From Saprospiraceae bacterium (lineage in GTDB: Bacteria > Bacteroidota > Bacteroidia > Chitinophagales > Saprospiraceae), in NCBI GenBank assembly GCA_019694295.1, contig JAIBCG010000003.1:1-64000 (forward strand): a DNA stretch of 64,000 bases. The letters run 5' to 3'. Under the pieces are notes generated by a model. That model did not search any database. It was not told the origin of the DNA and worked only from the letters and a program-made list of their open reading frames with translations. The position numbers and the translations under genes were made by a program. This document shows, piece after piece, positions 1-64,000 of the stretch (position 1 is the first letter of the stretch; the number at the start of each line of letters is the position of its first letter).

Positions 1-209
1 AAATGATAAAAAAGCAAGTTTTCTGCTGCATGTTTTCATTAAAAAATAAACAGCATAAAAATCAATATATTTCGGAATAAATTAAAAATAATAAAGGTGA
101 AACCGAATTTAATTTGTCTGTAACAGTAACTTAAATTCATCTGATATTCATGCTTGTTTGACTGCCAATTCAATTATTTAATTTGTTATATAGCAGTTCC
201 TTGGCTAAT
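1..209. other. AT-rich left-edge spacer
   Basis: This stretch lies downstream of the minus-strand GH16 gene. It is AT-rich and holds no open frame with a credible start. I see no clear hairpin with a T-tract and no full promoter. It may contain the control region of a gene beyond the left edge. Confidence 0.5.
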
Positions 210-1427
210 TTAAGGAATAATTTGAATGGTGGTACCCAGATTTATTGCATTTCCTCCGGGAAACTCCGCCATAACTTTAATCCAGGCGGGACCTGTCGGA
301 CTGTTCTCTTTCGGGCTTATCCACCATTGAGCGCACTGACAGGCAGTGATGTAGTTTTCATTGTGCGTAATGTCGAGCTGGTTTTTTTCGTCTATAACAC
401 GGTACTTAACACCCGGAATGTAGTTGACCTGCATGTTGAATCCGCTGTTTTCTCTGCCCTTGGTTGCTGAGAGCCAGATGTTTTCATAGTTATTTAAAAA
501 ATAAATGGACGGCAGATTTTCTTTGGTATATAGCCGGACATAATCAATATCTAAGAATACCGGATAATCCTGGCATGCTTCCGCTTGGGTTGATTCTACG
601 GAGGCCTTGCCTACACCCAGTCTGATGAAGGCAGGCAAAGCCTTCAGATAGCGGTATTTTTTCTTTGTTGAGTTAGGATATAATTTGTAGGTATTATAAA
701 GTGCACCATTCAGATACATCCTGATGTCTGTTTCATTGTATTCGAGTCCGAATGTGAGCCAAATATCCTTGAGTACGACTTTCTTGTTTTTTAGACTTTT
801 TACTTTGATTTCCCGACCTTTACTGCGGTGCGATTTATCTGCGTATGCTTTGCCGTAATGTATGTTGGTCCAGAAATGAGACGGAATTTCGCTAAATGAT
901 TCAATGATATCTACTTCGAAAAAGCGCCTGTCGGGATCATCCTGAGCACCGGTAATGCCATATAGCCACAGCGCCGAATTGATACCGGGGCAGTATGGTA
1001 TTTTGATTCTGGCTTCGAGATATTGACCCGGAGTCATGGTCCAGTTTCTGAAATTGGGAGGATGATTACTCCAACTGTGGTTATTGAAGGTCTTAATTTC
1101 GCCTGCAGAGAATGGGGTCATATTTCGGTCTTCGCCTTTTCGAGCCTGTATTTTCAGGATACTGCCTAGTGGTTCAGACACATTAGAAGGATTGATGGTT
1201 ACTTGGTTGCTTTTAATCAAAAAATCAGCCGCATCATAGGACGGACCATCATTGCCCGGACCAGACAAATCCCAAACAGAACGGTCAAGCGTATTAAATT
1301 CGTCAGCAAACACTAATTTATATCCCGGGATGTCAGCAGTCTGCCGGTTGAACTCCGGATCTATCCTCACAGTCTGTGAATGAAGCAAATGTGGTACAGT
1401 CAAGAGCAAAAGAAAAAAGTATTTCAT
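210..1427 (-). CDS. Secreted glycoside hydrolase family 16 (laminarinase-like)
   Basis: A 405-residue exported beta-glycanase of the GH16 fold. The N-terminus is a Sec signal peptide ending near residue 18 (LLHSQT). The family hallmark ExDxxE is present as EVDIIE at residues 171-176, giving the nucleophile E171 and acid/base E176. The typical GH16 entry motif FADEF is at residues 40-44. The catalytic domain ends near residue 300, and about 100 residues of unassigned beta-rich C-terminus follow. No type IX sorting domain is visible, so the protein is probably periplasmic or released by another route. The substrate (laminarin, agar or another beta-glucan/galactan) cannot be read from the sequence. 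The gene is separated by a terminator from the upstream sigma-factor gene and is probably transcribed alone. Confidence 0.85.
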   Translation of the reverse strand: MKYFFLLLLTVPHLLHSQTVRIDPEFNRQTADIPGYKLVFADEFNTLDRSVWDLSGPGNDGPSYDAADFLIKSNQVTINPSNVSEPLGSILKIQARKGEDRNMTPFSAGEIKTFNNHSWSNHPPNFRNWTMTPGQYLEARIKIPYCPGINSALWLYGITGAQDDPDRRFFEVDIIESFSEIPSHFWTNIHYGKAYADKSHRSKGREIKVKSLKNKKVVLKDIWLTFGLEYNETDIRMYLNGALYNTYKLYPNSTKKKYRYLKALPAFIRLGVGKASVESTQAEACQDYPVFLDIDYVRLYTKENLPSIYFLNNYENIWLSATKGRENSGFNMQVNYIPGVKYRVIDEKNQLDITHNENYITACQCAQWWISPKENSPTGPAWIKVMAEFPGGNAINLGTTIQIIP

Positions 1428-1455
1428 GTTTGCTTAGATTTTACAAGAAACAAAA

Positions 1456-1476
1456 AAACCCCGTTGCCGAGGTTTT
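1456..1476 (-). terminator. Intrinsic terminator after ECF sigma gene
   Basis: On the minus strand a 7-bp stem (AACCTCG/CGGGGTT, one T-G wobble) with a GCAA tetraloop is followed by a run of T. The wobble becomes a C-A mismatch on the plus strand, so it works best for minus-strand transcripts. It closes the sigma-factor transcript before the GH16 gene. Confidence 0.65.
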
Positions 1477-1499
1477 TCTGTATTTAGTTGATATGTTCA

Positions 1500-2144
1500 T
1501 TATATTCTTGGTCGGCTTGATACTTCGAGATAATCCTGTGCACCTGGCATTTGGAGATAATTATGGAGCAATTCCTTGGCTCTGAATAGTTGTGCTTTGA
1601 CAGTGCCGAGTGGAATGTCGAGCTCTTTTGCTATTTCTTCGTAGCTCAATTCTTCGAAGAAGCGGAGTTCGATCATCAGCCTATATTTGGTAGTCAGTTT
1701 GCTCAATACGCTTCTCATAAGGTTTACCCTTTGCTGGCGAATGACTCTTTCTTCGGGGTCAAGCAGGTTGGCTTTCAGCGTATGGCTATACTCTAGCGAA
1801 CTGTTTGGCTGGATGTGTTCGTCGATAGACAGTAGCTGAAGTTTTCTTTTTCGGATGTGGTCGATACAGTTGTTGATGGCAATTTTGAACAACCACGTAC
1901 TGAACGCATAGTGCGGAGCATAGCTCTGGAGTTTGTTAAATGCTTTGCCAAATGCTTCGATGGTCAGGTCTTCTGCATCTTCACGGTTGTTAACCATTTT
2001 GTACATGGTGTTATAAACTGAGATTCTGTAACGGTCCATGAGTTCTGCGAAAGCTTTTTGGTTGCCGTCAATGGCCATTAGTACAAGATCGTAGTCTTCA
2101 CTCGCTCTGGTAGAAAGGTTTGGGATTTTACTGATTACTTCCAT
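1500..2144 (-). CDS. ECF-family RNA polymerase sigma factor
   Basis: A 214-residue sigma-70 family protein of the extracytoplasmic-function type. Region 2 occupies about residues 20-90, with the core-binding and -10 recognition signature around EDAEDLTIEAFGKAF and the melting segment FSTWLFKIAINNCID. Region 4 is about residues 145-205, with the helix-turn-helix LSYEEIAKELDIPLGTVKAQL. It overlaps the end of the glycosyltransferase gene by 10 bases, so it is probably co-transcribed with the lipid/envelope genes. No anti-sigma gene is adjacent, so its signal is unknown. Confidence 0.92.
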   Translation of the reverse strand: MEVISKIPNLSTRASEDYDLVLMAIDGNQKAFAELMDRYRISVYNTMYKMVNNREDAEDLTIEAFGKAFNKLQSYAPHYAFSTWLFKIAINNCIDHIRKRKLQLLSIDEHIQPNSSLEYSHTLKANLLDPEERVIRQQRVNLMRSVLSKLTTKYRLMIELRFFEELSYEEIAKELDIPLGTVKAQLFRAKELLHNYLQMPGAQDYLEVSSRPRI

Positions 2145-3241
2145 TTTGTAGGTTTAAAGGTCAATAATGTTGGTGTAAGTATAATATTAAATAACAAATA
2201 ACTGGTTTCGAGCAGTGGGAACCATCTTGTCAGATCCTCACTTTTGAGTAATCCGGCAATTTTTGTGAAGACTCCCCAAGCTATTGTCATTCTCAGAATC
2301 ATGCCAGCCGTAATGATACGGATGAACATCAACTGTGACAATAACCCGAACCCGCTGATCAAATGAACAAAAAGTGTTATCAAAAACATCGCCAAAATGA
2401 TCTGGTGGTGACTTTTATAGCTTTTTCCGGTTGTAATATGCCTTGCTTTTTGAGTAAAAAACTCTTTCCAGCTGTGTTTAGGTTCAGAAATCATGAATGA
2501 ATCCTGGTCCAGGCATATTTTGGTGTTAGTAGCGGTAGCTGCTTGTTGTATGAAAAGATCATCATCACCTGAGGCTATACTTTTGTGTTTTTCAAAGCCC
2601 CCGGTCTTGGCGAACAGCGATTTTCGGTAAGCCATATTTCTACCGACGCCCATGTATGGCATGCCTGCCAGGGCCATCGTGAAATATTGCATTGCAATCA
2701 TTACTGTATCAAACCTGATTAATTTGTTCAGCCAGCCTTTCTGCTTGTTGTATGGCGAAAAACCAAGAATTATCTCAGTTTTTTCATCCATTTGTGACTG
2801 CATAATTTCAGCCCAGTCAGCAGAGGCGGGGTAACAATCAGCATCAGTCATTAAAAGAACGTCTGTATCTGCATTTTCTATTCCCTGAGTGAGCGCCGCT
2901 TTTTTTCCTGGCATACCTTCAGGTGTTTTTTCTGCATTTACAAGTGTAAAGGTCTTATGATTTTTTTGAATATTCAATAGCACTTCGGGCGTTGTGTCGG
3001 TTGAATTATCGTTTACCAATAAGAGCCTGTGTAAGTGGTAGTTTTGATTTAGGATTCGGTGCAAGTTTTTATTAAGGTTTTCGGCTTCATTTCTTGCACA
3101 TATAATTGTTGTTACCGGGTGCTTGCATTTTTTTTCAGGAAATGGTGTTCTGTGTGACAGTTTTACAAACATAATAATCCAGTACGCTATCTGAATTAAT
3201 GTTGATATGATAAATAAACCCAACACGATTTTTGGGATCAT
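2135..3241 (-). CDS. Membrane-anchored family 2 glycosyltransferase
   Basis: A 368-residue GT2 glycosyltransferase. One N-terminal membrane helix (residues 3-27) precedes the GT-A domain. The nucleotide-sugar segment TTIICARNEAENL and the metal-binding DxD-type motif MTDADC are visible, and a QQAATA stretch follows SGDDDLF. Two or three C-terminal helices (from about residue 285) anchor it in the inner membrane. Cytoplasmic transfer of sugar to a lipid or polysaccharide carrier is likely; donor and acceptor are unknown. It lies 33 bases downstream of the acyltransferase and overlaps the sigma-factor start by 10 bases. Confidence 0.85.
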   Translation of the reverse strand: MIPKIVLGLFIISTLIQIAYWIIMFVKLSHRTPFPEKKCKHPVTTIICARNEAENLNKNLHRILNQNYHLHRLLLVNDNSTDTTPEVLLNIQKNHKTFTLVNAEKTPEGMPGKKAALTQGIENADTDVLLMTDADCYPASADWAEIMQSQMDEKTEIILGFSPYNKQKGWLNKLIRFDTVMIAMQYFTMALAGMPYMGVGRNMAYRKSLFAKTGGFEKHKSIASGDDDLFIQQAATATNTKICLDQDSFMISEPKHSWKEFFTQKARHITTGKSYKSHHQIILAMFLITLFVHLISGFGLLSQLMFIRIITAGMILRMTIAWGVFTKIAGLLKSEDLTRWFPLLETSYLLFNIILTPTLLTFKPTKWK

Positions 3242-3274
3242 GGAATTAGTATGTTTGTGAAATCAATGCGCAAT

Positions 3275-4600
3275 TTAGTGGGTATTTTTACCCGAAATCA
3301 AGTCCTGAAGTGTTAAAATTTCATTTTTTACCATTTCTTTTTCATTTTTCTTCACAAAAAATGTAACAAAAGATGTTTTAAGCTTCTGTAATATGTTGAT
3401 GTACGGGAAAAAAAGCAAGCCGCAGATGATGCCTCCGGCAATAATAGTCAAGCTTAGTCCGCCTGATAAACCCATACCCAATACCCATTTCACCAATAAA
3501 GGGTAATAAATGATGTAGAGAAAGAATCCGGTAACGAATTTGGTAGTAGCAATATATATTGAGTGTTGTTTGGCAATCTTTTCAATTAACCAAGGCAGAA
3601 AATTGGGAATAAAATGTATAACCAGACCTGCAAGCATACAAGGTAGGCCCAATACTGCAAGCAGTAAGCGAACAATGAAAGAAAGTACAGAGGTTGGTTC
3701 AATACTTTCAGGAACCTGCTGTGCCTTTAAGTGCCATTTAAACATATAATTTTCTACCACTGCAATGTGTGTACGTGCCGACTCAATGAGTAAGGGATTA
3801 TTTTGTTCCAGTCGATTGATATCGTCTGCCAATAGCTTTCCTTTAATGAAAAACTGTTCGGGGTCGGCTTCAATACCAGAATTAAACCACCTTATTAATC
3901 TTTCAAAATCAGGAATCAAAGCATCATTTTCGAGATGGATATTGAGTTTTTTAAGTTCCCGAAATATTTTTTCCGTTACGAGCTTCACGGCTGTCACTTC
4001 ATCCTTACGGTAAGTCTCTTCGAATTCTTCGATGCCGAATGGTGCAGATGTACTAATGAACTGCCCCGACCAAAAACTGCCCGCATCTATGTATGTGACA
4101 CCCGATACTACGAAACGCAATCCAAGCTGGAAATCTTTTTTAGACTCGGCACTCAAAGCTATACGCGCAGCTCCGGTTCTGAGTGGAAGTATCCGCCTTA
4201 CATTGAGGCTCGTACCTTCTGGTGCTACAAACAAAGTTCCTCCCTCGTGCAGAAATATGTCGCAACGTTCGAAACTCCTGACCATGTCAATTGGTTGGTC
4301 GGTCGAAAAATTTGACCTTTGAACAGGAATGCAATAGAATGTGTTAAAAAACCATCGTGTAAACCAGTTACTGAACAACTGCGACTTTGCAAGGAAGTGA
4401 ACCATTCGCCTTGAATGTAGGGCAACATTTATTGGGTCCATCATGCCATTTGGGTGGTTGCCTATCAGTAACATCGGGCCTTTGGTGTTTAGGTATTGTC
4501 GGTTGTGGACAACAGTATTGGGATAAAAAAGCCTCAACCCAATGCCTATCAAGGCTTTGAAGACAAGATACATGAACTGAAGCAAACGCACCCGAATCAT
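3275..4600 (-). CDS. PlsC-like 1-acylglycerol-phosphate acyltransferase family protein
   Basis: A 441-residue membrane acyltransferase of the lysophospholipid acyltransferase superfamily. The catalytic block is GNHPNGMMDP near residue 47. Its His-Asp spacing is one residue longer than the classical HX4D and is shared by a known subgroup. The substrate-binding block APEGTS is near residue 125. The C-terminal third carries several hydrophobic helices (about residues 305-400) followed by a basic tail, so it is longer than plain PlsC proteins. Its start overlaps the stop of lpxK by 4 bases, which fits translational coupling and a role in glycerophospholipid or lipid A acyl chemistry. The exact substrate is unresolved. 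Confidence 0.82.
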   Translation of the reverse strand: MIRVRLLQFMYLVFKALIGIGLRLFYPNTVVHNRQYLNTKGPMLLIGNHPNGMMDPINVALHSRRMVHFLAKSQLFSNWFTRWFFNTFYCIPVQRSNFSTDQPIDMVRSFERCDIFLHEGGTLFVAPEGTSLNVRRILPLRTGAARIALSAESKKDFQLGLRFVVSGVTYIDAGSFWSGQFISTSAPFGIEEFEETYRKDEVTAVKLVTEKIFRELKKLNIHLENDALIPDFERLIRWFNSGIEADPEQFFIKGKLLADDINRLEQNNPLLIESARTHIAVVENYMFKWHLKAQQVPESIEPTSVLSFIVRLLLAVLGLPCMLAGLVIHFIPNFLPWLIEKIAKQHSIYIATTKFVTGFFLYIIYYPLLVKWVLGMGLSGGLSLTIIAGGIICGLLFFPYINILQKLKTSFVTFFVKKNEKEMVKNEILTLQDLISGKNTH

Positions 4601-5664
4601 CGTTTGAAACTTAGCAAGTAATCTTTTATGTATTGTTCGAATTCGGCCTGCTGATCAAGACAAAATTCAACCTCGACGGGTAAAACCACAAGAGGTAGTT
4701 GATTTTCAATGAAAAATGACCTGAAAAGCTCTAGACGGCCTGCATCTTTTTCAGTTGTTAAGATGATTTTATTCTCAGACTTCATGCTCCTAAACAGGGA
4801 ATGGATAGCTCGCATATCTTCTTCCTTGAAGTAATGATGGTCACGGAATTCGAGCATTTCAATACTATTGACATTGGCATGCAGGAAATCAACCAAGTAG
4901 TCAGAGTTGGCAATAGCAGAAATCAGTAACACATCTGTATCTTCTTTCAGATTGTATGAAAATGAAGGATTGAACCAAAAATAAGGACGTCGGTATTTGA
5001 ACTTTGAAAAGAAGACCTTTTGGTGAGAAAAAGGCCGGAGAGATTTAGTAAATTTTTCTGCGTCATCAAGGCTTAGTTTATCCGGGCATTTGGTGACAAT
5101 GATAACATCTGCGCGTTTGTACGACTCCGGAAATTCGCGAAGCGAACCAGAAGGCAATAAAAAATCCTTAAAAAAAGGCCTGGAATGCTGCGTGAGTAGA
5201 ATATTGAGTCCGGGTATTATCTGGCGATGTTGGAAGGCATCATCCAGCAAGATTGTCTGCAGATCGGGTTTTGTCATCAGCATTTTCGGAATGGCAAAAA
5301 CGCGGTTTTCGCACACTGCTACGAATACATCTTTGAATTTTCTTTTAATCTGTAAAGGTTCGTCGCCAGCATCAAGAGAAGAATCGAATTCGTTGACGAC
5401 CCTATAGCCGGAGGTTTTTCGTTTGTATCCACGACTGAGTGTACCAATCTGGATATACGGACTCAGCAGACGGATCAGGAATTCGATATGTGGAGTTTTG
5501 CCTGTGCCACCTACTGACAGATTGCCTACAGAAATAACCGGAATATCAAAACTAACGCCTCTCAGCAGATCTGCTTTATACAAAAGTTCGCGAATGACAA
5601 TGACCGTACCGTATATCAGTGAAAACGGAAAAAGGATAATTTTAAGAAAAATATTGTTTGTCAT
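4597..5664 (-). CDS. lpxK: Tetraacyldisaccharide 4'-kinase
   Basis: LpxK phosphorylates the 4'-position of the tetraacyldisaccharide-1-phosphate lipid A precursor at the inner membrane. The 355-residue product has an N-terminal membrane helix, the P-loop VGNLSVGGTGKTP at about residues 45-57, and the family motifs LSRGYKR and LLDDAFQHR. I chose the ATG at 5664 because the frame's further upstream start is a GTG and the N-terminus then matches the family. It is the second gene of the DUF2147-lpxK-acyltransferase-GT2-sigma series. Its presence shows that the organism makes lipid A. Confidence 0.95.
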   Translation of the reverse strand: MTNNIFLKIILFPFSLIYGTVIVIRELLYKADLLRGVSFDIPVISVGNLSVGGTGKTPHIEFLIRLLSPYIQIGTLSRGYKRKTSGYRVVNEFDSSLDAGDEPLQIKRKFKDVFVAVCENRVFAIPKMLMTKPDLQTILLDDAFQHRQIIPGLNILLTQHSRPFFKDFLLPSGSLREFPESYKRADVIIVTKCPDKLSLDDAEKFTKSLRPFSHQKVFFSKFKYRRPYFWFNPSFSYNLKEDTDVLLISAIANSDYLVDFLHANVNSIEMLEFRDHHYFKEEDMRAIHSLFRSMKSENKIILTTEKDAGRLELFRSFFIENQLPLVVLPVEVEFCLDQQAEFEQYIKDYLLSFKR

Positions 5665-5699
5665 AAGAGCAATATGCAGGCAGTCACACACTTACCCGG

Positions 5700-6122
5700 T
5701 TATTTCACTTTGTACCAGGTCTGTGTACGGAAAAGTCCGGTCCAATGTTTGCCTCTCACTTTCAGTTCGTTGGCATTATTGTTTTCGAACCAGATGCTAC
5801 AGCCATATTCGCTACCCGATTCTGGGTCGAGTATGGTGCCGTTTTTCCAGTAATCTTTATATGGGCTGAGGTTTTCTACAATTATCATTCCCACTAATGG
5901 TTTATTTTTCCTGGCACCCGGACATTTTTCACATTTTTTGGTAGGCTCCGATTTGAGGAGTTTGTTGATTTTTCCAAAATATTTATGGTTTGATTCGTAA
6001 ATCTCTATGTAAGATTTGGCTTCTCCGGTTTTATCGTCGATGGTTTTCCAGATACCTACCGGACTTTGAGCAATAACAAAGCTGCAGGAAAAAATGATAA
6101 GTAAAGTAATGATTGATTTCAT
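5700..6122 (-). CDS. DUF2147 secreted protein
   Basis: A 140-residue protein with a Sec signal peptide (cleavage near residue 18 after VIA) followed by a DUF2147 domain. The domain start GIWKTIDDKTGEAKSYIEIY and the GMIIVENL segment are typical. A KCEKC pair of cysteines is present. DUF2147 proteins are small periplasmic beta-barrels of the lipocalin-like type with no settled function. It sits 35 bases upstream of lpxK and may head the operon. Confidence 0.85.
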   Translation of the reverse strand: MKSIITLLIIFSCSFVIAQSPVGIWKTIDDKTGEAKSYIEIYESNHKYFGKINKLLKSEPTKKCEKCPGARKNKPLVGMIIVENLSPYKDYWKNGTILDPESGSEYGCSIWFENNNANELKVRGKHWTGLFRTQTWYKVK

Positions 6123-6139
6123 AAATCGAATAGTATGGG

Positions 6140-6478
6140 TTAAAGTATTGAATCAAGATTTTCAGGGTGCCAGAAATATTTTTTGAATTCCGTTATTTTA
6201 TTATCAACAACTTCTATACCTTCTTGTTTAAGCATGTTTGCCATGTAATCTGGGTCAGGGAAATGATTTCGGCCACTGAGTTCGCCAAGCCGGTTGACTA
6301 CACGGTGAGCCGGTACATCAGTATAGCTACCATGAACCTGGTTAAGCGCCCAACCTACCATTCTTGCAGAACCAAGGCCGAGATAATCAGCTATTGCACC
6401 ATAAGTAGTAACCCTGCCTGAAGGAATATTGCGGGTAATTTCATAAACAAGGTCGAAATAGCTATAATTTTTGTTCAA
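6140..6478 (-). CDS. Alkyltransferase-like (ATL) DNA-binding protein, Cys to Ala
   Basis: A 112-residue protein of the MGMT/O6-alkylguanine methyltransferase family. The DNA-binding helix-turn-helix TTYGAIADYLG and the arginine finger in SARMVGWAL are conserved. The alkyl-acceptor motif PCHR reads PAHR at residues 56-59, so the acceptor cysteine is alanine. Such ATL proteins bind alkylated guanine and flag it for nucleotide-excision repair rather than repairing it themselves. The only usable start is TTG, because an in-frame stop lies 6 bases upstream of it. It is divergent from the TrpF-like gene with only 23 bases between start codons. Confidence 0.88.
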   Translation of the reverse strand: MNKNYSYFDLVYEITRNIPSGRVTTYGAIADYLGLGSARMVGWALNQVHGSYTDVPAHRVVNRLGELSGRNHFPDPDYMANMLKQEGIEVVDNKITEFKKYFWHPENLDSIL

Positions 6479-6501
6479 AAGTCAGATTTTTGTGAAAATT
6501 A

Positions 6502-7122
6502 ATGCATTTTATGTATAAGTGTAAGATTCTTGCCGATAAAATTTCTAATCTGACCGATGCAAGGTATTTCAGTGCAAGGTTTGCTGACATTATTTGCTTT
6601 GACCCGGATGCTATATCGGCAGATGACCCGGTAAAAGCTATTGTGCAAATGAACCTGATGAAAGAATGGCTTGCAGGTCCACAAATATTTGTTCGTACCA
6701 ATTTCAGGAGCAATGAAGAATTGGAAAGAATGATACGCGAGGTAGAACCGGATGGTATTTTGATATCATGTTTTGATCAGCCTGACGAAGCTTTGTTTCA
6801 TGAAAAAAAAGTGTTCAGAGAATTAATAGTTGACCAAGACAACCCGGAATACATTTTTGAAATAACCGGAGATTACGATGGCATATTGATTGATGTGCGC
6901 CAAACCGGACTTCTGGCAGATTCAAATTTTATACAAAAACTAAAACAACTGACGAGGCAGTACATTATTTTTATTAAAAATGATGACTTAAATGAAGCAG
7001 CAGTATTTACCAAGCAAAATGTGTCTTTTGCAAATTTGGCGATAAACGGTATGGCAGAACACCGGACTGGATTCAGGTCTTATGATGATACCGACGACAT
7101 CTTACAACAACTTGAAGTCTGA
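6502..7122 (+). CDS. TrpF-like (phosphoribosylanthranilate isomerase-related) protein
   Basis: A 206-residue protein that looks like a TIM barrel related to TrpF. The N-terminus, KILADKISNLTDARYFSA, aligns by eye with the TrpF start KICGITNLEDA. The segment DYDGILIDVR resembles the strand carrying the TrpF general acid Asp. The catalytic Cys of KICG is missing (KILA). The glycine-rich phosphate-binding loop is poorly kept; FANLAINGMAE may be its remnant. No other trp genes are nearby. It could be a repurposed paralogue rather than a working isomerase. An alternative ATG lies 9 bases downstream of the start used. Confidence 0.6.
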   Translation: MHFMYKCKILADKISNLTDARYFSARFADIICFDPDAISADDPVKAIVQMNLMKEWLAGPQIFVRTNFRSNEELERMIREVEPDGILISCFDQPDEALFHEKKVFRELIVDQDNPEYIFEITGDYDGILIDVRQTGLLADSNFIQKLKQLTRQYIIFIKNDDLNEAAVFTKQNVSFANLAINGMAEHRTGFRSYDDTDDILQQLEV

Positions 7123-7127
7123 AAATC

Positions 7128-10100
7128 TTAATAGACAACGGTTACGAGGCCTTTTAGTGTTTTTTCAGTATTGCTTACTTCGCTTTTGTAAACTGCAACG
7201 TAAGTATATATACCCAACGGTACGCGTTTGTTGTTCTTGAATCCGTCCCAGACATCGTCCATGCTGTTACCCACGAATAGTTGTTCGCCCCACCTGTTAA
7301 ATATCTTCCACTCTATAGATTTTATACCAAGACCGGCAAACTTGAAGTAATCATTGAGGTTGTCACCATCGGGGGTGAATGCATTGGGGGCATAAATAGT
7401 TTCTTCGTTAATGACACAGAGTTTCAGAGAATCTTCAGAGAAACACCCACCTTCATTTTCGATATGGAGTTTTATTGTAAAGTCACCTTCATTCGCGTAA
7501 AGATGAATAAGGTTGCCATCTTGTGGGTTATAATTGATATTACTTCCATCGCCAAAATCCCAGTATCCTGATACTCCACCTACACTGTGGTCAAGGACAT
7601 TGATGCTTGCATCGAGTGATGAAAAACAGTCTTTTGTTGGTGGGATGGTAAAATTGGCCTGAATCAAAGGATAACCTTTCAAGTCAATACTTTCTTCCTG
7701 GCTACAGCCGGTATTATTATTGACCACCTGTACAAGATATGTTGAAGGAGGGCCCGTGTATGTATCACCTATGAATACAGGATTTGTAAGCCAGTTAAAA
7801 GTGTAGTCGGCTACCGGATTCCCGGACAATTTGGTAAATGTTGTATCGCCAAAGCACACTTCAGGGCCATACACCTTATCAACGACAAAATCCGGATGTA
7901 CATATACCAACACATCAGCTGTTGCGGGATCTGAACAGCCATCATCAACGGTGACAGTATAGGTGGTTGTTTTTTCGGGAAAGACGAACTGAGTTTGGCC
8001 GAATCCTACACCATTATTCCAAAAGTAATTAAAATTCCCAAATGAGCTGCCTCCGAGTCCTAGCGCCGATATTTTCGAACTCTCCCCGCGACAGATAGAA
8101 TCTGAGGCAAAAGCCAGCTGTACGGTAACAGGATCACCTACATTTACAACGATTGATTTTGAGTCTGCACATTTTCCACTACCATAATTGTAGCTTATAC
8201 TGTGGACGCCAGGGCCTGCAATGGCCGGATTAAACGTGGTCTGCGGCTTACCATCAACTAATAATTTGCCACCTGGAGGGGTTACATTGATGGTAATAGT
8301 GGTGTCCATAAAACAATACGACGAGGCAATACCTGTAAGTGCCACTTTTTGGAATGGTACTACATCGATGATGCCGGTATTGACACAACCAGTAGTGGCG
8401 GTCATAGTAATGATATGTTGTCCTGTACCTGCTGTTTTGGGGTCAAATATGCCACCAAAGGCATTGATGATACCATTGCCTACCCAAGTTGAAACCGGAA
8501 CCGAAGCGTTGAGTTTGATCGGTGTTTCTTCGGCACAAAGCGATATTGAATCCAATACCGGCAGTGGATTTATGTTAAAGAACATTGTGTCTGTACAGCC
8601 GTTATTGGAATATACAATGGTGTTGAGTCCGGTGACAGCTTGTTTTGGGTCAAAATAATACCCGTTTTTAGGGTCTTTATCTTTTATATACACATAATAT
8701 ACACCCGGACCCGACCACGAGCCACCGTTAGGTTTTGCCTGAAAGTCATCATTTAGTATTTTGTAAACGTCATCATAAGGGCAGAAAGAAATTACAGATT
8801 TGTTGTTGATCACGGTATTGCGTATGTAGGCAATACGGTTATCTGAACAGCCATTGACAGTATAAGTCAAGGTAATATTCTGGCCATCTTTAAGTAGTGA
8901 TGGATCGAACAAGCCACTGAGTGTGTCTATAATGCCAGGCCCTGACCACACGCCACCTACAGGTCCCCAGCTACCCGGTACAATAAAGGGTCCATTGTTG
9001 GTACAAGCGACAAAATCATATTTTGCATCAACCGGGACAATATAGATACTCATCGAGTCTTGACACCCATTGATATGATAATGCAATTTGTTTTCACCCG
9101 GCAAGGCATTTGCTGGTGAAAACCAGCCCCAGTTAGCATTAAGACCGGGTGAAGCATCCCAGTATCCGCCCCACGGGCTGACAGGTATTGAAAAATCGCT
9201 TAAGGAGCTACAAATGGTAATATCAGCGGGCATTACGAGGTTTGCAACGTTCACTTTTTTAGATTGGCTACAACCGTTAGGAGCAGTATAGGTGATAAAA
9301 TAAGTCCCCAGCGCAGAAGGATCAAAAGTACCATTTGGTAAAATATTCTGACCCGACCATGTACCCCCTACTGGTGAGCCACCACTTACAATAAATGGTG
9401 CAGCACCTGGGCAAGAAGCGTCGTCATGATTTATCCATATAGGTTTTACTGTTATATTTACGGTATCCTTACAGCCATTCTTATCGGTATAAATAATCTG
9501 GTCTGAACCCTGCCAGATACGCCATGGCTCATAAAGTCCGGGTGTTTTTTTCTTGTCATCTATGCCGTTGCACTCCCATGTACCACCTCCTGGTGTAGCC
9601 CCAAGGTTGATGCTAGGTTCGGACTGACAAATTGTAAGATCAAGCGGCCAGTTGATAACCGGAGGAGTATGGAGTTCGAATGTAAATGTAGCTACTGCCG
9701 GTTTTGACCCTATACCGTCAGTCACTGTCACGGAATAAGTCAATGGCGGAACACAAACATCAACTGCAGATGTATTTGGAAAAGTCGGGTCACTCCATTT
9801 AATATTATAGGTGGATGGGTCACCACCAGATACGTTGGCATATAGTTTTAAGCATTCACCCGGGCATACCTTGGTCTTATTACCTTCGGGTACAAGCTCT
9901 ACGTACAATGGGCACCCGCTTACATTGAAATTTGCAGTTGCCGTCAGTATATGTGGCTTGTTACAGACATCAAGGAAAGTAGTGGTAAAATTGACAGTAT
10001 AATTGCCGTTCACTTTGATTTCCGGACTGAAACTAAGTAAAATTTCATCGGTTTTGCCATTTACACAACTTACCGGAGTAGCAGAAACAATATCAGGACT

Positions 10101-10661
10101 CTGTGGACCGTAAAGCAAGAATGCGCCCGGATAAATACTGTCGCAGCTTACGGGCTGGCTGAGTTTTAATTTAAAGGAACTTGATTCACATGGTACTGTA
10201 CCTGTTACCATCATCTGAGGTGGTAAGGGGTCATCTATTTCCACCTTCCAGCTACCGAGCCAGCCCAGACACTGGATGTTGGCATCAGAGATGAAATTAA
10301 TGGTAAGACAACCACTGGTGGCAGTAATGGCAGGTGGTAGTACTGTGCCTGAAAACGGGCCCCCGATCATAGGTGAAAGCGTATCGGGGCCGTCAAAAAA
10401 TCTGAGATAATCCAATTTTTCTTCCGTACAGAATTTAGCAAAGGTGAAAATTATTTTTTCTCCGCCGGGTACACATATTTTAAATGTATAATTTTCATTA
10501 TTATCATACGTATCGGGCAACATTCCATTGTCACTATCCATGAGTATGCCTTCGCACTCATTGGTAGTTGCATTTGACATATTGAAACTTGGTTGAGCCA
10601 CTACAACCGTTATTGAAATGAATGCCAAAAAATAAGTGAAGACCAGTCGGATTCCTGTCAT
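7128..10661 (-). CDS. Giant CUB / repeat / PKD surface protein with type IX (type B) sorting domain
   Basis: An 1177-residue exported protein. A signal peptide (to about residue 22) is followed by a CUB domain at roughly residues 30-145. Then come Ig-like segments and a run of repeats built on a pattern like GGxWSGxGI...FDP...YTxxGC (about residues 350-770). A PKD-type domain (WDFGDGS, about 1035) precedes the C-terminal CHU_C/gliding-motility sorting domain at residues 1091-1177 (NAFTPDGDN, IFNRWGE, PLGIYTY). Type B CTDs of this sort direct export through the type IX system to the cell surface. It is the last gene of the lipoprotein/DUF1501 cluster, 7 bases after the preceding gene. The many paired cysteines, GC at repeat ends, may form disulfides. 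Confidence 0.9.
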   Translation of the reverse strand: MTGIRLVFTYFLAFISITVVVAQPSFNMSNATTNECEGILMDSDNGMLPDTYDNNENYTFKICVPGGEKIIFTFAKFCTEEKLDYLRFFDGPDTLSPMIGGPFSGTVLPPAITATSGCLTINFISDANIQCLGWLGSWKVEIDDPLPPQMMVTGTVPCESSSFKLKLSQPVSCDSIYPGAFLLYGPQSPDIVSATPVSCVNGKTDEILLSFSPEIKVNGNYTVNFTTTFLDVCNKPHILTATANFNVSGCPLYVELVPEGNKTKVCPGECLKLYANVSGGDPSTYNIKWSDPTFPNTSAVDVCVPPLTYSVTVTDGIGSKPAVATFTFELHTPPVINWPLDLTICQSEPSINLGATPGGGTWECNGIDDKKKTPGLYEPWRIWQGSDQIIYTDKNGCKDTVNITVKPIWINHDDASCPGAAPFIVSGGSPVGGTWSGQNILPNGTFDPSALGTYFITYTAPNGCSQSKKVNVANLVMPADITICSSLSDFSIPVSPWGGYWDASPGLNANWGWFSPANALPGENKLHYHINGCQDSMSIYIVPVDAKYDFVACTNNGPFIVPGSWGPVGGVWSGPGIIDTLSGLFDPSLLKDGQNITLTYTVNGCSDNRIAYIRNTVINNKSVISFCPYDDVYKILNDDFQAKPNGGSWSGPGVYYVYIKDKDPKNGYYFDPKQAVTGLNTIVYSNNGCTDTMFFNINPLPVLDSISLCAEETPIKLNASVPVSTWVGNGIINAFGGIFDPKTAGTGQHIITMTATTGCVNTGIIDVVPFQKVALTGIASSYCFMDTTITINVTPPGGKLLVDGKPQTTFNPAIAGPGVHSISYNYGSGKCADSKSIVVNVGDPVTVQLAFASDSICRGESSKISALGLGGSSFGNFNYFWNNGVGFGQTQFVFPEKTTTYTVTVDDGCSDPATADVLVYVHPDFVVDKVYGPEVCFGDTTFTKLSGNPVADYTFNWLTNPVFIGDTYTGPPSTYLVQVVNNNTGCSQEESIDLKGYPLIQANFTIPPTKDCFSSLDASINVLDHSVGGVSGYWDFGDGSNINYNPQDGNLIHLYANEGDFTIKLHIENEGGCFSEDSLKLCVINEETIYAPNAFTPDGDNLNDYFKFAGLGIKSIEWKIFNRWGEQLFVGNSMDDVWDGFKNNKRVPLGIYTYVAVYKSEVSNTEKTLKGLVTVVY

Positions 10662-10667
10662 AGCTTA

Positions 10668-11111
10668 TTATTTATTTATAGTAATCTCTTTTGTACGGAT
10701 AACGTTGCTTTTTCGTCCTGCACGATCTATCATCCAGAGCTCGAAGTAGGTTTTTTCTGAAGCGCTGTTACCAAGTACAAATGCTCCATTAAGTGTGATA
10801 TTGAGTGTGCCTCTGATACTTATCTGTGAACCTATCGGTGCCAATGGTGCAACATAATATTCATCTGCTTTGTCAAGCCGGTTATCCTTTATGAATAAAG
10901 AGTTGATGTCGGTATCAATGTTGCCAAGATCGCCATCTCCGTCTTCATATTCTATCAAGAGCTCAAGTGGATCCTGAAATTCTTTAATAGTGTCTGATGA
11001 TATTTTTAACAAGCGAATAGACGGTGTAGTGGACAGTGGCAACAAATTGTCATCTTTCTGACATGAAAGCATCATTGAGAGAATGAATAAAACCAGGACT
11101 ATTCTTATCAT
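10668..11111 (-). CDS. Small lipoprotein of the DUF1501-like cluster
   Basis: A 147-residue predicted lipoprotein: signal peptide with lipobox MLSC, then CQKDD. The rest is predicted beta-rich. An acidic stretch, YEDGDGDLGNIDTD, resembles a calcium-binding loop, and similar DGDGDLG segments are common in Bacteroidota surface lipoproteins. Its ATG overlaps the stop of the upstream lipoprotein gene by 4 bases, so the two are translationally coupled. I do not recognise a specific function. Confidence 0.75.
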   Translation of the reverse strand: MIRIVLVLFILSMMLSCQKDDNLLPLSTTPSIRLLKISSDTIKEFQDPLELLIEYEDGDGDLGNIDTDINSLFIKDNRLDKADEYYVAPLAPIGSQISIRGTLNITLNGAFVLGNSASEKTYFELWMIDRAGRKSNVIRTKEITINK

Positions 11112-12049
11112 CCTATGATTATTTTAAATGAAAAATAATTTTTAATATAATAAACGCCATCATTGGTTGGTATTTCGGTTTCAATACCATCAGAATCTGT
11201 AACATAAACCCTGAAAAAAATGGTTTCTCCGGTTTTTGCATAATTCTGTGGATTGAGTGAATATTTGTGGTAATAGTGTACATTATTGCCATAATAACCT
11301 GTAAAATCAACAGGCGTACTCAAAACTTCTAGTGGAAAAGATGTAGCATTGGCGAAATCGTCCTGACTTTTAGAAAATTTAATCCTTGCATTCGTTAGTT
11401 GATCAGAAGGTGTTTTGTCATCTGAGAATGCAAAATATAAGTCGAGTGAGGTTTCGGTTTCTTTTACTCTTAATGCGCCTTGCCCACTGTCAGCACGGTC
11501 GAGCCAGGTACCGGTTTTGCCAAGTACGCCCTGCATTTGTGGCACTTTGTTGGTCAGACTTGGTAAGTTGCCGAAAATATCTTTTGCACCACCGTCTATC
11601 CATGCCTTGATATTGGCTATGTATTCATCTTTCTTTGAATTCCAGTCAGAACCCGGGTCAACTACCAATGGCATAATACCCGACTGTCCGTCAATATCAG
11701 CGGTTAACCTCTTATAAAGGACAGATTCGGCGCTGCTTCCGGGTTTTACTCTGTATGTGAATGAATTTTGAGGATCATTTTTTATGATCGGGTGATACAC
11801 AAGTGTGTTGTATGTACTTGAAATGGTTCTGAAGTCAGGTTCAAAGGTGCCGTCATGGCATCCTGAATTGGCACATGTAGGTTTGAAAATATATGCGTGC
11901 AGACCGGCAAAGGATTTTGGGTCGGGTTTGTACAACGCAACAGTATCCTGGTTGTTAGGTTGGAAATCTTTATACGGATTTGGTGCTTCTTTTTCACATC
12001 CGGCCCACATCACACCAAACAACACGATTAACGAAAAAATTCTGGTCAT
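11108..12049 (-). CDS. Lipoprotein with CX4CH cytochrome-like motif (PSCyt1-like)
   Basis: A 313-residue lipoprotein. I use the ATG at 12049 because it gives a clean signal peptide with lipobox WAGC (Cys18); the longer frame starts at a TTG. Residues 59-65 read CANSGCH, a CX4CH arrangement rather than the usual CX2CH, followed by DGTFEPDFRT. A later SGIMPL segment could supply a methionine ligand, and IKAWIDGGAKD resembles the end of planctomycete-type PSCyt1 domains. The C-terminal half is beta-rich and unassigned. Haem binding is an inference. It lies 10 bases after the DUF1501-like gene and overlaps the next lipoprotein by 4 bases. Confidence 0.7.
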   Translation of the reverse strand: MTRIFSLIVLFGVMWAGCEKEAPNPYKDFQPNNQDTVALYKPDPKSFAGLHAYIFKPTCANSGCHDGTFEPDFRTISSTYNTLVYHPIIKNDPQNSFTYRVKPGSSAESVLYKRLTADIDGQSGIMPLVVDPGSDWNSKKDEYIANIKAWIDGGAKDIFGNLPSLTNKVPQMQGVLGKTGTWLDRADSGQGALRVKETETSLDLYFAFSDDKTPSDQLTNARIKFSKSQDDFANATSFPLEVLSTPVDFTGYYGNNVHYYHKYSLNPQNYAKTGETIFFRVYVTDSDGIETEIPTNDGVYYIKNYFSFKIIIG

Positions 12050-12059
12050 ATCGGCATTA

Positions 12060-13403
12060 TTAAATTTGGTCAAAAAATGATTTTGCTACCGGATCTATCA
12101 GACCTTGGCTGAGTACATCGTTTTTGAAGCCCAGCAATTCTGCTATTGTTGGTATTATATCAGAACTGTCACCTACCGGATTGCCCTCGCTACCTATGGT
12201 GAGGTTTGATGGAATACCCGGCCCTACCATCATGCTGAATATTCTTCTTGAATTCTGGTCGCTGTGGTCGTAGGCAAACCAGTCATTCTCATCCGTTATC
12301 GGATTGTGGTCTAGGTTGCGCCCACATTCAGGTATGATAAGCATTGCAGTTTTTCCGGACATTTCAGGTATCTGGGTTTGTATTACGTCCCAGAGGTGTC
12401 CTACACCATGATCTGCCCGGTGTAATGCACCCAAGTAAGTTGTAAAGTTGCCATGGCATACGTCAACATCATTCAGGTTAATAACTGTTAGCTTAGGTTT
12501 GAAATATTTTAGCACCTCAGTAGCAAAGCCTATGGTGATGTTGTCACCATTATCAGTTACCGGAGGGAATGCAATCTGTTGTTTATCAAGTCGGTCAAAT
12601 GTTTTTCTGATAAAATCTTTGATGCTTTCTCTTTCTTCTTCGGTATTGCCGAGTGTTTCGAGGTGGCTGCCTTGTAGCCTGAAACTCTGGTTCAGGAAAG
12701 TCTGCATTTTATGTATCGGGTCGAGTTCATCATCAGGATGATAGATTTTGAATCCCTTGATATATTTTTCAGCACCAAACGTAACGATGGGAGCAATGAA
12801 GTTAGCGCCGTATCTTTCTCCAAAGCCTTCATAGTTGGAGTGGTTGAGTAAAGGAATAGAGCCGGAAATACCATTACCTACGAACCAGGTGTCTGTTGCT
12901 TTAAGCCCGCCAAACCTTCTGGCATATTCGAAGATGGTGGGGTGCAGTGGTCTTTGTTTTAGACCCTGTGTCACGCTGTAATTTCCGGATACAGCTGTAG
13001 CGAGTCCATTGTAATGACCGGTACTACCTTTTGAGAATCTGAGTTCTTTGAACAGAGTACCTTGTTTTTGGAGTGAAGTAGGCAATACTTTTGATATTGG
13101 TTGGCCACCTTTTTGGCCACCCGGCAATGTAGTGCCATAGGCTACCTTAAGTGTCGGAGCATCACCTTCAAGCATATTGTACATAATGTTGCCTTCGATG
13201 TTAAGTTTTTGGCTGTCCGAAAGGTAGCGTTGTTGTACAGATTCTTGTTGGCGTACACCTCCGGCAAATAATACGAGTACGACGTGTTCGGCCAATGGCG
13301 GATTGGTTGTAGCAAATAGACGGCCACTAGGTAAAATATAGGGCGCAGCTAAAACACCGCCCGTAGCCAATGCCATTTTCTTTATAAAACTCCTTCTTTT
13401 CAT
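12060..13403 (-). CDS. Tat-exported DUF1501/sulfatase-like protein
   Basis: A 447-residue protein with a twin-arginine signal (RRSFIKK at residues 3-9, then a hydrophobic stretch ending APYILPSGRLFA). The body resembles DUF1501/sulfatase-like members of the alkaline phosphatase superfamily. Visible support: the segment VINLNDVDVCHGNFTTYL, the PECGRN motif (compare EFGR in DUF1501) with a downstream YDHSDQN, and the C-terminal DIIPTIAELLG typical of sulfatase-like folds. No sulfatase Cys/Ser modification motif (C/S-x-P-x-R) is evident. Folded export through Tat suggests a bound metal. Enzymatic activity is unknown. Confidence 0.75.
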   Translation of the reverse strand: MKRRSFIKKMALATGGVLAAPYILPSGRLFATTNPPLAEHVVLVLFAGGVRQQESVQQRYLSDSQKLNIEGNIMYNMLEGDAPTLKVAYGTTLPGGQKGGQPISKVLPTSLQKQGTLFKELRFSKGSTGHYNGLATAVSGNYSVTQGLKQRPLHPTIFEYARRFGGLKATDTWFVGNGISGSIPLLNHSNYEGFGERYGANFIAPIVTFGAEKYIKGFKIYHPDDELDPIHKMQTFLNQSFRLQGSHLETLGNTEEERESIKDFIRKTFDRLDKQQIAFPPVTDNGDNITIGFATEVLKYFKPKLTVINLNDVDVCHGNFTTYLGALHRADHGVGHLWDVIQTQIPEMSGKTAMLIIPECGRNLDHNPITDENDWFAYDHSDQNSRRIFSMMVGPGIPSNLTIGSEGNPVGDSSDIIPTIAELLGFKNDVLSQGLIDPVAKSFFDQI

Positions 13404-13425
13404 CTATTAAGGCTGCTATTAATTT

Positions 13426-13908
13426 TTAATAATAATCATATTCTGCCGATGTGGCAAATGCAAAGTATATGTGTTCGGGTGTTATGTTCGGGTGCGATTT
13501 GATAAAATTCAGAAAAAAAGCTTTTTCTGCTTGTGTGGGTTCTCTTACGAAAAATCTTTTATAAGTATTAATGATAAATTTCTCGGGGTCAGCTTTCATT
13601 TCGCTCAACGGTGGCAATTTGATGTCAGGATCATTCATCATTTTGCTTATGATTATTTCGTGTGCCACCTGTTTGTCACCTATTGATTGAATCACATTAG
13701 AAAGGTCCACCAGTTTGTCAGGTGACAGTGCTTTTTGGTAAAGGTTGGCATATACGATGTTCAGATACTGTTCGTTGGTTTTTTCTTTATTCTTGTCGGC
13801 ATTGTTAGGGAGTATATCTACCTTATTTACCTCGTAAATGTATTTATCATCTTTGCAGCCGACCAATACAAACAGTACAATGATGAAGAATATGTTGAAT
13901 GTTTTCAT
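13426..13908 (-). CDS. Lipoprotein with one C-terminal REP-type module
   Basis: A 160-residue lipoprotein. The ATG at 13908 is chosen over one 30 bases upstream because it gives a lipoprotein signal with lipobox LVGC and avoids overlap with the preceding gene. The C-terminal 46 residues (FFVREPTQAE ... TSAEYDYY) match the module seen twice in the neighbouring lipoprotein. That module resembles the (L/F)xGRxPxxxE ... SxEY pattern of DUF1549/DUF1553 and DUF4214 proteins. The gene lies 10 bases downstream of that paralogue and 22 bases upstream of the DUF1501-like gene. Function is unknown. Confidence 0.7.
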   Translation of the reverse strand: MKTFNIFFIIVLFVLVGCKDDKYIYEVNKVDILPNNADKNKEKTNEQYLNIVYANLYQKALSPDKLVDLSNVIQSIGDKQVAHEIIISKMMNDPDIKLPPLSEMKADPEKFIINTYKRFFVREPTQAEKAFFLNFIKSHPNITPEHIYFAFATSAEYDYY

Positions 13909-13918
13909 TGGTAATACT

Positions 13919-14830
13919 TTAAAAGTTAGCATATTCATCGGTTATCATTATTTTTTCCTGAATCTTTCGAATGTCACGGTTGAGGATGTATTCGCCGAGT
14001 ATTTCACTTGTTTCCTGCGACTTTGGTTCTCTTGACAATAAGGTACGGTAACACCAAATGATCATACCTTCAAAAAATTCGTTGGTATCACAGATGGCAT
14101 CTACGTATTCCTTTTTGTTAGTGCATAATTTGTTGAAGAATAGATTGGGTTTGTTGTATTCTACGATATCAAAACCTACCAGAAATTCAGTCGATGTAGG
14201 GAAACGCCATAGCAAATCTTCAAATGTTGAGTTGACAAAATTGAAGGTGTTCATGTGGATAAAATCATAGATAGAGTTATTGACCATACGACTAAAAAAC
14301 ACATCGTAAGGTATCTGACCATCAAAAAACTGCACTTTTGTATCCAAAATAGACTGAAGATTATTTTTTTCGAGCAAACCCTTGTTGTATGATTCCCAGT
14401 CACCGAGTAGAGAATCTTCCTTCATACCAAAGACTATGTTGCCAATGCGCATATTGATATCTTCGTCAGAAGCGCCTTCTATGGTGCGTACTTTTGCCAG
14501 ATTATACATATATTGCGAATAAGCCTTACGGTACGAGCCATCACCAAATACAGAATCGGTACTGTTCTGAAGCTTTTGGATGATTTGTCTTCGGGCATTG
14601 ACAGAAAGGTTATTGCTGCGAAGCAGATTGACATTTTCGTCCATTTCTACATCAAGTGGTTCGCGGCCAACCAGATCAATAAACATCCTGTTGACGTAGT
14701 TCTGCATCTTGATGGTAGATATTTTGGTATAGTCAGGTGGGTTGTTGCCACCGATTATCTCCGGGTCTTTGTTACATCCAGTGAGCACAACGACTACCAA
14801 TGTAAAGAGGGTAATGAATAATTTATTCAT
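13919..14830 (-). CDS. Lipoprotein with two REP-type (DUF1549-like) modules
   Basis: A 303-residue lipoprotein (lipobox LTGC, Cys19). An N-terminal module around residues 45-85 reads YVNRMFIDLVGREPLDVE and then ARRQIIQKL, much like the start of planctomycete DUF1549. A C-terminal module at residues 260-303 (YRTLLSREPKSQE ... TDEYANF) is like the tail of DUF1553. The middle has no recognisable domain. It is the first gene of the six-gene minus-strand cluster that ends with the CHU_C protein. Membership of the DUF1549/DUF1553 group is inferred from motif likeness only. Confidence 0.68.
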   Translation of the reverse strand: MNKLFITLFTLVVVVLTGCNKDPEIIGGNNPPDYTKISTIKMQNYVNRMFIDLVGREPLDVEMDENVNLLRSNNLSVNARRQIIQKLQNSTDSVFGDGSYRKAYSQYMYNLAKVRTIEGASDEDINMRIGNIVFGMKEDSLLGDWESYNKGLLEKNNLQSILDTKVQFFDGQIPYDVFFSRMVNNSIYDFIHMNTFNFVNSTFEDLLWRFPTSTEFLVGFDIVEYNKPNLFFNKLCTNKKEYVDAICDTNEFFEGMIIWCYRTLLSREPKSQETSEILGEYILNRDIRKIQEKIMITDEYANF

Positions 14831-14868
14831 TGTGGTTGGGGTTAGTTAATCGCGATAAAGTTAATAAA

Positions 14869-14897
14869 TTTAATTAATTCGAATATAATTAATTAAA
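14869..14897. repeat. AT-only 11-bp inverted repeat between yqeY and the lipoprotein cluster
   Basis: Perfect inverted repeat TTTAATTAATT / AATTAATTAAA with a 7-base spacer, lying in the 72-base gap between yqeY and the first lipoprotein gene. It could be an operator or a weak hairpin; an all-AT stem is a poor terminator. Confidence 0.4.
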
Positions 14898-14902
14898 ATT
14901 AT

Positions 14903-15352
14903 TTATTTTGAAAGTTGTTTTTTTACTTCTTCAGAGATGGCTTTGCCCTCTGCCTGGCCTGCAAGTGCTTTTGATGCAAGGCCTATAACCTTACCCATTT
15001 CTTTCATTTCTGAAACACCATTATCAGCTATCAATTTACTAATAAAGGCGCTAAGTTCTTCAGCACTTAGCTGCTTAGGCAAATATTTTTCAATAACGGC
15101 AATCTCCTCTTCTTCTACAGATGCCAGTTCGGGTCGGTTTTGTTGCCTGTAAATTTCGAGAGAATCTTTTCTTTGCTTTACGAGTTTTTGCAGTAGTTTG
15201 ATTTCATTTTCTTCATTCAGTTCTTCTTGGGTGCCACTAGTTTTGAACAGGAGTATTGCAGACTTAACAGCTCTGATGGCTCTCAGTGCTGCCTGGTCTT
15301 TGTTTCTCATAGCTTCTTTCAGGTCTTCGGTAATTTTAGCTTCCAGGCTCAT
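14903..15352 (-). CDS. yqeY: YqeY/GatB-related protein
   Basis: A 149-residue YqeY family protein, full length for the family. It has the typical helical start (LEAKITEDLKEAMRNKDQAALRAIR split by a short turn), the EIAVIEKYLPKQLS block and the C-terminal MGKVIGLASKALAGQAEGKAIS segment related to the GatB tail. YqeY is thought to act in tRNA-linked amidation or binding, but its role is not settled. It overlaps the ksgA stop region by 17 bases and is probably co-transcribed with ksgA. Confidence 0.92.
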   Translation of the reverse strand: MSLEAKITEDLKEAMRNKDQAALRAIRAVKSAILLFKTSGTQEELNEENEIKLLQKLVKQRKDSLEIYRQQNRPELASVEEEEIAVIEKYLPKQLSAEELSAFISKLIADNGVSEMKEMGKVIGLASKALAGQAEGKAISEEVKKQLSK

Positions 15353-16106
15353 AATTTTCTATATTTATTGTTAAGTTAATAAAGTCTTCAAGACTAAGTG
15401 TTTCTGGCCTTTTCTGATAAAAAGGCTCATTTAGGATATGCTCGGGGAGGTATTGCTTTAGGGTATTTCTAATCATTTTACGTCTTTGGTTAAAAGTTGT
15501 TTTGACCAGTTCGGTAAATAGTCTGTTGTTGTATTGCGGTCCGGTATCTTCTTTTCTTGTGAGAATAATCACGGATGAATCTACCTTTGGTGGAGGATTG
15601 AAGTCGGACGGACTCAGGTGAAAAAGTAGTTGGCCCTGATAGTATGCTTGAGTAAGGATAGATATTACACCATAGGTTTTGCTTCCGGGTCCGGCCACTA
15701 TTCTCTCTGCCATTTCTTTCTGAAACATTCCCACCATTACAGGTACATACTCTTTGTAATCCAGCATTTTGAATACTATCTGTGATGATATGTTGTAGGG
15801 AAAATTACCAACAAGCCCAAATTCTTGAGCATTCATCAGTTGTTTGAGATCGGTTTTCAGGAAATCTGCCTCAACTACATTGAGTAGAGGAAAACGATTG
15901 TGAAGATGCGCCACCATATCGTGGTCTGCTTCAACAGCTGTGAGTGAAGGATAGGTACTGAGGAGTTTTTCGGTTAGAACGCCCATGCCGGGGCCTACTT
16001 CCAGCGCTTTACCTGTGGCATTTATTGCACCAAATTTTTCAACAATCCTGTCAACTGCCATTTTATTGATGAGGAAATGCTGGCCGAAAGACTTCTTTGC
16101 TTTCAT
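15336..16106 (-). CDS. rsmA: 16S rRNA dimethyladenosine transferase
   Basis: RsmA/KsgA dimethylates two adjacent adenosines near the 3' end of 16S rRNA, using S-adenosylmethionine, late in small-subunit assembly. The 256-residue product shows KKSFGQHFL at the N-terminus, the SAM-binding GPGMGVLTEKL motif, and the catalytic motif NFPYNIS (NLPYNIS-type, residues 120-126). The C-terminal domain carries QRRKMIRNTLK. The start codons of ksgA and pdxA are divergent and 97 bases apart. Confidence 0.96.
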   Translation of the reverse strand: MKAKKSFGQHFLINKMAVDRIVEKFGAINATGKALEVGPGMGVLTEKLLSTYPSLTAVEADHDMVAHLHNRFPLLNVVEADFLKTDLKQLMNAQEFGLVGNFPYNISSQIVFKMLDYKEYVPVMVGMFQKEMAERIVAGPGSKTYGVISILTQAYYQGQLLFHLSPSDFNPPPKVDSSVIILTRKEDTGPQYNNRLFTELVKTTFNQRRKMIRNTLKQYLPEHILNEPFYQKRPETLSLEDFINLTINIENYEPGS

Positions 16107-16159
16107 CTTCTTTGTTTCGATAATTCTATTTTAAATCATAAAATTAAGTGTTAGTAGCT

Positions 16160-16167
16160 TAACTTTG
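16160..16167 (+). promoter_or_regulatory. -7 box of pdxA promoter
   Basis: TAACTTTG matches the Bacteroidota -7 consensus TAnnTTTG, 36 bases upstream of the pdxA ATG. No good -33 TTG is found at the expected distance, so strength is uncertain. Confidence 0.5.
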
Positions 16168-16203
16168 CTGACTTATTAAAGATAAATCAATAATTTATAC
16201 TAA

Positions 16204-17271
16204 ATGGATACAATAAAAATAGGAATAACAGTTGGTGACATCAATGGTATCGGTCTTGAAGTTATTCTTAAAACACTCAGCAATAATCTTGTATATAAGA
16301 ATTTTGCACCTATTATATATGGCTCACCAAAGATTGTCTCTTACCATAAAAATATTATCAACCTACCAGACCTCCATATCAACCAGGTCAAAACACCTGA
16401 TCAGGCACAGCAAGGTGTGATAAACCTTATCACATGTTGGCAGGAAAGTGTAAATATTTCATTAGGTCAGGCAAGTGCCGAAGCAGGAAAATATGCCTTG
16501 ATAAGCCTGACAGAAGCCACCAAAGACCTGAAGGCAGGTGACATACACGGGATAGTTACAGCCCCGGTTGATAAGCAGGTAATCCATAACGAACAGTTTC
16601 CTTTTATAGGGCATACTGAGTATTTTGCCAAGGAGTTCAACTCTCCTACTGTGATGTTAATGACATCTCCGAATGTATCAGTAGGCATGGTTACTGACCA
16701 TATACCACTCAAAGACGTATCAAGATCCCTTTCTAAAGATTTGATAATTGAAAAGATAAAAATCTTACATAAAACCCTTAGGCGTGATTTTGGCTACGAG
16801 AAAGGGAAAATTGCGGTATTAGGTCTTAACCCACATGCTGGCGATAAAGGATTAATCGGTGATGAAGAACTCAGCATTATCCGGCCTGCTATTGTAGAGT
16901 GTAAAAATCAGGGTATTTTTGTATTTGGTCCATACTCAGCTGACGGATTTTTTGGATCCGCTCAATTCAAAAAATTTGAAGCAGTGCTAGCACTTTACCA
17001 CGACCAGGGCCTTATACCGTTCAAAACCATTGCATTTAGTGAAGGAGTTAATTTTACTGCAGGGCTACCAGTAGTACGTACCTCTCCTGACCACGGTGTA
17101 GGATACGATATTGCAGGCCAAAACGTAGCAGATGAAACATCATTCAGGCATGCCTTACAGATGGCATTCGATGTAGTCAGAAACAGGCGCAGTTATGATG
17201 AAGCACACAATAATCCTATTGCAAAAAGAGCCAAAAACTTCGAAGACGAAGTACTCAAGGATGAGAATTAA
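16204..17271 (+). CDS. pdxA: 4-hydroxythreonine-4-phosphate dehydrogenase
   Basis: PdxA oxidises 4-phosphohydroxy-L-threonine with NAD in pyridoxal-phosphate synthesis. The 355-residue protein starts with KIGITVGDINGIGLEV, the family's GDPxGIGxE motif with Asn for Pro. Metal-binding histidines occur in GHTEYFAKEF (around residue 141), GLNPHAGDKGLIG (residue 213) and ALYHDQGLIPFK (residue 268). It ends with the typical TSPDHGVGYDIAG. Its stop overlaps that of the convergent glucosaminidase gene by 4 bases. Confidence 0.96.
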   Translation: MDTIKIGITVGDINGIGLEVILKTLSNNLVYKNFAPIIYGSPKIVSYHKNIINLPDLHINQVKTPDQAQQGVINLITCWQESVNISLGQASAEAGKYALISLTEATKDLKAGDIHGIVTAPVDKQVIHNEQFPFIGHTEYFAKEFNSPTVMLMTSPNVSVGMVTDHIPLKDVSRSLSKDLIIEKIKILHKTLRRDFGYEKGKIAVLGLNPHAGDKGLIGDEELSIIRPAIVECKNQGIFVFGPYSADGFFGSAQFKKFEAVLALYHDQGLIPFKTIAFSEGVNFTAGLPVVRTSPDHGVGYDIAGQNVADETSFRHALQMAFDVVRNRRSYDEAHNNPIAKRAKNFEDEVLKDEN

Positions 17272-17969
17272 TTTGGCGGTGCAATAGCCGCTGTGTTATT
17301 CTGCAATCCATAGGTGCCCTGGTAATAATCCGGCAGTTTTACAGAAGTAAGCTCCGTATTATCACTCGATGTGGCCTTTTGGTTGTTAATAAAATTGAAG
17401 GTAAGGTAAAGTTCGTATGAATTTTCAGTAGAAGTATCCATTTCATCAAACACATTCAGATTGAAACGTTCAATAAGGTCTATCAGTGTTTTGGCATAGT
17501 GTGGTGCAGTAGCATAGCCACAATCCTTGAGCCCGGTTGCCCATGCTTTATAATCTTTTTTATCATAAGAAAACAGCCGTGCATATCTTGGATTGGTATT
17601 CAGGAAAAGCGAATGATCGGCAAATGATTCCTCAGGTGTATCATACTTTCTGAAGCAAGACAGTATCAGGTTGCCAAGTGTATCCAAGTCGTCATCTTCC
17701 TTGTAATATACTTTACCAAGCCATTGGTCTTTGCATTTGATACCAAAATGGTTGTTGGCGCTGTCGGCCAGCATCCCGTATCCTGCATTCGACTCAAGAA
17801 TGCCCTGAGCAAGTGTAATACAAGCCGGGATATTGTATCTGGTCTGATTTTCAAGAGCAATATGATGATATTTGCGGATATAATTGTTTACTTTTTCTTT
17901 GTAAGACTGAGCTAAAGTAAGGTTTGTAAATGCCGAGACGATCAGCATGAATGTCAATATCCTTTTCAT
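17268..17969 (-). CDS. Exported glucosaminidase (FlgJ/LytD-like)
   Basis: A 233-residue peptidoglycan hydrolase with a signal peptide ending near residue 20 (LTLAQS). The glucosaminidase domain spans about residues 30-175, with the catalytic glutamate in LAQGILESNAGYG and the family features NNHFGIKC, SCFRKYDTPEESFADHSLFL and YATAPHYAKTLIDLI. It cuts the glycan chain after N-acetylglucosamine. The last 50 residues are low in recognisable motifs. No LysM or SH3 domain is present. It is divergent from lspA, with an inverted repeat in the gap. Confidence 0.9.
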   Translation of the reverse strand: MKRILTFMLIVSAFTNLTLAQSYKEKVNNYIRKYHHIALENQTRYNIPACITLAQGILESNAGYGMLADSANNHFGIKCKDQWLGKVYYKEDDDLDTLGNLILSCFRKYDTPEESFADHSLFLNTNPRYARLFSYDKKDYKAWATGLKDCGYATAPHYAKTLIDLIERFNLNVFDEMDTSTENSYELYLTFNFINNQKATSSDNTELTSVKLPDYYQGTYGLQNNTAAIAPPN

Positions 17970-18000
17970 GGTTGTTATTGTTTACTTATTCAATAAACAC

Positions 18001-18035
18001 ATATACTGATATTTTATATATATGTTTCAGTATAT
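18001..18035. repeat. Inverted repeat in the glucosaminidase-lspA divergent gap
   Basis: Arms ATATACTGA (18001-18009) and TCAGTATAT (18027-18035) form a perfect 9-bp inverted repeat with a 17-base AT spacer. It lies between two divergent genes and could be an operator or hairpin. Confidence 0.4.
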
Positions 18036-18085
18036 TTAAATAATTGTTTTTCCGTTACTATTCTTTTTGGTAATTTATTAAATAT

Positions 18086-18093
18086 TATTTTTG
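18086..18093 (+). promoter_or_regulatory. -7 box of lspA, giving a leaderless start
   Basis: TATTTTTG fits TAnnTTTG and ends only 4 bases before the lspA ATG. With the usual spacing the transcript would begin at or next to the start codon. Confidence 0.5.
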
Positions 18094-18097
18094 CCGC

Positions 18098-18709
18098 ATG
18101 AAGAAATCATACTTAGTACTTGTTATATTATTTCTGGTTTTGTTAATAGACCAAGCCAGTAAAATATGGGTCAAGACCCACATGGAATACGGTGAGCAGT
18201 TTGCAATATTTGGTTTATCGTGGGCCAACATACATTTTGTAGAAAACGAAGGTATGGCGTTCGGGATGAAATTGGGCGGTGATTACGGTAAGCTTGCGCT
18301 CAGCTTGTTCAGGATAGTAGCAGTAGGATTTTTGGCTTACCTGATAATCAATATGATAAAGGAGCGAAAATCCGATTTTGTCCTGGTATGCTTCACTTTA
18401 ATACTGGCAGGTGCATTGGGCAACATCATAGACAGTGCATTTTACGGTATGATATTTACAGAGACTCCTTACCATAGTGGTGGTGTTGCTACTATGTTTC
18501 CGCCGGGTGGTGGCTATGCACCTTTCCTACATGGCAAAGTAGTTGACATGCTATATTTCCCATTGACAGAAGGGGAGTTTCCGTCATGGGTGCCATTTGT
18601 AGGTGGCGATCACTTTCTATTTTTCAGGCCTGTATTCAACATTGCTGATACTGCCATTACAACAGGTGTATTACTGCTTCTGTTGTTCAGAAGACAGATT
18701 TTTCACTGA
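18098..18709 (+). CDS. lspA: Lipoprotein signal peptidase
   Basis: LspA is the inner-membrane aspartyl protease that removes lipoprotein signal peptides. The 203-residue product has four predicted membrane helices and the two catalytic aspartates in GNIIDSAFYG and FNIADTAIT. NEGMAFG corresponds to the conserved asparagine block. It is about 40 residues longer than the usual 160; the extra part is a periplasmic loop between the catalytic Asp motifs (about residues 125-175), a common Bacteroidota variant. The many lipoproteins in this window are its substrates. Confidence 0.95.
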   Translation: MKKSYLVLVILFLVLLIDQASKIWVKTHMEYGEQFAIFGLSWANIHFVENEGMAFGMKLGGDYGKLALSLFRIVAVGFLAYLIINMIKERKSDFVLVCFTLILAGALGNIIDSAFYGMIFTETPYHSGGVATMFPPGGGYAPFLHGKVVDMLYFPLTEGEFPSWVPFVGGDHFLFFRPVFNIADTAITTGVLLLLLFRRQIFH

Positions 18710-18847
18710 TGGAATAGTTTAATTGGTCCATACTGTATTATAGTATAGATGCCCGATTGATATGTAATGTTGTAAATGTACAGCCTTGGGAGGCATTTGG
18801 GTAAGAAAGAATAGCAATAGAAACAAGAGTGAAGCAGGCAGTGTAAA

Positions 18848-19180
18848 TTATTCTTCTATCAGAGTCTGTTTTACTTGTTTTGCTAAAAAGTTGTTCACTG
18901 CAATAACCGAATTTTCTATTCTTGGGTAGTTAAGGCTGTAGAAAATGTATTTTCCGGTTCGTTTTGTTTCCAGAATACCTGCATCTCTGAGTATTTTCAG
19001 ATGTTGGGAGGTAATGGATTGTTCGAGCTTGAGTGAGTTGTAGATTTTGTTGACATTGATGCGTTTGTTGCTGTCAATAAACTCGACTATCTTGAGACGC
19101 AGTGGGTGGGTGAGTGCCCGCAATATCTCTGATGACAACTCGAGCTTTTCGTTGTCGATGTTTACCTTTGTATTTTTCAT
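18848..19180 (-). CDS. ArsR-family winged-helix regulator (copy 1)
   Basis: A 110-residue ArsR-type helix-turn-helix protein. The DNA-binding part is about residues 20-90: LRALTHPLRLKIVEFI, then the recognition helix LEQSITSQHLKILRDAGIL and the wing GKYIFYSL. It has no cysteine, so a classical thiolate metal site is excluded. A second, similar gene lies 228 bases upstream in the same direction. Its target and signal are unknown. Confidence 0.88.
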   Translation of the reverse strand: MKNTKVNIDNEKLELSSEILRALTHPLRLKIVEFIDSNKRINVNKIYNSLKLEQSITSQHLKILRDAGILETKRTGKYIFYSLNYPRIENSVIAVNNFLAKQVKQTLIEE

Positions 19181-19259
19181 GGTTGTTGTGTAATAATTCG
19201 AAAAGTATTAACACGGCAAAGGTCAGTAATTTTTTTTAAATTATCAATATTTACGAATA

Positions 19260-19295
19260 AAAAATGCTGTAAACCAATAAGTTCACAGCATTTTT
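19260..19295 (-). terminator. Intrinsic terminator between the two ArsR-type genes
   Basis: An 11-bp perfect stem, AAAAATGCTGT/ACAGCATTTTT, with a 14-base loop and flanking T/A runs. It lies downstream of the 19408-19746 gene and can act in both directions. It separates the two regulators into distinct transcripts. Confidence 0.7.
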
Positions 19296-19407
19296 CAGAA
19301 CACAAATTCAAAATACATATAAATACTTATACAGTATAATGTGTTGTGTATCTTTTTTTTGGGTGGTATTTTTTGATCAAACTCAGATGTTAAGACAGCA
19401 TAAAAAA

Positions 19408-19746
19408 TTAAGCGGCTAATTCTTCTACCAATCGTGAAATTTGTGATAATCTTTCTTTGTCGATTGAATAATAGATGAATTTGCCGTTTCTGTCAGTGAT
19501 GACTACACCTGCTCTTCTTAGTATGGCGAGGTGTTGGGAAGCAACTGATTGTTCAAGTCTTAGTTTTATGTAAATATCTGTAACGGTCAGACTATCACTT
19601 TCTTCGAGTAGGTCAATTATATTTTGTCTAAGTTTATGGTTAACCGCACGCAAAACCAAAACTGCTTTGCGTAGCTCGGCATAATCGAGTTCAATATCGT
19701 TTTTGCCTTTTTTTAGTAAAATCAGCTCGTTTTTTTGCTTTCTCAT
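19408..19746 (-). CDS. ArsR-family winged-helix regulator (copy 2)
   Basis: A 112-residue ArsR-type protein related to the neighbouring gene: LRAVNHKLRQNIIDLL, recognition helix LEQSVASQHLAILRRAGVV and wing NGKFIYYSI. It also lacks cysteine. The N-terminal 25 residues are basic and differ from copy 1. The two copies probably arose by duplication and have since diverged. The gene is followed by a strong terminator. Confidence 0.88.
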   Translation of the reverse strand: MRKQKNELILLKKGKNDIELDYAELRKAVLVLRAVNHKLRQNIIDLLEESDSLTVTDIYIKLRLEQSVASQHLAILRRAGVVITDRNGKFIYYSIDKERLSQISRLVEELAA

Positions 19747-19900
19747 ATCTAGATTGTTTTAGAATATTACTCATAAAAATATCATGCCAAAATTATACCA
19801 AATTGTAATATTTAAAAAAAATATCAACTATAACTTACCTGATTATGTGCACAAAATAAAAAGATTTTTTTTAAATTGATAAATATTTTTATTTGTAATA

Positions 19901-20578
19901 CTAAAATATGTTCTTCGGGGTAGTTATATTCGGTGATTTGAAATAATATGGTACACTGTATGCTATATCCAATAACGTGCCATTGTTATACTTCTCGTGG
20001 CTGATGGTTGCCATCATGGCTGCATTTTGTGTTATTTCTGATATTTTACTACTTTCGGGTAAATAAGATGTTCCGGATAATTTTTTTGCTCCATCACCGG
20101 TGCACAAAATCTGTTTCCCTGCATAAAGACTGAAAAAAGCTTCATCCATGGTTACAAATTCATCTTTTTCGAAATGATTTGTTATTGCATCATATATTCG
20201 CGCATACACATCCATGCGTCGGGCATCCACCATACACATGATAGTATCATAAGCCGATTCATCTTCGACCGATTTGTATAGAATTTCAAACGTATCAGTG
20301 CCAATCAATGGAACATTAAGAGCATAACAGATAGCTTTAGCCGCCGATAACCCTACACGAAGTGATGTGTACGAACCGGGGCCGAGATTAATTGCTACAG
20401 CATCAATGGAGTGGAGTGGTATTTGTGCTTCATTAGCAGCTGATTGTATCAGTAAGGTGATTTCACCGGATATATTGAGCTCTGGTGACAAAGTTTTAAA
20501 TGCGATAACTTGGCTGTCAACACTTATTGCTACCGAACTCTGACTCGTGCTGGTTTCAATGTTGAGGATTTTACTCAT
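19901..20578 (-). CDS. tsaB: tRNA threonylcarbamoyladenosine biosynthesis protein TsaB
   Basis: TsaB is the partner of TsaD in making N6-threonylcarbamoyladenosine at position 37 of ANN-reading tRNAs. The 225-residue product has the ASKHA-fold features LNIETSTSQSSVAIS at the N-terminus and AVNLGPGSYTSLRVGLSAAKAI (reading AINLGPGSYTSLR) near residue 65, plus MVDARRMDVYA. Its ATG overlaps the stop of the upstream gene by one base, implying coupling to that membrane-protein gene. Confidence 0.95.
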   Translation of the reverse strand: MSKILNIETSTSQSSVAISVDSQVIAFKTLSPELNISGEITLLIQSAANEAQIPLHSIDAVAINLGPGSYTSLRVGLSAAKAICYALNVPLIGTDTFEILYKSVEDESAYDTIMCMVDARRMDVYARIYDAITNHFEKDEFVTMDEAFFSLYAGKQILCTGDGAKKLSGTSYLPESSKISEITQNAAMMATISHEKYNNGTLLDIAYSVPYYFKSPNITTPKNIF

Positions 20579-21231
20579 TAGGGTTTACTTGTGTTATGCC
20601 GGCCAACAAGCCTTTTAACCAGTAGTTTACATTTTAGATAATGAAACAAATCACCACAAAAGGCACTGAAAAGACCACCAAAAAAACTTAAGGCGATGCC
20701 TATTTTTAAATAAAACTGGTCGGGACTGTTAAAAGATTTGTATTGAAATAATTCTACTATTAACAATAGAGCTGTTATTAGCATCAATATCACCGAAGCA
20801 TTGTGCAAGCGTTCGATGTATCTGGGTGTAGGCGTGGCTGTGATGTGAAAAAGAAGATTGATTGTTGCCTCATCTGGTTCTTTGATCTTTAGCAGTTCGT
20901 TCATGATTCTTTTGGCTTCATCTGTATTACCTTTCAAAAACTTAACTTGAGCCTTATGGAACAACAGAATTGAATAAATGGTCTCAAATCTTTCTTTCTG
21001 CCTGATATCCAGTGATGTTAATATGGCAGTGTCGAGTTTTTGGTCTATTTCATCATATTCATTCAACTCAAGCAACGACTCTATATATATAATGTAGCAG
21101 TGTAGATATCTGTAGGGCTCCAAGCTTTCAAATAGTGTGTGAAATTTCTCAAAATACAGAATTTTCTCCTCATCTTTTCTGTCGATGAGGTTAATGTAAC
21201 TGCTGTATAATTTATCAGGGTCCTGTATCAT
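20578..21231 (-). CDS. Hypothetical two-helix membrane protein
   Basis: I choose the ATG at 21231 (217 residues), because the longer frame would overlap the cyclase gene and its extra N-terminus looks like an out-of-frame reading of it. Residues 1-140 are predicted helical and TPR-like, with no clear repeat consensus. Two membrane helices follow near residues 148-165 and 178-200. It lies between the cyclase-family gene and tsaB and is probably co-transcribed. I do not recognise it. Confidence 0.6.
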   Translation of the reverse strand: MIQDPDKLYSSYINLIDRKDEEKILYFEKFHTLFESLEPYRYLHCYIIYIESLLELNEYDEIDQKLDTAILTSLDIRQKERFETIYSILLFHKAQVKFLKGNTDEAKRIMNELLKIKEPDEATINLLFHITATPTPRYIERLHNASVILMLITALLLIVELFQYKSFNSPDQFYLKIGIALSFFGGLFSAFCGDLFHYLKCKLLVKRLVGRHNTSKP

Positions 21232-21238
21232 CCTGAGA

Positions 21239-22000
21239 CTATTCTTTATATAATTTATAGAGTACTGGTTTGCCGGGGCTTGCGTCAATACCAAAAGAGG
21301 CAATCTGCAGATTGAGCAAATAAAGACCGTCTTTGGTTGTGTTATCTATATAAACCAACTCTGTGATGGTTTTGTTCAAATCCAGTGTTTCGGGATATTT
21401 CCAGAAACTTTTGTGGCCGGCAAGCTTACCGCCGTCTTCTTCTCTGTCCACCGAAGGCAAATCTACCAATAAATGGCGAATGTTGCACGAATTTACCAGA
21501 TAAGAAATGGCATCGGCAGATAAATATGGCGGATTGGTACCTGAGTAATGGAATGTTTTTTTGACATCATCGTTTGGTAGTGTACGTATTACGAGGGCTT
21601 CACATTTTGTTTCATTTGTAAATACAGCCCGTAAAATATCTTCTGTAATAACGCGGTCTGCGTTTTCTGATTTTTGAGGAAAGACACTGATAAGCTCAGC
21701 AATAAAGTGGAATTGCCGAAGTGTGTCATTGATACTGACATCTTCTACTGATATATGACCGACACATTCGGTATGGGTGCCGTTGCCATGTGGGTTAATT
21801 TTTACATTTTTAAAATTGACAGCGCCACCCTGTTTGGTTGACCCGACAAAATTGCCCATCACTACAGGTTGTGCGTCAAAAACCGGTGCATAAAAGCAAT
21901 TAACACCCGGTTGGTCGGGAAGTAATGGTAAAGAGATGTCTGTACCGGTTGAGAGGTCAGCTGTATAATGAATACCATTATGTGTAAGTCTGATGATCAT
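21239..22000 (-). CDS. Cyclase-family (kynurenine formamidase-like) hydrolase
   Basis: A 253-residue protein of the Cyclase superfamily, metal-dependent amidohydrolases such as bacterial kynurenine formamidase. The metal-binding signature HxGTHxDxPxH appears in variant form as HGNGTHTECVGH at about residues 72-83, which keeps the histidines and replaces Asp by Glu. Another conserved block is LLVDLPSVDREEDGG. No kynurenine-pathway genes are nearby, so the substrate is open. It lies 7 bases after nadK. Confidence 0.82.
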   Translation of the reverse strand: MIIRLTHNGIHYTADLSTGTDISLPLLPDQPGVNCFYAPVFDAQPVVMGNFVGSTKQGGAVNFKNVKINPHGNGTHTECVGHISVEDVSINDTLRQFHFIAELISVFPQKSENADRVITEDILRAVFTNETKCEALVIRTLPNDDVKKTFHYSGTNPPYLSADAISYLVNSCNIRHLLVDLPSVDREEDGGKLAGHKSFWKYPETLDLNKTITELVYIDNTTKDGLYLLNLQIASFGIDASPGKPVLYKLYKE

Positions 22001-22007
22001 GTTCTAT

Positions 22008-22889
22008 TTAGTTTCTGGCATCCTTGCCCCAGTCGAGTTTTTCACGTATGGTCTGCATGAATCCGTTATCGTTGAGTGTTACAGTTTTGATACAAAAGTC
22101 GCATTTCCTTACCGCAAACTGATGCTGAGCTGTGATTGATTCAAAACGCGAATCGAGTGTTAATAGGAATGTGTCGGCACGGCCCTCAACCTCGAAAGAA
22201 ATTACCGAATTATCAGAAATGACGATAGGCCTGACATTCAGGTTGTGTGGTGCTACCGGAGTGATTACAAAATTGCCTGAATCCGGGAAAATGATAGGCC
22301 CGCCACAGCTGAGCGAATAACCAGTAGAGCCGGTAGGTGTTGAGATGATTAGACCATCAGCCCAATATGAATTCAGAAAAGATCCATTGATATAGGTTTT
22401 GATGCGTATCATAGCCGATGTGTCGCGCTTGATGATGGTACAGTCGTTGAGGGCAAATGTGAGCCCGTTAAATAAAGCTACGCTGCTTTCCAGATGCAAG
22501 AGCGTACGATTTTCAAGTGAATACATACCGCGCTTTAATTGTTTGACAGATTGGCGTAGATATTTGCTTTCAAGACTTGCCAGAAATCCTAGCCGTCCGA
22601 GGTTGAGCCCCAATATAGGTATATCAGAATCGCGAACCAGTGTAGTGGCGCCCAGCATAGTACCATCACCCCCTACTGATAGTAATATGTCGGGTTCCTG
22701 TATTACCAGGTCTTCATATTTTTCATACAAATCGGGGTTCGACTGGAAATCAATATGATTTTTGAGTTGATTAAAATACAGATTATGTACAGTGACCTCT
22801 AATTTTTCTTCATGAAGGACATCAAAGAGTTCTTGAATGCAGGCTTTATCCTGTTGTTTGAAAATTTTGCTGTAAACGGCTATTTTCAT
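22008..22889 (-). CDS. nadK: NAD kinase
   Basis: NadK phosphorylates NAD to NADP. The 293-residue product has the catalytic GGDGTMLGA motif near residue 74, LGLNLGRLGFL shortly after, and the C-terminal glycine-rich TPTGSTGYSLSCGGPII segment that binds the substrate. Length is normal. It follows the Omp85-like gene by 5 bases and is followed by the cyclase-family gene. Confidence 0.96.
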   Translation of the reverse strand: MKIAVYSKIFKQQDKACIQELFDVLHEEKLEVTVHNLYFNQLKNHIDFQSNPDLYEKYEDLVIQEPDILLSVGGDGTMLGATTLVRDSDIPILGLNLGRLGFLASLESKYLRQSVKQLKRGMYSLENRTLLHLESSVALFNGLTFALNDCTIIKRDTSAMIRIKTYINGSFLNSYWADGLIISTPTGSTGYSLSCGGPIIFPDSGNFVITPVAPHNLNVRPIVISDNSVISFEVEGRADTFLLTLDSRFESITAQHQFAVRKCDFCIKTVTLNDNGFMQTIREKLDWGKDARN

Positions 22890-22894
22890 AATGA

Positions 22895-24301
22895 TTAAAA
22901 ACTGAGGTTCAGATGCAAAAATATATCCTTTTCGTATTTTTCGTTCATACTGTATTCTATTTGAAGCATTTTGTCATAAAAAGCTACGATTTCAAGACCG
23001 ATGCCGCCACCTTTTAACAGCTTGTCGTTAAAGTTAGTTTTTGGTACATTTTTAGCGGAAGGTATGTAGCCCATATCAAAGTTAAAAGCGAGAAAGAGTT
23101 GAACTTGTGGTTTTCTGAGAGATTTAATTGGCATGAATTTTCCAAGATTCCAGTAATTGTCAAACAGCATATACTGCAGACTGGTCTTTGATAAAGCGTA
23201 TTGCTGTCCATCGATGATGTAGTATTCATAACCTCGTATGTAGTTGAGTTCATCACCTAAGGCACGGTTGTGAAAATAGTCGGTCGCTTTGTTTATCCAG
23301 TTGTTCTGGTGACGTAGTTGTTGGGTTGCTGTCCATTTTGCCGAAAGTCTTTGAAAGTATCTGAAGTCAATTAAGGTTATCAGAGCATCCCGGATGTTAT
23401 TGATACCTTGTTTTTCAATCAGAAAATTGAATACATAGCCTTTTGTTGGATGCGGTTGGATGTTGCGTGTATCTTTGGTGATGTTGTATGAAATGACCGG
23501 ATAGCTCATTTTTCCGTCAGGAGAGGCAAAAAAATCAGGCTGTAGTTTGTCGAGTACACTTTTATTTATACGGTAGTATTGCCATTCTATCTTTAGCTTT
23601 TGTTTGGTAAACAAACGAGGCTGATACGAAAGTGTAGCGCTGAATTTTTTTCTGAAAATAATGGTAGTGTCTAAAAACCACCTTAACTGTTCGTTTTCCG
23701 GTGTAGTAGCATAAGCTACTTCCTTGCTGTTGGCCCATAATCCGGTAAACTGAATACCGAGATTCTGCTTGCGATTCATATAGGGTAGCCAATATGATGC
23801 TTCGGCCTTATCATGGAAACCGAGATGAAAAGTACCATCGAGATGGTCGCGGTTGCCGGTCAGATTGCTGATATACAGTTTGATTCCGGCATTGATGCGT
23901 GCCAGGTCAAAATGGTAATTGCGTGCCCACACATTGAAGTTTCGGTCCACCATTTCGAAATAAGGTACTGGATAGATGTGCCAGCTTTCATCAATATGTA
24001 TAAGTACATTGATGGCGTGTGGTTTGGTTTTGGCATTTTCGTATGTGATCTTCACCTGAGAATAAATGCCTGTATTCATCAGAAAGAGGCGGTTATCAAC
24101 CAATACTGCTTCTATTTTTTTTTCTACCAGGGTATCACCCGGTTTGATATTTATATCGCGCAGTACTATTTCTTTGTTGGTACGGTTGAGTCCGGTGATG
24201 ACGATAGAGTCAATAACCACACTCTGCGCATACACACTTGTGGCCGGCAGAAAAATCATTAAAGCAAAACAAGAAAAGAAAATGAATGGTATTAACCGCA
24301 C
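22895..24301 (-). CDS. Omp85/BamA-like outer-membrane protein
   Basis: A 468-residue exported protein starting at GTG with a signal peptide (cleavage near VYAQ, residue 25). One POTRA domain (about residues 28-105: IDSIVITGLNRTNKEIVLRDI) precedes a 16-strand-type beta barrel. RDTRNIQPHPTKGYVFNF corresponds to the DTRD..P..G motif of the Omp85 superfamily, and the protein ends with a phenylalanine. With a single POTRA it is not BamA itself and is more like short surface-antigen proteins of Bacteroidota. Its cargo is unknown. Confidence 0.85.
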   Translation of the reverse strand: MRLIPFIFFSCFALMIFLPATSVYAQSVVIDSIVITGLNRTNKEIVLRDINIKPGDTLVEKKIEAVLVDNRLFLMNTGIYSQVKITYENAKTKPHAINVLIHIDESWHIYPVPYFEMVDRNFNVWARNYHFDLARINAGIKLYISNLTGNRDHLDGTFHLGFHDKAEASYWLPYMNRKQNLGIQFTGLWANSKEVAYATTPENEQLRWFLDTTIIFRKKFSATLSYQPRLFTKQKLKIEWQYYRINKSVLDKLQPDFFASPDGKMSYPVISYNITKDTRNIQPHPTKGYVFNFLIEKQGINNIRDALITLIDFRYFQRLSAKWTATQQLRHQNNWINKATDYFHNRALGDELNYIRGYEYYIIDGQQYALSKTSLQYMLFDNYWNLGKFMPIKSLRKPQVQLFLAFNFDMGYIPSAKNVPKTNFNDKLLKGGGIGLEIVAFYDKMLQIEYSMNEKYEKDIFLHLNLSF

Positions 24302-24327
24302 ATCTTTACGTTAAGTAATGTGCGAAA

Positions 24328-24987
24328 TTACACATTAAGGTATGACATCAGGCTATCGAATCTGTCTTTTATCCTATCTGTATAATCATTTTCTTCGTAA
24401 GTGACTTTAATGGTGTATTGGTAGCGTTCAAATGCTGCAAGTATAGCACTTATATTGGTAGTATTGATTTTGATGGCCACATCGATAAGTTCAACATTAT
24501 CCGAATTAGTTATCAGCAGGCCTATGACTGAAAATCCTTCATTTTCAACAATTCTGGATATTTCGGCGAGTGAATAATTGCGTTTGGTGGTTTCGAGTAC
24601 GATGATGCTGCCGGGCTCGGTGATGGATTCGGCTTGTGCAAAATTTTTGATAATACCATCCTGTGTAACAATGCCGAAGTACATCATATCATCTTTTACC
24701 ACAGGCATAACAGACATGTTGTGTTCTGCCATGTGTTTGAGTATTTCGAAAATATGATCCTTACAGTAAACGTATTTCCCTGCAAAATTCATAGGTAGCG
24801 TAGCAATTTTCTCCCCTGCATCACAATTTAGCAGAGTTTCTTCCGATAATACGCCAACAAGTTTGCCTTTCTCCAGTACCGGCAAATGCTTTACCATTTG
24901 CTCCGACATCAGTTGGAGTGCTTTTTGTGCTGCATCACCGATTTTTATCGGGGTTACATTTTTCGAAATAATATCTTTAGCAATCAT
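24328..24987 (-). CDS. CBS-pair protein with C-terminal ACT-like domain
   Basis: A 219-residue cytoplasmic protein. I use the ATG at 24987; the longer frame starts at TTG two codons upstream. Two CBS motifs (about residues 5-60 and 70-125: LPVLEKGKLVGVLSEETLL and MPVVKDDMMYFGIVT) are followed by an ACT-like fold (about 135-200). Such proteins sense adenine nucleotides or amino acids. The gene precedes the Omp85 gene on the same strand, 26 bases apart. No target is apparent. Confidence 0.82.
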   Translation of the reverse strand: MIAKDIISKNVTPIKIGDAAQKALQLMSEQMVKHLPVLEKGKLVGVLSEETLLNCDAGEKIATLPMNFAGKYVYCKDHIFEILKHMAEHNMSVMPVVKDDMMYFGIVTQDGIIKNFAQAESITEPGSIIVLETTKRNYSLAEISRIVENEGFSVIGLLITNSDNVELIDVAIKINTTNISAILAAFERYQYTIKVTYEENDYTDRIKDRFDSLMSYLNV

Positions 24988-25117
24988 CGCCAATTCATTT
25001 AAACATTTAACAAATCAACCTCTCGTTTTGCTACACAAATACTGTTATTGTTAAGTTAAACAAAAAAGATGCCTAATGCATGTAAATGGATTTTGGGATA
25101 AAGTTAACAGGATATTT

Positions 25118-25861
25118 TTATCCGAGTATTTTTTTTCTTTCTATAAAATATTCATCATCCGTCAGCTCCCCTCGTTCACGTCTTTGGTTGAGTAATTTTA
25201 TTTGTTCCAACAAATCAGGCATTTCTTGTACTTCCTGCTTTGGTCTAGTTGCAGGTTCTGTCCTTTCTTGAGGTCTGGTGTAGCGAAAATTATTATTCAC
25301 CAATTCCTGAAACTCTGGCTGTACACGCAAGAATGCAAGGTCGTCCTTGGTGCGTAATGTGTCAAAATCATTGTATCCGTTCTCTATTGCTTTTGAGAGG
25401 TGATACATAGATTTGTCTGCATCTTCTGTCAGCGAATAAGCACAGGCCATATTGAAATGAAGCACTTTGTCATTAGGGCTCAGAGCAAGGCCTTTGGTGT
25501 ATTCTTCTATGGCACCTGTATAATCATAATCTTTGTACTTTTCATTGCCGGTTTTTATATACGGATTATCTTTGATAAAGGGTGTACCTGCCACTGGTTG
25601 GCGGCCCCAAGGTCGTGATTCATGCAGGTTTGGCTCATTGTATTTTTGATTAAATTTTTCGGTGGACATAGTCAAAAACAACACACTCTCCATCAGCGAA
25701 TAAAGCCACAGGACGAAGACCCAATCTTCCACAAACATTGACAGAGCAAGAAACAGTAGAATCCTAAATATTCCTCCTTTGATATCGCCAAGATAAAATT
25801 TATGTAAACCGAATATGCCAAGAAACAGAGATAATAATGCTGCTATGTATTTATTTTTCAC
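25118..25861 (-). CDS. TM2 domain + TPR + SHOCT-like protein
   Basis: A 247-residue protein starting at GTG. Residues 4-70 form a TM2 domain: KNKYIAALLSLFLGIFGLH and KFYLGD with two membrane helices. Residues 100-190 hold tetratricopeptide-like helices (YDYTGAIEEYTKGLALSPN). The C-terminal 28 residues (LNQRRERGELTDDEYFIERK) match the short SHOCT motif. Topology suggests a membrane anchor with cytoplasmic TPR part. Function is unknown; it is downstream of the PP2C gene. Confidence 0.85.
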   Translation of the reverse strand: MKNKYIAALLSLFLGIFGLHKFYLGDIKGGIFRILLFLALSMFVEDWVFVLWLYSLMESVLFLTMSTEKFNQKYNEPNLHESRPWGRQPVAGTPFIKDNPYIKTGNEKYKDYDYTGAIEEYTKGLALSPNDKVLHFNMACAYSLTEDADKSMYHLSKAIENGYNDFDTLRTKDDLAFLRVQPEFQELVNNNFRYTRPQERTEPATRPKQEVQEMPDLLEQIKLLNQRRERGELTDDEYFIERKKILG

Positions 25862-25874
25862 GATTCAATATTGT

Positions 25875-27119
25875 TTAATATGATTTACAGACTAACACGG
25901 TCATGTCATCGGTATATTCTTGTTCTTGTTTAAATTCATGAATTTTGGTTTTGATTTTTTCTACTAGGCCATCTGGTGTGAGATTATTTGAATGTCGGAA
26001 TAAATCATGTACCAAAGCATCCGAAAAATATTCGCCCTCGTTGTTGAGTATGTCAGTAATACCATCGGTGTAGCATAGTACTGTACAAACTTCTTTGTAC
26101 GAAAGCTCTCCTTTTTCGATAAAAGGCAATTCTTCGAATCCGCCGAGTATAGTGCTTCCTTTATCAAGCTCCAGAATCATCCCGTTGATATTAGCGATAG
26201 GAGGCACATGCCCACAGTTGATGTATTCGATGGTTTTTTTTGTTGCTTCAATTTTTGCTATGAAAAATGTTATATAACGGTCTCCTTTGGCAATGTTATA
26301 AACCGATTTGTTTAACTCCTTCACAAGAGATAAGAGCTCTGTGTCTTTTGAAAGAAGTACGTGTAGGGTGGCTTGAAAATTGGACATAAGCATGGCCGCC
26401 GCAAGCCCTTTGCCCGAAATATCTGCTATACAAATAATAAGTGACTCTTCACTTAAGCTTATGCAGTCATAGTAATCACCACCTACACCTATGTGTGGCA
26501 GGTAATAACTTGACAAATTGAAATAATTATTGCCCGGTAGCTTACTAGGAATGAGCATGTGCTGTACATCACTGGCCAGCTCCATCTCACGGTTGAGTCG
26601 TTCTTGCTGTATTTGTTTCTTGAACAGACGCTTGTTTTCGATAGCAACGGCAATGATATTGGTTATGGTAGTAATAAATAATACCTTTCCGTATGAATCG
26701 TCCTGATTTTCTATACTTCCGATCAGTACATAGGCTATCGGGTTATTTTTGTGTTGTACAGGAATGATGACATCAAACTGCTTAAGACCCGGGTGGGTTT
26801 CGTTGTCGAGATGGTTGAGTCTCTCGTATTTGTGTAGTTCATGTGTGAGCGATTCGTCAATAACAGTATCACCCGCCCCAATGCTGGTAGCACAGACCCA
26901 CTCTTTGTCTTTTTGGATGAAAAGTGCCATTTTTTTTACGCCGAGTTGCCAGTTGATGAAGTCTGAATACATCTGAAACAAACCCTGTTCTTTGACATTA
27001 TCATTGATGGCCTGGGTTATACTCATAAGTCCGTTGAGCTGCAGTTGTTTAAGACTGAGCTTGTGTTCCAGATCCGAAATCTCATTTTTTTCTTTGACTT
27101 TGCTTTCCAGAGGCGACAT
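25875..27119 (-). CDS. GAF + SpoIIE-type PP2C serine phosphatase
   Basis: A 414-residue protein with an N-terminal coiled-coil (residues 5-40), a GAF-like sensor (about 45-165) and a C-terminal SpoIIE/RsbU PP2C domain (about 185-410). Phosphatase motifs VGGDYYD, ADISGKGLAAAMLMSNFQ, YINCGHVPP and CYTDGITDI carry the metal-binding aspartates. Proteins of this class dephosphorylate anti-sigma antagonists or similar partners. No partner gene is adjacent. Confidence 0.9.
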   Translation of the reverse strand: MSPLESKVKEKNEISDLEHKLSLKQLQLNGLMSITQAINDNVKEQGLFQMYSDFINWQLGVKKMALFIQKDKEWVCATSIGAGDTVIDESLTHELHKYERLNHLDNETHPGLKQFDVIIPVQHKNNPIAYVLIGSIENQDDSYGKVLFITTITNIIAVAIENKRLFKKQIQQERLNREMELASDVQHMLIPSKLPGNNYFNLSSYYLPHIGVGGDYYDCISLSEESLIICIADISGKGLAAAMLMSNFQATLHVLLSKDTELLSLVKELNKSVYNIAKGDRYITFFIAKIEATKKTIEYINCGHVPPIANINGMILELDKGSTILGGFEELPFIEKGELSYKEVCTVLCYTDGITDILNNEGEYFSDALVHDLFRHSNNLTPDGLVEKIKTKIHEFKQEQEYTDDMTVLVCKSY

Positions 27120-27164
27120 TTGAGTTACAGGTTTTTGTGTTTAGAGAATGCAATTTACAAATAA

Positions 27165-28259
27165 TTATTTATCTATCTTAACATCAAAGTAATCTCTAAG
27201 CGAATTTCCAAGAATATTGATACTCAGTACTAGCAAAACTATAGTAAGTGCCGGTATTACTGCGAGGAAATAATAACCGCTCAGAGCATAACCGTAATTT
27301 TCGTTTAGCATGTTACCCCATGATGGAGTTGGAGGTTGTACTCCAAAGCCCAGATAGCTTAGTCCGGCTTCAAGAATGATGGCTGTAGCAAAATTGCCGG
27401 CAGCAATCACCAATATGGGGCCGATGATATTAGGTAAAATATGACGGAACATGATCCTCTTGTTGTCATAACCCAGACTCCTGGCAGCGTCAATATATAC
27501 ATTTTGCTTTGCAGACATTACCTGCCCGCGTACTATTCTTGCCACATCAACCCAGAGTGTGAGCCCAATGGCCAGATACAGAATATGAACGCCCCTGCCC
27601 AATGCCAAAACAATAGCAAAAACTAGTAATAGTGTAGGTATAGACCAGATGGTGTTGACAAAAAGCATAAGTACGGTATCGGTTTTACCTCCGTAGTAAC
27701 CACCTGCCAGACCAATGAGAATGCCGATGGTGAGAGATATAAGTACTGCTGATAAACCAACAGTGAGCGAAATACGAGAGCCGACAAGAATGCGACTATA
27801 AACACAACGGCCAAAGGCATCAGTACCAAAAGGGAATGTCTTTCGGATGATTTTGTATTCCTTATTGAGCAATTCTTTGGATTTACTAAGTGTGATGGTC
27901 TCGGTAGGTAGTGGTTCGCCGGTAAATTGATTTTTGCCTGTATATTTTTTTAAAATGATGCTGTCTTTTGCTTCATGCCAGCTGACCACAGGTATCAATT
28001 CTGTATGGATATTGCTGCCAAAGAATGCTTTCTTAAGTCTATTTTCAGTTTGGGTATCTTTGTTTTGCAAGCTAATAAAAGTCATGCTCACAAACGGTGG
28101 ATGCAGGGCTATCTCAGGTATTTGAGTATTTACATCGGCTGAGTTATCAACAGCAAGAATATAACAACCAAGAGAAACCACAAAATACAACAATAGTAAA
28201 GTAACCGATAAAAAAGCCGATTTGTTGTAGCTTATCCGTTGCCAGAATATATTATGCAA
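27165..28259 (-). CDS. ABC transporter permease (OppC/DppC-like)
   Basis: A 364-residue inner-membrane permease of the dipeptide/oligopeptide/nickel type. The binding-protein-dependent EAA loop AARSLGYDNKRIMFRHILPN is present at about residues 258-277, followed by the usual LSYLGFGVQPPTPSWG. Six helices are predicted, with an extended periplasmic loop between the first two. The start is a TTG because no in-frame ATG precedes the first helix. It stands alone: no ATP-binding, second permease or solute-binding gene is adjacent. Confidence 0.88.
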   Translation of the reverse strand: MHNIFWQRISYNKSAFLSVTLLLLYFVVSLGCYILAVDNSADVNTQIPEIALHPPFVSMTFISLQNKDTQTENRLKKAFFGSNIHTELIPVVSWHEAKDSIILKKYTGKNQFTGEPLPTETITLSKSKELLNKEYKIIRKTFPFGTDAFGRCVYSRILVGSRISLTVGLSAVLISLTIGILIGLAGGYYGGKTDTVLMLFVNTIWSIPTLLLVFAIVLALGRGVHILYLAIGLTLWVDVARIVRGQVMSAKQNVYIDAARSLGYDNKRIMFRHILPNIIGPILVIAAGNFATAIILEAGLSYLGFGVQPPTPSWGNMLNENYGYALSGYYFLAVIPALTIVLLVLSINILGNSLRDYFDVKIDK

Positions 28260-28509
28260 TTTGGTATGTTGATTATATAAGTGAGATTAATATTTCATAT
28301 CAATTTTGGATGGTAAAAGTATAACTATTTGGCGATAATCTGACAATCACAATGCTTATAAAGCAATTTTGTAGGAATGGACGACTGACGAAAATCATTA
28401 TGAAGTAAAATGTAGGTCATGTGTCAGAGCAAATAAACTGTTGCATTTTTGCATTTCGTTTACTGTTCCATTTTTTTAAAAATATTATTAGTTGTCATTC
28501 GATTAAAAG
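28260..28509. other. Divergent control region before 28510 gene
   Basis: A 250-base AT-rich gap. It contains one weak TGAC-N4-ATCA repeat at 28385-28398 and a cATTTTTG box at 28444-28451. No RNA gene is seen. Confidence 0.5.
28385..28398. promoter_or_regulatory. Weak TGAC-N4-ATCA repeat upstream of the 28510 gene
   Basis: CTGAC-GAAA-ATCAT resembles the two ATGAC-TTTT-(A/G)TCAT repeats before ccoI and ccoS. Its centre lies 59.5 bases from the likely -7 box cATTTTTG at 28444-28451, a spacing unlike the stronger sites. Chance is not excluded: about two such 8-of-14 matches are expected per strand in 64 kb. Confidence 0.3.
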
Positions 28510-28875
28510 ATGAATCTGCACATTTCAGACATCAGAACTATAGCCGAAGTAAAGGCCGATTTCAATAAGTTGTTCCCTTATCTGAGACTTGAGTTTAATG
28601 TTAATGCTTCAGAAAGAAATGGAAGAACAACTTCAAAGAACCGGATATCTGACGATGTAAAAATAGGGAGTATCCGTGATCAGCATGTAGAAGCAAACTT
28701 CGAGTTTAATGAAAATAGTACAGTAGAGGAATTTGAAAACAACTTCTTTGAAAAATTTGGTTTGAGGGTTCAAGTGTATCGCAGATCGGGTAATGTATGG
28801 CTTGAAACCAACATGACAGATAAATGGACACTGCAGCGACAAAACGAGCACGGCAGGGAAATAACCGAGATATAA
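28510..28875 (+). CDS. Conserved hypothetical protein next to cbb3 locus
   Basis: A 121-residue soluble protein with no signal peptide or membrane helix. The first 90 residues look like a mixed alpha-beta fold (DIRTIAEVKADFNKLFPYLRLEF split by short turns) and the C-terminus is basic and polar. A weak operator-like repeat precedes it. Its stop converges on the end of the response-regulator gene, 21 bases apart. I do not recognise the family. Confidence 0.55.
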   Translation: MNLHISDIRTIAEVKADFNKLFPYLRLEFNVNASERNGRTTSKNRISDDVKIGSIRDQHVEANFEFNENSTVEEFENNFFEKFGLRVQVYRRSGNVWLETNMTDKWTLQRQNEHGREITEI

Positions 28876-28896
28876 ATTTTATTTATACTGTACCGG

Positions 28897-29955
28897 TCAG
28901 AAGAGAAGATGGTTGAGTTTTTCTTTGTTGAGAATCTGTATCTTACCTTCTTTAATATCTATCAGTTTTTCTGATTTGAAATCACTGAGTGTTCTTATAA
29001 GTGATTCTGTAGCAGTACCTACATACCTGGCAAAATCTTCACGAGTGATGGATGCTGTCATGGTTAGGTTTTCTTTGTCGAATTTTTCCTGTATTTCGAG
29101 CAGTGCCTTGGCTATACGTTTCCGGAGGGAGTCATAAGCGAGCCTGAGCATTCTTTCTTCCTTATCTGCCAGGTCTCCGGCAATGAGTTTGATAAATTTG
29201 GTAGAGAGCCTAAGGTCACTGAACACCATGTTCAGAAAATCATCTTTTGGAATGAGTACTACTTCACTGTCTTCTAGTAGCTCAGCCGAATCGGTATAAC
29301 TGACATTCTCAAACAAAGGAAGATAGCCAATATAATCGCCTTTTGAGTAAAATGAAGTAATGTATTCCTTGCCATCTTCATTAACACGGTAGGTCTTGAG
29401 TTTGCCCGATTTTAGGAAGAAAAGATATCTTGGTCTTTTTCCTTCACTGTATAAAAGTTGTTTCCGACTGTAATGTTCCGATTCGTATTTAGAAATATCG
29501 AGTGTTAGAGCACCTGTATTTTGAAGGTCAGTAACCAGGTTCGAAAATCCATTATTTTCGCGATTGTATTTTTTTTCTATTATCTCCTGTTTTTTTAATC
29601 TGGTTTCTAAGGCATGTAGTAGTTCTATATCATCAAAGGGTTTGGTGATATAGTCATCGGCTCCCATTTCCATACCGCGTCTGAAGTCGCTTCTTTCAGT
29701 CTTAGCAGTGAGGAAAATAAAAGGGGTGTGTTCGGTAGTGTGATTATTGCGCAACATGTGCAGTACACCATATCCGTCAAGCCCGGGCATCATAATATCA
29801 CAGATGATAAGGTCTGGTTTCGAGCTAAGAGCTACATCTACTCCTACACGCCCATTTTCGGCTTTTAGCACATTAAAACCAGATAATTCGAGGATTTCGG
29901 CAGTATTTTCTCTGATTTCCAGATGGTCATCAATTATTAATATGGTTTTTTTCAT
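28897..29955 (-). CDS. Response-regulator/Crp-Fnr fusion transcription factor
   Basis: A 352-residue fusion. Residues 3-120 are a receiver domain: acidic pair D9/D10, phospho-acceptor Asp53 in IICDIMMPG, switch residue T83 and K105. A cNMP-binding-type jelly roll follows (about 160-265), and an HTH_CRP winged helix ends it (about 285-345). The recognition helix has TESLIRTL, keeping the E-x3-R contacts used by Crp/Fnr proteins. The only cysteine is beside Asp53, so an Fnr iron-sulphur cluster is excluded; sensing must use phosphorylation or ligand. It is divergent from ccoI with 122 bases between starts, and a repeat at 30027-30040 lies in the gap. It is a likely regulator of the cbb3 genes. 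Confidence 0.9.
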   Translation of the reverse strand: MKKTILIIDDHLEIRENTAEILELSGFNVLKAENGRVGVDVALSSKPDLIICDIMMPGLDGYGVLHMLRNNHTTEHTPFIFLTAKTERSDFRRGMEMGADDYITKPFDDIELLHALETRLKKQEIIEKKYNRENNGFSNLVTDLQNTGALTLDISKYESEHYSRKQLLYSEGKRPRYLFFLKSGKLKTYRVNEDGKEYITSFYSKGDYIGYLPLFENVSYTDSAELLEDSEVVLIPKDDFLNMVFSDLRLSTKFIKLIAGDLADKEERMLRLAYDSLRKRIAKALLEIQEKFDKENLTMTASITREDFARYVGTATESLIRTLSDFKSEKLIDIKEGKIQILNKEKLNHLLF

Positions 29956-29976
29956 TTAAAAATTTGATATTAGAGG

Positions 29977-29984
29977 CAAAAATA
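29977..29984 (-). promoter_or_regulatory. -7 box of the response-regulator/Crp gene
   Basis: Minus-strand TATTTTTG matches TAnnTTTG, 21 bases before the ATG. Its last G lies 56.5 bases from the centre of the operator at 30027-30040, which would place the operator near -61.5 if transcription starts 5 bases after the box. Confidence 0.45.
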
Positions 29985-30026
29985 AGCATTAAGTTAGTAA
30001 GTATCCGGTACTATTAAAAATATTAC

Positions 30027-30040
30027 ATGACTTTTATCAT
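30027..30040. promoter_or_regulatory. Crp/Fnr-like operator upstream of ccoI
   Basis: ATGAC-TTTT-ATCAT, a near-perfect 5-4-5 inverted repeat with one A/G change. Its centre is 36.5 bases from the end of the ccoI -7 box TAAATTG (30064-30070), which places it near -41.5, the class II activator position. No -33 TTG is present, as expected for an activator-dependent promoter. Confidence 0.6.
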
Positions 30041-30063
30041 AAAGATTTAATAAAAGATAACCA

Positions 30064-30070
30064 TAAATTG
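30064..30070 (+). promoter_or_regulatory. -7 box of ccoI promoter
   Basis: TAAATTG, a slightly shortened TAnnTTTG box, ends 8 bases before the ccoI ATG. The mRNA leader would be only a few bases. It pairs with the operator at 30027-30040. Confidence 0.45.
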
Positions 30071-30077
30071 CGCCCTT

Positions 30078-32492
30078 ATGGTAGTAATGGATGAAAAAAC
30101 TTCAGTAAAATTACACTGCGAGCATTGTGGTCTGGAGTGCGAAAATGACCTTATCAAACTAGAAGAACACAGCTTTTGCTGTGAAGGCTGTAAGCTGGTA
30201 TATACATTAATCAACGAAACCGGGCTTTGCAATTATTATAACCTGAACGAACATCCGGGTATCAATCAACGCACAAGTGTCAGAGAAAATAAATTTTCAT
30301 TCTTAGATGACGATAGTGTAGAAAGTCAGATAATAGGGTTCCGCAATAACGATTTTACACAAGTTGTATTTTACCTGCCGGCCATACATTGTAGCTCGTG
30401 CCTTTATTTGCTTGAGAATATTCATAGGTTCAACAAAGGCATCATCAACCTTGAAATCCATTTTGCACGCAAGGAAGCAAAAATCAAATACAAACATAAG
30501 GAAGTAGGTCTCAGGGAGGTAGCCGAGTTGCTTACTCGCTTAGGTTATGAGCCTCATATTAGCCTCAGAGATGTAGCCGGTGCAAAGCCCAAAACGTCTA
30601 AATCGCTTATTTACAGACTGGGTATTGCAGGTTTCTGTTTCGGCAATATTATGATGATGAGTTTTCCGGAGTATCTGGGCCTTCATGGTAGCGAGAAGTC
30701 AATGACCGGGCTATTCCGAACGCTTAATCTGCTACTCGCCATACCAACATTTTTTTATAGTGCCACACCATTTTTTACATCAGCCTGGTCAGGTTTGAAG
30801 AACAGATTTCTTAACATTGATGCACCTGTATCTGTTGCCATTATTGTTACATTTGGCAGAAGTGTGTATGAAGTAATGGCAGGCGTTGGAGGAGGCTTTT
30901 TCGATTCGATGTCGGGTATCATCTTCTTTATGTTGCTCGGCCGGGTATTGCAAGACAAGACCTACCAGCATCTCGAATTTGATCGTGACTATACTTCATA
31001 TTTTCCAATAGCTGTCACAACTATACAGAAAGGTGAAGAAGTGCCGGTACAAGTATCCGCTCTAAAAAAAGGTGATTTGGTTCGTATTTATAATGAAGAA
31101 ATTATACCGGTGGACGGAATATTGTCAAATGGCAAGGCTTATATAGACTATAGTTTTGTAACAGGCGAGTCAGCAGTAAACAGGATAGAAACCGGAGAAA
31201 TCATCTATGCAGGAGGTAAACAAATGGGTGCAGCCATTGATTTGCTGATACTTAAAGATGTATCGCAAAGTTATCTTACACAGTTATGGAAACAGACAAA
31301 AGTAAAATCCAGAACCGACCAGGACCAAAAGAGTTTTGTACATTATCTGAGCAAATATTTTTCTTATCTTGTATTTTCGATCTCTGCATTGGCAGGTATT
31401 TATTGGTGGATACATAACCCGGCCAATATTTTCCCTGCAATGACAGCCGTACTCATTGTAGCATGTCCGTGTGCATTGCTGCTGTCCAATTCTTTTTCTA
31501 ACGGTTTTATCATCAGATTGCTCGGTTACAACAAATTTTTTCTAAAAGATGCATTATCTATAGAGTTTATAGCCGGTATAAAACATATTGTATTTGACAA
31601 AACAGGAACACTTACAGACACAAGCCATTACAAGGTACATTATGAAGGAAGTGAATTGACACAGCCAGAAAAACTAAGGATAGCAGCTACTGCAAGACAG
31701 TCAAGACATCCACTCAGCAAAGCAGTATCAGATTATCTGGGTATCCGGCAGGTACCAACGATCATCAGTTTCGAGGAATTCCCCGGCCAGGGGACCAAAA
31801 GCATATTTGAAGGCTATGAGATAAAACTCGGATCAGAAGAATTTACAGGGCAAATGCAGAACTCTGACAACCGTTCGAGAGTGTGTGTAGTAGTAAATGG
31901 AGAATACAAAGGAAAATTTTATATAGAAAACCAATACCGCGAGCATGCAGAAGAAGTAATAGCCGGGTTAAAGAAAAAATATCAGCTCACAGTATTATCA
32001 GGAGATAATGATAAGGATGCTGCCAGTCTTAAAAAAGTATTCGGCGAAAACAGTACAATTATATTTAACCAAAAACCTGAAGACAAACTGATATATATCA
32101 AAAACGGGCAAAAACAAAAACAAACGGTCATGATGGTAGGTGACGGCCTGAATGATGCCGGTGCACTCATGCAAAGCGATGTAGGTATTGCAATTTCAGA
32201 CACAAGAAATAATTTTACACCTGCCAGCGATGTAATCTTGGGTGCTGAAAGTTTTTCAAAGTTGCCGGCATTATTAAGATTATGTGCAGATGGTAAAAAA
32301 ATAATTATTGGTAGTTTTATACTTTCAATACTGTACAATATAGTAGGCGTATATTTTTCTGTAACGGCACAGTTATCGCCTCTGGTAGCAGCAATACTTA
32401 TGCCTGCAAGCACATTTAGTATTATTATTTTCACTTATACTACATCTCTTGTAATGGCTAGATACAGAAGGCTCTCAACCGGTGCAGCGTAA
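30078..32492 (+). CDS. ccoI: CcoI copper-translocating P-type ATPase
   Basis: An 804-residue P1B-type ATPase that supplies copper for cbb3 oxidase assembly. An N-terminal cysteine-rich zinc-ribbon-like part (CEHCG, CCEGC, residues 10-40) precedes an HMA-type domain with CSSC at residues 105-108. Eight membrane helices carry the ion-binding CPC motif at residues 463-465. The phosphorylation motif DKTGT begins at Asp507, and GDGLNDA is near residue 693. The order ccoI-ccoS-ccoNO is conserved in Bacteroidota. Transcription probably starts at the operator-linked promoter just upstream. Confidence 0.96.
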   Translation: MVVMDEKTSVKLHCEHCGLECENDLIKLEEHSFCCEGCKLVYTLINETGLCNYYNLNEHPGINQRTSVRENKFSFLDDDSVESQIIGFRNNDFTQVVFYLPAIHCSSCLYLLENIHRFNKGIINLEIHFARKEAKIKYKHKEVGLREVAELLTRLGYEPHISLRDVAGAKPKTSKSLIYRLGIAGFCFGNIMMMSFPEYLGLHGSEKSMTGLFRTLNLLLAIPTFFYSATPFFTSAWSGLKNRFLNIDAPVSVAIIVTFGRSVYEVMAGVGGGFFDSMSGIIFFMLLGRVLQDKTYQHLEFDRDYTSYFPIAVTTIQKGEEVPVQVSALKKGDLVRIYNEEIIPVDGILSNGKAYIDYSFVTGESAVNRIETGEIIYAGGKQMGAAIDLLILKDVSQSYLTQLWKQTKVKSRTDQDQKSFVHYLSKYFSYLVFSISALAGIYWWIHNPANIFPAMTAVLIVACPCALLLSNSFSNGFIIRLLGYNKFFLKDALSIEFIAGIKHIVFDKTGTLTDTSHYKVHYEGSELTQPEKLRIAATARQSRHPLSKAVSDYLGIRQVPTIISFEEFPGQGTKSIFEGYEIKLGSEEFTGQMQNSDNRSRVCVVVNGEYKGKFYIENQYREHAEEVIAGLKKKYQLTVLSGDNDKDAASLKKVFGENSTIIFNQKPEDKLIYIKNGQKQKQTVMMVGDGLNDAGALMQSDVGIAISDTRNNFTPASDVILGAESFSKLPALLRLCADGKKIIIGSFILSILYNIVGVYFSVTAQLSPLVAAILMPASTFSIIIFTYTTSLVMARYRRLSTGAA

Positions 32493-32518
32493 AAATATAA
32501 AAATTATCAATATTAATG

Positions 32519-32532
32519 ATGACTTTTGTCAT
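32519..32532. promoter_or_regulatory. Crp/Fnr-like operator upstream of ccoS-ccoNO
   Basis: ATGAC-TTTT-GTCAT, a perfect 14-base palindrome. Its centre is 36.5 bases from the end of the TAATTTTG box at 32555-32562, exactly as at ccoI. No -33 TTG is present. Confidence 0.68.
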
Positions 32533-32554
32533 AGCGATAGAAAAATATGAAGAG

Positions 32555-32562
32555 TAATTTTG
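32555..32562 (+). promoter_or_regulatory. -7 box of ccoS promoter
   Basis: TAATTTTG matches TAnnTTTG, 16 bases before the ccoS ATG. It would give ccoS and the oxidase subunit genes their own promoter apart from ccoI. Confidence 0.55.
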
Positions 32563-32578
32563 TGCTAAATTTATAGAC

Positions 32579-32740
32579 ATGGGTGTAATATTCATATTAT
32601 TGTTTGTGAGTTTGGCCATAGCGTTATTATTTTTATGGGCGTTTTTGTGGAGTACCAAGACCGGGCAATTCGATGATGATATATCACCTGGTGTACGGAT
32701 ACTATTTGATGAAGAAAAATCTAAAACAAACAATAACTAA
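32579..32740 (+). CDS. ccoS: CcoS cbb3 oxidase assembly protein
   Basis: A 53-residue protein. One membrane helix (residues 3-24) precedes SGQFDD-type residues (reading TGQFDDD), the hallmark of CcoS. CcoS is needed for copper and haem insertion into cbb3 oxidase. The frame starts at ATG 32579 and ends 11 bases before ccoNO. It is preceded by an operator and a -7 box. Confidence 0.93.
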   Translation: MGVIFILLFVSLAIALLFLWAFLWSTKTGQFDDDISPGVRILFDEEKSKTNNN

Positions 32741-32751
32741 ATAACTGAAAG

Positions 32752-34878
32752 ATGGAATTAGAAAAGTTTTATTATGACAACCGACCCGTAAAATGGTTTG
32801 CTTATGCGACGATTTTTTGGGGGATTATTGGTATGTTGGCAGGACTGTGGGCTGCCATTGCCATATATTATCCGGCATTGAACCTTGGATGGGCTCCTAC
32901 CACATTCGGGCGTATGCGACCTGTGCACACCAATGCAGTTATTTTTGCTTTTGTGGGTAATGGTATATTCATGGGGGCATATTATTCACTTCAGCGTTTG
33001 TTAAAGGCGCGGATGTATAGTGATACCCTTTCAAAAATCCACTTTTGGGGTTGGCAGTCAATCATTTTGGCCGGTGCACTTACACTTTGGGCAGGTTACA
33101 CAACATCCAAAGAATATGCCGAGCTAGAGTGGCCACTGGATATTGCCATAGCTGTTATATGGGTATTATTTGGAATTAACATGATTGGTACCATATTGAA
33201 ACGTCGTGAAAGACATCTCTATGTGGCCATTTGGTTCTATCTTGCCACATGGGTAACAGTAGCTATGCTTCACATCATCAACAGTATCGAAATCCCGATA
33301 TCTTTCCTTAAAAGTTATAGTTATTATGCAGGTGTACAAGATGCTCTTGTGCAGTGGTGGTATGGTCACAATGCAGTTGCATTCTTCCTTACTACACCAT
33401 ACCTGGGCCTCATGTATTACTTCCTGCCTAAGGCTGCCAACAGACCGGTATATTCATACAGATTATCTATCATTCACTTTTGGGCATTGATATTTATCTA
33501 TATCTGGGCAGGACCACACCACCTATTGTACAATGCACTGCCTGATTGGGCACAATCTCTTGGTACAGTATTTTCTATTATGCTTATAGCTCCATCTTGG
33601 GGTGGTATGTTGAACGGTTTGTTTACATTACGTGGTGTATGGGACAAAGTGCGTGAAGAACCAGTATTGAAATTTATGGTGGTGGCTATCACTTGTTATG
33701 GTATGGCTACGTTAGAAGGTCCGCTACTCTCTTTGAAAAATGTGAATGCCATTTCGCACTTTACAGACTGGACCATTGCACACGTACACGTAGGTGCTCT
33801 TGGCTGGAATGGTTTCCTTACCTTTGGTATCCTTTACTGGCTGATACCTAGAATGTGGAATACCCCATTGTACTCAAAGAAATTGGCCAACAATCACTTC
33901 TGGATAGGAACCATTGGTATAGTATTGTATGCTGTACCTATGTATTGGGCTGGTTTTACACAGAGTCTTATGTGGAAGGCATTTACTCCGGAAGGTCAGC
34001 TTAAGTTCCAGTTCCTGGAGACTGTCACACACATTATGCCACTCTACATAACCAGAAGTATTGGAGGTTTTCTATTCCTGACCGGTACATGTATAATGGC
34101 TTATAACTTGTACAAAACAATAAAGGCAGGCAAATTTGCAGAGCAGGAAGAAGCTGAAGCTGCACCACTTGATAAAAACTGGACAGCTCCATCTAATGAT
34201 TACTGGCACAGAGTGATTGAAAGAAAACCTGTGCGAATGTTAGTATTCTCATTTATTGTAGTAGCTATTGGTGGCATCATCGAGTTCGTACCTACTTTCC
34301 TAGTCAAATCGAATGTTCCGACTATAGCGAGTGTTAAACCTTATACACCGCTCGAATTACACGGCCGTGATATATATGTAAGAGAAGGGTGTTATACTTG
34401 CCATTCGCAACAGGTTAGACCTTTCAGAGATGAAGTAGCACGCTATGGTGAATACTCTAAGGCTGGCGAATTCGTATATGACCACCCATTCCAGTGGGGA
34501 AGTAAACGTACTGGTCCGGATCTGGCACGTGAGGGCGGTAAATACCCACATAGTTGGCATTACAACCACATGCTCGACCCTCAAAGCATGTCGCCGGGTT
34601 CTATTATGCCTGCTTACCCTTGGTTGTTTAAGGATAAAATAGACACCCAAAAGACAAAATCCATGATTTGGGCTATGCAAAAACTTGGTGTTCCTTACGA
34701 AAAAGGATACGGAAAAGTAGCTAACAATGATCTGAAAAAGCAAAGTGAAGAAATAGTAAAATCATTGAAATCGGATAAAATAGAAGCAAAGCCAAATACT
34801 GAAATTATTGCTCTGATAGCATACCTACAGCGTTTGGGTAAAGACATCAAGGCTGAAGGCAATAGTGCCAATAAATAA
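32752..34878 (+). CDS. ccoNO: cbb3 cytochrome c oxidase subunits I and II, fused (CcoNO)
   Basis: A 708-residue fusion of CcoN and CcoO, the catalytic core of the high-affinity terminal oxidase. Residues 1-480 are the 12-helix CcoN part: haem-ligand region MRPVHT (H59), copper-site WYGHNA (near 203), GPHH (near 254) and HVHVG (H344, H346). After a linker, one membrane helix and the CcoO domain carry haem c at CYTCH (547-551) with MSPGSIMPAY as the methionine region. Fused CcoNO is typical of Bacteroidota. The complex reduces O2 and pumps protons in the inner membrane. Confidence 0.97.
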   Translation: MELEKFYYDNRPVKWFAYATIFWGIIGMLAGLWAAIAIYYPALNLGWAPTTFGRMRPVHTNAVIFAFVGNGIFMGAYYSLQRLLKARMYSDTLSKIHFWGWQSIILAGALTLWAGYTTSKEYAELEWPLDIAIAVIWVLFGINMIGTILKRRERHLYVAIWFYLATWVTVAMLHIINSIEIPISFLKSYSYYAGVQDALVQWWYGHNAVAFFLTTPYLGLMYYFLPKAANRPVYSYRLSIIHFWALIFIYIWAGPHHLLYNALPDWAQSLGTVFSIMLIAPSWGGMLNGLFTLRGVWDKVREEPVLKFMVVAITCYGMATLEGPLLSLKNVNAISHFTDWTIAHVHVGALGWNGFLTFGILYWLIPRMWNTPLYSKKLANNHFWIGTIGIVLYAVPMYWAGFTQSLMWKAFTPEGQLKFQFLETVTHIMPLYITRSIGGFLFLTGTCIMAYNLYKTIKAGKFAEQEEAEAAPLDKNWTAPSNDYWHRVIERKPVRMLVFSFIVVAIGGIIEFVPTFLVKSNVPTIASVKPYTPLELHGRDIYVREGCYTCHSQQVRPFRDEVARYGEYSKAGEFVYDHPFQWGSKRTGPDLAREGGKYPHSWHYNHMLDPQSMSPGSIMPAYPWLFKDKIDTQKTKSMIWAMQKLGVPYEKGYGKVANNDLKKQSEEIVKSLKSDKIEAKPNTEIIALIAYLQRLGKDIKAEGNSANK

Positions 34879-34897
34879 TTTATTAAAATAGAAAAAG

Positions 34898-35074
34898 ATG
34901 AAATTTGTACATTACCTGGAAAGAATAGTTGGTGTAGATATCTACCCTTTGCTTTCTCTTGTAATTTTCGGTTCGTTTTTTCTTGTAGTGGCAGTATGGC
35001 TTTTCAGTACAAAAAAATCAGATTTTGATGAAGTAAGCCGTATTCCGCTAAATGAAAATGAACCTGAGCATTAA
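34898..35074 (+). CDS. ccoQ: CcoQ-like small cbb3 subunit
   Basis: A 58-residue protein with one membrane helix (about residues 17-38), preceded by a short amphipathic part and followed by an acidic tail. Position between ccoNO and ccoP, single helix and size fit CcoQ, which stabilises the complex; sequence is poorly conserved in the family. It starts 19 bases after ccoNO. Confidence 0.8.
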   Translation: MKFVHYLERIVGVDIYPLLSLVIFGSFFLVVAVWLFSTKKSDFDEVSRIPLNENEPEH

Positions 35075-35103
35075 ATTTTAATAACAGTAGAAAGTTAAAA
35101 CGT

Positions 35104-36255
35104 ATGGAAAACTTAATCCTTAAACAGTTTATAAACAGCAGCTTTTTGAACGGTGGATTCTTGCTTCAGGTCAATCCGACTGCTACAGAACAATCTCCAT
35201 GGATGTCAGTGCTGACCAACCCGATTGCTATTATCATGATACTAATCATGTTTGCACTGTTGTTCGTTATCAGAGCTTTGACAAAAGTACTCCTCGAAGT
35301 AGCCGGCAATAAAATGAAACGCAATCTGCAAGACAACAAAGAAGGTATTTTAAAAGCGATAGCATTACTGATTGTGATGATAACTGCATCTTCGACTGGA
35401 TTTGCGCAGGATGCTGCTGCCGCTGCAGTAACGACAGCTCCACCGAAAATAATAGGTGGAATGGCTCAGTCTGTATTTTATGTTATAACAGCTGTTATCA
35501 TCATCGAAGCAATAATAATATATGTATTGCTGATGAGTATCAGAAAAATGGTAACTAAGGATAATCTTGATCAATACAATGCAGGGCCTGAATCGCAGGG
35601 GGTAATAGCTAAATGGTGGGACCAACTCAATGGCTACAAAGCTGCAGAACAGGCAGATATTGACTTGGGCCATGATTATGACGGCATTCGCGAGCTCGAT
35701 AACAGATTGCCACCATGGTGGTTATATGGATTTTATGCTACCATTTTATTCGCAGGTTATTACCTATGGACACACCATGTAAGTCACTCAGCTCCTGACT
35801 CTATCCAGGAATATAAGACAGAAATGGCCGTTGCAGAAAAACAGGTGGCTGAATATCTGAAAACCAAAGGCGACGACTTCAATGAAAATACCGTAAAAAT
35901 GCTAGGAGCAGAAGATATTGCCGAAGGTAAAAAAATGTTTGAAACCACATGTGCTGCTTGTCACCTCGCTACTGGGGCAGGGAGTGTAGGGCCTAACCTT
36001 ACAGATGCATATTGGCTTAATGGCGGAGATATCAAAAGCGTATTTAAGACTATTAAATACGGTATCAGAGCTATGCCGCCTTGGCAGAACAGCTTCTCAG
36101 GTAAGCAAATGGCACAGTTGGCGAGTTTTGTTGAATCATTAAAGAATACGAATGTTGCCGGTGGTAAAGCTCCGGAAGGTGAAGAGTTTAAGGAAGGGGC
36201 CGGCGAGGCACAACCACCTGCAGACTCTACAGCAGCTGCGGCAGCACAAAAATAA
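35104..36255 (+). CDS. ccoP: cbb3 oxidase subunit III, mono-haem CcoP
   Basis: A 383-residue CcoP with a single haem c site, CAACH at residues 283-287, rather than the two of proteobacterial CcoP. The likely distal ligand is in RAMPPW. The N-terminus has extra helices: residues 34-66, then GILKAIALLIVMITASS and FAQ near residues 80-100, which looks like an internal signal peptide, then residues 120-148 and the usual helix near 208-228 (WWLYGFYATILF). The C-terminal 30 residues are low-complexity Glu/Ala/Pro-rich. It would feed electrons to CcoNO. Confidence 0.93.
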   Translation: MENLILKQFINSSFLNGGFLLQVNPTATEQSPWMSVLTNPIAIIMILIMFALLFVIRALTKVLLEVAGNKMKRNLQDNKEGILKAIALLIVMITASSTGFAQDAAAAAVTTAPPKIIGGMAQSVFYVITAVIIIEAIIIYVLLMSIRKMVTKDNLDQYNAGPESQGVIAKWWDQLNGYKAAEQADIDLGHDYDGIRELDNRLPPWWLYGFYATILFAGYYLWTHHVSHSAPDSIQEYKTEMAVAEKQVAEYLKTKGDDFNENTVKMLGAEDIAEGKKMFETTCAACHLATGAGSVGPNLTDAYWLNGGDIKSVFKTIKYGIRAMPPWQNSFSGKQMAQLASFVESLKNTNVAGGKAPEGEEFKEGAGEAQPPADSTAAAAAQK

Positions 36256-36299
36256 AAATTGTTTTTTAGGCTTTAGCCTGTATATTAGATTAAATTGAA

Positions 36300-37715
36300 A
36301 TGAGCCAGGACGATAATAAGTTCTTGCCTGATGAATCTTTTAGAGACCGGATGGTCACAATAGATGAGGATGGCAACAGAAAATGGATTTATGCTACAAA
36401 ACCCAAAGGTAAATTCTATAATTACCGGACCTACGTAAGCTATCTGTTCTTTGCTATTCTTGTTGTACTCCCATTTATCAAAGTGAGAGGCAATCCGTTG
36501 TTTCTTCTGGATGTTCTCAATACCAGATTTATTATTTTTGGAAAAATTTTCTGGCCTCAGGATTTCTTCATTTTTGGCCTTGGGATGATTGCTTTTATAG
36601 TTATAATCATCCTGTTTACGGCAGCATTTGGTCGTTTGTTTTGTGGTTGGATATGTCCTCAGACTATTTTTATGGAGATGCTCTTCCGCAAAATAGAATA
36701 TGCAATAGAAGGCGACGCACCAAAGCAAAAAAGACTCAATGACGGTCCCTGGACCAATGAAAAGATTTTAAAGAAAACGGCAAAACATGTAATATTCTTT
36801 GCGTTATCTTTTTTCATTTCCAACTTGTTCCTTGCGTATATTATTGGGGTTGATGAGTTAAAGTTAATCATTTTTGACTCAATATCCAACCACATTGGCG
36901 GGTTTACAGCCATACTGGTATTTTCATTTATCTTTTATGGTGTATTCGCTTGGTTTCGCGAGCAGGTATGTACGGTTGTCTGCCCGTATGGACGGCTACA
37001 GGGCGTATTGCTTGATCAAAACTCAATGGTTGTCGCGTATGATTATCAGAGAGGTGAACCACGAGGTAAGGTAAAGGACAAAGATATACTTAACTTGGGT
37101 GACTGTATCGACTGTAACCTATGTGTAAAAGTTTGCCCTACAGGTATCGATATCCGGAATGGTACACAGATGGAATGTGTCGGTTGTACAGCTTGTATCG
37201 ATGCCTGCGATGAAATAATGGAAAAAGTAAACAGGCCACTCGGTCTCATCCGTTATGCTTCTGAGAACGGCATCCTCAATAACGAACCACTGCGATATAC
37301 GCCAAGGATGAAGCTCTATACTTTGCTTTTGATTGCTCTGGTCGCTTTGCTTAGTATCCTGTTGATAACCCGAAAAGACGTAGATGCTACCATCATTCGG
37401 GCTCAGGGTATGTTGTACCAGGAAGTAGGTACTGATAGCCTTTCGAACCTTTATACCATCAAGATGGTGAACAAAACGATTAAAAACCTTAATGTTTCGC
37501 TCAAGTTGGAGGGCATACCAGGTCAGATAAAGATGGCAGGTGACAAGGACATACCAGTGCATAAGGAAGGCCAGGGAAGTGGAAGCTTCTTTATTATCTT
37601 ACCTAAAAATCAAGTAAAGGACAGAAAGACTGAAGTAAATATAGGCATCTACAGCAATGGAGAAAGAATTGATGTACTCTCAACCAACTTTATGGGGCCT
37701 ATACATGTTAACTAA
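36300..37715 (+). CDS. ccoG: CcoG cytochrome c oxidase accessory ferredoxin-like protein
   Basis: A 471-residue membrane iron-sulphur protein of the CcoG (FixG/RdxA) family, thought to reduce copper for oxidase assembly. It has membrane helices in the N-terminal 230 residues, the GRLFCGWICPQT motif, and two [4Fe-4S] motifs: CIDCNLCVKVCP and CVGCTACIDACD. A C-terminal Ig-like periplasmic domain is preceded by one helix near residue 345. It lies 44 bases after ccoP and 12 bases before ccoH. Confidence 0.95.
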   Translation: MSQDDNKFLPDESFRDRMVTIDEDGNRKWIYATKPKGKFYNYRTYVSYLFFAILVVLPFIKVRGNPLFLLDVLNTRFIIFGKIFWPQDFFIFGLGMIAFIVIIILFTAAFGRLFCGWICPQTIFMEMLFRKIEYAIEGDAPKQKRLNDGPWTNEKILKKTAKHVIFFALSFFISNLFLAYIIGVDELKLIIFDSISNHIGGFTAILVFSFIFYGVFAWFREQVCTVVCPYGRLQGVLLDQNSMVVAYDYQRGEPRGKVKDKDILNLGDCIDCNLCVKVCPTGIDIRNGTQMECVGCTACIDACDEIMEKVNRPLGLIRYASENGILNNEPLRYTPRMKLYTLLLIALVALLSILLITRKDVDATIIRAQGMLYQEVGTDSLSNLYTIKMVNKTIKNLNVSLKLEGIPGQIKMAGDKDIPVHKEGQGSGSFFIILPKNQVKDRKTEVNIGIYSNGERIDVLSTNFMGPIHVN

Positions 37716-37727
37716 TAAATACCATTT

Positions 37728-38162
37728 ATGAACTGGGGCAGAAGCATCATTATTGCATTTATCTTGTTTGCATCGTTTATTTTCTATATAGTATATTCCT
37801 CAATGAATACACACTTTGACCTTGTGTCTGAAAATTATTATAAAGAAGAACTCGAATACCAAAAGATCATTGACAGCAAGCAAAATGCTAATAATCTGAA
37901 GGAAAAAATTGCCATAAAGGTTGAAAACAACAATATCAAGCTTATTTTACCTCCAGAACTGCGTTCAAATACTGCCAGTGGCAAGATACATTTTTACAAC
38001 GTCACCGATGCCCGAACTGATCAGCAAATTGACCTGGTAGTAAACGTACAAGGTGAGCAGGATTTTGAACGGAACAAATTCGTCCCAGGCAATTATGTAG
38101 CCAAGATAAGTATTACCAGCTCAGGTACCGATTATTATACTGAGATTCCGGTAAAGATATAG
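37728..38162 (+). CDS. ccoH: FixH/CcoH-like cbb3 assembly protein
   Basis: A 144-residue membrane protein of the FixH family: one N-terminal helix (residues 4-24), then a short periplasmic beta-rich domain with SENYYKEELEYQKIID, the conserved opening of FixH. FixH helps CcoI in copper delivery to the oxidase. It lies 12 bases after ccoG and 4 bases before the TauE/SafE-type gene. Confidence 0.9.
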   Translation: MNWGRSIIIAFILFASFIFYIVYSSMNTHFDLVSENYYKEELEYQKIIDSKQNANNLKEKIAIKVENNNIKLILPPELRSNTASGKIHFYNVTDARTDQQIDLVVNVQGEQDFERNKFVPGNYVAKISITSSGTDYYTEIPVKI

Positions 38163-38166
38163 TGGA

Positions 38167-38877
38167 ATGATTCAAGTAATTGCTCCCGGTATTCTTTTTG
38201 GGTTGATGAGCAATTTTCATTGTATAGGTATGTGTGGCCCGTTTGCACTTTCATTACCTATCCAGAACAAATCTACTCTTTATAAGTGGCTGTCAATACT
38301 TGCTTACCAGTCAGGTCGGATTACTACCTATTCAACATTAGGAGCCATATTTGGTTATTTTGGTAGGACCATTACGATCTCTGGTCTGCAGCAGAGCATA
38401 TCAATCGGTGCCGGTATTCTTATTTTACTTACCATTATTTTGCCAAGGTTGGGTACACAGTTACAACTGATGTTACCTGTCAACAAGATACTTACTCCTT
38501 TACTAGGGTATGTTGGTTATTATTTCAAAAATCAGTCTGTTGGCGGATTTTTTATCATTGGCAATATCAATGGACTTTTCCCTTGCGGAATGGTTTATCT
38601 GGCTATAGCCGCAGCATTTACCACAGGCGATTTTGTATCGAGTACCCTTTTTATGGCAGGCTTCGGTATCGGTACGCTACCTGCGATGTTAACAGTAAGC
38701 ATTATGGGCCAATGGATGAGTCAGCGACTGAGGCATAAATTTAATAAATTAACACCCTATTTTTTTGCAATTGTAGGTGTCATTTTGATATTGAGGGGCC
38801 TTGGTCTGAGTATTCCTTATGTGAGCCCGGCGCTTGATGTGCCGCCCATAGGTGTGCGAGATGCTGAGTGTATGTAG
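38167..38877 (+). CDS. Sulfite exporter TauE/SafE-type (DsbD-like) membrane protein of the cbb3 locus
   Basis: A 236-residue protein with six predicted helices. It belongs to the TauE/SafE or DsbD-like membrane family found after fixH in many Bacteroidota cbb3 loci. Motifs: NFHCIGMCGPFALSLP near the start (two cysteines), and FPCGMVYLA near residue 140. The cysteines fit a copper or thiol-handling role in oxidase assembly rather than sulfite export; that is inference. It is the last gene of the locus. Confidence 0.85.
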   Translation: MIQVIAPGILFGLMSNFHCIGMCGPFALSLPIQNKSTLYKWLSILAYQSGRITTYSTLGAIFGYFGRTITISGLQQSISIGAGILILLTIILPRLGTQLQLMLPVNKILTPLLGYVGYYFKNQSVGGFFIIGNINGLFPCGMVYLAIAAAFTTGDFVSSTLFMAGFGIGTLPAMLTVSIMGQWMSQRLRHKFNKLTPYFFAIVGVILILRGLGLSIPYVSPALDVPPIGVRDAECM

Positions 38878-39012
38878 CAAAAGAGGATACTTTTTGTGAT
38901 AAAAAATTATCTACAAAAATTGATATACAGACTATTATTAAAAATGTGCGCAAAATTTTTACTGATTTTCAATAACTTACAAAAAGATTTTTGAAAAAAT
39001 ATTGCAAAATAG

Positions 39013-39043
39013 TTGTAATTAAAATTTTCTGAATGTACCTTTG
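39013..39043 (+). promoter_or_regulatory. Bacteroidota-type promoter of the rplM operon
   Basis: TTG at 39013-39015, 20 bases, then TACCTTTG at 39036-39043. This is a textbook -33/-7 pair for the phylum, 54 bases before the rplM start. A short TTGCA/TGCAA hairpin follows. Confidence 0.75.
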
Positions 39044-39096
39044 CATCCGCTTTGCAAAAAGATAATAGAGATAATCATTTAAAATAATAGAAAAAA

Positions 39097-39540
39097 GTGA
39101 ATACATTAAGTTACAGAACACGTTCAGTAAAGCCGCAGGATGCAGACATCAAGTGGTACGTTATTGATGCTGAAGGAGAGGTAGTTGGGCGACTATGTTC
39201 AAGAATTGCTTCTGTGTTAAGAGGCAAAAACAAACCTTCCTTCACTCCGCACATGGATACCGGAGATTATGTTATTGTAGTAAATGCCGACAAGGTACGG
39301 TTTACGGGCAATAAGATGCAGCAGAAAGAATACATTAGTTATTCCTTGTATCCTGGGGGCCAGAAAAGAAAAAAAGCTACCCAATTAATGGCTACCAAGC
39401 CGCTTGCCATAGTTGAAAAAGGCGTTAAAGGTATGCTTCCACATAACAAGTTGGGAGATGCTATATTTAAAAAATTATTTGTTTACGCAGGCCCTGAGCA
39501 TCCGCACGCTGCTCAAAAGCCCGAACCTTTTAAATTTTAA
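39097..39540 (+). CDS. rplM: 50S ribosomal protein L13
   Basis: A 147-residue L13, normal length. It starts at GTG (39097). Conserved blocks: [60 protein letters not shown]. It binds 23S rRNA early in large-subunit assembly. It heads rplM-rpsI-rpsB-tsf under a strong promoter. Confidence 0.97.
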
Positions 39541-39545
39541 TAATC

Positions 39546-39932
39546 ATGGAAATGATCAATGCAGTAGGAAGACGTAAAGCTTCTGTAGCAAGAGTTTACC
39601 TTTCAAAAGGTGAAGGTAAAGTTACCATCAATGGTAAGGAAGTAAAAGAATATTTTCCACAACTACATATACAGCATGCTGTAACAGACCCATTAGCTGC
39701 AGTAGAAGTAGCCGGAATCTATGATGTAAAAGTTAATGTACAAGGTGGCGGATTTAAAGGCCAGGCCGAAGCAGTAAGAATGGGTATATCAAGATGTCTC
39801 GTAGCCATCAATGAGGAATTCAGAAAACCATTGAAAGAACGCAAGTTCTTGTCAAGAGACAGCCGAGAGGTAGAGCGCAAGAAGTTCGGTAAGCCTAAAG
39901 CAAGAAAGAGCTTCCAGTTCTCTAAACGTTAA
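39546..39932 (+). CDS. rpsI: 30S ribosomal protein S9
   Basis: A 128-residue S9 starting 5 bases after rplM. Conserved features: GRRKASVARV near the N-terminus, VQGGGFKGQAEAVRMGISR in the middle, and the basic C-terminal tail ending SFQFSKR, which contacts the P-site tRNA. Confidence 0.97.
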   Translation: MEMINAVGRRKASVARVYLSKGEGKVTINGKEVKEYFPQLHIQHAVTDPLAAVEVAGIYDVKVNVQGGGFKGQAEAVRMGISRCLVAINEEFRKPLKERKFLSRDSREVERKKFGKPKARKSFQFSKR

Positions 39933-39970
39933 TTTCTATTTTTTAATACAAGATAAAGACATATATCAAT

Positions 39971-40702
39971 ATGAATATTCCATCTAATCAGGAAATGCTC
40001 GACTCAGGCGTTCACTTCGGACACCTAAGAAAGAAATGGAACCCAAAAATGGCGCCTTACATCTTCATGGAGAAGAAAGGTATCCATATTATTGACCTAA
40101 ACAGAACAAGTGACTGTCTTGAGAAAGCTGCTCATGCTGCCAGACAAATAGCTAAAAGTGGCAGAAAAATCATGTTCGTGGCTACCAAAAAGCAGGCTAG
40201 AGACATCGTTACCAAAGCTGCTCAAAGCGTAAATATGCCTTACGTTACAGAAAGATGGCTGGGTGGCATGATGACTAACTTTGCTACCATTAGAAAGTCG
40301 GTAAAGAAAATGCAGAATATAGAAAGAATGCTCAACGACGGCTCTGCTACTAACCTAACCAAGAAGGAAAGACTCACGCTTACCAGAGAAAAGAATAAAA
40401 TGGAAAAGGTACTTGGCGGTATCGTTAACCTTAACAGACTTCCGGCTGCTGTGTTCATCGTTGATATCATGCACGAACATATTGCCCTGACAGAAGCAAA
40501 AAGACTCGGGTTCAAGACCTTGGGTATGGTAGATACCAACTCAGACCCTAACATGGTTGACTTCCCTATACCTGCAAATGATGACGCATCAAAATCTATC
40601 AACCTGATAACTTCTACCATTACGCAAGCCATCAAGGAAGGCCTCGAAGAGAGAAAAGACTCAAAGATGGAAGCAAGAGAAGGTGAAGATGCTGAAGCAT
40701 AA
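39971..40702 (+). CDS. rpsB: 30S ribosomal protein S2
   Basis: A 243-residue S2 with the N-terminal LDSGVHFGHLRKKWNPKM block, WLGGMMTNFATI, the helical hairpin around residues 105-150 and VDTNSDPNMVDFPIPANDDA. The short acidic C-terminal tail is normal. It precedes tsf by 39 bases, the usual order. Confidence 0.97.
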   Translation: MNIPSNQEMLDSGVHFGHLRKKWNPKMAPYIFMEKKGIHIIDLNRTSDCLEKAAHAARQIAKSGRKIMFVATKKQARDIVTKAAQSVNMPYVTERWLGGMMTNFATIRKSVKKMQNIERMLNDGSATNLTKKERLTLTREKNKMEKVLGGIVNLNRLPAAVFIVDIMHEHIALTEAKRLGFKTLGMVDTNSDPNMVDFPIPANDDASKSINLITSTITQAIKEGLEERKDSKMEAREGEDAEA

Positions 40703-40741
40703 TAACATATTTTAATAAACAAAATTATAATTCAAAACAAT

Positions 40742-41593
40742 ATGAGCGAATTAGTAATATCGGCATCAGATGTTAAAAATCTACGAGACCAAACTGGTGC
40801 AGGAATGATGGATTGCAAAAAAGCACTTATAGAAGCAGAAGGCGACTTCGAAAAAGCAGTAGAAGTACTTCGCAAGCAAGGTCAGAAACTTTCTGTAAAG
40901 AGAGCCGACCGCGAAGCAAAAGAAGGTGCTGTCATTGCATTGGTGTCACACAATAAGAATAAAGGAATAGTAGTAAGACTAAGCTGCGAAACAGATTTCG
41001 TTGCTAAGAATGATGGATTTGTAGAGCTCACAAAGCAAATAGCAGAGATTGCCCTTAAGGAAACACCTGCTACTATTGATGATCTGTTGAATTGCTCTTT
41101 TGATGGCAAAATCAGCATCGCAGAAAAAATCAATGAATACCTTGCAGCCATCGGTGAGAAAATCGAACTCGTATCTTACGAATCTATCAGTACCAATGCA
41201 GGCGAAGGACAGGTATTGTCTTATGTACACGCAGGTAACAGAGCAGGTGTCATCGTAGCACTTAACCTCGAAGGACCACAGTACGAAGAAGCCGGAAGAA
41301 ACGTTGCCATGCAAGTAGCAGCAATGAAACCTCTGGCTCTTGATAAAGATGGTGTTGATGCAAGTATTGTAGAAAAGGAAATCGAAATCGGTAAAGAACA
41401 GGCACGTGCGGAAGGAAAACCGGAAGCAATGCTAGAAAAAATAGCACTTGGCAAACTGAACAAATTTTATCAGGAGAATACCCTTAATTCACAAACTTAT
41501 GTGAAGGATGGTAAAATGTCAGTAGCAGAATACCTTCAATCGTTACATAAAGATCTCAAAGTGACAGCGTTTAAACATGTTGCTTTAGGTTAA
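40742..41593 (+). CDS. tsf: Elongation factor Ts
   Basis: A 283-residue EF-Ts, the nucleotide exchange factor for EF-Tu. The UBA-like N-terminus has the signature LRDQTGAGMMDCKKAL, and CETDFVAKND marks the first core domain. A strong intrinsic terminator follows 3 bases after the stop. Confidence 0.97.
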   Translation: MSELVISASDVKNLRDQTGAGMMDCKKALIEAEGDFEKAVEVLRKQGQKLSVKRADREAKEGAVIALVSHNKNKGIVVRLSCETDFVAKNDGFVELTKQIAEIALKETPATIDDLLNCSFDGKISIAEKINEYLAAIGEKIELVSYESISTNAGEGQVLSYVHAGNRAGVIVALNLEGPQYEEAGRNVAMQVAAMKPLALDKDGVDASIVEKEIEIGKEQARAEGKPEAMLEKIALGKLNKFYQENTLNSQTYVKDGKMSVAEYLQSLHKDLKVTAFKHVALG

Positions 41594-41596
41594 TTA

Positions 41597-41630
41597 AAAA
41601 AAGCGAATCAATTTTGATTCGCTTTTTTTT
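41597..41630 (+). terminator. Intrinsic terminator after tsf
   Basis: A 10-bp perfect stem AAGCGAATCA/TGATTCGCTT, loop ATTT, flanked by A and T runs. It ends the ribosomal-protein operon and separates pyrH. Confidence 0.9.
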
Positions 41631-41651
41631 TAATATTTCACTAGCTATAGC

Positions 41652-41659
41652 TTATTTTT
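41652..41659 (+). promoter_or_regulatory. -7 box of pyrH
   Basis: TATTTTTG fits TAnnTTTG, 19 bases before the pyrH ATG and just after the tsf terminator, so pyrH has its own promoter. Confidence 0.5.
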
Positions 41660-41678
41660 GCCACCAATAAACAATGTC

Positions 41679-42392
41679 ATGCCTGTAAAATACAAAAGAG
41701 TCCTTTTGAAGTTAAGCGGAGAATCCCTGATGGGTGAAAAAAATTTCGGTATTGACCAATCAATGCTGGTACATTATGCAGAACAGATTAAGGAACTTGT
41801 GCAGGCAGGTGTACAAGTAGCTGTGGTAATCGGTGGCGGCAATATATTCCGAGGCCTCGATGCTGAAAAATCCGGAATAGAACGCGTAACAGGAGATTAT
41901 ATGGGAATGCTTGCCACAGTTATCAATGGCATGGCCATACAAAGCTCACTTGAGGAGCTGGGTATCTATAGTCGCCTGATTTCGGCCATAGAAATGAAAG
42001 AAATTGCGGAACCATACATCAGACGACGCGCCATCAGGCATCTTGAGAAAAACAGAGTAGTAATTTTTGCAGGCGGTACCGGAAGTCCTTATTTTACAAC
42101 CGACTCTGCTGCAGCACTCAGAGCCAACGAAATAGATGCAGATGTTATACTGAAAGGCACAAGGGTAGATGGTGTTTATACGGCCGACCCGGAGAAAGAT
42201 CCACAAGCAGTAAAATTTGATAAAATTACTTTTACAAATGCTATCAACCTCGGGCTTAAAGTGATGGATATGACTGCCTTTACACTTTGTAAGGAAAATA
42301 ACTTGCCTATAATCGTATTCGATATAAACAAACCGGATAATCTGATGCGTATCATCAATGGCGAATCTATCGGTACACTGGTGGAAGGATAA
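41679..42392 (+). CDS. pyrH: UMP kinase
   Basis: A 237-residue UMP kinase (UMP to UDP). I use the ATG at 41679 ([17 protein letters not shown]); a TTG 21 bases upstream in the same frame overlaps the -7 box. Conserved blocks: [44 protein letters not shown] and the C-terminal GTLVEG. The gene that often follows, frr, is absent here. Confidence 0.96.
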
Positions 42393-42409
42393 TTGTTTGT
42401 AAACCGTAG

Positions 42410-42423
42410 GTGACAAAAATCAT
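42410..42423. promoter_or_regulatory. Weak TGAC-N4-ATCA repeat upstream of hmgA
   Basis: GTGAC-AAAA-ATCAT resembles the cbb3 operators. Its centre is 58.5 bases from the end of a cATTTTTG box (42468-42475). Spacing differs from the ccoI/ccoS pair, so it may be chance. Confidence 0.3.
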
Positions 42424-42497
42424 AATTGTGTAAAATCTAAGTCATAAGGAAAGAACCGGATTATCAGCATTTTTGCCTGAATCAAAAATCCGCAACT

Positions 42498-43685
42498 ATG
42501 CCTTTATACAGACAGGTGGGAACCATTCCACCCAAGAGACACACCGTATTCCGACAAAATAACGGACAACTTTATCATGAAGAACTTGTAGGGACAGAAG
42601 GTTTTTCAGGTATTTCTTCACTTGTTTATCACTTATACCCACCTACTTTGGTCAAAGCTAAAGGCGAACCCTATTCTGTTAAGCCTGAAATAGCTGTCGA
42701 AGATAACCTGCAGGCAAGGAGTTTTGTAGGTTTTCAGCTTCAACCTGAGCATGACTATTTGACTAGTCGTAAAGTACTATTCGTAAATGACGATATGCAC
42801 ATAGGGCTGGCAGCACCTACTAAAGGACTTACAGACGAATATTTTAAAAATGCTGATGCTGACGAATTGTTATTTATCCACGAAGGTTCGGGAGTATTGA
42901 AGACAATGTATGGCAGTTTGCGGTTTGAATACGGTGATTATTTAGTAATACCACGAGGTACTGTTTATCAAATATTGTTTGACTCCGAAACGAACAGGCT
43001 TTTGTTTATTGAGTCTTTTAGCCCGATAGAAACCCCGACAAGGTACAGAAATCAGTACGGACAGTTTGTTGAGAATTCGCCATTTTGTGAGCGAGACCTC
43101 AAATTGCCTACCGATCTTGAAACGCATGATGAAGTTGGTGACTTTCATATAAAAATTAAGAAAAGAGGCCTTATTTATCCATATACGTATGAGACTCACC
43201 CATTTGACGTGGTAGGTTATGACGGTTGTTGCTACCCGTATGCTATGTCAATATTCAACTTTGAGCCAATAACCGGTAGAATTCACATGCCGCCACCTGT
43301 TCATCAGCATTTTCAGGGAAACAATTTTGTGGTCTGTTCTTTCCTACCGAGAATGTACGATTATCATCCGGATTCTATACCTACATCTTACCACCATAGT
43401 AACATAGACAGTGATGAGTTGCTCTACTATGTTGACGGTGATTTTATGAGTAGAAACAATATTTCGAAGGGGCAGATAACGCTACATCCACAGGGATTGC
43501 CACACGGGCCGCACCCGGGTGCCATAGAGCGAAGTATTGGCAAGAAGCAGACGAATGAAGTAGCGGTTATGATAGATCCGTTCAGACCGGTGAAGATAAC
43601 GACCGAAGCCAGAAAACTCGAACTTGAGGACTATTACCAGTCTTGGATAGTTAAGCCACTCGAGAGTAAAATGACATCTGTTTAA
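42498..43685 (+). CDS. hmgA: Homogentisate 1,2-dioxygenase
   Basis: A 395-residue ring-cleaving dioxygenase opening homogentisate to maleylacetoacetate in tyrosine breakdown. Cupin-type features of the Bacteroidota form are visible: EGSGVLKTMYGSLRFEYGDY with VIPRGT, then PPPVHQHFQG, SYHHSNIDSDELLYYVDG and LHPQGLPHGPHPGAIE, which hold the iron-binding His/Glu set. It precedes 4-hydroxyphenylpyruvate dioxygenase by 19 bases, which makes the pathway assignment firm. No fumarylacetoacetase is in the window. Confidence 0.93.
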   Translation: MPLYRQVGTIPPKRHTVFRQNNGQLYHEELVGTEGFSGISSLVYHLYPPTLVKAKGEPYSVKPEIAVEDNLQARSFVGFQLQPEHDYLTSRKVLFVNDDMHIGLAAPTKGLTDEYFKNADADELLFIHEGSGVLKTMYGSLRFEYGDYLVIPRGTVYQILFDSETNRLLFIESFSPIETPTRYRNQYGQFVENSPFCERDLKLPTDLETHDEVGDFHIKIKKRGLIYPYTYETHPFDVVGYDGCCYPYAMSIFNFEPITGRIHMPPPVHQHFQGNNFVVCSFLPRMYDYHPDSIPTSYHHSNIDSDELLYYVDGDFMSRNNISKGQITLHPQGLPHGPHPGAIERSIGKKQTNEVAVMIDPFRPVKITTEARKLELEDYYQSWIVKPLESKMTSV

Positions 43686-43704
43686 CCAATCATTCAAAAT
43701 CATT

Positions 43705-44856
43705 ATGGACAATCTTACAACTTTAAAAAACTATTCCTACTCAGGAGAAAAAATTTTTGAAAAGGCACAGGACTTTTTGCCTATCAATGGTACCGATTAT
43801 GTTGAATTTTATGTAGGCAATGCCAAGCAGTCTGCTCATTATTACAAAACTGCATTCGGATTTCAGGAGCTTGCATATTGTGGACTTGAGACCGGTGTAC
43901 GCGACCGTACATCGTATGTATTGCAGCAGGGCAAAATACTTATAATACTCACCACACCACTTGTAGAGGAAAGCGATGTTGCCAGACACATAGCCAAACA
44001 CGGAGATGGTATTAGGGTAATTGCACTATGGGTGGATGATGCCTATGATGCGTTTGAAAAAACTGTGCTACGTGGTGCCAAACCATTTCTACAGCCCGAA
44101 ACCCTTGAAGATGAAAATGGCACAGTCAGGCGTTCGGGCATTCACACATACGGTGATACTGTACATATTTTTATTGAAAGGAAAGATTATAATGGCATTT
44201 TTCTACCTGGCTTCGAGAAGTGGGAAACAGAGTACAGACCTTCTCCAATGGGGCTTAAATATATAGACCACATGGTTGGGAATGTAGAGCTTGGTAAAAT
44301 GAATGAATGGTCAGACTTTTATCAGAATGTTATGGGTTTTGCCAACCTTATTACATTCGATGATAAAGATATTTCGACTGAATATACCGCCCTTATGAGT
44401 AAGGTCATGACAAACGGTAATGGGTATATTAAGTTTCCGTTAAATGAACCTGCCAAGGGAAAGAAAAAATCACAAATTGAGGAATTTCTTGATTTTTACA
44501 ATGGCCCTGGCTGTCAACATCTCGCCGTAGCAACCGATGACATAGTGTACACTGTATCAGAAATGCGCAAAAAGGGTGTCGAATTCCTTTATGTACCTGG
44601 TACATATTATGACAGCGTCAAAGAAAGAGTCGGTATCATTGAAGAAGACCTGGAAATATTGAAGAAGTGGGGTATCATGGTGGATAGAGATGAAGATGGT
44701 TATTTGTTGCAAATATTCACAAAGCCAGTTGAAGACAGACCAACCTTATTTTTTGAAATTATACAGAGAAAAGGAGCAAAATCATTTGGTAAAGGTAATT
44801 TCAAAGCCCTATTCGAGTCTATCGAAGCAGAGCAGGCCCGAAGAGGAACACTCTAA
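43705..44856 (+). CDS. hppD: 4-hydroxyphenylpyruvate dioxygenase
   Basis: A 383-residue Fe(II) dioxygenase turning 4-hydroxyphenylpyruvate into homogentisate. Two vicinal-oxygen-chelate halves: YVEFYVGNAKQSAHYYKTAF (about 27-46) and DHMVGNVEL (first iron His near 191). The second His is in CQHLAVATDDI (near 272) and the Glu in LFFEIIQRKG (near 352). Length is normal. It is the second gene of the tyrosine-degradation pair and is followed by a terminator. Confidence 0.95.
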   Translation: MDNLTTLKNYSYSGEKIFEKAQDFLPINGTDYVEFYVGNAKQSAHYYKTAFGFQELAYCGLETGVRDRTSYVLQQGKILIILTTPLVEESDVARHIAKHGDGIRVIALWVDDAYDAFEKTVLRGAKPFLQPETLEDENGTVRRSGIHTYGDTVHIFIERKDYNGIFLPGFEKWETEYRPSPMGLKYIDHMVGNVELGKMNEWSDFYQNVMGFANLITFDDKDISTEYTALMSKVMTNGNGYIKFPLNEPAKGKKKSQIEEFLDFYNGPGCQHLAVATDDIVYTVSEMRKKGVEFLYVPGTYYDSVKERVGIIEEDLEILKKWGIMVDRDEDGYLLQIFTKPVEDRPTLFFEIIQRKGAKSFGKGNFKALFESIEAEQARRGTL

Positions 44857-44896
44857 TTTATTTTTCAAAAAAAACACAGTGCAATTATTTTTAAAG

Positions 44897-44929
44897 GCAG
44901 GGAAGAATATTTTTCCCTGCTTTCTTTTT
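44897..44929 (+). terminator. Intrinsic terminator after hppD
   Basis: Stem GCAGGGAA/TTCCCTGC (8 bp), 8-base loop, then a T-rich run. It lies 41 bases past the hppD stop and ends the hmgA-hppD transcript. Confidence 0.85.
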
Positions 44930-45177
44930 ATCTAATACCTTATGTAGATTCCCTGATATTTTTACTAAGCCTTACCGACATTCTTATACAGATTTACCAA
45001 GTTAATATTCATAAAATATCCGGCAAAATCATACACCGGTATATTGGCAATTTTTTAAAATATATTGCTGAAATATATAAAAATTGATGATCGCAATATA
45101 TTGACAATGAATGAGGTATATAATATAGCTGAAAATATTCAGAAATTTTTATTGAATAATCCTGAAATCAGAGAAAA
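44930..45177. other. AT-rich gap between hppD and the M28 gene
   Basis: About 250 AT-rich bases with no credible gene. A 30-codon frame at 45107-45199 is present but has no supporting feature. Short CAATATATTG-like repeats occur. Confidence 0.5.
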
Positions 45178-45290
45178 TTGGTATCATTTTTTCTTATAAT
45201 ATGTTGTTCTTGCGAAGTTAATAACTCGATATAAAATCCTTAGAGTAAGACCTGATCGCTGGGGGGTTGATGAGGTTCTTACTCTTTTTT
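45178..45290 (+). ncRNA. Candidate small RNA with promoter and terminator
   Basis: A possible promoter, TTG (45178-45180), 19 bases, TATGTTG (45200-45206), is followed about 35 bases later by a hairpin. Its arms are AGAGTAAGA (45242-45250) and TCTTACTCT (45277-45285), extended by CCT/AGG, with a loop containing six G, and then a T run overlapping the end of the minus-strand M28 gene. An unattached plus-strand terminator suggests an RNA of about 80 bases. The hairpin could instead serve the M28 gene, though its minus-strand T-run is weak. Confidence 0.3.
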
Positions 45291-46881
45291 AGTTTGTTCC
45301 TATTTTGAGTCTTTCCGGTCTGTTGGCTATTTCCCAAGCAGTATAAAACACGAGTTGTGCCCGTTTTCGCAATAGATTAAAATGTATTTTGTCTATCGTA
45401 TCGCTTGGTTTGTGATAATCTTCATGCACACCACTGAAGTAAAAAATGATTGGAATGCCTTTTTCAGCAAAATTGTAATGGTCTGACCTATAATAAAAAC
45501 GATTTGGGTCTGTAGGCGAATTATAGGTGTAGTCAAGCGTCAGGTTAGAGAATCTTGCATTCACACTTTCACTCAACTCATGCAATTCCATACTGATTCG
45601 GTCAGAGCCAATGATGTAAATATAGTTCGAATCAGCACTTTGAATGTGTTTTGGGTCTATTCTGCCAATCATGTCAATGTTTAGGTCTGCTACTGTGTTC
45701 TCTAATGGAAGCACCGGAAATGTAGTATAATATTTCGAACCATAAAGGCCTTTTTCTTCGCCGGTTACTAGCATAAACAGGATACTTCTTTTGGGTCTGA
45801 ATCCATATTCTGCCGCTTTGGTGAAAGCCCTGGCCATTGAAAGCACTGCGGTAGTACCCGAGCCATCATCATCTGCACCATGATAAATGTAGTCACCTCT
45901 TTTACCTAGGTGATCCATGTGTGCGGTGATGATGAGGACTTCATCTGCCAACTTAGGGTCAGAGCCCCGCATATAACCCAAGATATTGTTTGATTTGACA
46001 TCTTTAAAGCTTAGTTTTTGGTCTATACGGTATTCTCCCTTAAAACTCATAGACAAAGGTTTTGCTTTCTTAATGGCTTTGTTTCTTTGTTTAATGAAAT
46101 TTGCCGACTGGCTCCCTAAGATATCCTTGAGTATATCTGTTGAAATATATGCGTGACCGATGTTAGAATCCACTGTATTGCCTACAGCAGTAGGGACCAT
46201 CTCATTCCCCAGTATGGCACCGCGGTATGTTTCGAACATTTTCTGAATACCTGCCTTTACAATCAAAACATAGGCTGCACCTTTTTCTTTTGCAGTTTTA
46301 AGCTTTAAGGCATTGTCTTGAGCACTCCATTCGGAGGGAGTTTTAGAGCCGGTAATGACGTATTTGTCTTTGTGCATGGGTTCTCCTTCATATATCAGTA
46401 CAACCTTTCCTGAGACATCTACATTTTTATAATCTGAATATTTTGAATCATCGATTCCATAGCCTATATAGATTATTTCATTATAGTTCAGTTTTAAGTC
46501 TTTATTTTTCGAAGGTATGGCAATGTAATCAAATAAATGTCTGAAGTCACCGCCATTGAACTCAAGCCTGATGTGGTCCCATTTGTAGCTGGTCATATAA
46601 ATGCCTTGCATATAACTCTGGTTGTCACCTATGGCATCCAGTTTCAGGTTGGCAAACTGACGAGCAATATACCTTGCAGCCTTATCATTACCGGGTGTAC
46701 CGGTTTCACGACCTTCAAGCGAATCGGCGGTCAGAACTCTGAGGTGTTGTTTCAGAATTTCTTCTGTTATGAAATTGGCGTATATCTGAGGTTCGGATTT
46801 TGGTGTTGACTGAGCGTCAGTACTTAGAGGAACTGCCAGCAATATGAACAGTACCAGATGGGAAAATTTGTGAATGTTCAT
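45289..46881 (-). CDS. M28-family zinc metallopeptidase with PA-like insert
   Basis: A 530-residue exported peptidase with a Sec signal peptide (cleavage near TDAQS, residue 24). The M28 domain shows the zinc ligands: HMDHLG (near 322), HGADDDGSG, GEEKGLYGSKYY with catalytic and metal glutamates, NIDMIG, and the C-terminal SDHYNF and HEDYHKPSD. A PA-domain-like insert lies at about residues 150-270. It probably acts as an aminopeptidase or carboxypeptidase in the periplasm. It precedes rpiB on the other side by 12 bases, in the same direction. Confidence 0.93.
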   Translation of the reverse strand: MNIHKFSHLVLFILLAVPLSTDAQSTPKSEPQIYANFITEEILKQHLRVLTADSLEGRETGTPGNDKAARYIARQFANLKLDAIGDNQSYMQGIYMTSYKWDHIRLEFNGGDFRHLFDYIAIPSKNKDLKLNYNEIIYIGYGIDDSKYSDYKNVDVSGKVVLIYEGEPMHKDKYVITGSKTPSEWSAQDNALKLKTAKEKGAAYVLIVKAGIQKMFETYRGAILGNEMVPTAVGNTVDSNIGHAYISTDILKDILGSQSANFIKQRNKAIKKAKPLSMSFKGEYRIDQKLSFKDVKSNNILGYMRGSDPKLADEVLIITAHMDHLGKRGDYIYHGADDDGSGTTAVLSMARAFTKAAEYGFRPKRSILFMLVTGEEKGLYGSKYYTTFPVLPLENTVADLNIDMIGRIDPKHIQSADSNYIYIIGSDRISMELHELSESVNARFSNLTLDYTYNSPTDPNRFYYRSDHYNFAEKGIPIIFYFSGVHEDYHKPSDTIDKIHFNLLRKRAQLVFYTAWEIANRPERLKIGTN

Positions 46882-46893
46882 TTCGTGGTATTA

Positions 46894-47331
46894 TCAACAG
46901 TTTATTTTTTCAACCCTTCTTTCGTGCCTTCCGCCCTCGAATGCAGTTGACAAAAAAGTTTTTACCATTTGTACACCATCTTCAATAGATACAAACCTGG
47001 CCGGCAATGCTATGATGTTGGCATTGTTGTGCATTCTTGCAAGTGCTGCTATTTCTTCATTCCAGCAAAGTGCAGCTCTGATGTCAGTATGTTTATTGGC
47101 GGTAATGGCTACTCCATTGCCACTACCACAGATGAGTATGCCATAATCGGCTTTGCCACTCTCGACCGCTATTGCTACCGGATGTGCAAAATCAGGATAA
47201 TCTACAGAATCTTCAGAGAAAGTACCCATATCGAGAATATTGTATTCTTCTTTTTCGAGATATGCGATAACAGGTAATTTCAGGCCAAATCCGGCATGGT
47301 CACATCCGATAGCAATGGTCAATTTTGTCAT
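46894..47331 (-). CDS. rpiB: Ribose-5-phosphate isomerase B
   Basis: A 145-residue RpiB interconverting ribose-5-phosphate and ribulose-5-phosphate. Conserved: GCDHAGFGLK at the N-terminus, DYPDFAHPVA, and the catalytic cysteine motif LICGSGNGVAITANK (Cys near 71). Its ATG overlaps the stop of the upstream DUF2723 gene by 4 bases. Confidence 0.94.
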   Translation of the reverse strand: MTKLTIAIGCDHAGFGLKLPVIAYLEKEEYNILDMGTFSEDSVDYPDFAHPVAIAVESGKADYGILICGSGNGVAITANKHTDIRAALCWNEEIAALARMHNNANIIALPARFVSIEDGVQMVKTFLSTAFEGGRHERRVEKINC

Positions 47332-50300
47332 TTTACGGGTTCTTTTTTTACATAATATTTACTGAACATATCATGAAGTTCTTTGGCGTATGCCTCGTCC
47401 TTACCTTTCTTTGCAATTTCCTGCATTTCATCAACAGTCTTCAGAGTATAACCATATTCGCTCGAGAATCCTCTTTCTAAATCGGTTGTAGAGAGTGATG
47501 TATAGAATTTCAGACTGGCCAGCGTATTCTTTGCCAGAATCTTCATTTGAGTTTTTGCTTTGTCATAAGCACCCGCTTCTACATAGGATTGAAGGAATGG
47601 CAGGATGTCAAAGTCATAAGGGAAATTCATATCGGGGAAAGCTTTAAAATAAGTATCGAGCAATGTGATAGCCTTATCTTTTTCACCTTTAACTATCAAC
47701 TCCTGAACACCACGTAGAATAGAATAACGTGTGGTCTGTATGCTTGGCTGATAGCTTTTAGACACAGGGAGTTGAATTTTATCAAAATTGCCCCATCTGA
47801 ACTTATGAGTAACGTTATCTAAGAGTTTGTCAGTAGCTACACGACCATTGCCAATGACACTAAATCGTTTGTCGCTTGCGGTTTTTACCGGAATAATCTG
47901 TAGTGCCAGTCCTTCAAGCTGCATATAGTCAGATAGGCCAAGCATCTTATCCTGTCGGCAAGTGACTGCGAAGTATATAGGACGGTCAAGGAAATTTGAG
48001 CCAATGACGTCCATGACAGCCAAATCATCTTTCATAATAAATTCGCCTGATAAAGTAATTGGCAAGGCTGAAACAATTGCAGCTGTATCGTTTGCAGAGA
48101 TCATACCATTACGAATGGCCTTTTCTTTGTCAACCGGAATGTAAATTTGCCTAGAAGGAACATAACTTTCAAGACTTCTGCCCGAGCTAAGCGGCACAGG
48201 ATGATTCTCGCCAATAAATTTTAAAGCTTGTTGGATACTTATTGGTCCCCCGGCTTCTTCTATAATCGGTATTTGGATGCGTTTGTTGCCACGGTATGCA
48301 TCTGGCGAAATACTTAGCTTGACAGGTGGGGAGTCGTTCACTTTTCTGTTAAGTTGATCAATATACCAGTCCACAGCTATAAGACTAAGGTTTACGACCC
48401 TTACATCTGTACGAATGCCTTCTACTTCCTGTGCATACCAAAGCGGGTATGTATCATTATCGCCGTAGGTGAAAATAATAGCGTTTTTATCTACAGAGTT
48501 GAGGAAATTGCTTGCATAATCTCTTGAAGCACGAATCTCCCTTCGGCTGTGGTCATCAAAGTTTTGAGTGCCCATCAATATTGGAGCAGACAGTGCCAGA
48601 ACACTTGCTATAGCAGCAGCCGGCAATTCTCCAAGTTTGATTTTTTGATACAACATATCGAACAATGCCAGTACACCTAAGCCTATCCAGATGCAGAATG
48701 TAAACATCGAACCTGCGAGTACATAGTCACGTTCACGTGGCTCACTTGGTGGTTGGTTGGAATAAATTATAATACCGATACCGGTGATGATGAATAGTGC
48801 CAGAATAGCAAGAAAATCGTCTTTACGTTTTCGGTAATGATAAAACATCCCTAGCAGACCAAGTATCAGAGGAATAAAATAGTAGGTATTTCTACTTGGG
48901 TCATGCTTCATTTTTTCGGGCATAAAATCAGATTTGTACAACCTTGCGTCATCAACAAACTTAATCCCCGATATCCAGTTTCCACTACTCGGATCCCATG
49001 AATAATATCCCTGATTGTCATTTTGTCTGCCCACGAAGTTCCACATAAAATATCTGAAGTACATCCAGTTGAGTTGGTATCGGAAGAAGAATTTGATATT
49101 ATCCATAAAACTCGGAACATCAGACTGGCTACCGGTCCATTCCTTATACAATCTTGGTCTGTCTTGAGTATAGTCAGACATACGCGGGAAGAACACCTTA
49201 TCGGCATCCTTATATACATAATCTATCTTTTGGTCAACGATTTCATAATGCTTGCCTACACGTCCGTATCGGTCAGTGGTCTTGATATCATCGTATTTTG
49301 CATTGTACTGAGGTCCCCTCAAAAGAGGTCTTTCACCATATTGTTCACGATTGAGATATGGTACCACTCTCATTGGGTCGCTTGGATTGTTCATGTTAAT
49401 AGGCGGGTTGGCATTTGCTCTGATCATAACGACACCTATGGTCGAAAAACCAATAACTGCTACCAGCAGGCTCATGACAATACGCTGTATCAATCCATTA
49501 CCATTGCGTTGAGTCCATCTTAGAGAGAAGTAGAAAATAGCAGCTAAAACGAGTAAAAGAGGGATAAGGCCAGAACCAAAAGGAAGCCCGAACGAATTAA
49601 CCATCAATAATTCGAAGGATGAGAACAAACTCGGGATACCAATAATAATCAATGTTTGTATAACACCAATGGCTACAGTACCAATCAGCGCAGTTACCAC
49701 CATTCCTTTGAAAGTAGGGTTCTTTGTTTTTTTGAAATAATAGAAAAGTGCCAATGCAGGAAAGGTAAGCAAACTTAACAAGTGTACACCTATAGAAAGA
49801 GCCGCTGAATAAACGGCAAAAACAATCCATTTATCAGAAGCCGGTACATCGGGAGCATTGTACCATTTTAACATTGCCCAAAGGGTAAGAGCTGTAAAGA
49901 AAGTTGACATGGCATATACTTCACCTTCTACAGCCGAAAACCATACAGACGTGGCAAAAGCAGTACACAAGCCTGCAACCACACCACCAGCAGCAATAAC
50001 CAGTACCTGATTATTATCTGGTTCTTCATTGCGCCCGGTCATGGCCAGTTTGCCGAGTATCATGGTTACCCAACATACAAAAGTAGCCGTAAGTGCAGAG
50101 CATATACCCGACAATAAGTTGACTGAAAATGCTATGTCTTCAGGATTATTAGAAAGCAAGCTTGCTACCCAAGTAAACATACGCCCGATAAGCAAAAACA
50201 GAGGTGCTCCTGGTGGGTGGACAACCTGTAGCTTGTACGCCCCGGCTATAAATTCGCCGCAATCCCAAAGACTGCCTACCCGCTCCGCTGATGCATAATA

Positions 50301-50366
50301 TACAGCAAAAGCAATAATGAAAACCAACCAACCGGTAATGTTTGTTATTCTGTTATGAGAATTCAT
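47328..50366 (-). CDS. DUF2723 multi-pass membrane protein
   Basis: A 1012-residue protein with about 12-14 membrane helices in the first 580 residues, then a large soluble part. The start NWLVFIIAFAVYYASAERVGSLWDCGEF-type region (residues 14-40) is the DUF2723 signature, related to C-mannosyl/O-mannosyl transferase folds, with DCGEF as a likely catalytic acid pair. The soluble C-terminus holds TPR-like helices. A role in transferring sugar from a lipid carrier onto exported proteins is suggested for relatives but not proven. It heads a DUF2723-rpiB-M28 unit. Confidence 0.88.
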   Translation of the reverse strand: MNSHNRITNITGWLVFIIAFAVYYASAERVGSLWDCGEFIAGAYKLQVVHPPGAPLFLLIGRMFTWVASLLSNNPEDIAFSVNLLSGICSALTATFVCWVTMILGKLAMTGRNEEPDNNQVLVIAAGGVVAGLCTAFATSVWFSAVEGEVYAMSTFFTALTLWAMLKWYNAPDVPASDKWIVFAVYSAALSIGVHLLSLLTFPALALFYYFKKTKNPTFKGMVVTALIGTVAIGVIQTLIIIGIPSLFSSFELLMVNSFGLPFGSGLIPLLLVLAAIFYFSLRWTQRNGNGLIQRIVMSLLVAVIGFSTIGVVMIRANANPPINMNNPSDPMRVVPYLNREQYGERPLLRGPQYNAKYDDIKTTDRYGRVGKHYEIVDQKIDYVYKDADKVFFPRMSDYTQDRPRLYKEWTGSQSDVPSFMDNIKFFFRYQLNWMYFRYFMWNFVGRQNDNQGYYSWDPSSGNWISGIKFVDDARLYKSDFMPEKMKHDPSRNTYYFIPLILGLLGMFYHYRKRKDDFLAILALFIITGIGIIIYSNQPPSEPRERDYVLAGSMFTFCIWIGLGVLALFDMLYQKIKLGELPAAAIASVLALSAPILMGTQNFDDHSRREIRASRDYASNFLNSVDKNAIIFTYGDNDTYPLWYAQEVEGIRTDVRVVNLSLIAVDWYIDQLNRKVNDSPPVKLSISPDAYRGNKRIQIPIIEEAGGPISIQQALKFIGENHPVPLSSGRSLESYVPSRQIYIPVDKEKAIRNGMISANDTAAIVSALPITLSGEFIMKDDLAVMDVIGSNFLDRPIYFAVTCRQDKMLGLSDYMQLEGLALQIIPVKTASDKRFSVIGNGRVATDKLLDNVTHKFRWGNFDKIQLPVSKSYQPSIQTTRYSILRGVQELIVKGEKDKAITLLDTYFKAFPDMNFPYDFDILPFLQSYVEAGAYDKAKTQMKILAKNTLASLKFYTSLSTTDLERGFSSEYGYTLKTVDEMQEIAKKGKDEAYAKELHDMFSKYYVKKEPVK

Positions 50367-50419
50367 AATGTTGTCTGAAATTTTTATTAAAACACTTTTT
50401 CTAATTAAAAAACAAAACG

Positions 50420-50427
50420 CAAATCTA
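50420..50427 (-). promoter_or_regulatory. -7 box of DUF2723 gene
   Basis: Minus-strand TAGATTTG matches TAnnTTTG, 54 bases upstream of the ATG. No clear -33. Confidence 0.4.
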
Positions 50428-50476
50428 ATAAAATATTGGTGTTTTGCTTTTGTTTAACTACATTGAAAAGAAATTA

Positions 50477-50507
50477 TTGTCAAAACAAGGATTATCAAGT
50501 ACCTTTA
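50477..50507 (+). promoter_or_regulatory. Promoter of the DUF4834-like/RluA/ThiL operon
   Basis: TTG (50477-50479), 20 bases, TACCTTTA (50500-50507), one mismatch to TAnnTTTG. It lies 17 bases before the small-protein ATG at 50525. Confidence 0.6.
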
Positions 50508-50524
50508 TGTCGAAAATTTAGACG

Positions 50525-50680
50525 ATGAGGTTCTTATTACTGATACTTTCAATCTATTTACTCTACAAGTTGTTCGCAGCTCCGGTCATTTCAATGAACA
50601 AACAATACCAAAGAAAAAACGAGCGCCAAAAAGACGACACCAAAAATCAAGAATATACCGACTACGAAGAAGTTGAATAA
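50525..50680 (+). CDS. Small single-helix membrane protein (DUF4834-like)
   Basis: A 51-residue protein: an N-terminal membrane helix (residues 2-19), then a polar, charged tail ending DYEEVE. The size and layout resemble DUF4834 proteins of Bacteroidota. Its stop abuts the next ATG with no spacing, so it is co-transcribed and probably coupled to the RluA-family gene. It is too short for many annotation pipelines. Confidence 0.7.
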   Translation: MRFLLLILSIYLLYKLFAAPVISMNKQYQRKNERQKDDTKNQEYTDYEEVE

Positions 50681-51397
50681 ATGAGTACAAACGAAAATTT
50701 TAAAATCGGAGATCTTATTTTAGCTAATAACCATAGATTTATAATCTGTGACAAACCTGCAGGTATGCCTGTACAGGAGGACAAAACAGGTGACAAATCT
50801 TTGCTTTCGCTTGCAGAAATTTTTTGTAAAACAAGATTGCACCCTGTCAATAGAATTGACAGACCTGTAAAAGGACTTGTAATTTTTGCAAAAGACGGTA
50901 AGAATGCAACATTGCTGAGTGAAATGCTTGCTGATGGCCGTATCGAAAAATGGTATCTGGGCATAACGCGCAATAAACCTGAAAAAGAATCTGCCACACT
51001 CGAACAATGGCTCATTCATGACAAAAAAACTAATAAATCGTATATATACGATACAGAGATGCCGGGTTCAAAACCTGCCTGCCTGGACTACAACATTATT
51101 GGCTCTTCTACCAATTACCATTACTGGCTGGTGAGGCTGCATACCGGCCGGCACCATCAGATAAGAGCTCAACTCGCATCACTTAATTGTCCTGTAAAAG
51201 GTGATGTTAAATATGGCGACAAACGTGCCAATCCTGATAAAAGTATAAGTCTGCTGGCCTGGAAATTAAATTTTATAAATCCACTGCATCCGAAAGTGAC
51301 CGAAATAAGCTCAACCCTACCGGACGATGCGCTGTGGAATCACCTTAATGAAAATATATTACCCGTATGGATAGCGAAGTTAAGCGAACTGAAATAA
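50681..51397 (+). CDS. RluA-family pseudouridine synthase
   Basis: A 238-residue RNA pseudouridine synthase. The catalytic motif RLDxxTSG appears as RIDRPVKG with the catalytic Asp near residue 60, and the binding block RLHTGRHHQIRAQLAS is near 155. It has no S4 domain. The exact RNA target (tRNA or 23S rRNA) is not readable. It overlaps the thiL start by 31 bases. Confidence 0.9.
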   Translation: MSTNENFKIGDLILANNHRFIICDKPAGMPVQEDKTGDKSLLSLAEIFCKTRLHPVNRIDRPVKGLVIFAKDGKNATLLSEMLADGRIEKWYLGITRNKPEKESATLEQWLIHDKKTNKSYIYDTEMPGSKPACLDYNIIGSSTNYHYWLVRLHTGRHHQIRAQLASLNCPVKGDVKYGDKRANPDKSISLLAWKLNFINPLHPKVTEISSTLPDDALWNHLNENILPVWIAKLSELK

Positions 51398-52407
51398 GTA
51401 CGCTGGGCGAATTTGGCCTAATAGACAAACTGACAAAAGGTAAACCGCTTGTGCAAGCATCTTCTCTTACCGGTATAGGTGATGATGCGGCAGTCATCAA
51501 TCATGCCGGCGAACCAACTGTTATATCAACGGATATTCTGATAGAAGGCATACACTTCGACCTTATGTACATGCCACTCAAACACCTCGGGTACAAGGCT
51601 GTGGCAGTCAACTTGTCTGACATATATGCTATGAATGCCACGCCTACACAGATAACAGTGAGTATTGCATTTTCAAACCGTTTCCCAATAGAGGCCATTG
51701 AAGAGATATACGAAGGCATTTATTCAGCCTGCAAAAATTACAATGTTGACCTTATTGGGGGAGACACATCTTCTTCTAACAAAGGCCTTATTATATCGGT
51801 CACCGCTATCGGTACAGCTAAGGCAGGTAAGCTATGTTACCGGAATGGTGCAAAACCCGGCGACCTTATCTGCATAAGTGGCAATCTGGGAGCTGCTTAT
51901 CTTGGCCTTCAGTTGCTAGAACGTGAAAAACAACTTTTTCTTGAAAATCAGAATGTACAACCTGACCTTGAAGACCAAGTATATGTGGTAGGCAGACAGC
52001 TTAAACCGGAGCCTCGATTTGATATTATTGAAACCTTTGAAAAGGCAGGTTTGGTGCCGAGTGCTATGATCGATATTTCTGACGGGCTTGTTTCTGAAAT
52101 TTTCCACATTTGCCGGCAGTCGGGTACAGGTGCTTACATAGAGGAGTCGGGCGTACCAATTCATCCGGATGCAGAGATGCTTGCACTTAGGTTTAATCTT
52201 GACCCAATTACTTGCGCATTATATGGTGGCGAAGATTACGAATTATTATTTACAGTTGATCCGAAAGACCTCGACAAGGTAAAATACATACCAGATGTAT
52301 ATATAGCCGGCGAAATAACGGAGGCATCGGATGGAATCAAATTACACACGAAAGGTGGCAACATTCATGATTTAAAAGACAAAGGATTTAATCATTTCAG
52401 TGCTTAA
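51367..52407 (+). CDS. thiL: Thiamine-monophosphate kinase
   Basis: A 346-residue ThiL that phosphorylates thiamine monophosphate to thiamine diphosphate. Motifs: GIGDDAAVI (residues 37-45), STDILIEGIHFDL, the Asp-rich LIGGDTSSS and MIDISDGL, and the GGEDYELLF block near 290. Its stop overlaps the end of convergent trmB by 11 bases. Confidence 0.95.
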   Translation: MDSEVKRTEISTLGEFGLIDKLTKGKPLVQASSLTGIGDDAAVINHAGEPTVISTDILIEGIHFDLMYMPLKHLGYKAVAVNLSDIYAMNATPTQITVSIAFSNRFPIEAIEEIYEGIYSACKNYNVDLIGGDTSSSNKGLIISVTAIGTAKAGKLCYRNGAKPGDLICISGNLGAAYLGLQLLEREKQLFLENQNVQPDLEDQVYVVGRQLKPEPRFDIIETFEKAGLVPSAMIDISDGLVSEIFHICRQSGTGAYIEESGVPIHPDAEMLALRFNLDPITCALYGGEDYELLFTVDPKDLDKVKYIPDVYIAGEITEASDGIKLHTKGGNIHDLKDKGFNHFSA

Positions 52408-53092
52408 ACTTAAAACGGACATATTTGATAGTCCTGTTATCTGCCAGATGCCTGATTTCGTAGTAGGTTTTAATCTCTAATGTTTCGTCGTACAATGCTT
52501 TTGAATAAATATCATCATCTTGATGAATGATTTCGCAATCTTCTGATTCGCTCAGTACTTCAAGTGTGTATTCGTAAAGTTTAGGGTCGTCGGTTTTTAG
52601 ATGTATGATGCCCTCCGGTTTTAAAATTTTTCGGTATATATCAAGAAAGCGAGGTGAAGTGAGCCGTTTATTTGCCTTGCTATCTCGTAGAAAAGGATCT
52701 GGAAATGTTATCCATATTTCGGAGATTTCGGACGGTGAAAAAAAGTGATTGATGAGTTCGATTTTGGTACGGAGGAAAGCCACATTCTGCATTCCTGCAT
52801 CGAGTACTTTTTTTGCTCCCTGATAGATACGGGCTCCCTTAATATCAACACCGATGAAATTTTTTTCAGGCATTCGCTGTCCTAGGGCAAAACTGTATTC
52901 GCCACGGCCACATGCCAACTCGAGTACCAATGGGTGGTTGTTGGAGAAATAATTTTCATTCCATTTTCCTTTCATTTCCACTGCCTCACCATTAAGTCCG
53001 GTAAGGTGAGGATTGTGAAAATTAGGATTTTCAAATACATTGGGGAAGGTCAGCATTTCTGCGAACTTAAAAAGTTTGTTTCTTCTGCTCAT
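52397..53092 (-). CDS. trmB: tRNA (guanine-N7)-methyltransferase
   Basis: A 231-residue TrmB that methylates G46 of tRNAs. The SAM-binding segment reads LELACGRGEYSFALGQRMPE, then NFIGVDIKGARIYQGAKK and the catalytic block WITFPDPFLRDSKANKRLTS with PDP near residue 132. Length is normal. Confidence 0.95.
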   Translation of the reverse strand: MSRRNKLFKFAEMLTFPNVFENPNFHNPHLTGLNGEAVEMKGKWNENYFSNNHPLVLELACGRGEYSFALGQRMPEKNFIGVDIKGARIYQGAKKVLDAGMQNVAFLRTKIELINHFFSPSEISEIWITFPDPFLRDSKANKRLTSPRFLDIYRKILKPEGIIHLKTDDPKLYEYTLEVLSESEDCEIIHQDDDIYSKALYDETLEIKTYYEIRHLADNRTIKYVRFKFKH

Positions 53093-53101
53093 GAAAATAA
53101 G

Positions 53102-53608
53102 TTATAAGGCGAGAAATTTAATTGTAAACCGTGCATCAAATGTCTCAGGACAATTGGCTCGTAGTTTGAAGCTTATGCGCAGGTTAAATCTGTCTTTGCT
53201 AAGAACATCAAGTGCATCCACGAGTGTTCCGGCCAGATCGATGTGGTTTCCGGCATTGAGGGGTACCTGTACCGAGTATAATACTTCTTTGTTAAACTGC
53301 CCGGTACTAGATATCATGATGCTCACTTCCTGAATGAAGTCGAGATTGACACCCGAATCTAGAGCAAGCATATACCCCGAACCCGGGCTCACCTTGGCAA
53401 TATCTTTAATAGTGTAACCCTTTGCTTTTAGTAGATTGCTAAAGTTGGTAGGTATATCATCAAACTGGAAATAATGTGTCTGCAAAAAACTAAGTCCTGC
53501 CGGCAATGTCAGATCCTGCTGATAATAAAAGTCAAAAAGTATGCGATCATCCTGCTTGCACTGTATGTTGAGCAAACAAAGCAATATCAAACCGTAAATC
53601 AGTTTCAA
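53102..53608 (-). CDS. Hypothetical lipoprotein
   Basis: A 168-residue predicted lipoprotein: signal with lipobox LNIQC (Cys17), then a beta-rich body. The start is TTG because an in-frame stop lies just upstream. The sequence QDLTLPAGLSFLQTHYFQFDDI and SIMISSTGQFNKEVLYSVQ fall in predicted strands. I do not recognise the family. It lies 9 bases upstream of trmB on the same strand. Confidence 0.65.
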   Translation of the reverse strand: MKLIYGLILLCLLNIQCKQDDRILFDFYYQQDLTLPAGLSFLQTHYFQFDDIPTNFSNLLKAKGYTIKDIAKVSPGSGYMLALDSGVNLDFIQEVSIMISSTGQFNKEVLYSVQVPLNAGNHIDLAGTLVDALDVLSKDRFNLRISFKLRANCPETFDARFTIKFLAL

Positions 53609-53643
53609 TTTTTAAAAAATTTTCACAATAGTAACGCAGTATT

Positions 53644-53772
53644 TTATAATTTGAGTACTTTTTTGTGAAGTCTTTTTGTAGGCGTATCTATTTCAATGAT
53701 ATACATACCTGCTTTAGCAGAGATTCCGGACATTGGATAACCACTTCGGACTACTTTATCATTAAAAAAATT
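53644..53772 (-). pseudogene. Orphan type IX (type A) sorting-domain fragment
   Basis: A 42-codon minus-strand frame, open from a stop at 53773-53775 to TAA at 53644-53646, with no usable start for a whole protein. It encodes a sequence like the end of a type A T9SS C-terminal domain: RSGYPMSGISAKAG, then MYIIEID, then KRLHKKVLKL at the very C-terminus (consensus GxYxxxI...KKxxK). The upstream body of such a gene is missing; the region beyond it is the promoter of the next plus-strand gene. It is probably the relic of a deleted surface-protein gene. Confidence 0.6.
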
Positions 53773-53794
53773 TTACTTTATTTACCTTTTAGAC

Positions 53795-53802
53795 TACATT
53801 TG
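53795..53802 (+). promoter_or_regulatory. -7 box of the GCS2-CBS gene
   Basis: TACATTTG matches TAnnTTTG, 17 bases before the ATG at 53820. The -33 region has no TTG. Confidence 0.45.
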
Positions 53803-53819
53803 AAAAAAAATAATAGAAC

Positions 53820-55742
53820 ATGGGAGAGCAGAGTATAACCTTAAATCCTGACCAATTGTACATGCATAATTTCATCAGACATTTACTCAATGATGTAGAA
53901 GCACTTAAGATAATGCTTGAAGAAGATTACTTTGAGACCGGAATAACGCGAATAGGGGCCGAACAGGAGATGTGCTTAGTTTATAGAGATTCGCTCAAGC
54001 CAGCGAAGATCAATATGGAAATCATCGAAAAGATGAAGGATTACCCATGGCTTACAACCGAACTTGCTAAGTTTAATCTTGAGACCAATTTTGACCCAAA
54101 AGAGTTTACCGGTAGCTGTTTTCGTGACTTAGAGGCTGAAAATCATGAGTATCTCAATATGATACAAGAATATCTGCATCCCTACAATGCGAGTATTATA
54201 CTTACGGGTATATTGCCGACATTGCAAAAGAATGACCTCGACATAGAAAACCTGACACCCAAAGACAGATATTATGCCCTGATGAATTCCATAAAAGCCC
54301 AGCTTATAGGTCAGTCATTCGAGCTAAGGCTCAATGGTATTGATGAGCTTAACATCCGTCACGATTCACCACTCCTTGAAGCCTGCAACACCTCTTACCA
54401 GGTACACCTGCAGGTATCACCTAAGGATTTTGTAAAGATGTACAATATTTCGCAGGCTATTACGGCACCTGTGCTTGCCATTGCAGCCAATAGCCCGCTC
54501 GTATTTGGTAAGAGACTTTGGCATGAGAACCGTATAGCCTTGTTTCAGCAGGCACTTGATACCAGAACCACACAAGATCACATGCGCGAAAGAAGTCCGC
54601 GTGTCAATTTCGGCAAAGGCTGGCTACAAGATTCGATTCTTGAAATTTACAAAGAAGATATATCACGGTTCAGGGTATTATTAGGCACTGATATAGAAGA
54701 GGAGTCACTCGAGCTCATCAAAAACGGCAAAGTGCCAAAGCTAAAAGCGCTACAGGTACATAATTCGACGGTGTACCGGTGGAACCGACCATGCTATGGT
54801 ATTTCGGCAAATGGAAAACCACATCTTCGCATCGAAAACAGAGTTTTGCCGGCAGGCCCTACAATACAAGACCAGACGGCGAACGCTGCATTCTGGTTAG
54901 GCACGATGATGGCAGCAGGAGAGCAGTATTCCGACATTACTTCTCAGATATCGTATGAAGATGTCAGAGACAATTTTATGAAGGCTTCGCAATTTGGGAT
55001 TGACTCCGAGTTTACATGGTTTAAGGATAAGAAGGTGTCGGCATGTGATTTGATTCTTGAAGAATTGCTACCTATGGCACGACAAGGCCTGAAGTCCTGC
55101 AAAGTAGATAGTGGTGACATTGACAAGTACCTTGGCATCATCGAAGAGCGCGCTAAAAAGCACATGAACGGTTCAAGGTGGATACTGAGAGCATTTACCA
55201 AACTCAAGTCTGAGACCACCGTTGACGAAGCTTTGTCGGTACTCACATCATGTATCATCTCCAACCAACAAAAACACATACCGGTACATAACTGGCCATT
55301 ACCCAACCTTAACGATATGGAACATTACAACCCGTCACAGATGCAAGTAAATGAATTTATGGAAACCGACCTGTTTACCTGTCAGAAAGACGACCCGGTA
55401 GAGCTGGTAGCAGACATGATGGACTGGCGAAAGATCAATTATTGCCCGGTTGAAGACACCAAGGGGAATCTTATTGGTCTGATCACCTCAAGACTCATAC
55501 TTCGCTATTATGCAAAGAGGGCAAAGATGAAAACAGAAGATGCCGTACTGGTACGTGATATCATGATTGATACACCCATAACCATTGGCCCGAACGAACG
55601 GATAATTGATGCTGTCGAAAAAATGAAAAAACATGGCATTGGCAGTTTGCCGGTAGTACAGGGTAATGAACTTGTGGGTATCATTACAGAGATGGATTTT
55701 CTGCGAATCTCTGCTAGGTTGATTCAGAATTCAGGTAAATAA
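53820..55742 (+). CDS. GCS2-like carboxylate-amine ligase fused to CBS pair
   Basis: A 640-residue fusion. Residues 20-440 resemble the glutamate-cysteine ligase type 2 / YbdK carboxylate-amine ligase family: RIGAEQEMCLVYRD at the start (the acidic GxExE region), KFNLETNFDP, and HLRIENRVLPAGPT for ATP/metal contacts. Residues 505-635 hold two CBS domains (NYCPVEDTKGNLIGLITSR and SLPVVQGNELVGIITEMDFL), so the enzyme is likely regulated by an adenine nucleotide. The amine and acid substrates are unknown. It is a single-gene unit. Confidence 0.83.
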   Translation: MGEQSITLNPDQLYMHNFIRHLLNDVEALKIMLEEDYFETGITRIGAEQEMCLVYRDSLKPAKINMEIIEKMKDYPWLTTELAKFNLETNFDPKEFTGSCFRDLEAENHEYLNMIQEYLHPYNASIILTGILPTLQKNDLDIENLTPKDRYYALMNSIKAQLIGQSFELRLNGIDELNIRHDSPLLEACNTSYQVHLQVSPKDFVKMYNISQAITAPVLAIAANSPLVFGKRLWHENRIALFQQALDTRTTQDHMRERSPRVNFGKGWLQDSILEIYKEDISRFRVLLGTDIEEESLELIKNGKVPKLKALQVHNSTVYRWNRPCYGISANGKPHLRIENRVLPAGPTIQDQTANAAFWLGTMMAAGEQYSDITSQISYEDVRDNFMKASQFGIDSEFTWFKDKKVSACDLILEELLPMARQGLKSCKVDSGDIDKYLGIIEERAKKHMNGSRWILRAFTKLKSETTVDEALSVLTSCIISNQQKHIPVHNWPLPNLNDMEHYNPSQMQVNEFMETDLFTCQKDDPVELVADMMDWRKINYCPVEDTKGNLIGLITSRLILRYYAKRAKMKTEDAVLVRDIMIDTPITIGPNERIIDAVEKMKKHGIGSLPVVQGNELVGIITEMDFLRISARLIQNSGK

Positions 55743-56012
55743 GCAGCTTCATAATAGGTGATAATTAACTAATATTCTTGGATCTTGTTTTTTATTCATT
55801 CAAGTTAAGTATTTAACTCACATTATAGCTTTATCAAGGTTATAATTTCCTGATTTAATCTTACTTTCGCATTGAAATAAAAAGTACGAACCTTTTCCGG
55901 TTTAAATGATTATATAGCATGAAATAGTTCGGATAAAATTTTGCGCCATGCTGCTACAACCGGACATTTTGATATAGCAAAAATTACAACAATCCAGACC
56001 AATAAAATACTA
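55743..56012. other. Spacer before ResB-CcsA gene
   Basis: A 270-base AT-rich spacer. The frame of the next gene extends back to a TTG at 55941 with no similarity to the family, so that part is left as leader. No clear hairpin is seen. Confidence 0.5.
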
Positions 56013-59000
56013 ATGAACCCATTGAGTAAAATGTTATTTTCAACACGTACCATGACCGTACTTTTGCTATTATACGGTATATCGATGGCTGTGGCAACAT
56101 TCGTTGAGAATGACTTTGATACACCTACTGCCAAAACATTAATATACAATGCATCATGGTTCGAATTACTGATGCTTTGGCTTGTGGTTTTGTTTATCCG
56201 AAATATTTCTGTCTATAGACTTACACGACGTGAAAAATGGCCGGTTTTGGCATTTCACTTGGCGTTTGTATTTATGTTTATTGGCGGTGCAGTTACACGC
56301 TATATAAGTTTTGAAGGCCAGATGCCTATTAAGGAAGGTCAGACCACCAACGAAATCATCAGCGACCTTACTTATTTTAAGCTACATGTGAGTGATGGCG
56401 AAAAAGCTATGATTTATGATAAATATCCTTACCAGATGTCTTATTTCAATGGAAAAATTACGAGTTGGCCATTCAAAAGATCATTCTCTCAGGATTTTAT
56501 TTTTGACAAAAAAACCATAACACTTAAAGTGCTTGATTACATTCCGCTGGCAAAAGATTCTGTAGTACTAACGGAGTCCGGCAAAAGAATGATAAAACTG
56601 GTATCGATGGGAGAGCAAGGAAGGGTAAATAACTATATTGCCGAAGGCGAAATAAAAAGCATTAATGGCACATTGGTAGGCTTCAATGATACTACAGAAG
56701 GTATAGTCCGACTGGTAGAAAAGAATGGTGATATAGAATTAACACTTCCTACTGATGGAGAGTACATGTCTATGCAGGGTCAAATGATGGGAATGATTAC
56801 TGATACTACTAAGTTTTCACAAAATTCAGGTACACTATTGGCCAATCAAGCTTCTATGGTTAATCATCGTGCACTTTATACAGTAGGTAACGGCAGTTTT
56901 ATTATACCTGAAAAACCATTCAATGGTGTCATGAAATATTTCAAGGGAGATAAGAATAACCCCTCTGAGAAGAATCTTCCGGGGCTCATCGAAGTAGAGC
57001 TTAGTTCGGGAAAGGACAGGGATACAGTAAACCTAAAAGGCGGACAAGGAATACTAACGCTTAATAATCCGGTAAAGTTAAATGGGCTGGATGTGTCAGT
57101 TGGGTTTGGGTCGAAAATGCTGCACACATCATTCTTTTTACGTTGCGACGACTTTAAACTCGATCATTATCCCGGCTCAAATAACCCTTCGTCGTATGAA
57201 AGCAAAATAACTGTGATAGACGGAGAAAAAGAGAAGCAGCATAGGATATATATGAACAACGTGATGGATTACCGAGGTTACAGATTTTTTCAGGCCAGTT
57301 ATTTCCCTGATCAGTCCGGTACTATATTATCAGTTAATGCAGACCGTATGGGTACCAATATTACCTATTTCGGATACTTTTTATTGTTTGCGGGTATGTT
57401 TTTCAGTTTATTCTGGAAAGATACCCATTTTTGGAAGCTAAATGAAAGTCTGAAGCAGATGCATACCATGAAAAGTGTTTTAGTTATAGTTGCTATGTGT
57501 GTATCCTCAATTGGTTATGGACAAAATGGAGTGCATGATTCAACGCATGTCCATCAAATGTCGGAACATGAGGCAAACCCGACAGCTCAGTTTGCCCGGC
57601 CGGATGAACTTGGGCCGGATAAAAGAATAAATCCGATACATGCTGAAAAGTTTGCACATCTTCTGGTTCAGGATTTCCAGGGAAGGATCAAACCAATGAA
57701 CACACACACATTGGAGCTTTTGCGTAAGCTATACAAAAAAGACCATTATAAGAATGCAGGGCTGTCGCTCAGTTCCGAACAATGGTTTATTTCTATGCAG
57801 GTAGATCCTGCTTTTTGGGCTACAGAACCAATTATCAAAGTAGGTTCGAAAGGTGGAGATGCTCTGTTGAAAGAAACAAAAGCAAATGATGAAGGCTATA
57901 CATCTTATGCCAATCTGCTCGACCCTGAGACAGGAGCATTTATACTTGAAGATAAAGTGAATGCATCCTTCAGTAAGAGGAAAGCTGACCAGACGAATTA
58001 TGATAAAGAAGTCATAGATGTTACAGAACGCTTCAATATATTCAGCAATGTGGCTTATGGCTATTATACAAAAGTTGTACCTGTTAAGGATGATCTGAAT
58101 AACACTTGGCATAGTTGGATCTATAGCTCAGACCATAATTCGGTAGAGATAGATGACACAGCTTATGTTGTACTTACCAATTATTTCAACTCCGTTAAAG
58201 ATGGATTAAAAACTGGCAAGTGGGAAAAAGCAAATGAGAACATCGATATCATGAGCAAACTTCAGAAGACTTGGGGCGCTAAGGTGGTTCCGGCAGATGC
58301 CAAAGTAAATCTTGAAATACTCTACAATCACGCCAATGCGTTCTTCTGGCTGATGATAGTGTATAGCATGCTGGGAATGTGTCTTGTTTTATTGGGCTTT
58401 GCAGAAGTGTTGTCAACCGGCACTACTTATAATAAACTTATACGCGTTCTTACAAAAGTATTGCTCGGATTTTTGGTAGCAGCTTTATTAGTACAAGCTG
58501 TGACACTGGGTATAAGGTGGTATTTGTCTGGTCATGCACCTTGGAGTAACGGATATGAAGCAATTGTATTTATCTCGGGCATCGGGGTGTTGGCAGGGTT
58601 AATCTTGTACAAAAACCGCAACGCATTCATTCCTGCAGCAGGCGCACTAGTTGCTATGATCATGATGGGTTTCGCACACGGTGGCTCCATGCTCGATCCG
58701 CAAATAACACCGCTCGAACCCGTGCTTAAATCGTACTGGCTGATGGTTCACGTGGGTATTATTACTTCAAGTTACGGCTTTTTTGGTTTGTCGGCTGTAT
58801 TGAGTGTGATTTCGCTGATTCTTTATTGTGTAAAGCCCACAGATAAAATCCAGCATTCGATAAAGGAGATGACCATCGTAAACGAGATGTCGCTCACCAT
58901 TGGTATATTTGCTTTGACAATTGGTACATTCCTGGGTGGCATGTGGGCTAATGAAAGTTGGGGACGATACTGGAGCTGGGACCCCAAAGAGACCTGGGCA

Positions 59001-59291
59001 TTCATTTCAGTAATATTTTATGCTGTTGTATTGCACTTAAGGCTTGTGCCGAAGCTACGAGGAACCCTTACATTCAATATAGCCAGTTTGTGGGCAATAT
59101 GGTCGGTAATATTCACCTATTTTGGGGTCAATTATTATTTGTCCGGGCTTCATTCCTATGCAGCTGGTGATCCGATGCCTGTACCTGCCTGGATTTACAT
59201 TTCAGCTACAGCAATGTTGGTGTTGACACTGTCCGCATACCTGAGGAAGAAGTTGACAGATAAAGCACAAAACTTTGGTCAGTCTGCCTGA
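56013..59291 (+). CDS. ccsBA: ResB-CcsA fusion, cytochrome c haem-attachment protein
   Basis: A 1092-residue fusion of ResB and CcsA, the system II machinery that carries haem across the membrane and attaches it to apocytochrome c. I use the ATG at 56013; the frame runs back to a TTG. ResB helices lie at about residues 12-35, 50-70 and 80-105 and at 455-475. An internal stretch near residues 486-507 (MKSVLVIVAMCVSSIGYGQ) looks like a signal peptide and begins a periplasmic domain. Then CcsA helices follow from about 775. The haem-binding WWD-type motif is WGRYWSWDPKETW near residue 990. It would mature CcoO and CcoP here. Confidence 0.93.
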   Translation: MNPLSKMLFSTRTMTVLLLLYGISMAVATFVENDFDTPTAKTLIYNASWFELLMLWLVVLFIRNISVYRLTRREKWPVLAFHLAFVFMFIGGAVTRYISFEGQMPIKEGQTTNEIISDLTYFKLHVSDGEKAMIYDKYPYQMSYFNGKITSWPFKRSFSQDFIFDKKTITLKVLDYIPLAKDSVVLTESGKRMIKLVSMGEQGRVNNYIAEGEIKSINGTLVGFNDTTEGIVRLVEKNGDIELTLPTDGEYMSMQGQMMGMITDTTKFSQNSGTLLANQASMVNHRALYTVGNGSFIIPEKPFNGVMKYFKGDKNNPSEKNLPGLIEVELSSGKDRDTVNLKGGQGILTLNNPVKLNGLDVSVGFGSKMLHTSFFLRCDDFKLDHYPGSNNPSSYESKITVIDGEKEKQHRIYMNNVMDYRGYRFFQASYFPDQSGTILSVNADRMGTNITYFGYFLLFAGMFFSLFWKDTHFWKLNESLKQMHTMKSVLVIVAMCVSSIGYGQNGVHDSTHVHQMSEHEANPTAQFARPDELGPDKRINPIHAEKFAHLLVQDFQGRIKPMNTHTLELLRKLYKKDHYKNAGLSLSSEQWFISMQVDPAFWATEPIIKVGSKGGDALLKETKANDEGYTSYANLLDPETGAFILEDKVNASFSKRKADQTNYDKEVIDVTERFNIFSNVAYGYYTKVVPVKDDLNNTWHSWIYSSDHNSVEIDDTAYVVLTNYFNSVKDGLKTGKWEKANENIDIMSKLQKTWGAKVVPADAKVNLEILYNHANAFFWLMIVYSMLGMCLVLLGFAEVLSTGTTYNKLIRVLTKVLLGFLVAALLVQAVTLGIRWYLSGHAPWSNGYEAIVFISGIGVLAGLILYKNRNAFIPAAGALVAMIMMGFAHGGSMLDPQITPLEPVLKSYWLMVHVGIITSSYGFFGLSAVLSVISLILYCVKPTDKIQHSIKEMTIVNEMSLTIGIFALTIGTFLGGMWANESWGRYWSWDPKETWAFISVIFYAVVLHLRLVPKLRGTLTFNIASLWAIWSVIFTYFGVNYYLSGLHSYAAGDPMPVPAWIYISATAMLVLTLSAYLRKKLTDKAQNFGQSA

Positions 59292-59379
59292 TAGAATACC
59301 AGTACCTGCTACTGTAATGTATTGTTGCTAATCATTCCTATGGTAAGGAAGTGCAACTCTGCAAAATGTAGATTTCACG

Positions 59380-61275
59380 TTAATAATAAGCCCTTACATT
59401 CGATTTTTCCATAAAGTTGATGAAGGCATTATTCACCACTTTGTTACCACCCGGTGTCGGGTAATTACCTGAGAAGTACCAGTCGCCCTTGTGATTAGGG
59501 CAGGCAGTATGCAGGTCATCAAGCGTCTGGAAGATAATTTCTATTTTTGGACCTATTCCTTTCGGAGTAATGATATCGGTTACTTTTTGAGTAATCTTTT
59601 CGTAGCTGAATAATCCGTACAGTTCTGAGACGTAGTTTTTGATTTGATCTTTAGGCAATGATTGTTGCGACTTACATTTTTCGTATGTTTCGTCGAGCAA
59701 ATGTTCCTGCCCATTTTCTTTCAGAAGTGCTACCAGTGCAGAAAATGCTACAAAGTCACCCATGACAGACATGTCTATTCCATAACAGTCAGGATACCTT
59801 ATTTGCGGAGCGGACGACAAGATGATGATTTTCTTAGGTAGTAACCGTGCAGCGATACTTATAAGAGAATCGCGAAGGGTTGTTCCTCTAACGATAGAGT
59901 CATCAATGAGTACTAATGTGTCTGTATTATTTTCAACCAGCCCATAAGTGACATCATAGACATGACTTACCATGTTGCCACGTGTTGCTTCATCAGCTAT
60001 AAATGTACGAGATTTGTCGTCTTTGACGATGAGTTTTTCTGCCCTCACATGCATACTCAGTATATCTTTGAGCTTGGAGGCATTAGGCTTGTCACCGAGT
60101 TTTGTTATTTTGTCTAGCTTGACATTATTTAGTTCTTTTTCGAGTCCTTCAATCAAGCCATAAAATGCTACTTCAGCCGTATTCGGGATGAATGAAAATA
60201 CCGTGTGCTTAAAATCATAACCGACCGCTTCGAGTGCAGGTTTGGCTAATAATTCGCCTAGTTTTTTTCGTTCGGTATATATATCGCGGTCAGTACCTCT
60301 TGAGAAATATATTCTTTCGAAGGAGCAAGGCGTAGCGGTACTCTGTTGAATAAACGGTTGCTCATCCAGTTTTCCATTACTTCTTACTATGAGTGCGTGT
60401 CCGGGTTTTATTTCTTTGATGCTTGCGAACGGTACATCAAATACAGTTTGAATGGCCGGACGTTCGGAAGCAGCTACTACTACCTCTTCATCCTGATAAT
60501 AAAATGCAGGTCTGATGCCGTTGGGGTCACGCATTACAAACATATCGCCATGGCCTATCATGCCACTTATGACATAACCGCCATCAAACTTTTTGGATGC
60601 ACGGGTGAGTATGCGTTGTAAATCCAAATGCTGGACTATAAGCTGATTGATTTTGGTATTGGAGTAACCGTCAGACTTGAACCAGTCGAACACTCGCTGC
60701 ACTTCATCATCGAGAAAATGACCAATCTTTTCCATTACAGTAACCGTGTCGGTTTTTTCTTTAGGATATTGACCGAGTTCAACGAGTTCTTCGAAAAGTT
60801 CTTCTACGTTGGTCATATTGAAATTGCCGGCCAGCACGAGATTTCTTGATATCCAGTTATTTTGCCTTAAAAATGGATGGCAGTTTTCGACACTATTGTT
60901 GCCGTGTGTGCCATATCGCAGGTGACCCATGAGCAGTTCGCCAATGTATGGTTTGTTGTTTTTGAGCCAGTCTGGGTTATGTAGTTGTTCGTCCGGTAGA
61001 TTAACAAAGTTGGAGAATATACCATCGAATAGGTCACGCAGGTAATTAGGAGAATTTGAGCGTCTTCTGGATATGTACCTTTCGCCGGGTTTCATACCAA
61101 TTTTGATGGTAGCGACACCTGCACCGTCTTGTCCGCGGTTGCGTTGTTTGTACATTAGCAACTGAAGCTTTTTCAGACCATAGAATGAAGTACCGTATTT
61201 TTCTTCATAATAAGAGATAGGTTTGAGTAACCGTATCATTGCAATACCGCATTCATGCTTAATTGGGTCGCTCAT
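59380..61275 (-). CDS. purF: Amidophosphoribosyltransferase, long Bacteroidota form
   Basis: A 631-residue PurF-like protein for the first step of purine synthesis. The glutaminase nucleophile is Cys9 (KHECGIAM), which implies removal of an eight-residue leader. GHLRYGTHG and GNFNMTN follow. The PRPP-binding loop VLIDDSIVRGTT lies in the C-terminal phosphoribosyltransferase domain (near residue 460). It is about 130-160 residues longer than usual PurF, with extra sequence near residues 50-95 and in the C-terminal part. Whether it is the main PurF or a paralogue cannot be told here. A TAACTTTG box lies upstream. Confidence 0.88.
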   Translation of the reverse strand: MSDPIKHECGIAMIRLLKPISYYEEKYGTSFYGLKKLQLLMYKQRNRGQDGAGVATIKIGMKPGERYISRRRSNSPNYLRDLFDGIFSNFVNLPDEQLHNPDWLKNNKPYIGELLMGHLRYGTHGNNSVENCHPFLRQNNWISRNLVLAGNFNMTNVEELFEELVELGQYPKEKTDTVTVMEKIGHFLDDEVQRVFDWFKSDGYSNTKINQLIVQHLDLQRILTRASKKFDGGYVISGMIGHGDMFVMRDPNGIRPAFYYQDEEVVVAASERPAIQTVFDVPFASIKEIKPGHALIVRSNGKLDEQPFIQQSTATPCSFERIYFSRGTDRDIYTERKKLGELLAKPALEAVGYDFKHTVFSFIPNTAEVAFYGLIEGLEKELNNVKLDKITKLGDKPNASKLKDILSMHVRAEKLIVKDDKSRTFIADEATRGNMVSHVYDVTYGLVENNTDTLVLIDDSIVRGTTLRDSLISIAARLLPKKIIILSSAPQIRYPDCYGIDMSVMGDFVAFSALVALLKENGQEHLLDETYEKCKSQQSLPKDQIKNYVSELYGLFSYEKITQKVTDIITPKGIGPKIEIIFQTLDDLHTACPNHKGDWYFSGNYPTPGGNKVVNNAFINFMEKSNVRAYY

Positions 61276-61312
61276 AGACGAATTTTAATGTGTGATTATT
61301 TGAAGGGATGCA

Positions 61313-61320
61313 CAAAGTTA
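61313..61320 (-). promoter_or_regulatory. -7 box of purF
   Basis: Minus-strand TAACTTTG matches TAnnTTTG, 38 bases upstream of the purF ATG. Confidence 0.45.
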
Positions 61321-61400
61321 CGTTCTTTTTCAGAGAACTTATTTCGCGAACATGAAAAATATATTTTCTTAAAAAATTTTAACACATCAATAAAATGAAA

Positions 61401-61426
61401 AGGCCCGAGCGAAATCACTCAGGCCT
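61401..61426 (-). terminator. Intrinsic terminator after tRNA-Phe
   Basis: Minus-strand 11-bp stem (AGGCCTGAGTG with CGCTCGGGCCT, two wobbles), ATTT loop, followed by TTTTCATTTTA. It begins 4 bases after the tRNA end. Confidence 0.85.
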
Positions 61427-61429
61427 ATG

Positions 61430-61502
61430 TGGTACCTCCAGGAATCGAACCAGGGACACATGGATTTTCAGTCCATTGCTCTACCAACTGAGCTAAGGCA
61501 CC
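61430..61502 (-). tRNA. tRNA-Phe (GAA)
   Basis: A 73-base cloverleaf on the minus strand. The acceptor pairs GGTGCCT with AGGTACC (one G-T wobble) and the discriminator is A. The anticodon stem ATGGA/TCCAT encloses loop CTGAAAA, anticodon GAA. The T-loop reads TTCGATT. CCA is not encoded. A consensus promoter precedes it and a terminator follows. Confidence 0.97.
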
Positions 61503-61525
61503 ATCTTGCTTGTTGGAAGCGGGGG

Positions 61526-61556
61526 CAAAGGTAAAAGTATTTTTTGATATTTACAA
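61526..61556 (-). promoter_or_regulatory. Promoter of tRNA-Phe
   Basis: Minus-strand TTG, 20 bases, TACCTTTG: the same -33/-7 pair and spacing as before rplM. It ends 24 bases upstream of the tRNA. Confidence 0.75.
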
Positions 61557-61663
61557 TAGTATCTCGAAAAGTATTTTTTTAAGAGAAATATTTTTTGTAA
61601 AAATAAGCAATAGACAAAAAGGCAAGAGTTGTGTTATTTGAAGCAGAAGGGGAGTATTTCTAC

Positions 61664-62359
61664 TTATTTGACAGTATAACCTTTGACCTTGCTACAATCA
61701 AGATTCATCATTTCGCATTGGCGGCTTAAAGGATACAGACCGATGGATGCCCTGAGGCTGTCAACGATTTTTGCATTTTCTATCGGCCAGATTCTGAGTT
61801 GCGTATTGACGGTACCGCTTTTTTTATCGATACTGATGGTGTCATACTTCATTTGTGTACCATACTTCTGGTTTTTGCCGGCAAACATCAATACTCGGTC
61901 TTCAAGAGTAGCTGCGTCGGTCAATAATATATCACCATTGCGTGCTGCGCTCCAGATAGTATTTACATATTTCGACTGCCGTTTTGGATTGTGCATGATA
62001 ACAAGAGCTGCTACGTGTTTGAGCGAGTCACCTACCATAGTTTTTGTAGGGTAGCCTACTTTTTCTATGATAGCCTCCACGAGATTCATGTTGATGGAGT
62101 CGAGTATTGTTTGTTTTGCCCAGAGTTCACCTTCTTCAGGTGTTCTGACGCCCTTGTTTTCTTGGCGAAGTTGTCCTGCGCGGGCACGGTAAATCTGGTC
62201 GTCATGCCAAATTTTTTTTAGCTGTGCCTGTATTTCCTGAGAAGAAAGATATTGCTTCTTTGCTTCCTGATCCGGATGACATGATGTAATTAAAAATGAG
62301 ACTCCCGCTATGATAAGCAGTAATAGAAATCGTGCTTGACACACAACGACGTTAATCAT
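61664..62359 (-). CDS. DUF6624 lipoprotein
   Basis: A 231-residue predicted lipoprotein (lipobox ITSC). The body fits DUF6624: DDQIYRAR near the start, GYPTKTMVGDSLKHVAALVIMHN and TLEDRVLMFAGKNQKYGTQ. Function is unknown. Its ATG overlaps the stop of the upstream 77-residue gene by 4 bases, so it belongs to the ECF sigma operon. Confidence 0.78.
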   Translation of the reverse strand: MINVVVCQARFLLLLIIAGVSFLITSCHPDQEAKKQYLSSQEIQAQLKKIWHDDQIYRARAGQLRQENKGVRTPEEGELWAKQTILDSINMNLVEAIIEKVGYPTKTMVGDSLKHVAALVIMHNPKRQSKYVNTIWSAARNGDILLTDAATLEDRVLMFAGKNQKYGTQMKYDTISIDKKSGTVNTQLRIWPIENAKIVDSLRASIGLYPLSRQCEMMNLDCSKVKGYTVK

Positions 62360-62589
62360 TTACCTTTTAGTTTTCGGAGAATGTTTTCTAGCAAACCAGA
62401 ATTGCTCTTGTGTCGGTCAACTCTTTCTTTGATAAGCTTCCTGAAATTTTCATCTTGGTCGTAAGATGGCATTATGTTTTCTTGTAAATTGGGAGGCAAC
62501 ATTGAGTAACAAATATTTCTGTCCTTATTATTTGCGAATTGTGCATTTGGTTCCTGTTTTTCTGTTATTTTTTTATTTTGCTCTTCCAT
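62356..62589 (-). CDS. 77-residue protein in the ECF sigma operon
   Basis: A 77-residue, hydrophilic, charged protein with no signal peptide, zinc-finger or membrane helix. The C-terminal 35 residues (NFRKLIKERVDRHKS...ILRKLKGK) look helical. It is 51 bases downstream of the sigma factor and 4 bases overlapping the DUF6624 gene. Its place suggests a cytoplasmic anti-sigma or regulator, but no motif proves this. Confidence 0.55.
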   Translation of the reverse strand: MEEQNKKITEKQEPNAQFANNKDRNICYSMLPPNLQENIMPSYDQDENFRKLIKERVDRHKSNSGLLENILRKLKGK

Positions 62590-62640
62590 TGTTGGGTCAA
62601 TTTTTACATTTCCAAATATTAATTTTTGAATTTCATATAA

Positions 62641-63204
62641 TCATTTTTTTGTAGAAATGCCTATTTTCTTAGCATAATCATAGAGTTTGATTTTTATCAT
62701 TGCACGAGCGCGGTGCAATCTTGAACGTACTGTGCCGAGCGGTATTCCCAGAATTTTTGAAATTTCTTCGTACGAGAAATCTTCAAGATCACACAATACA
62801 ATCAAAGAACGGTACTCTACAGAAAGACTATTCAGAGCATTGGTTACTTCATCACCCAATATCATTCCTGCCAACTCCGGGTCAAACTCAATGTTTTCAG
62901 GTATTTCTATATCAATATCACCCTCGACTCCCCTAAGAGCATCTTCAAAATCAACTTTAACGCCACCTCTGTTTTTCTTGCGATATTCGTTGATGAAGTT
63001 GTTTTTCAATATCTTAAACAACCATGCCTTCGAATTAGTTCCATCCTGGAAGTAATTGATGTGTTTGAATGCTTTGAAGTAAGTTTCTTGTACCAGATCA
63101 TCTGCCTCTTGTGCATTGTGTGTCAGATAAAAGGCAAAGTTGTGTAGTGCATCTATGTGGCTGAGCAACTCTTCTTCAAAAATATTTTCTTTTTCATTGT
63201 TCAT
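62641..63204 (-). CDS. ECF-family RNA polymerase sigma factor (RpoE-like)
   Basis: A 187-residue sigma factor with region 2 (AQEADDLVQETYFKAFKHI, SKAWLFKILKNNFINEYRK; about 10-85) and region 4 (FSYEEISKILGIPLGTVRSRLHRAR; about 125-175). An acidic linker DGDIDIEIPENIEFDPE lies between them. A TACTTTTG box ends 4 bases before the ATG, so its mRNA may be leaderless. Downstream genes are a 77-residue protein and a DUF6624 lipoprotein, not a standard anti-sigma. Confidence 0.93.
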   Translation of the reverse strand: MNNEKENIFEEELLSHIDALHNFAFYLTHNAQEADDLVQETYFKAFKHINYFQDGTNSKAWLFKILKNNFINEYRKKNRGGVKVDFEDALRGVEGDIDIEIPENIEFDPELAGMILGDEVTNALNSLSVEYRSLIVLCDLEDFSYEEISKILGIPLGTVRSRLHRARAMIKIKLYDYAKKIGISTKK

Positions 63205-63208
63205 GCCC

Positions 63209-63216
63209 CAAAAGTA
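63209..63216 (-). promoter_or_regulatory. -7 box of the ECF sigma gene, leaderless arrangement
   Basis: Minus-strand TACTTTTG matches TAnnTTTG and ends 4 bases before the sigma ATG. No -33 TTG lies at the expected distance. Confidence 0.45.
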
Positions 63217-63364
63217 GCATTACTACTCAATATTTTTAACATTTAAACTCCCCAATTTTGTAACATACCTCGATTTTATCACACAACTTGGAGACAAAAT
63301 CTACATTTTGATTGTTGAATAATATGCTATAATAACTTTATGCGCAATATTTGTCCAACCAGTA

Positions 63365-64000
63365 TTAAAACCACCCGTTCGTCTTTGCCTTTTCGAATAG
63401 CCACTTGACAGGTGTTCGGAGTTTGTCGCCGGTGAGTGTGTCGCACAGAAAAAACAGAAAGTATTCGTTCAAATGGTTAGGAATACGATTTTCCAGTCTT
63501 TTTAACCGAGAATCTGAGAGCTCCTGATTTTTTTCAACCACTGCTGCCCGCCAAGCGTAGAATGCTTCATCGTGCATTTCAGTTATTTCGCATAATTCGA
63601 AACTCAGGTTTTGGTTTTCGAGATATTTGCGTGCTAGTACGCCATGATGCTTAGTCCAATCACGTGGTACATTTCTGTCTTCCTGATATTTAAATGTGTC
63701 GTGGATGAGTGCGATAATTCTCAACATTGTACGTGTGTCTGCATCCTCATTTCTAAGATTGTTGATGTTATTAAATACTTCCTTTATGTGGTAAGCTACC
63801 TTACCCTCAGGATGACCATACCGAGGCAGTCCCCACATAAGTCCTTCTATTACCTCCGGTCTTGTTATAAATTCGGCTTCGATGGAAGTTTCCGGTTCGA
63901 GCAAGGCAAACAGACCGTTGCGTTCAAGTATTTTCTGATACGCTGAATATGCCGGTATTTCGGGTCTTTTTACAAAAAAATGATCTGTTATATCTTGTAC
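63365..64000 (-). CDS. HD-domain protein, 5' end beyond the window
   Basis: The frame is open to the right edge, so the N-terminus lies outside; at least 211 residues are seen. The HD-domain features HIKEVFNNI, then IALIHDTFKYQ with the metal-binding His-Asp pair, and HHGVLARKYL place it in the HD phosphohydrolase superfamily. The substrate is unknown. No promoter or start is visible. Confidence 0.8.
   Translation of the reverse strand, partial: VQDITDHFFVKRPEIPAYSAYQKILERNGLFALLEPETSIEAEFITRPEVIEGLMWGLPRYGHPEGKVAYHIKEVFNNINNLRNEDADTRTMLRIIALIHDTFKYQEDRNVPRDWTKHHGVLARKYLENQNLSFELCEITEMHDEAFYAWRAAVVEKNQELSDSRLKRLENRIPNHLNEYFLFFLCDTLTGDKLRTPVKWLFEKAKTNGWF

What the first reader, a model, noticed from the sequence alone, without database searches (positions are those of the whole stretch)
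7128..14830. Six-gene export cluster resembling planctomycete PSCyt/DUF1549/DUF1501 sets
Seen: tight minus-strand spacing (10, 22, 10, -4 and 6 bases) of two REP-module lipoproteins, a Tat-exported DUF1501/sulfatase-like protein, a CX4CH lipoprotein, a small lipoprotein and a CUB/CHU_C surface protein. Known: planctomycete genomes carry PSCyt1-DUF1549-DUF1553 genes beside DUF1501 genes. Inference: this is a Bacteroidota surface system with a similar core, with the giant type IX protein as its exposed part. I know no function for it.
Basis: partly seen in the sequence, partly recalled or inferred. Interest (0 to 1): 0.68.

Follow-up and report, generated by a model that had tools for sequence, protein, structure and literature searches.

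The report
Conserved six-gene heme-and-hydrolase surface operon
Six neighbouring genes form an unnamed operon that stays intact across hundreds of largely uncultured Bacteroidota; it looks like a taken-apart version of the still unexplained planctomycete cytochrome/DUF1501 gene sets, with an added protein shown on the cell surface.

Summary
Six minus-strand genes (A-F, 7128-14830) have exactly the stated spacing and form a conserved operon. In named genomes 295 stretches encode a relative of C; in 48 of 49 long loci A-E are all present, always in the order A-B-C-D-E-F and on one strand, from Saprospiraceae to Flavobacteriales. Flanking genes are not conserved.

The planctomycete analogy is real but remote. 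No protein reaches the Pfam cut-off for DUF1549, DUF1553, DUF1501 or PSCyt1. Profile-profile comparison does link D to PSCyt1 (97%), C to DUF1501 (94%), and A and B more weakly to DUF1549/DUF1553, all above shuffled controls. C folds as an alkaline-phosphatase/sulfatase-type protein with invariant site residues. D carries an invariant CX4CH plus Met, a c-heme signature. A and B hold REP/DUF4214 modules. F is a CUB...CHU_C type IX cargo. The lipoproteins bear surface-export-like signals.

Best reading: a split, lipoprotein-anchored DUF1501 system with a one-heme partner and a surface-exposed sixth subunit, most likely acting on a glycoconjugate. The architecture is well supported; the substrate is inferred. 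New variant of a known, functionally open kind.

The parts
13919..14830 (-). gene A, 303-aa lipoprotein; all-helical, REP/DUF4214-like; N-terminal stretch resembles DUF1549 (PSCyt2)
   Evidence: DUF4214 in 20/29 members, PSCyt2 in 7/29, best E 0.0019; pLDDT 92.7
13426..13908 (-). gene B, 160-aa lipoprotein with a DUF4214 module (ORF open from 13938; ATG at 13908 matches homologues and the stated spacing)
   Evidence: (DUF4214 25.5 bits, cut-off 23.2)
12060..13403 (-). gene C, 447 aa, Tat-exported, alkaline-phosphatase-superfamily protein, divergent DUF1501 relative
   Evidence: (353 PDB matches at E<=0.001)
11108..12049 (-). gene D, 313-aa lipoprotein; N-terminal half is a PSCyt1-like c-type cytochrome domain with invariant CX4CH and Met-Pro; C-terminal half dispensable in some genomes
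   Evidence: hhalign 97%, E 1.2e-10; FoxE cytochrome; 77/77 CX4CH
10668..11111 (-). gene E, 147-aa lipoprotein of no known family, conserved DGDGDLG motif; mature N terminus CQKDDN resembles the lipoprotein export signal
7128..10661 (-). gene F, 1177-aa CUB / Ig-like / PKD / CHU_C type IX (type B) cargo
   Evidence: CUB and CHU_C also in four orthologues

Best explanation
The six genes encode one cell-envelope assembly, a split version of the PSCyt1-DUF1549-DUF1553 + DUF1501 kind. Shown: strict co-inheritance and gene order; C has the alkaline-phosphatase-superfamily fold (predicted) with an invariant site; D has an invariant heme-c signature; A and B are helical REP/DUF4214 lipoproteins; F carries the sorting domain of a type B cargo of the type IX system. 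Inferred: A and B scaffold C and D in one complex; A, B, D and E sit on the outer membrane, probably facing outwards; F, held by a PorP/SprF-type barrel, is the long exposed binder (CUB and Ig-like domains); C is a metal-dependent ester hydrolase or transferase (sulfate or phosphate) acting on a surface or extracellular glycoconjugate; D carries electrons for, or senses the redox state of, that reaction. Rough confidence: one functional unit 0.95; shared origin of the core with PSCyt/DUF1501 sets 0.75; C catalytic 0.65; glycoconjugate as target 0.3.
For: Order ABCDEF in 65 of 80 loci, others mostly cut by contig ends; A-E in 48 and F in 47 of 49 long loci. No flanking family occurs in more than 9 of 48 loci, and that one is PorP/SprF directly after F on the same strand, which fits the published anchoring of type B cargo by PorP-like proteins (PMC9143113). 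D-PSCyt1 hhalign 97%, score 88.7 against at most 22.4 in 40 column shuffles; C-DUF1501 94%, 64.0 against at most 25.2; A-DUF1549 40.3 against at most 18.7; B-DUF1553 37.9 against at most 19.4. C fold: sulfatases and alkaline phosphatases. H130, D287, D314, H317, H328, H332, E359, G361, R362, D379, H380 identical in all 74 aligned type-1 C proteins. CX4CH in 77/77 D, Met-Pro in 73/75, WI..GA in 74/75. The genome has TatC, SprA and Cytochrom_C_asm, one copy in this window. Lys at +3 of the mature lipoproteins in 52-88% against 15% of 27 background lipoproteins, near the K-(D/E)2 signal of PMC5080379. All 12 canonical PSCyt2 genes in three Bacteroidota genomes searched for both families lie within about 3.5 kb of a DUF1501 gene.
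Against: A and B links to DUF1549/DUF1553 rest on 35-50 columns at 37-43% probability (15% for A with the larger alignment) and may reflect only a shared REP-type helix motif. C lacks the first-strand Asp of DUF1800-linked DUF1501 proteins (GGND becomes GGVR), so its chemistry could differ or be lost. C has no lipobox or type IX tail and should be periplasmic, which sits awkwardly with outward-facing lipoproteins. Heme attachment to CX4CH is unproven. One genus has lost the arrangement (C alone, half D elsewhere). No substrate evidence.
Confidence: 0.5

Rival explanations
1. A redox module: D passes electrons across or along the outer membrane (extracellular electron exchange or oxidation of an external substrate), A and B are its scaffold, and C is an accessory maturation or structural subunit.
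For: Invariant CX4CH and Met in D and the c-heme assembly gene in the genome; D profile weakly matches FoxE, an iron-oxidising cytochrome (E 0.017); PSC domains were proposed to act in redox reactions (PMC2754498).
Against: Only one heme per set and no multiheme partner or porin-cytochrome gene in the operon; C is the most conserved member and looks like an enzyme.
Confidence: 0.22
2. A maker or modifier of the cell's own surface polymer: C transfers or trims phosphate or sulfate groups on an exopolysaccharide in the periplasm, like the DUF1800-DUF1501 pairs that travel with bacterial chitin synthases.
For: DUF1501-DUF1800 pairs co-transfer with chitin synthase (PMC5122149); A's C-terminal 75 columns align weakly with DUF1800 (score 37.5, shuffles at most 18.4); periplasmic location suits a Tat-exported soluble C.
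Against: No flanking gene family of any kind is conserved next to the operon beyond 9 of 48 loci, so no glycosyltransferase or polymer-export partner either.
Confidence: 0.25
3. The six genes are merely neighbouring, unrelated surface-protein genes.
For: Several members are generic-looking lipoproteins with no strong family match.
Against: Fixed order and strand over several orders with unrelated flanks, tight or overlapping spacing, and a paralogous A'-E' cluster with the same order in most copies.
Confidence: 0.02

Closest known systems
PSCyt1-DUF1549(PSCyt2)-DUF1553(PSD1) protein with adjacent DUF1501 gene (planctomycete sets; also in Bacteroidota, e.g. G080, G223)
   Same: PSCyt1-like heme domain, helical partner with LxGxxP/RxPxxxE motifs, Tat-exported DUF1501-type protein next door; function unknown in both
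   Different: Here the modules are separate lipoproteins, the heme motif is CX4CH not CXXCH, no protein passes the Pfam cut-offs, and E and F are added
DUF1800-DUF1501 pair (two copies elsewhere in this genome)
   Same: Helical partner plus Tat-exported DUF1501
   Different: No heme protein; C lacks the GGND start of that DUF1501 type; A resembles DUF1800 over about 75 columns only
Alkaline-phosphatase superfamily (sulfatases, phosphatases, phosphodiesterases)
   Same: Predicted fold of C; D-x2-H, E-x-G-R and D-H motifs invariant
   Different: Exact metal ligands and nucleophile not assigned; no family-level sequence match
REP modules: phycobilisome linker / DUF4214
   Same: Motif and probable fold of A and B
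   Different: Lipoproteins of a non-photosynthetic bacterium
Type B (CHU_C) type IX cargo with PorP/SprF partner, such as SprB-SprF
   Same: CHU_C tail on F; PorP/SprF directly downstream in 9 of 48 loci
   Different: F belongs to a fixed operon with the five other genes

Membership tests
PSCyt1 (PF07635) | Pfam match over cut-off | tested here: not met
   29 D members scanned, PF07635 not among the families matched
PSCyt1 (PF07635) | Profile-level homology over the heme domain with C..CH, Met-Pro and WI..GA | tested here: met
   hhalign 97%, E 1.2e-10, shuffles at most 22.4 against 88.7; motifs counted
PSCyt1 (PF07635) | CXXCH heme motif | tested here: not met
   CX4CH in 77 of 77
DUF1549 / DUF1553 (PF07583, PF07587) | Pfam match over cut-off | tested here: not met
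   A: best E 0.0019 and 0.023; B: 0.057; PF07583 absent from this genome
DUF1549 / DUF1553 (PF07583, PF07587) | Profile-level similarity | tested here: inconclusive
   37% and 43%, short, but about twice the best of 40 shuffles
DUF1501 (PF07394) | Pfam match over cut-off | tested here: not met
   one member at E 0.16; C not found by the PF07394 search of the own genome
DUF1501 (PF07394) | Tat signal, GG strand end, D..H, E-x-GR, DH motifs and profile-level homology | tested here: met
   hhalign 94% over 142 columns; global alignment; invariance
Alkaline-phosphatase superfamily | Fold | tested here: met
   predicted model, pTM 0.85; 353 PDB matches at E<=0.001, top ones sulfatases and phosphatases
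Alkaline-phosphatase superfamily | Metal-dependent hydrolase or transferase activity | not testable with these tools
   needs purified protein
c-type cytochrome | Covalent heme | not testable with these tools
   motif and maturation gene present
Type IX type B cargo | CHU_C / TIGR04131 tail and a type IX system in the genome | tested here: met

The most novel reading that the evidence does not exclude
A widespread, so far unnamed Bacteroidota envelope machine in which a Tat-exported sulfatase-fold enzyme, a CX4CH one-heme cytochrome and REP-scaffold lipoproteins work with a dedicated type IX cargo as one redox-coupled, surface-acting complex; DUF1549/DUF1553, DUF1800 and A/B would be one REP-derived partner family of DUF1501 enzymes.
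Probability: 0.3. Interest if true: 0.82.

Novelty: new variant of a known kind. Interest (0 to 1): 0.62.

Why it matters
PSCyt/PSD/DUF1501 sets are numerous in planctomycetes and Verrucomicrobia (41 copies of each PSD1/PSC2 domain in R. baltica per PMC2754498), yet papers state that nothing is known about their function (PMC5615132). Here the same kind of parts are separate genes in fixed order, with a clear surface component. That makes it possible to delete, tag and assay each part alone, which the fused planctomycete proteins do not allow.

Tried and rejected
Direct Pfam and NCBIfam scans of C, D and E gave nothing over threshold. The first DUF1501 alignment mixed in DUF1800 reading frames and was redone. 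A seventh conserved gene was looked for on both sides and not found, apart from PorP/SprF in 9 of 48 loci. The aminotransferase inside two type-2 clusters is not general. F that seemed short in marine lineages is in fact 1357-1360 aa with an inserted domain. Promoter and terminator scans were uninformative. Chance adjacency rejected. A paper on DUF1501 clusters in the PVC group (Kamneva 2012) is not held. The library holds only open-licence papers, so an earlier description of this operon elsewhere cannot be excluded.

Full report
1. The observation. One search shows six minus-strand ORFs at 7128-14830. With the ATG at 13908 for B and 12049 for D the intergenic distances are 10, 22, 10, -4 and 6, as reported. 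I call them A (303 aa), B (160), C (447), D (313), E (147) and F (1177) in order of transcription. Neighbours look like ordinary housekeeping genes: upstream, by my own reading of the translations, a YqeY-like and an rsmA-like gene.

2. Is it a unit? A search of 150 genomes of the same family found C in two forms: type 1 (55-82% identical) and type 2 (42-48%). Around type 1 the other five genes follow in fixed order; around type 2 there is a paralogous A'-E' set without F, with D' moved in one case and an aminotransferase inserted in two. A scan of 84,980 named species genomes gave 295 stretches encoding a relative; the best 80 come from Saprospiraceae, Chitinophagales, Sphingobacteriales and Flavobacteriales records, nearly all uncultured. 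Of 49 loci of at least 15 kb, 48 hold A, B, D and E and 47 hold F; 65 of 80 loci read exactly ABCDEF. No flanking gene family is shared by more than 9 of 48 loci; those 9 are PorP/SprF directly after F. Within the class, 78 of 295 genomes carry C of either type, but only 3 of 395 in a phylum-wide sample matched (own, one strong, one partial). C alone occurs in one genus (G015, G122) and in L170.

3. What each part is. C: no Pfam family over the cut-off for type 1 or 2. AlphaFold2 with 74 sequences gave pTM 0.85, and Foldseek placed it in the alkaline-phosphatase superfamily (353 PDB matches at E<=0.001). Profile-profile comparison with Bacteroidota DUF1501 proteins: 94%, E 1.2e-7, aligning E-x-GR and DH; a global alignment with PSCyt-linked DUF1501 runs from the Tat signal to the C terminus. 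The site residues are identical in 74 of 74 type-1 proteins, which argues for a working site. D: hhalign to PSCyt1 97%, E 1.2e-10; CX4CH in 77 of 77, Met-Pro in 73 of 75; its C-terminal half is missing in several genomes, so the heme domain is the core. A: all-helical, pLDDT 92.7; nearest solved structures are phycobilisome linker REP domains, with weak E-values; 20 of 29 members match DUF4214, 7 match PSCyt2 weakly. B: DUF4214 in 28 of 30. A and B are related to each other. E: no known family. F: CUB at the N terminus, CHU_C at the C terminus in all five checked.

4. Controls. For A, B, C and D the observed profile scores (40.3, 37.9, 64.0, 88.7) exceed the best of 40 column-shuffled targets (18.7, 19.4, 25.2, 22.4) and the reversed targets. 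E, a negative control, scored 23.0 against PSCyt, which I take as the noise level from shared lipoprotein signals; A and B lie above it but not hugely.

5. Machinery in the genome. TatC, SprA and cytochrome c assembly are all present, so export of C, export of F and heme attachment to D are possible. Mature A, B, D and E have Lys at +3 followed by acidic residues far more often than 27 background lipoproteins of the same loci; E of the window starts CQKDDN. The published minimal surface signal is K-(D/E)2 (PMC5080379). The background sample is small.

6. Mechanism. I commit to a surface or outer-membrane complex in which A and B hold C and D, and F reaches outwards. C most likely cleaves or transfers an ester group on a glycoconjugate; D supplies redox coupling. 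The location of C is the weak point: it has no anchor and should stay in the periplasm. The substrate is inference from the fold and from the company DUF1501 genes keep elsewhere: sulfatases and carbohydrate-binding modules near PSCyt genes in Verrucomicrobia (PMC5615132), chitin synthase near DUF1800-DUF1501 (PMC5122149).

7. Known or new. Canonical PSCyt2 genes in three Bacteroidota genomes searched for both families are paired with DUF1501 in 12 of 12 cases (read), so the classical system exists in the phylum beside this one; this genome has no PSCyt2 but has two DUF1800-DUF1501 pairs. The present operon fails the curated thresholds of all these families and is best called a new variant of the DUF1501 kind.

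Noticed in passing
L064:5352-8604 and L065:5524-8347 (own genome, contigs 42 and 12): Two DUF1800-DUF1501 tandem pairs elsewhere in the same genome, one DUF1501 with a type IX sorting tail.
   Followed up: partly
window 55941-59291: 1116-aa ORF containing a cytochrome c assembly domain (CcsBA-like).
   Followed up: partly
L053:3886-4998 and L058:9232-10332: Class-V aminotransferase gene lying between C' and D' of two type-2 clusters.
   Followed up: partly
L141, L144 (C alone) and L233, L234 (half-length D alone): In one genus the cluster is dispersed: C and a half D survive in separate places.
   Followed up: partly
L155, L159, L160, L183, L188, L205, L206 (F genes, starting near 10730 in L155): F of a marine lineage is 1357-1360 aa, with an extra domain of unknown kind inserted in the middle.
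   Followed up: partly
L066, L067, L068: A third group of about 360-aa proteins resembling the C-terminal half of C, in other genomic contexts; likely source of the Sulfatase/Phosphodiest matches.
   Followed up: no
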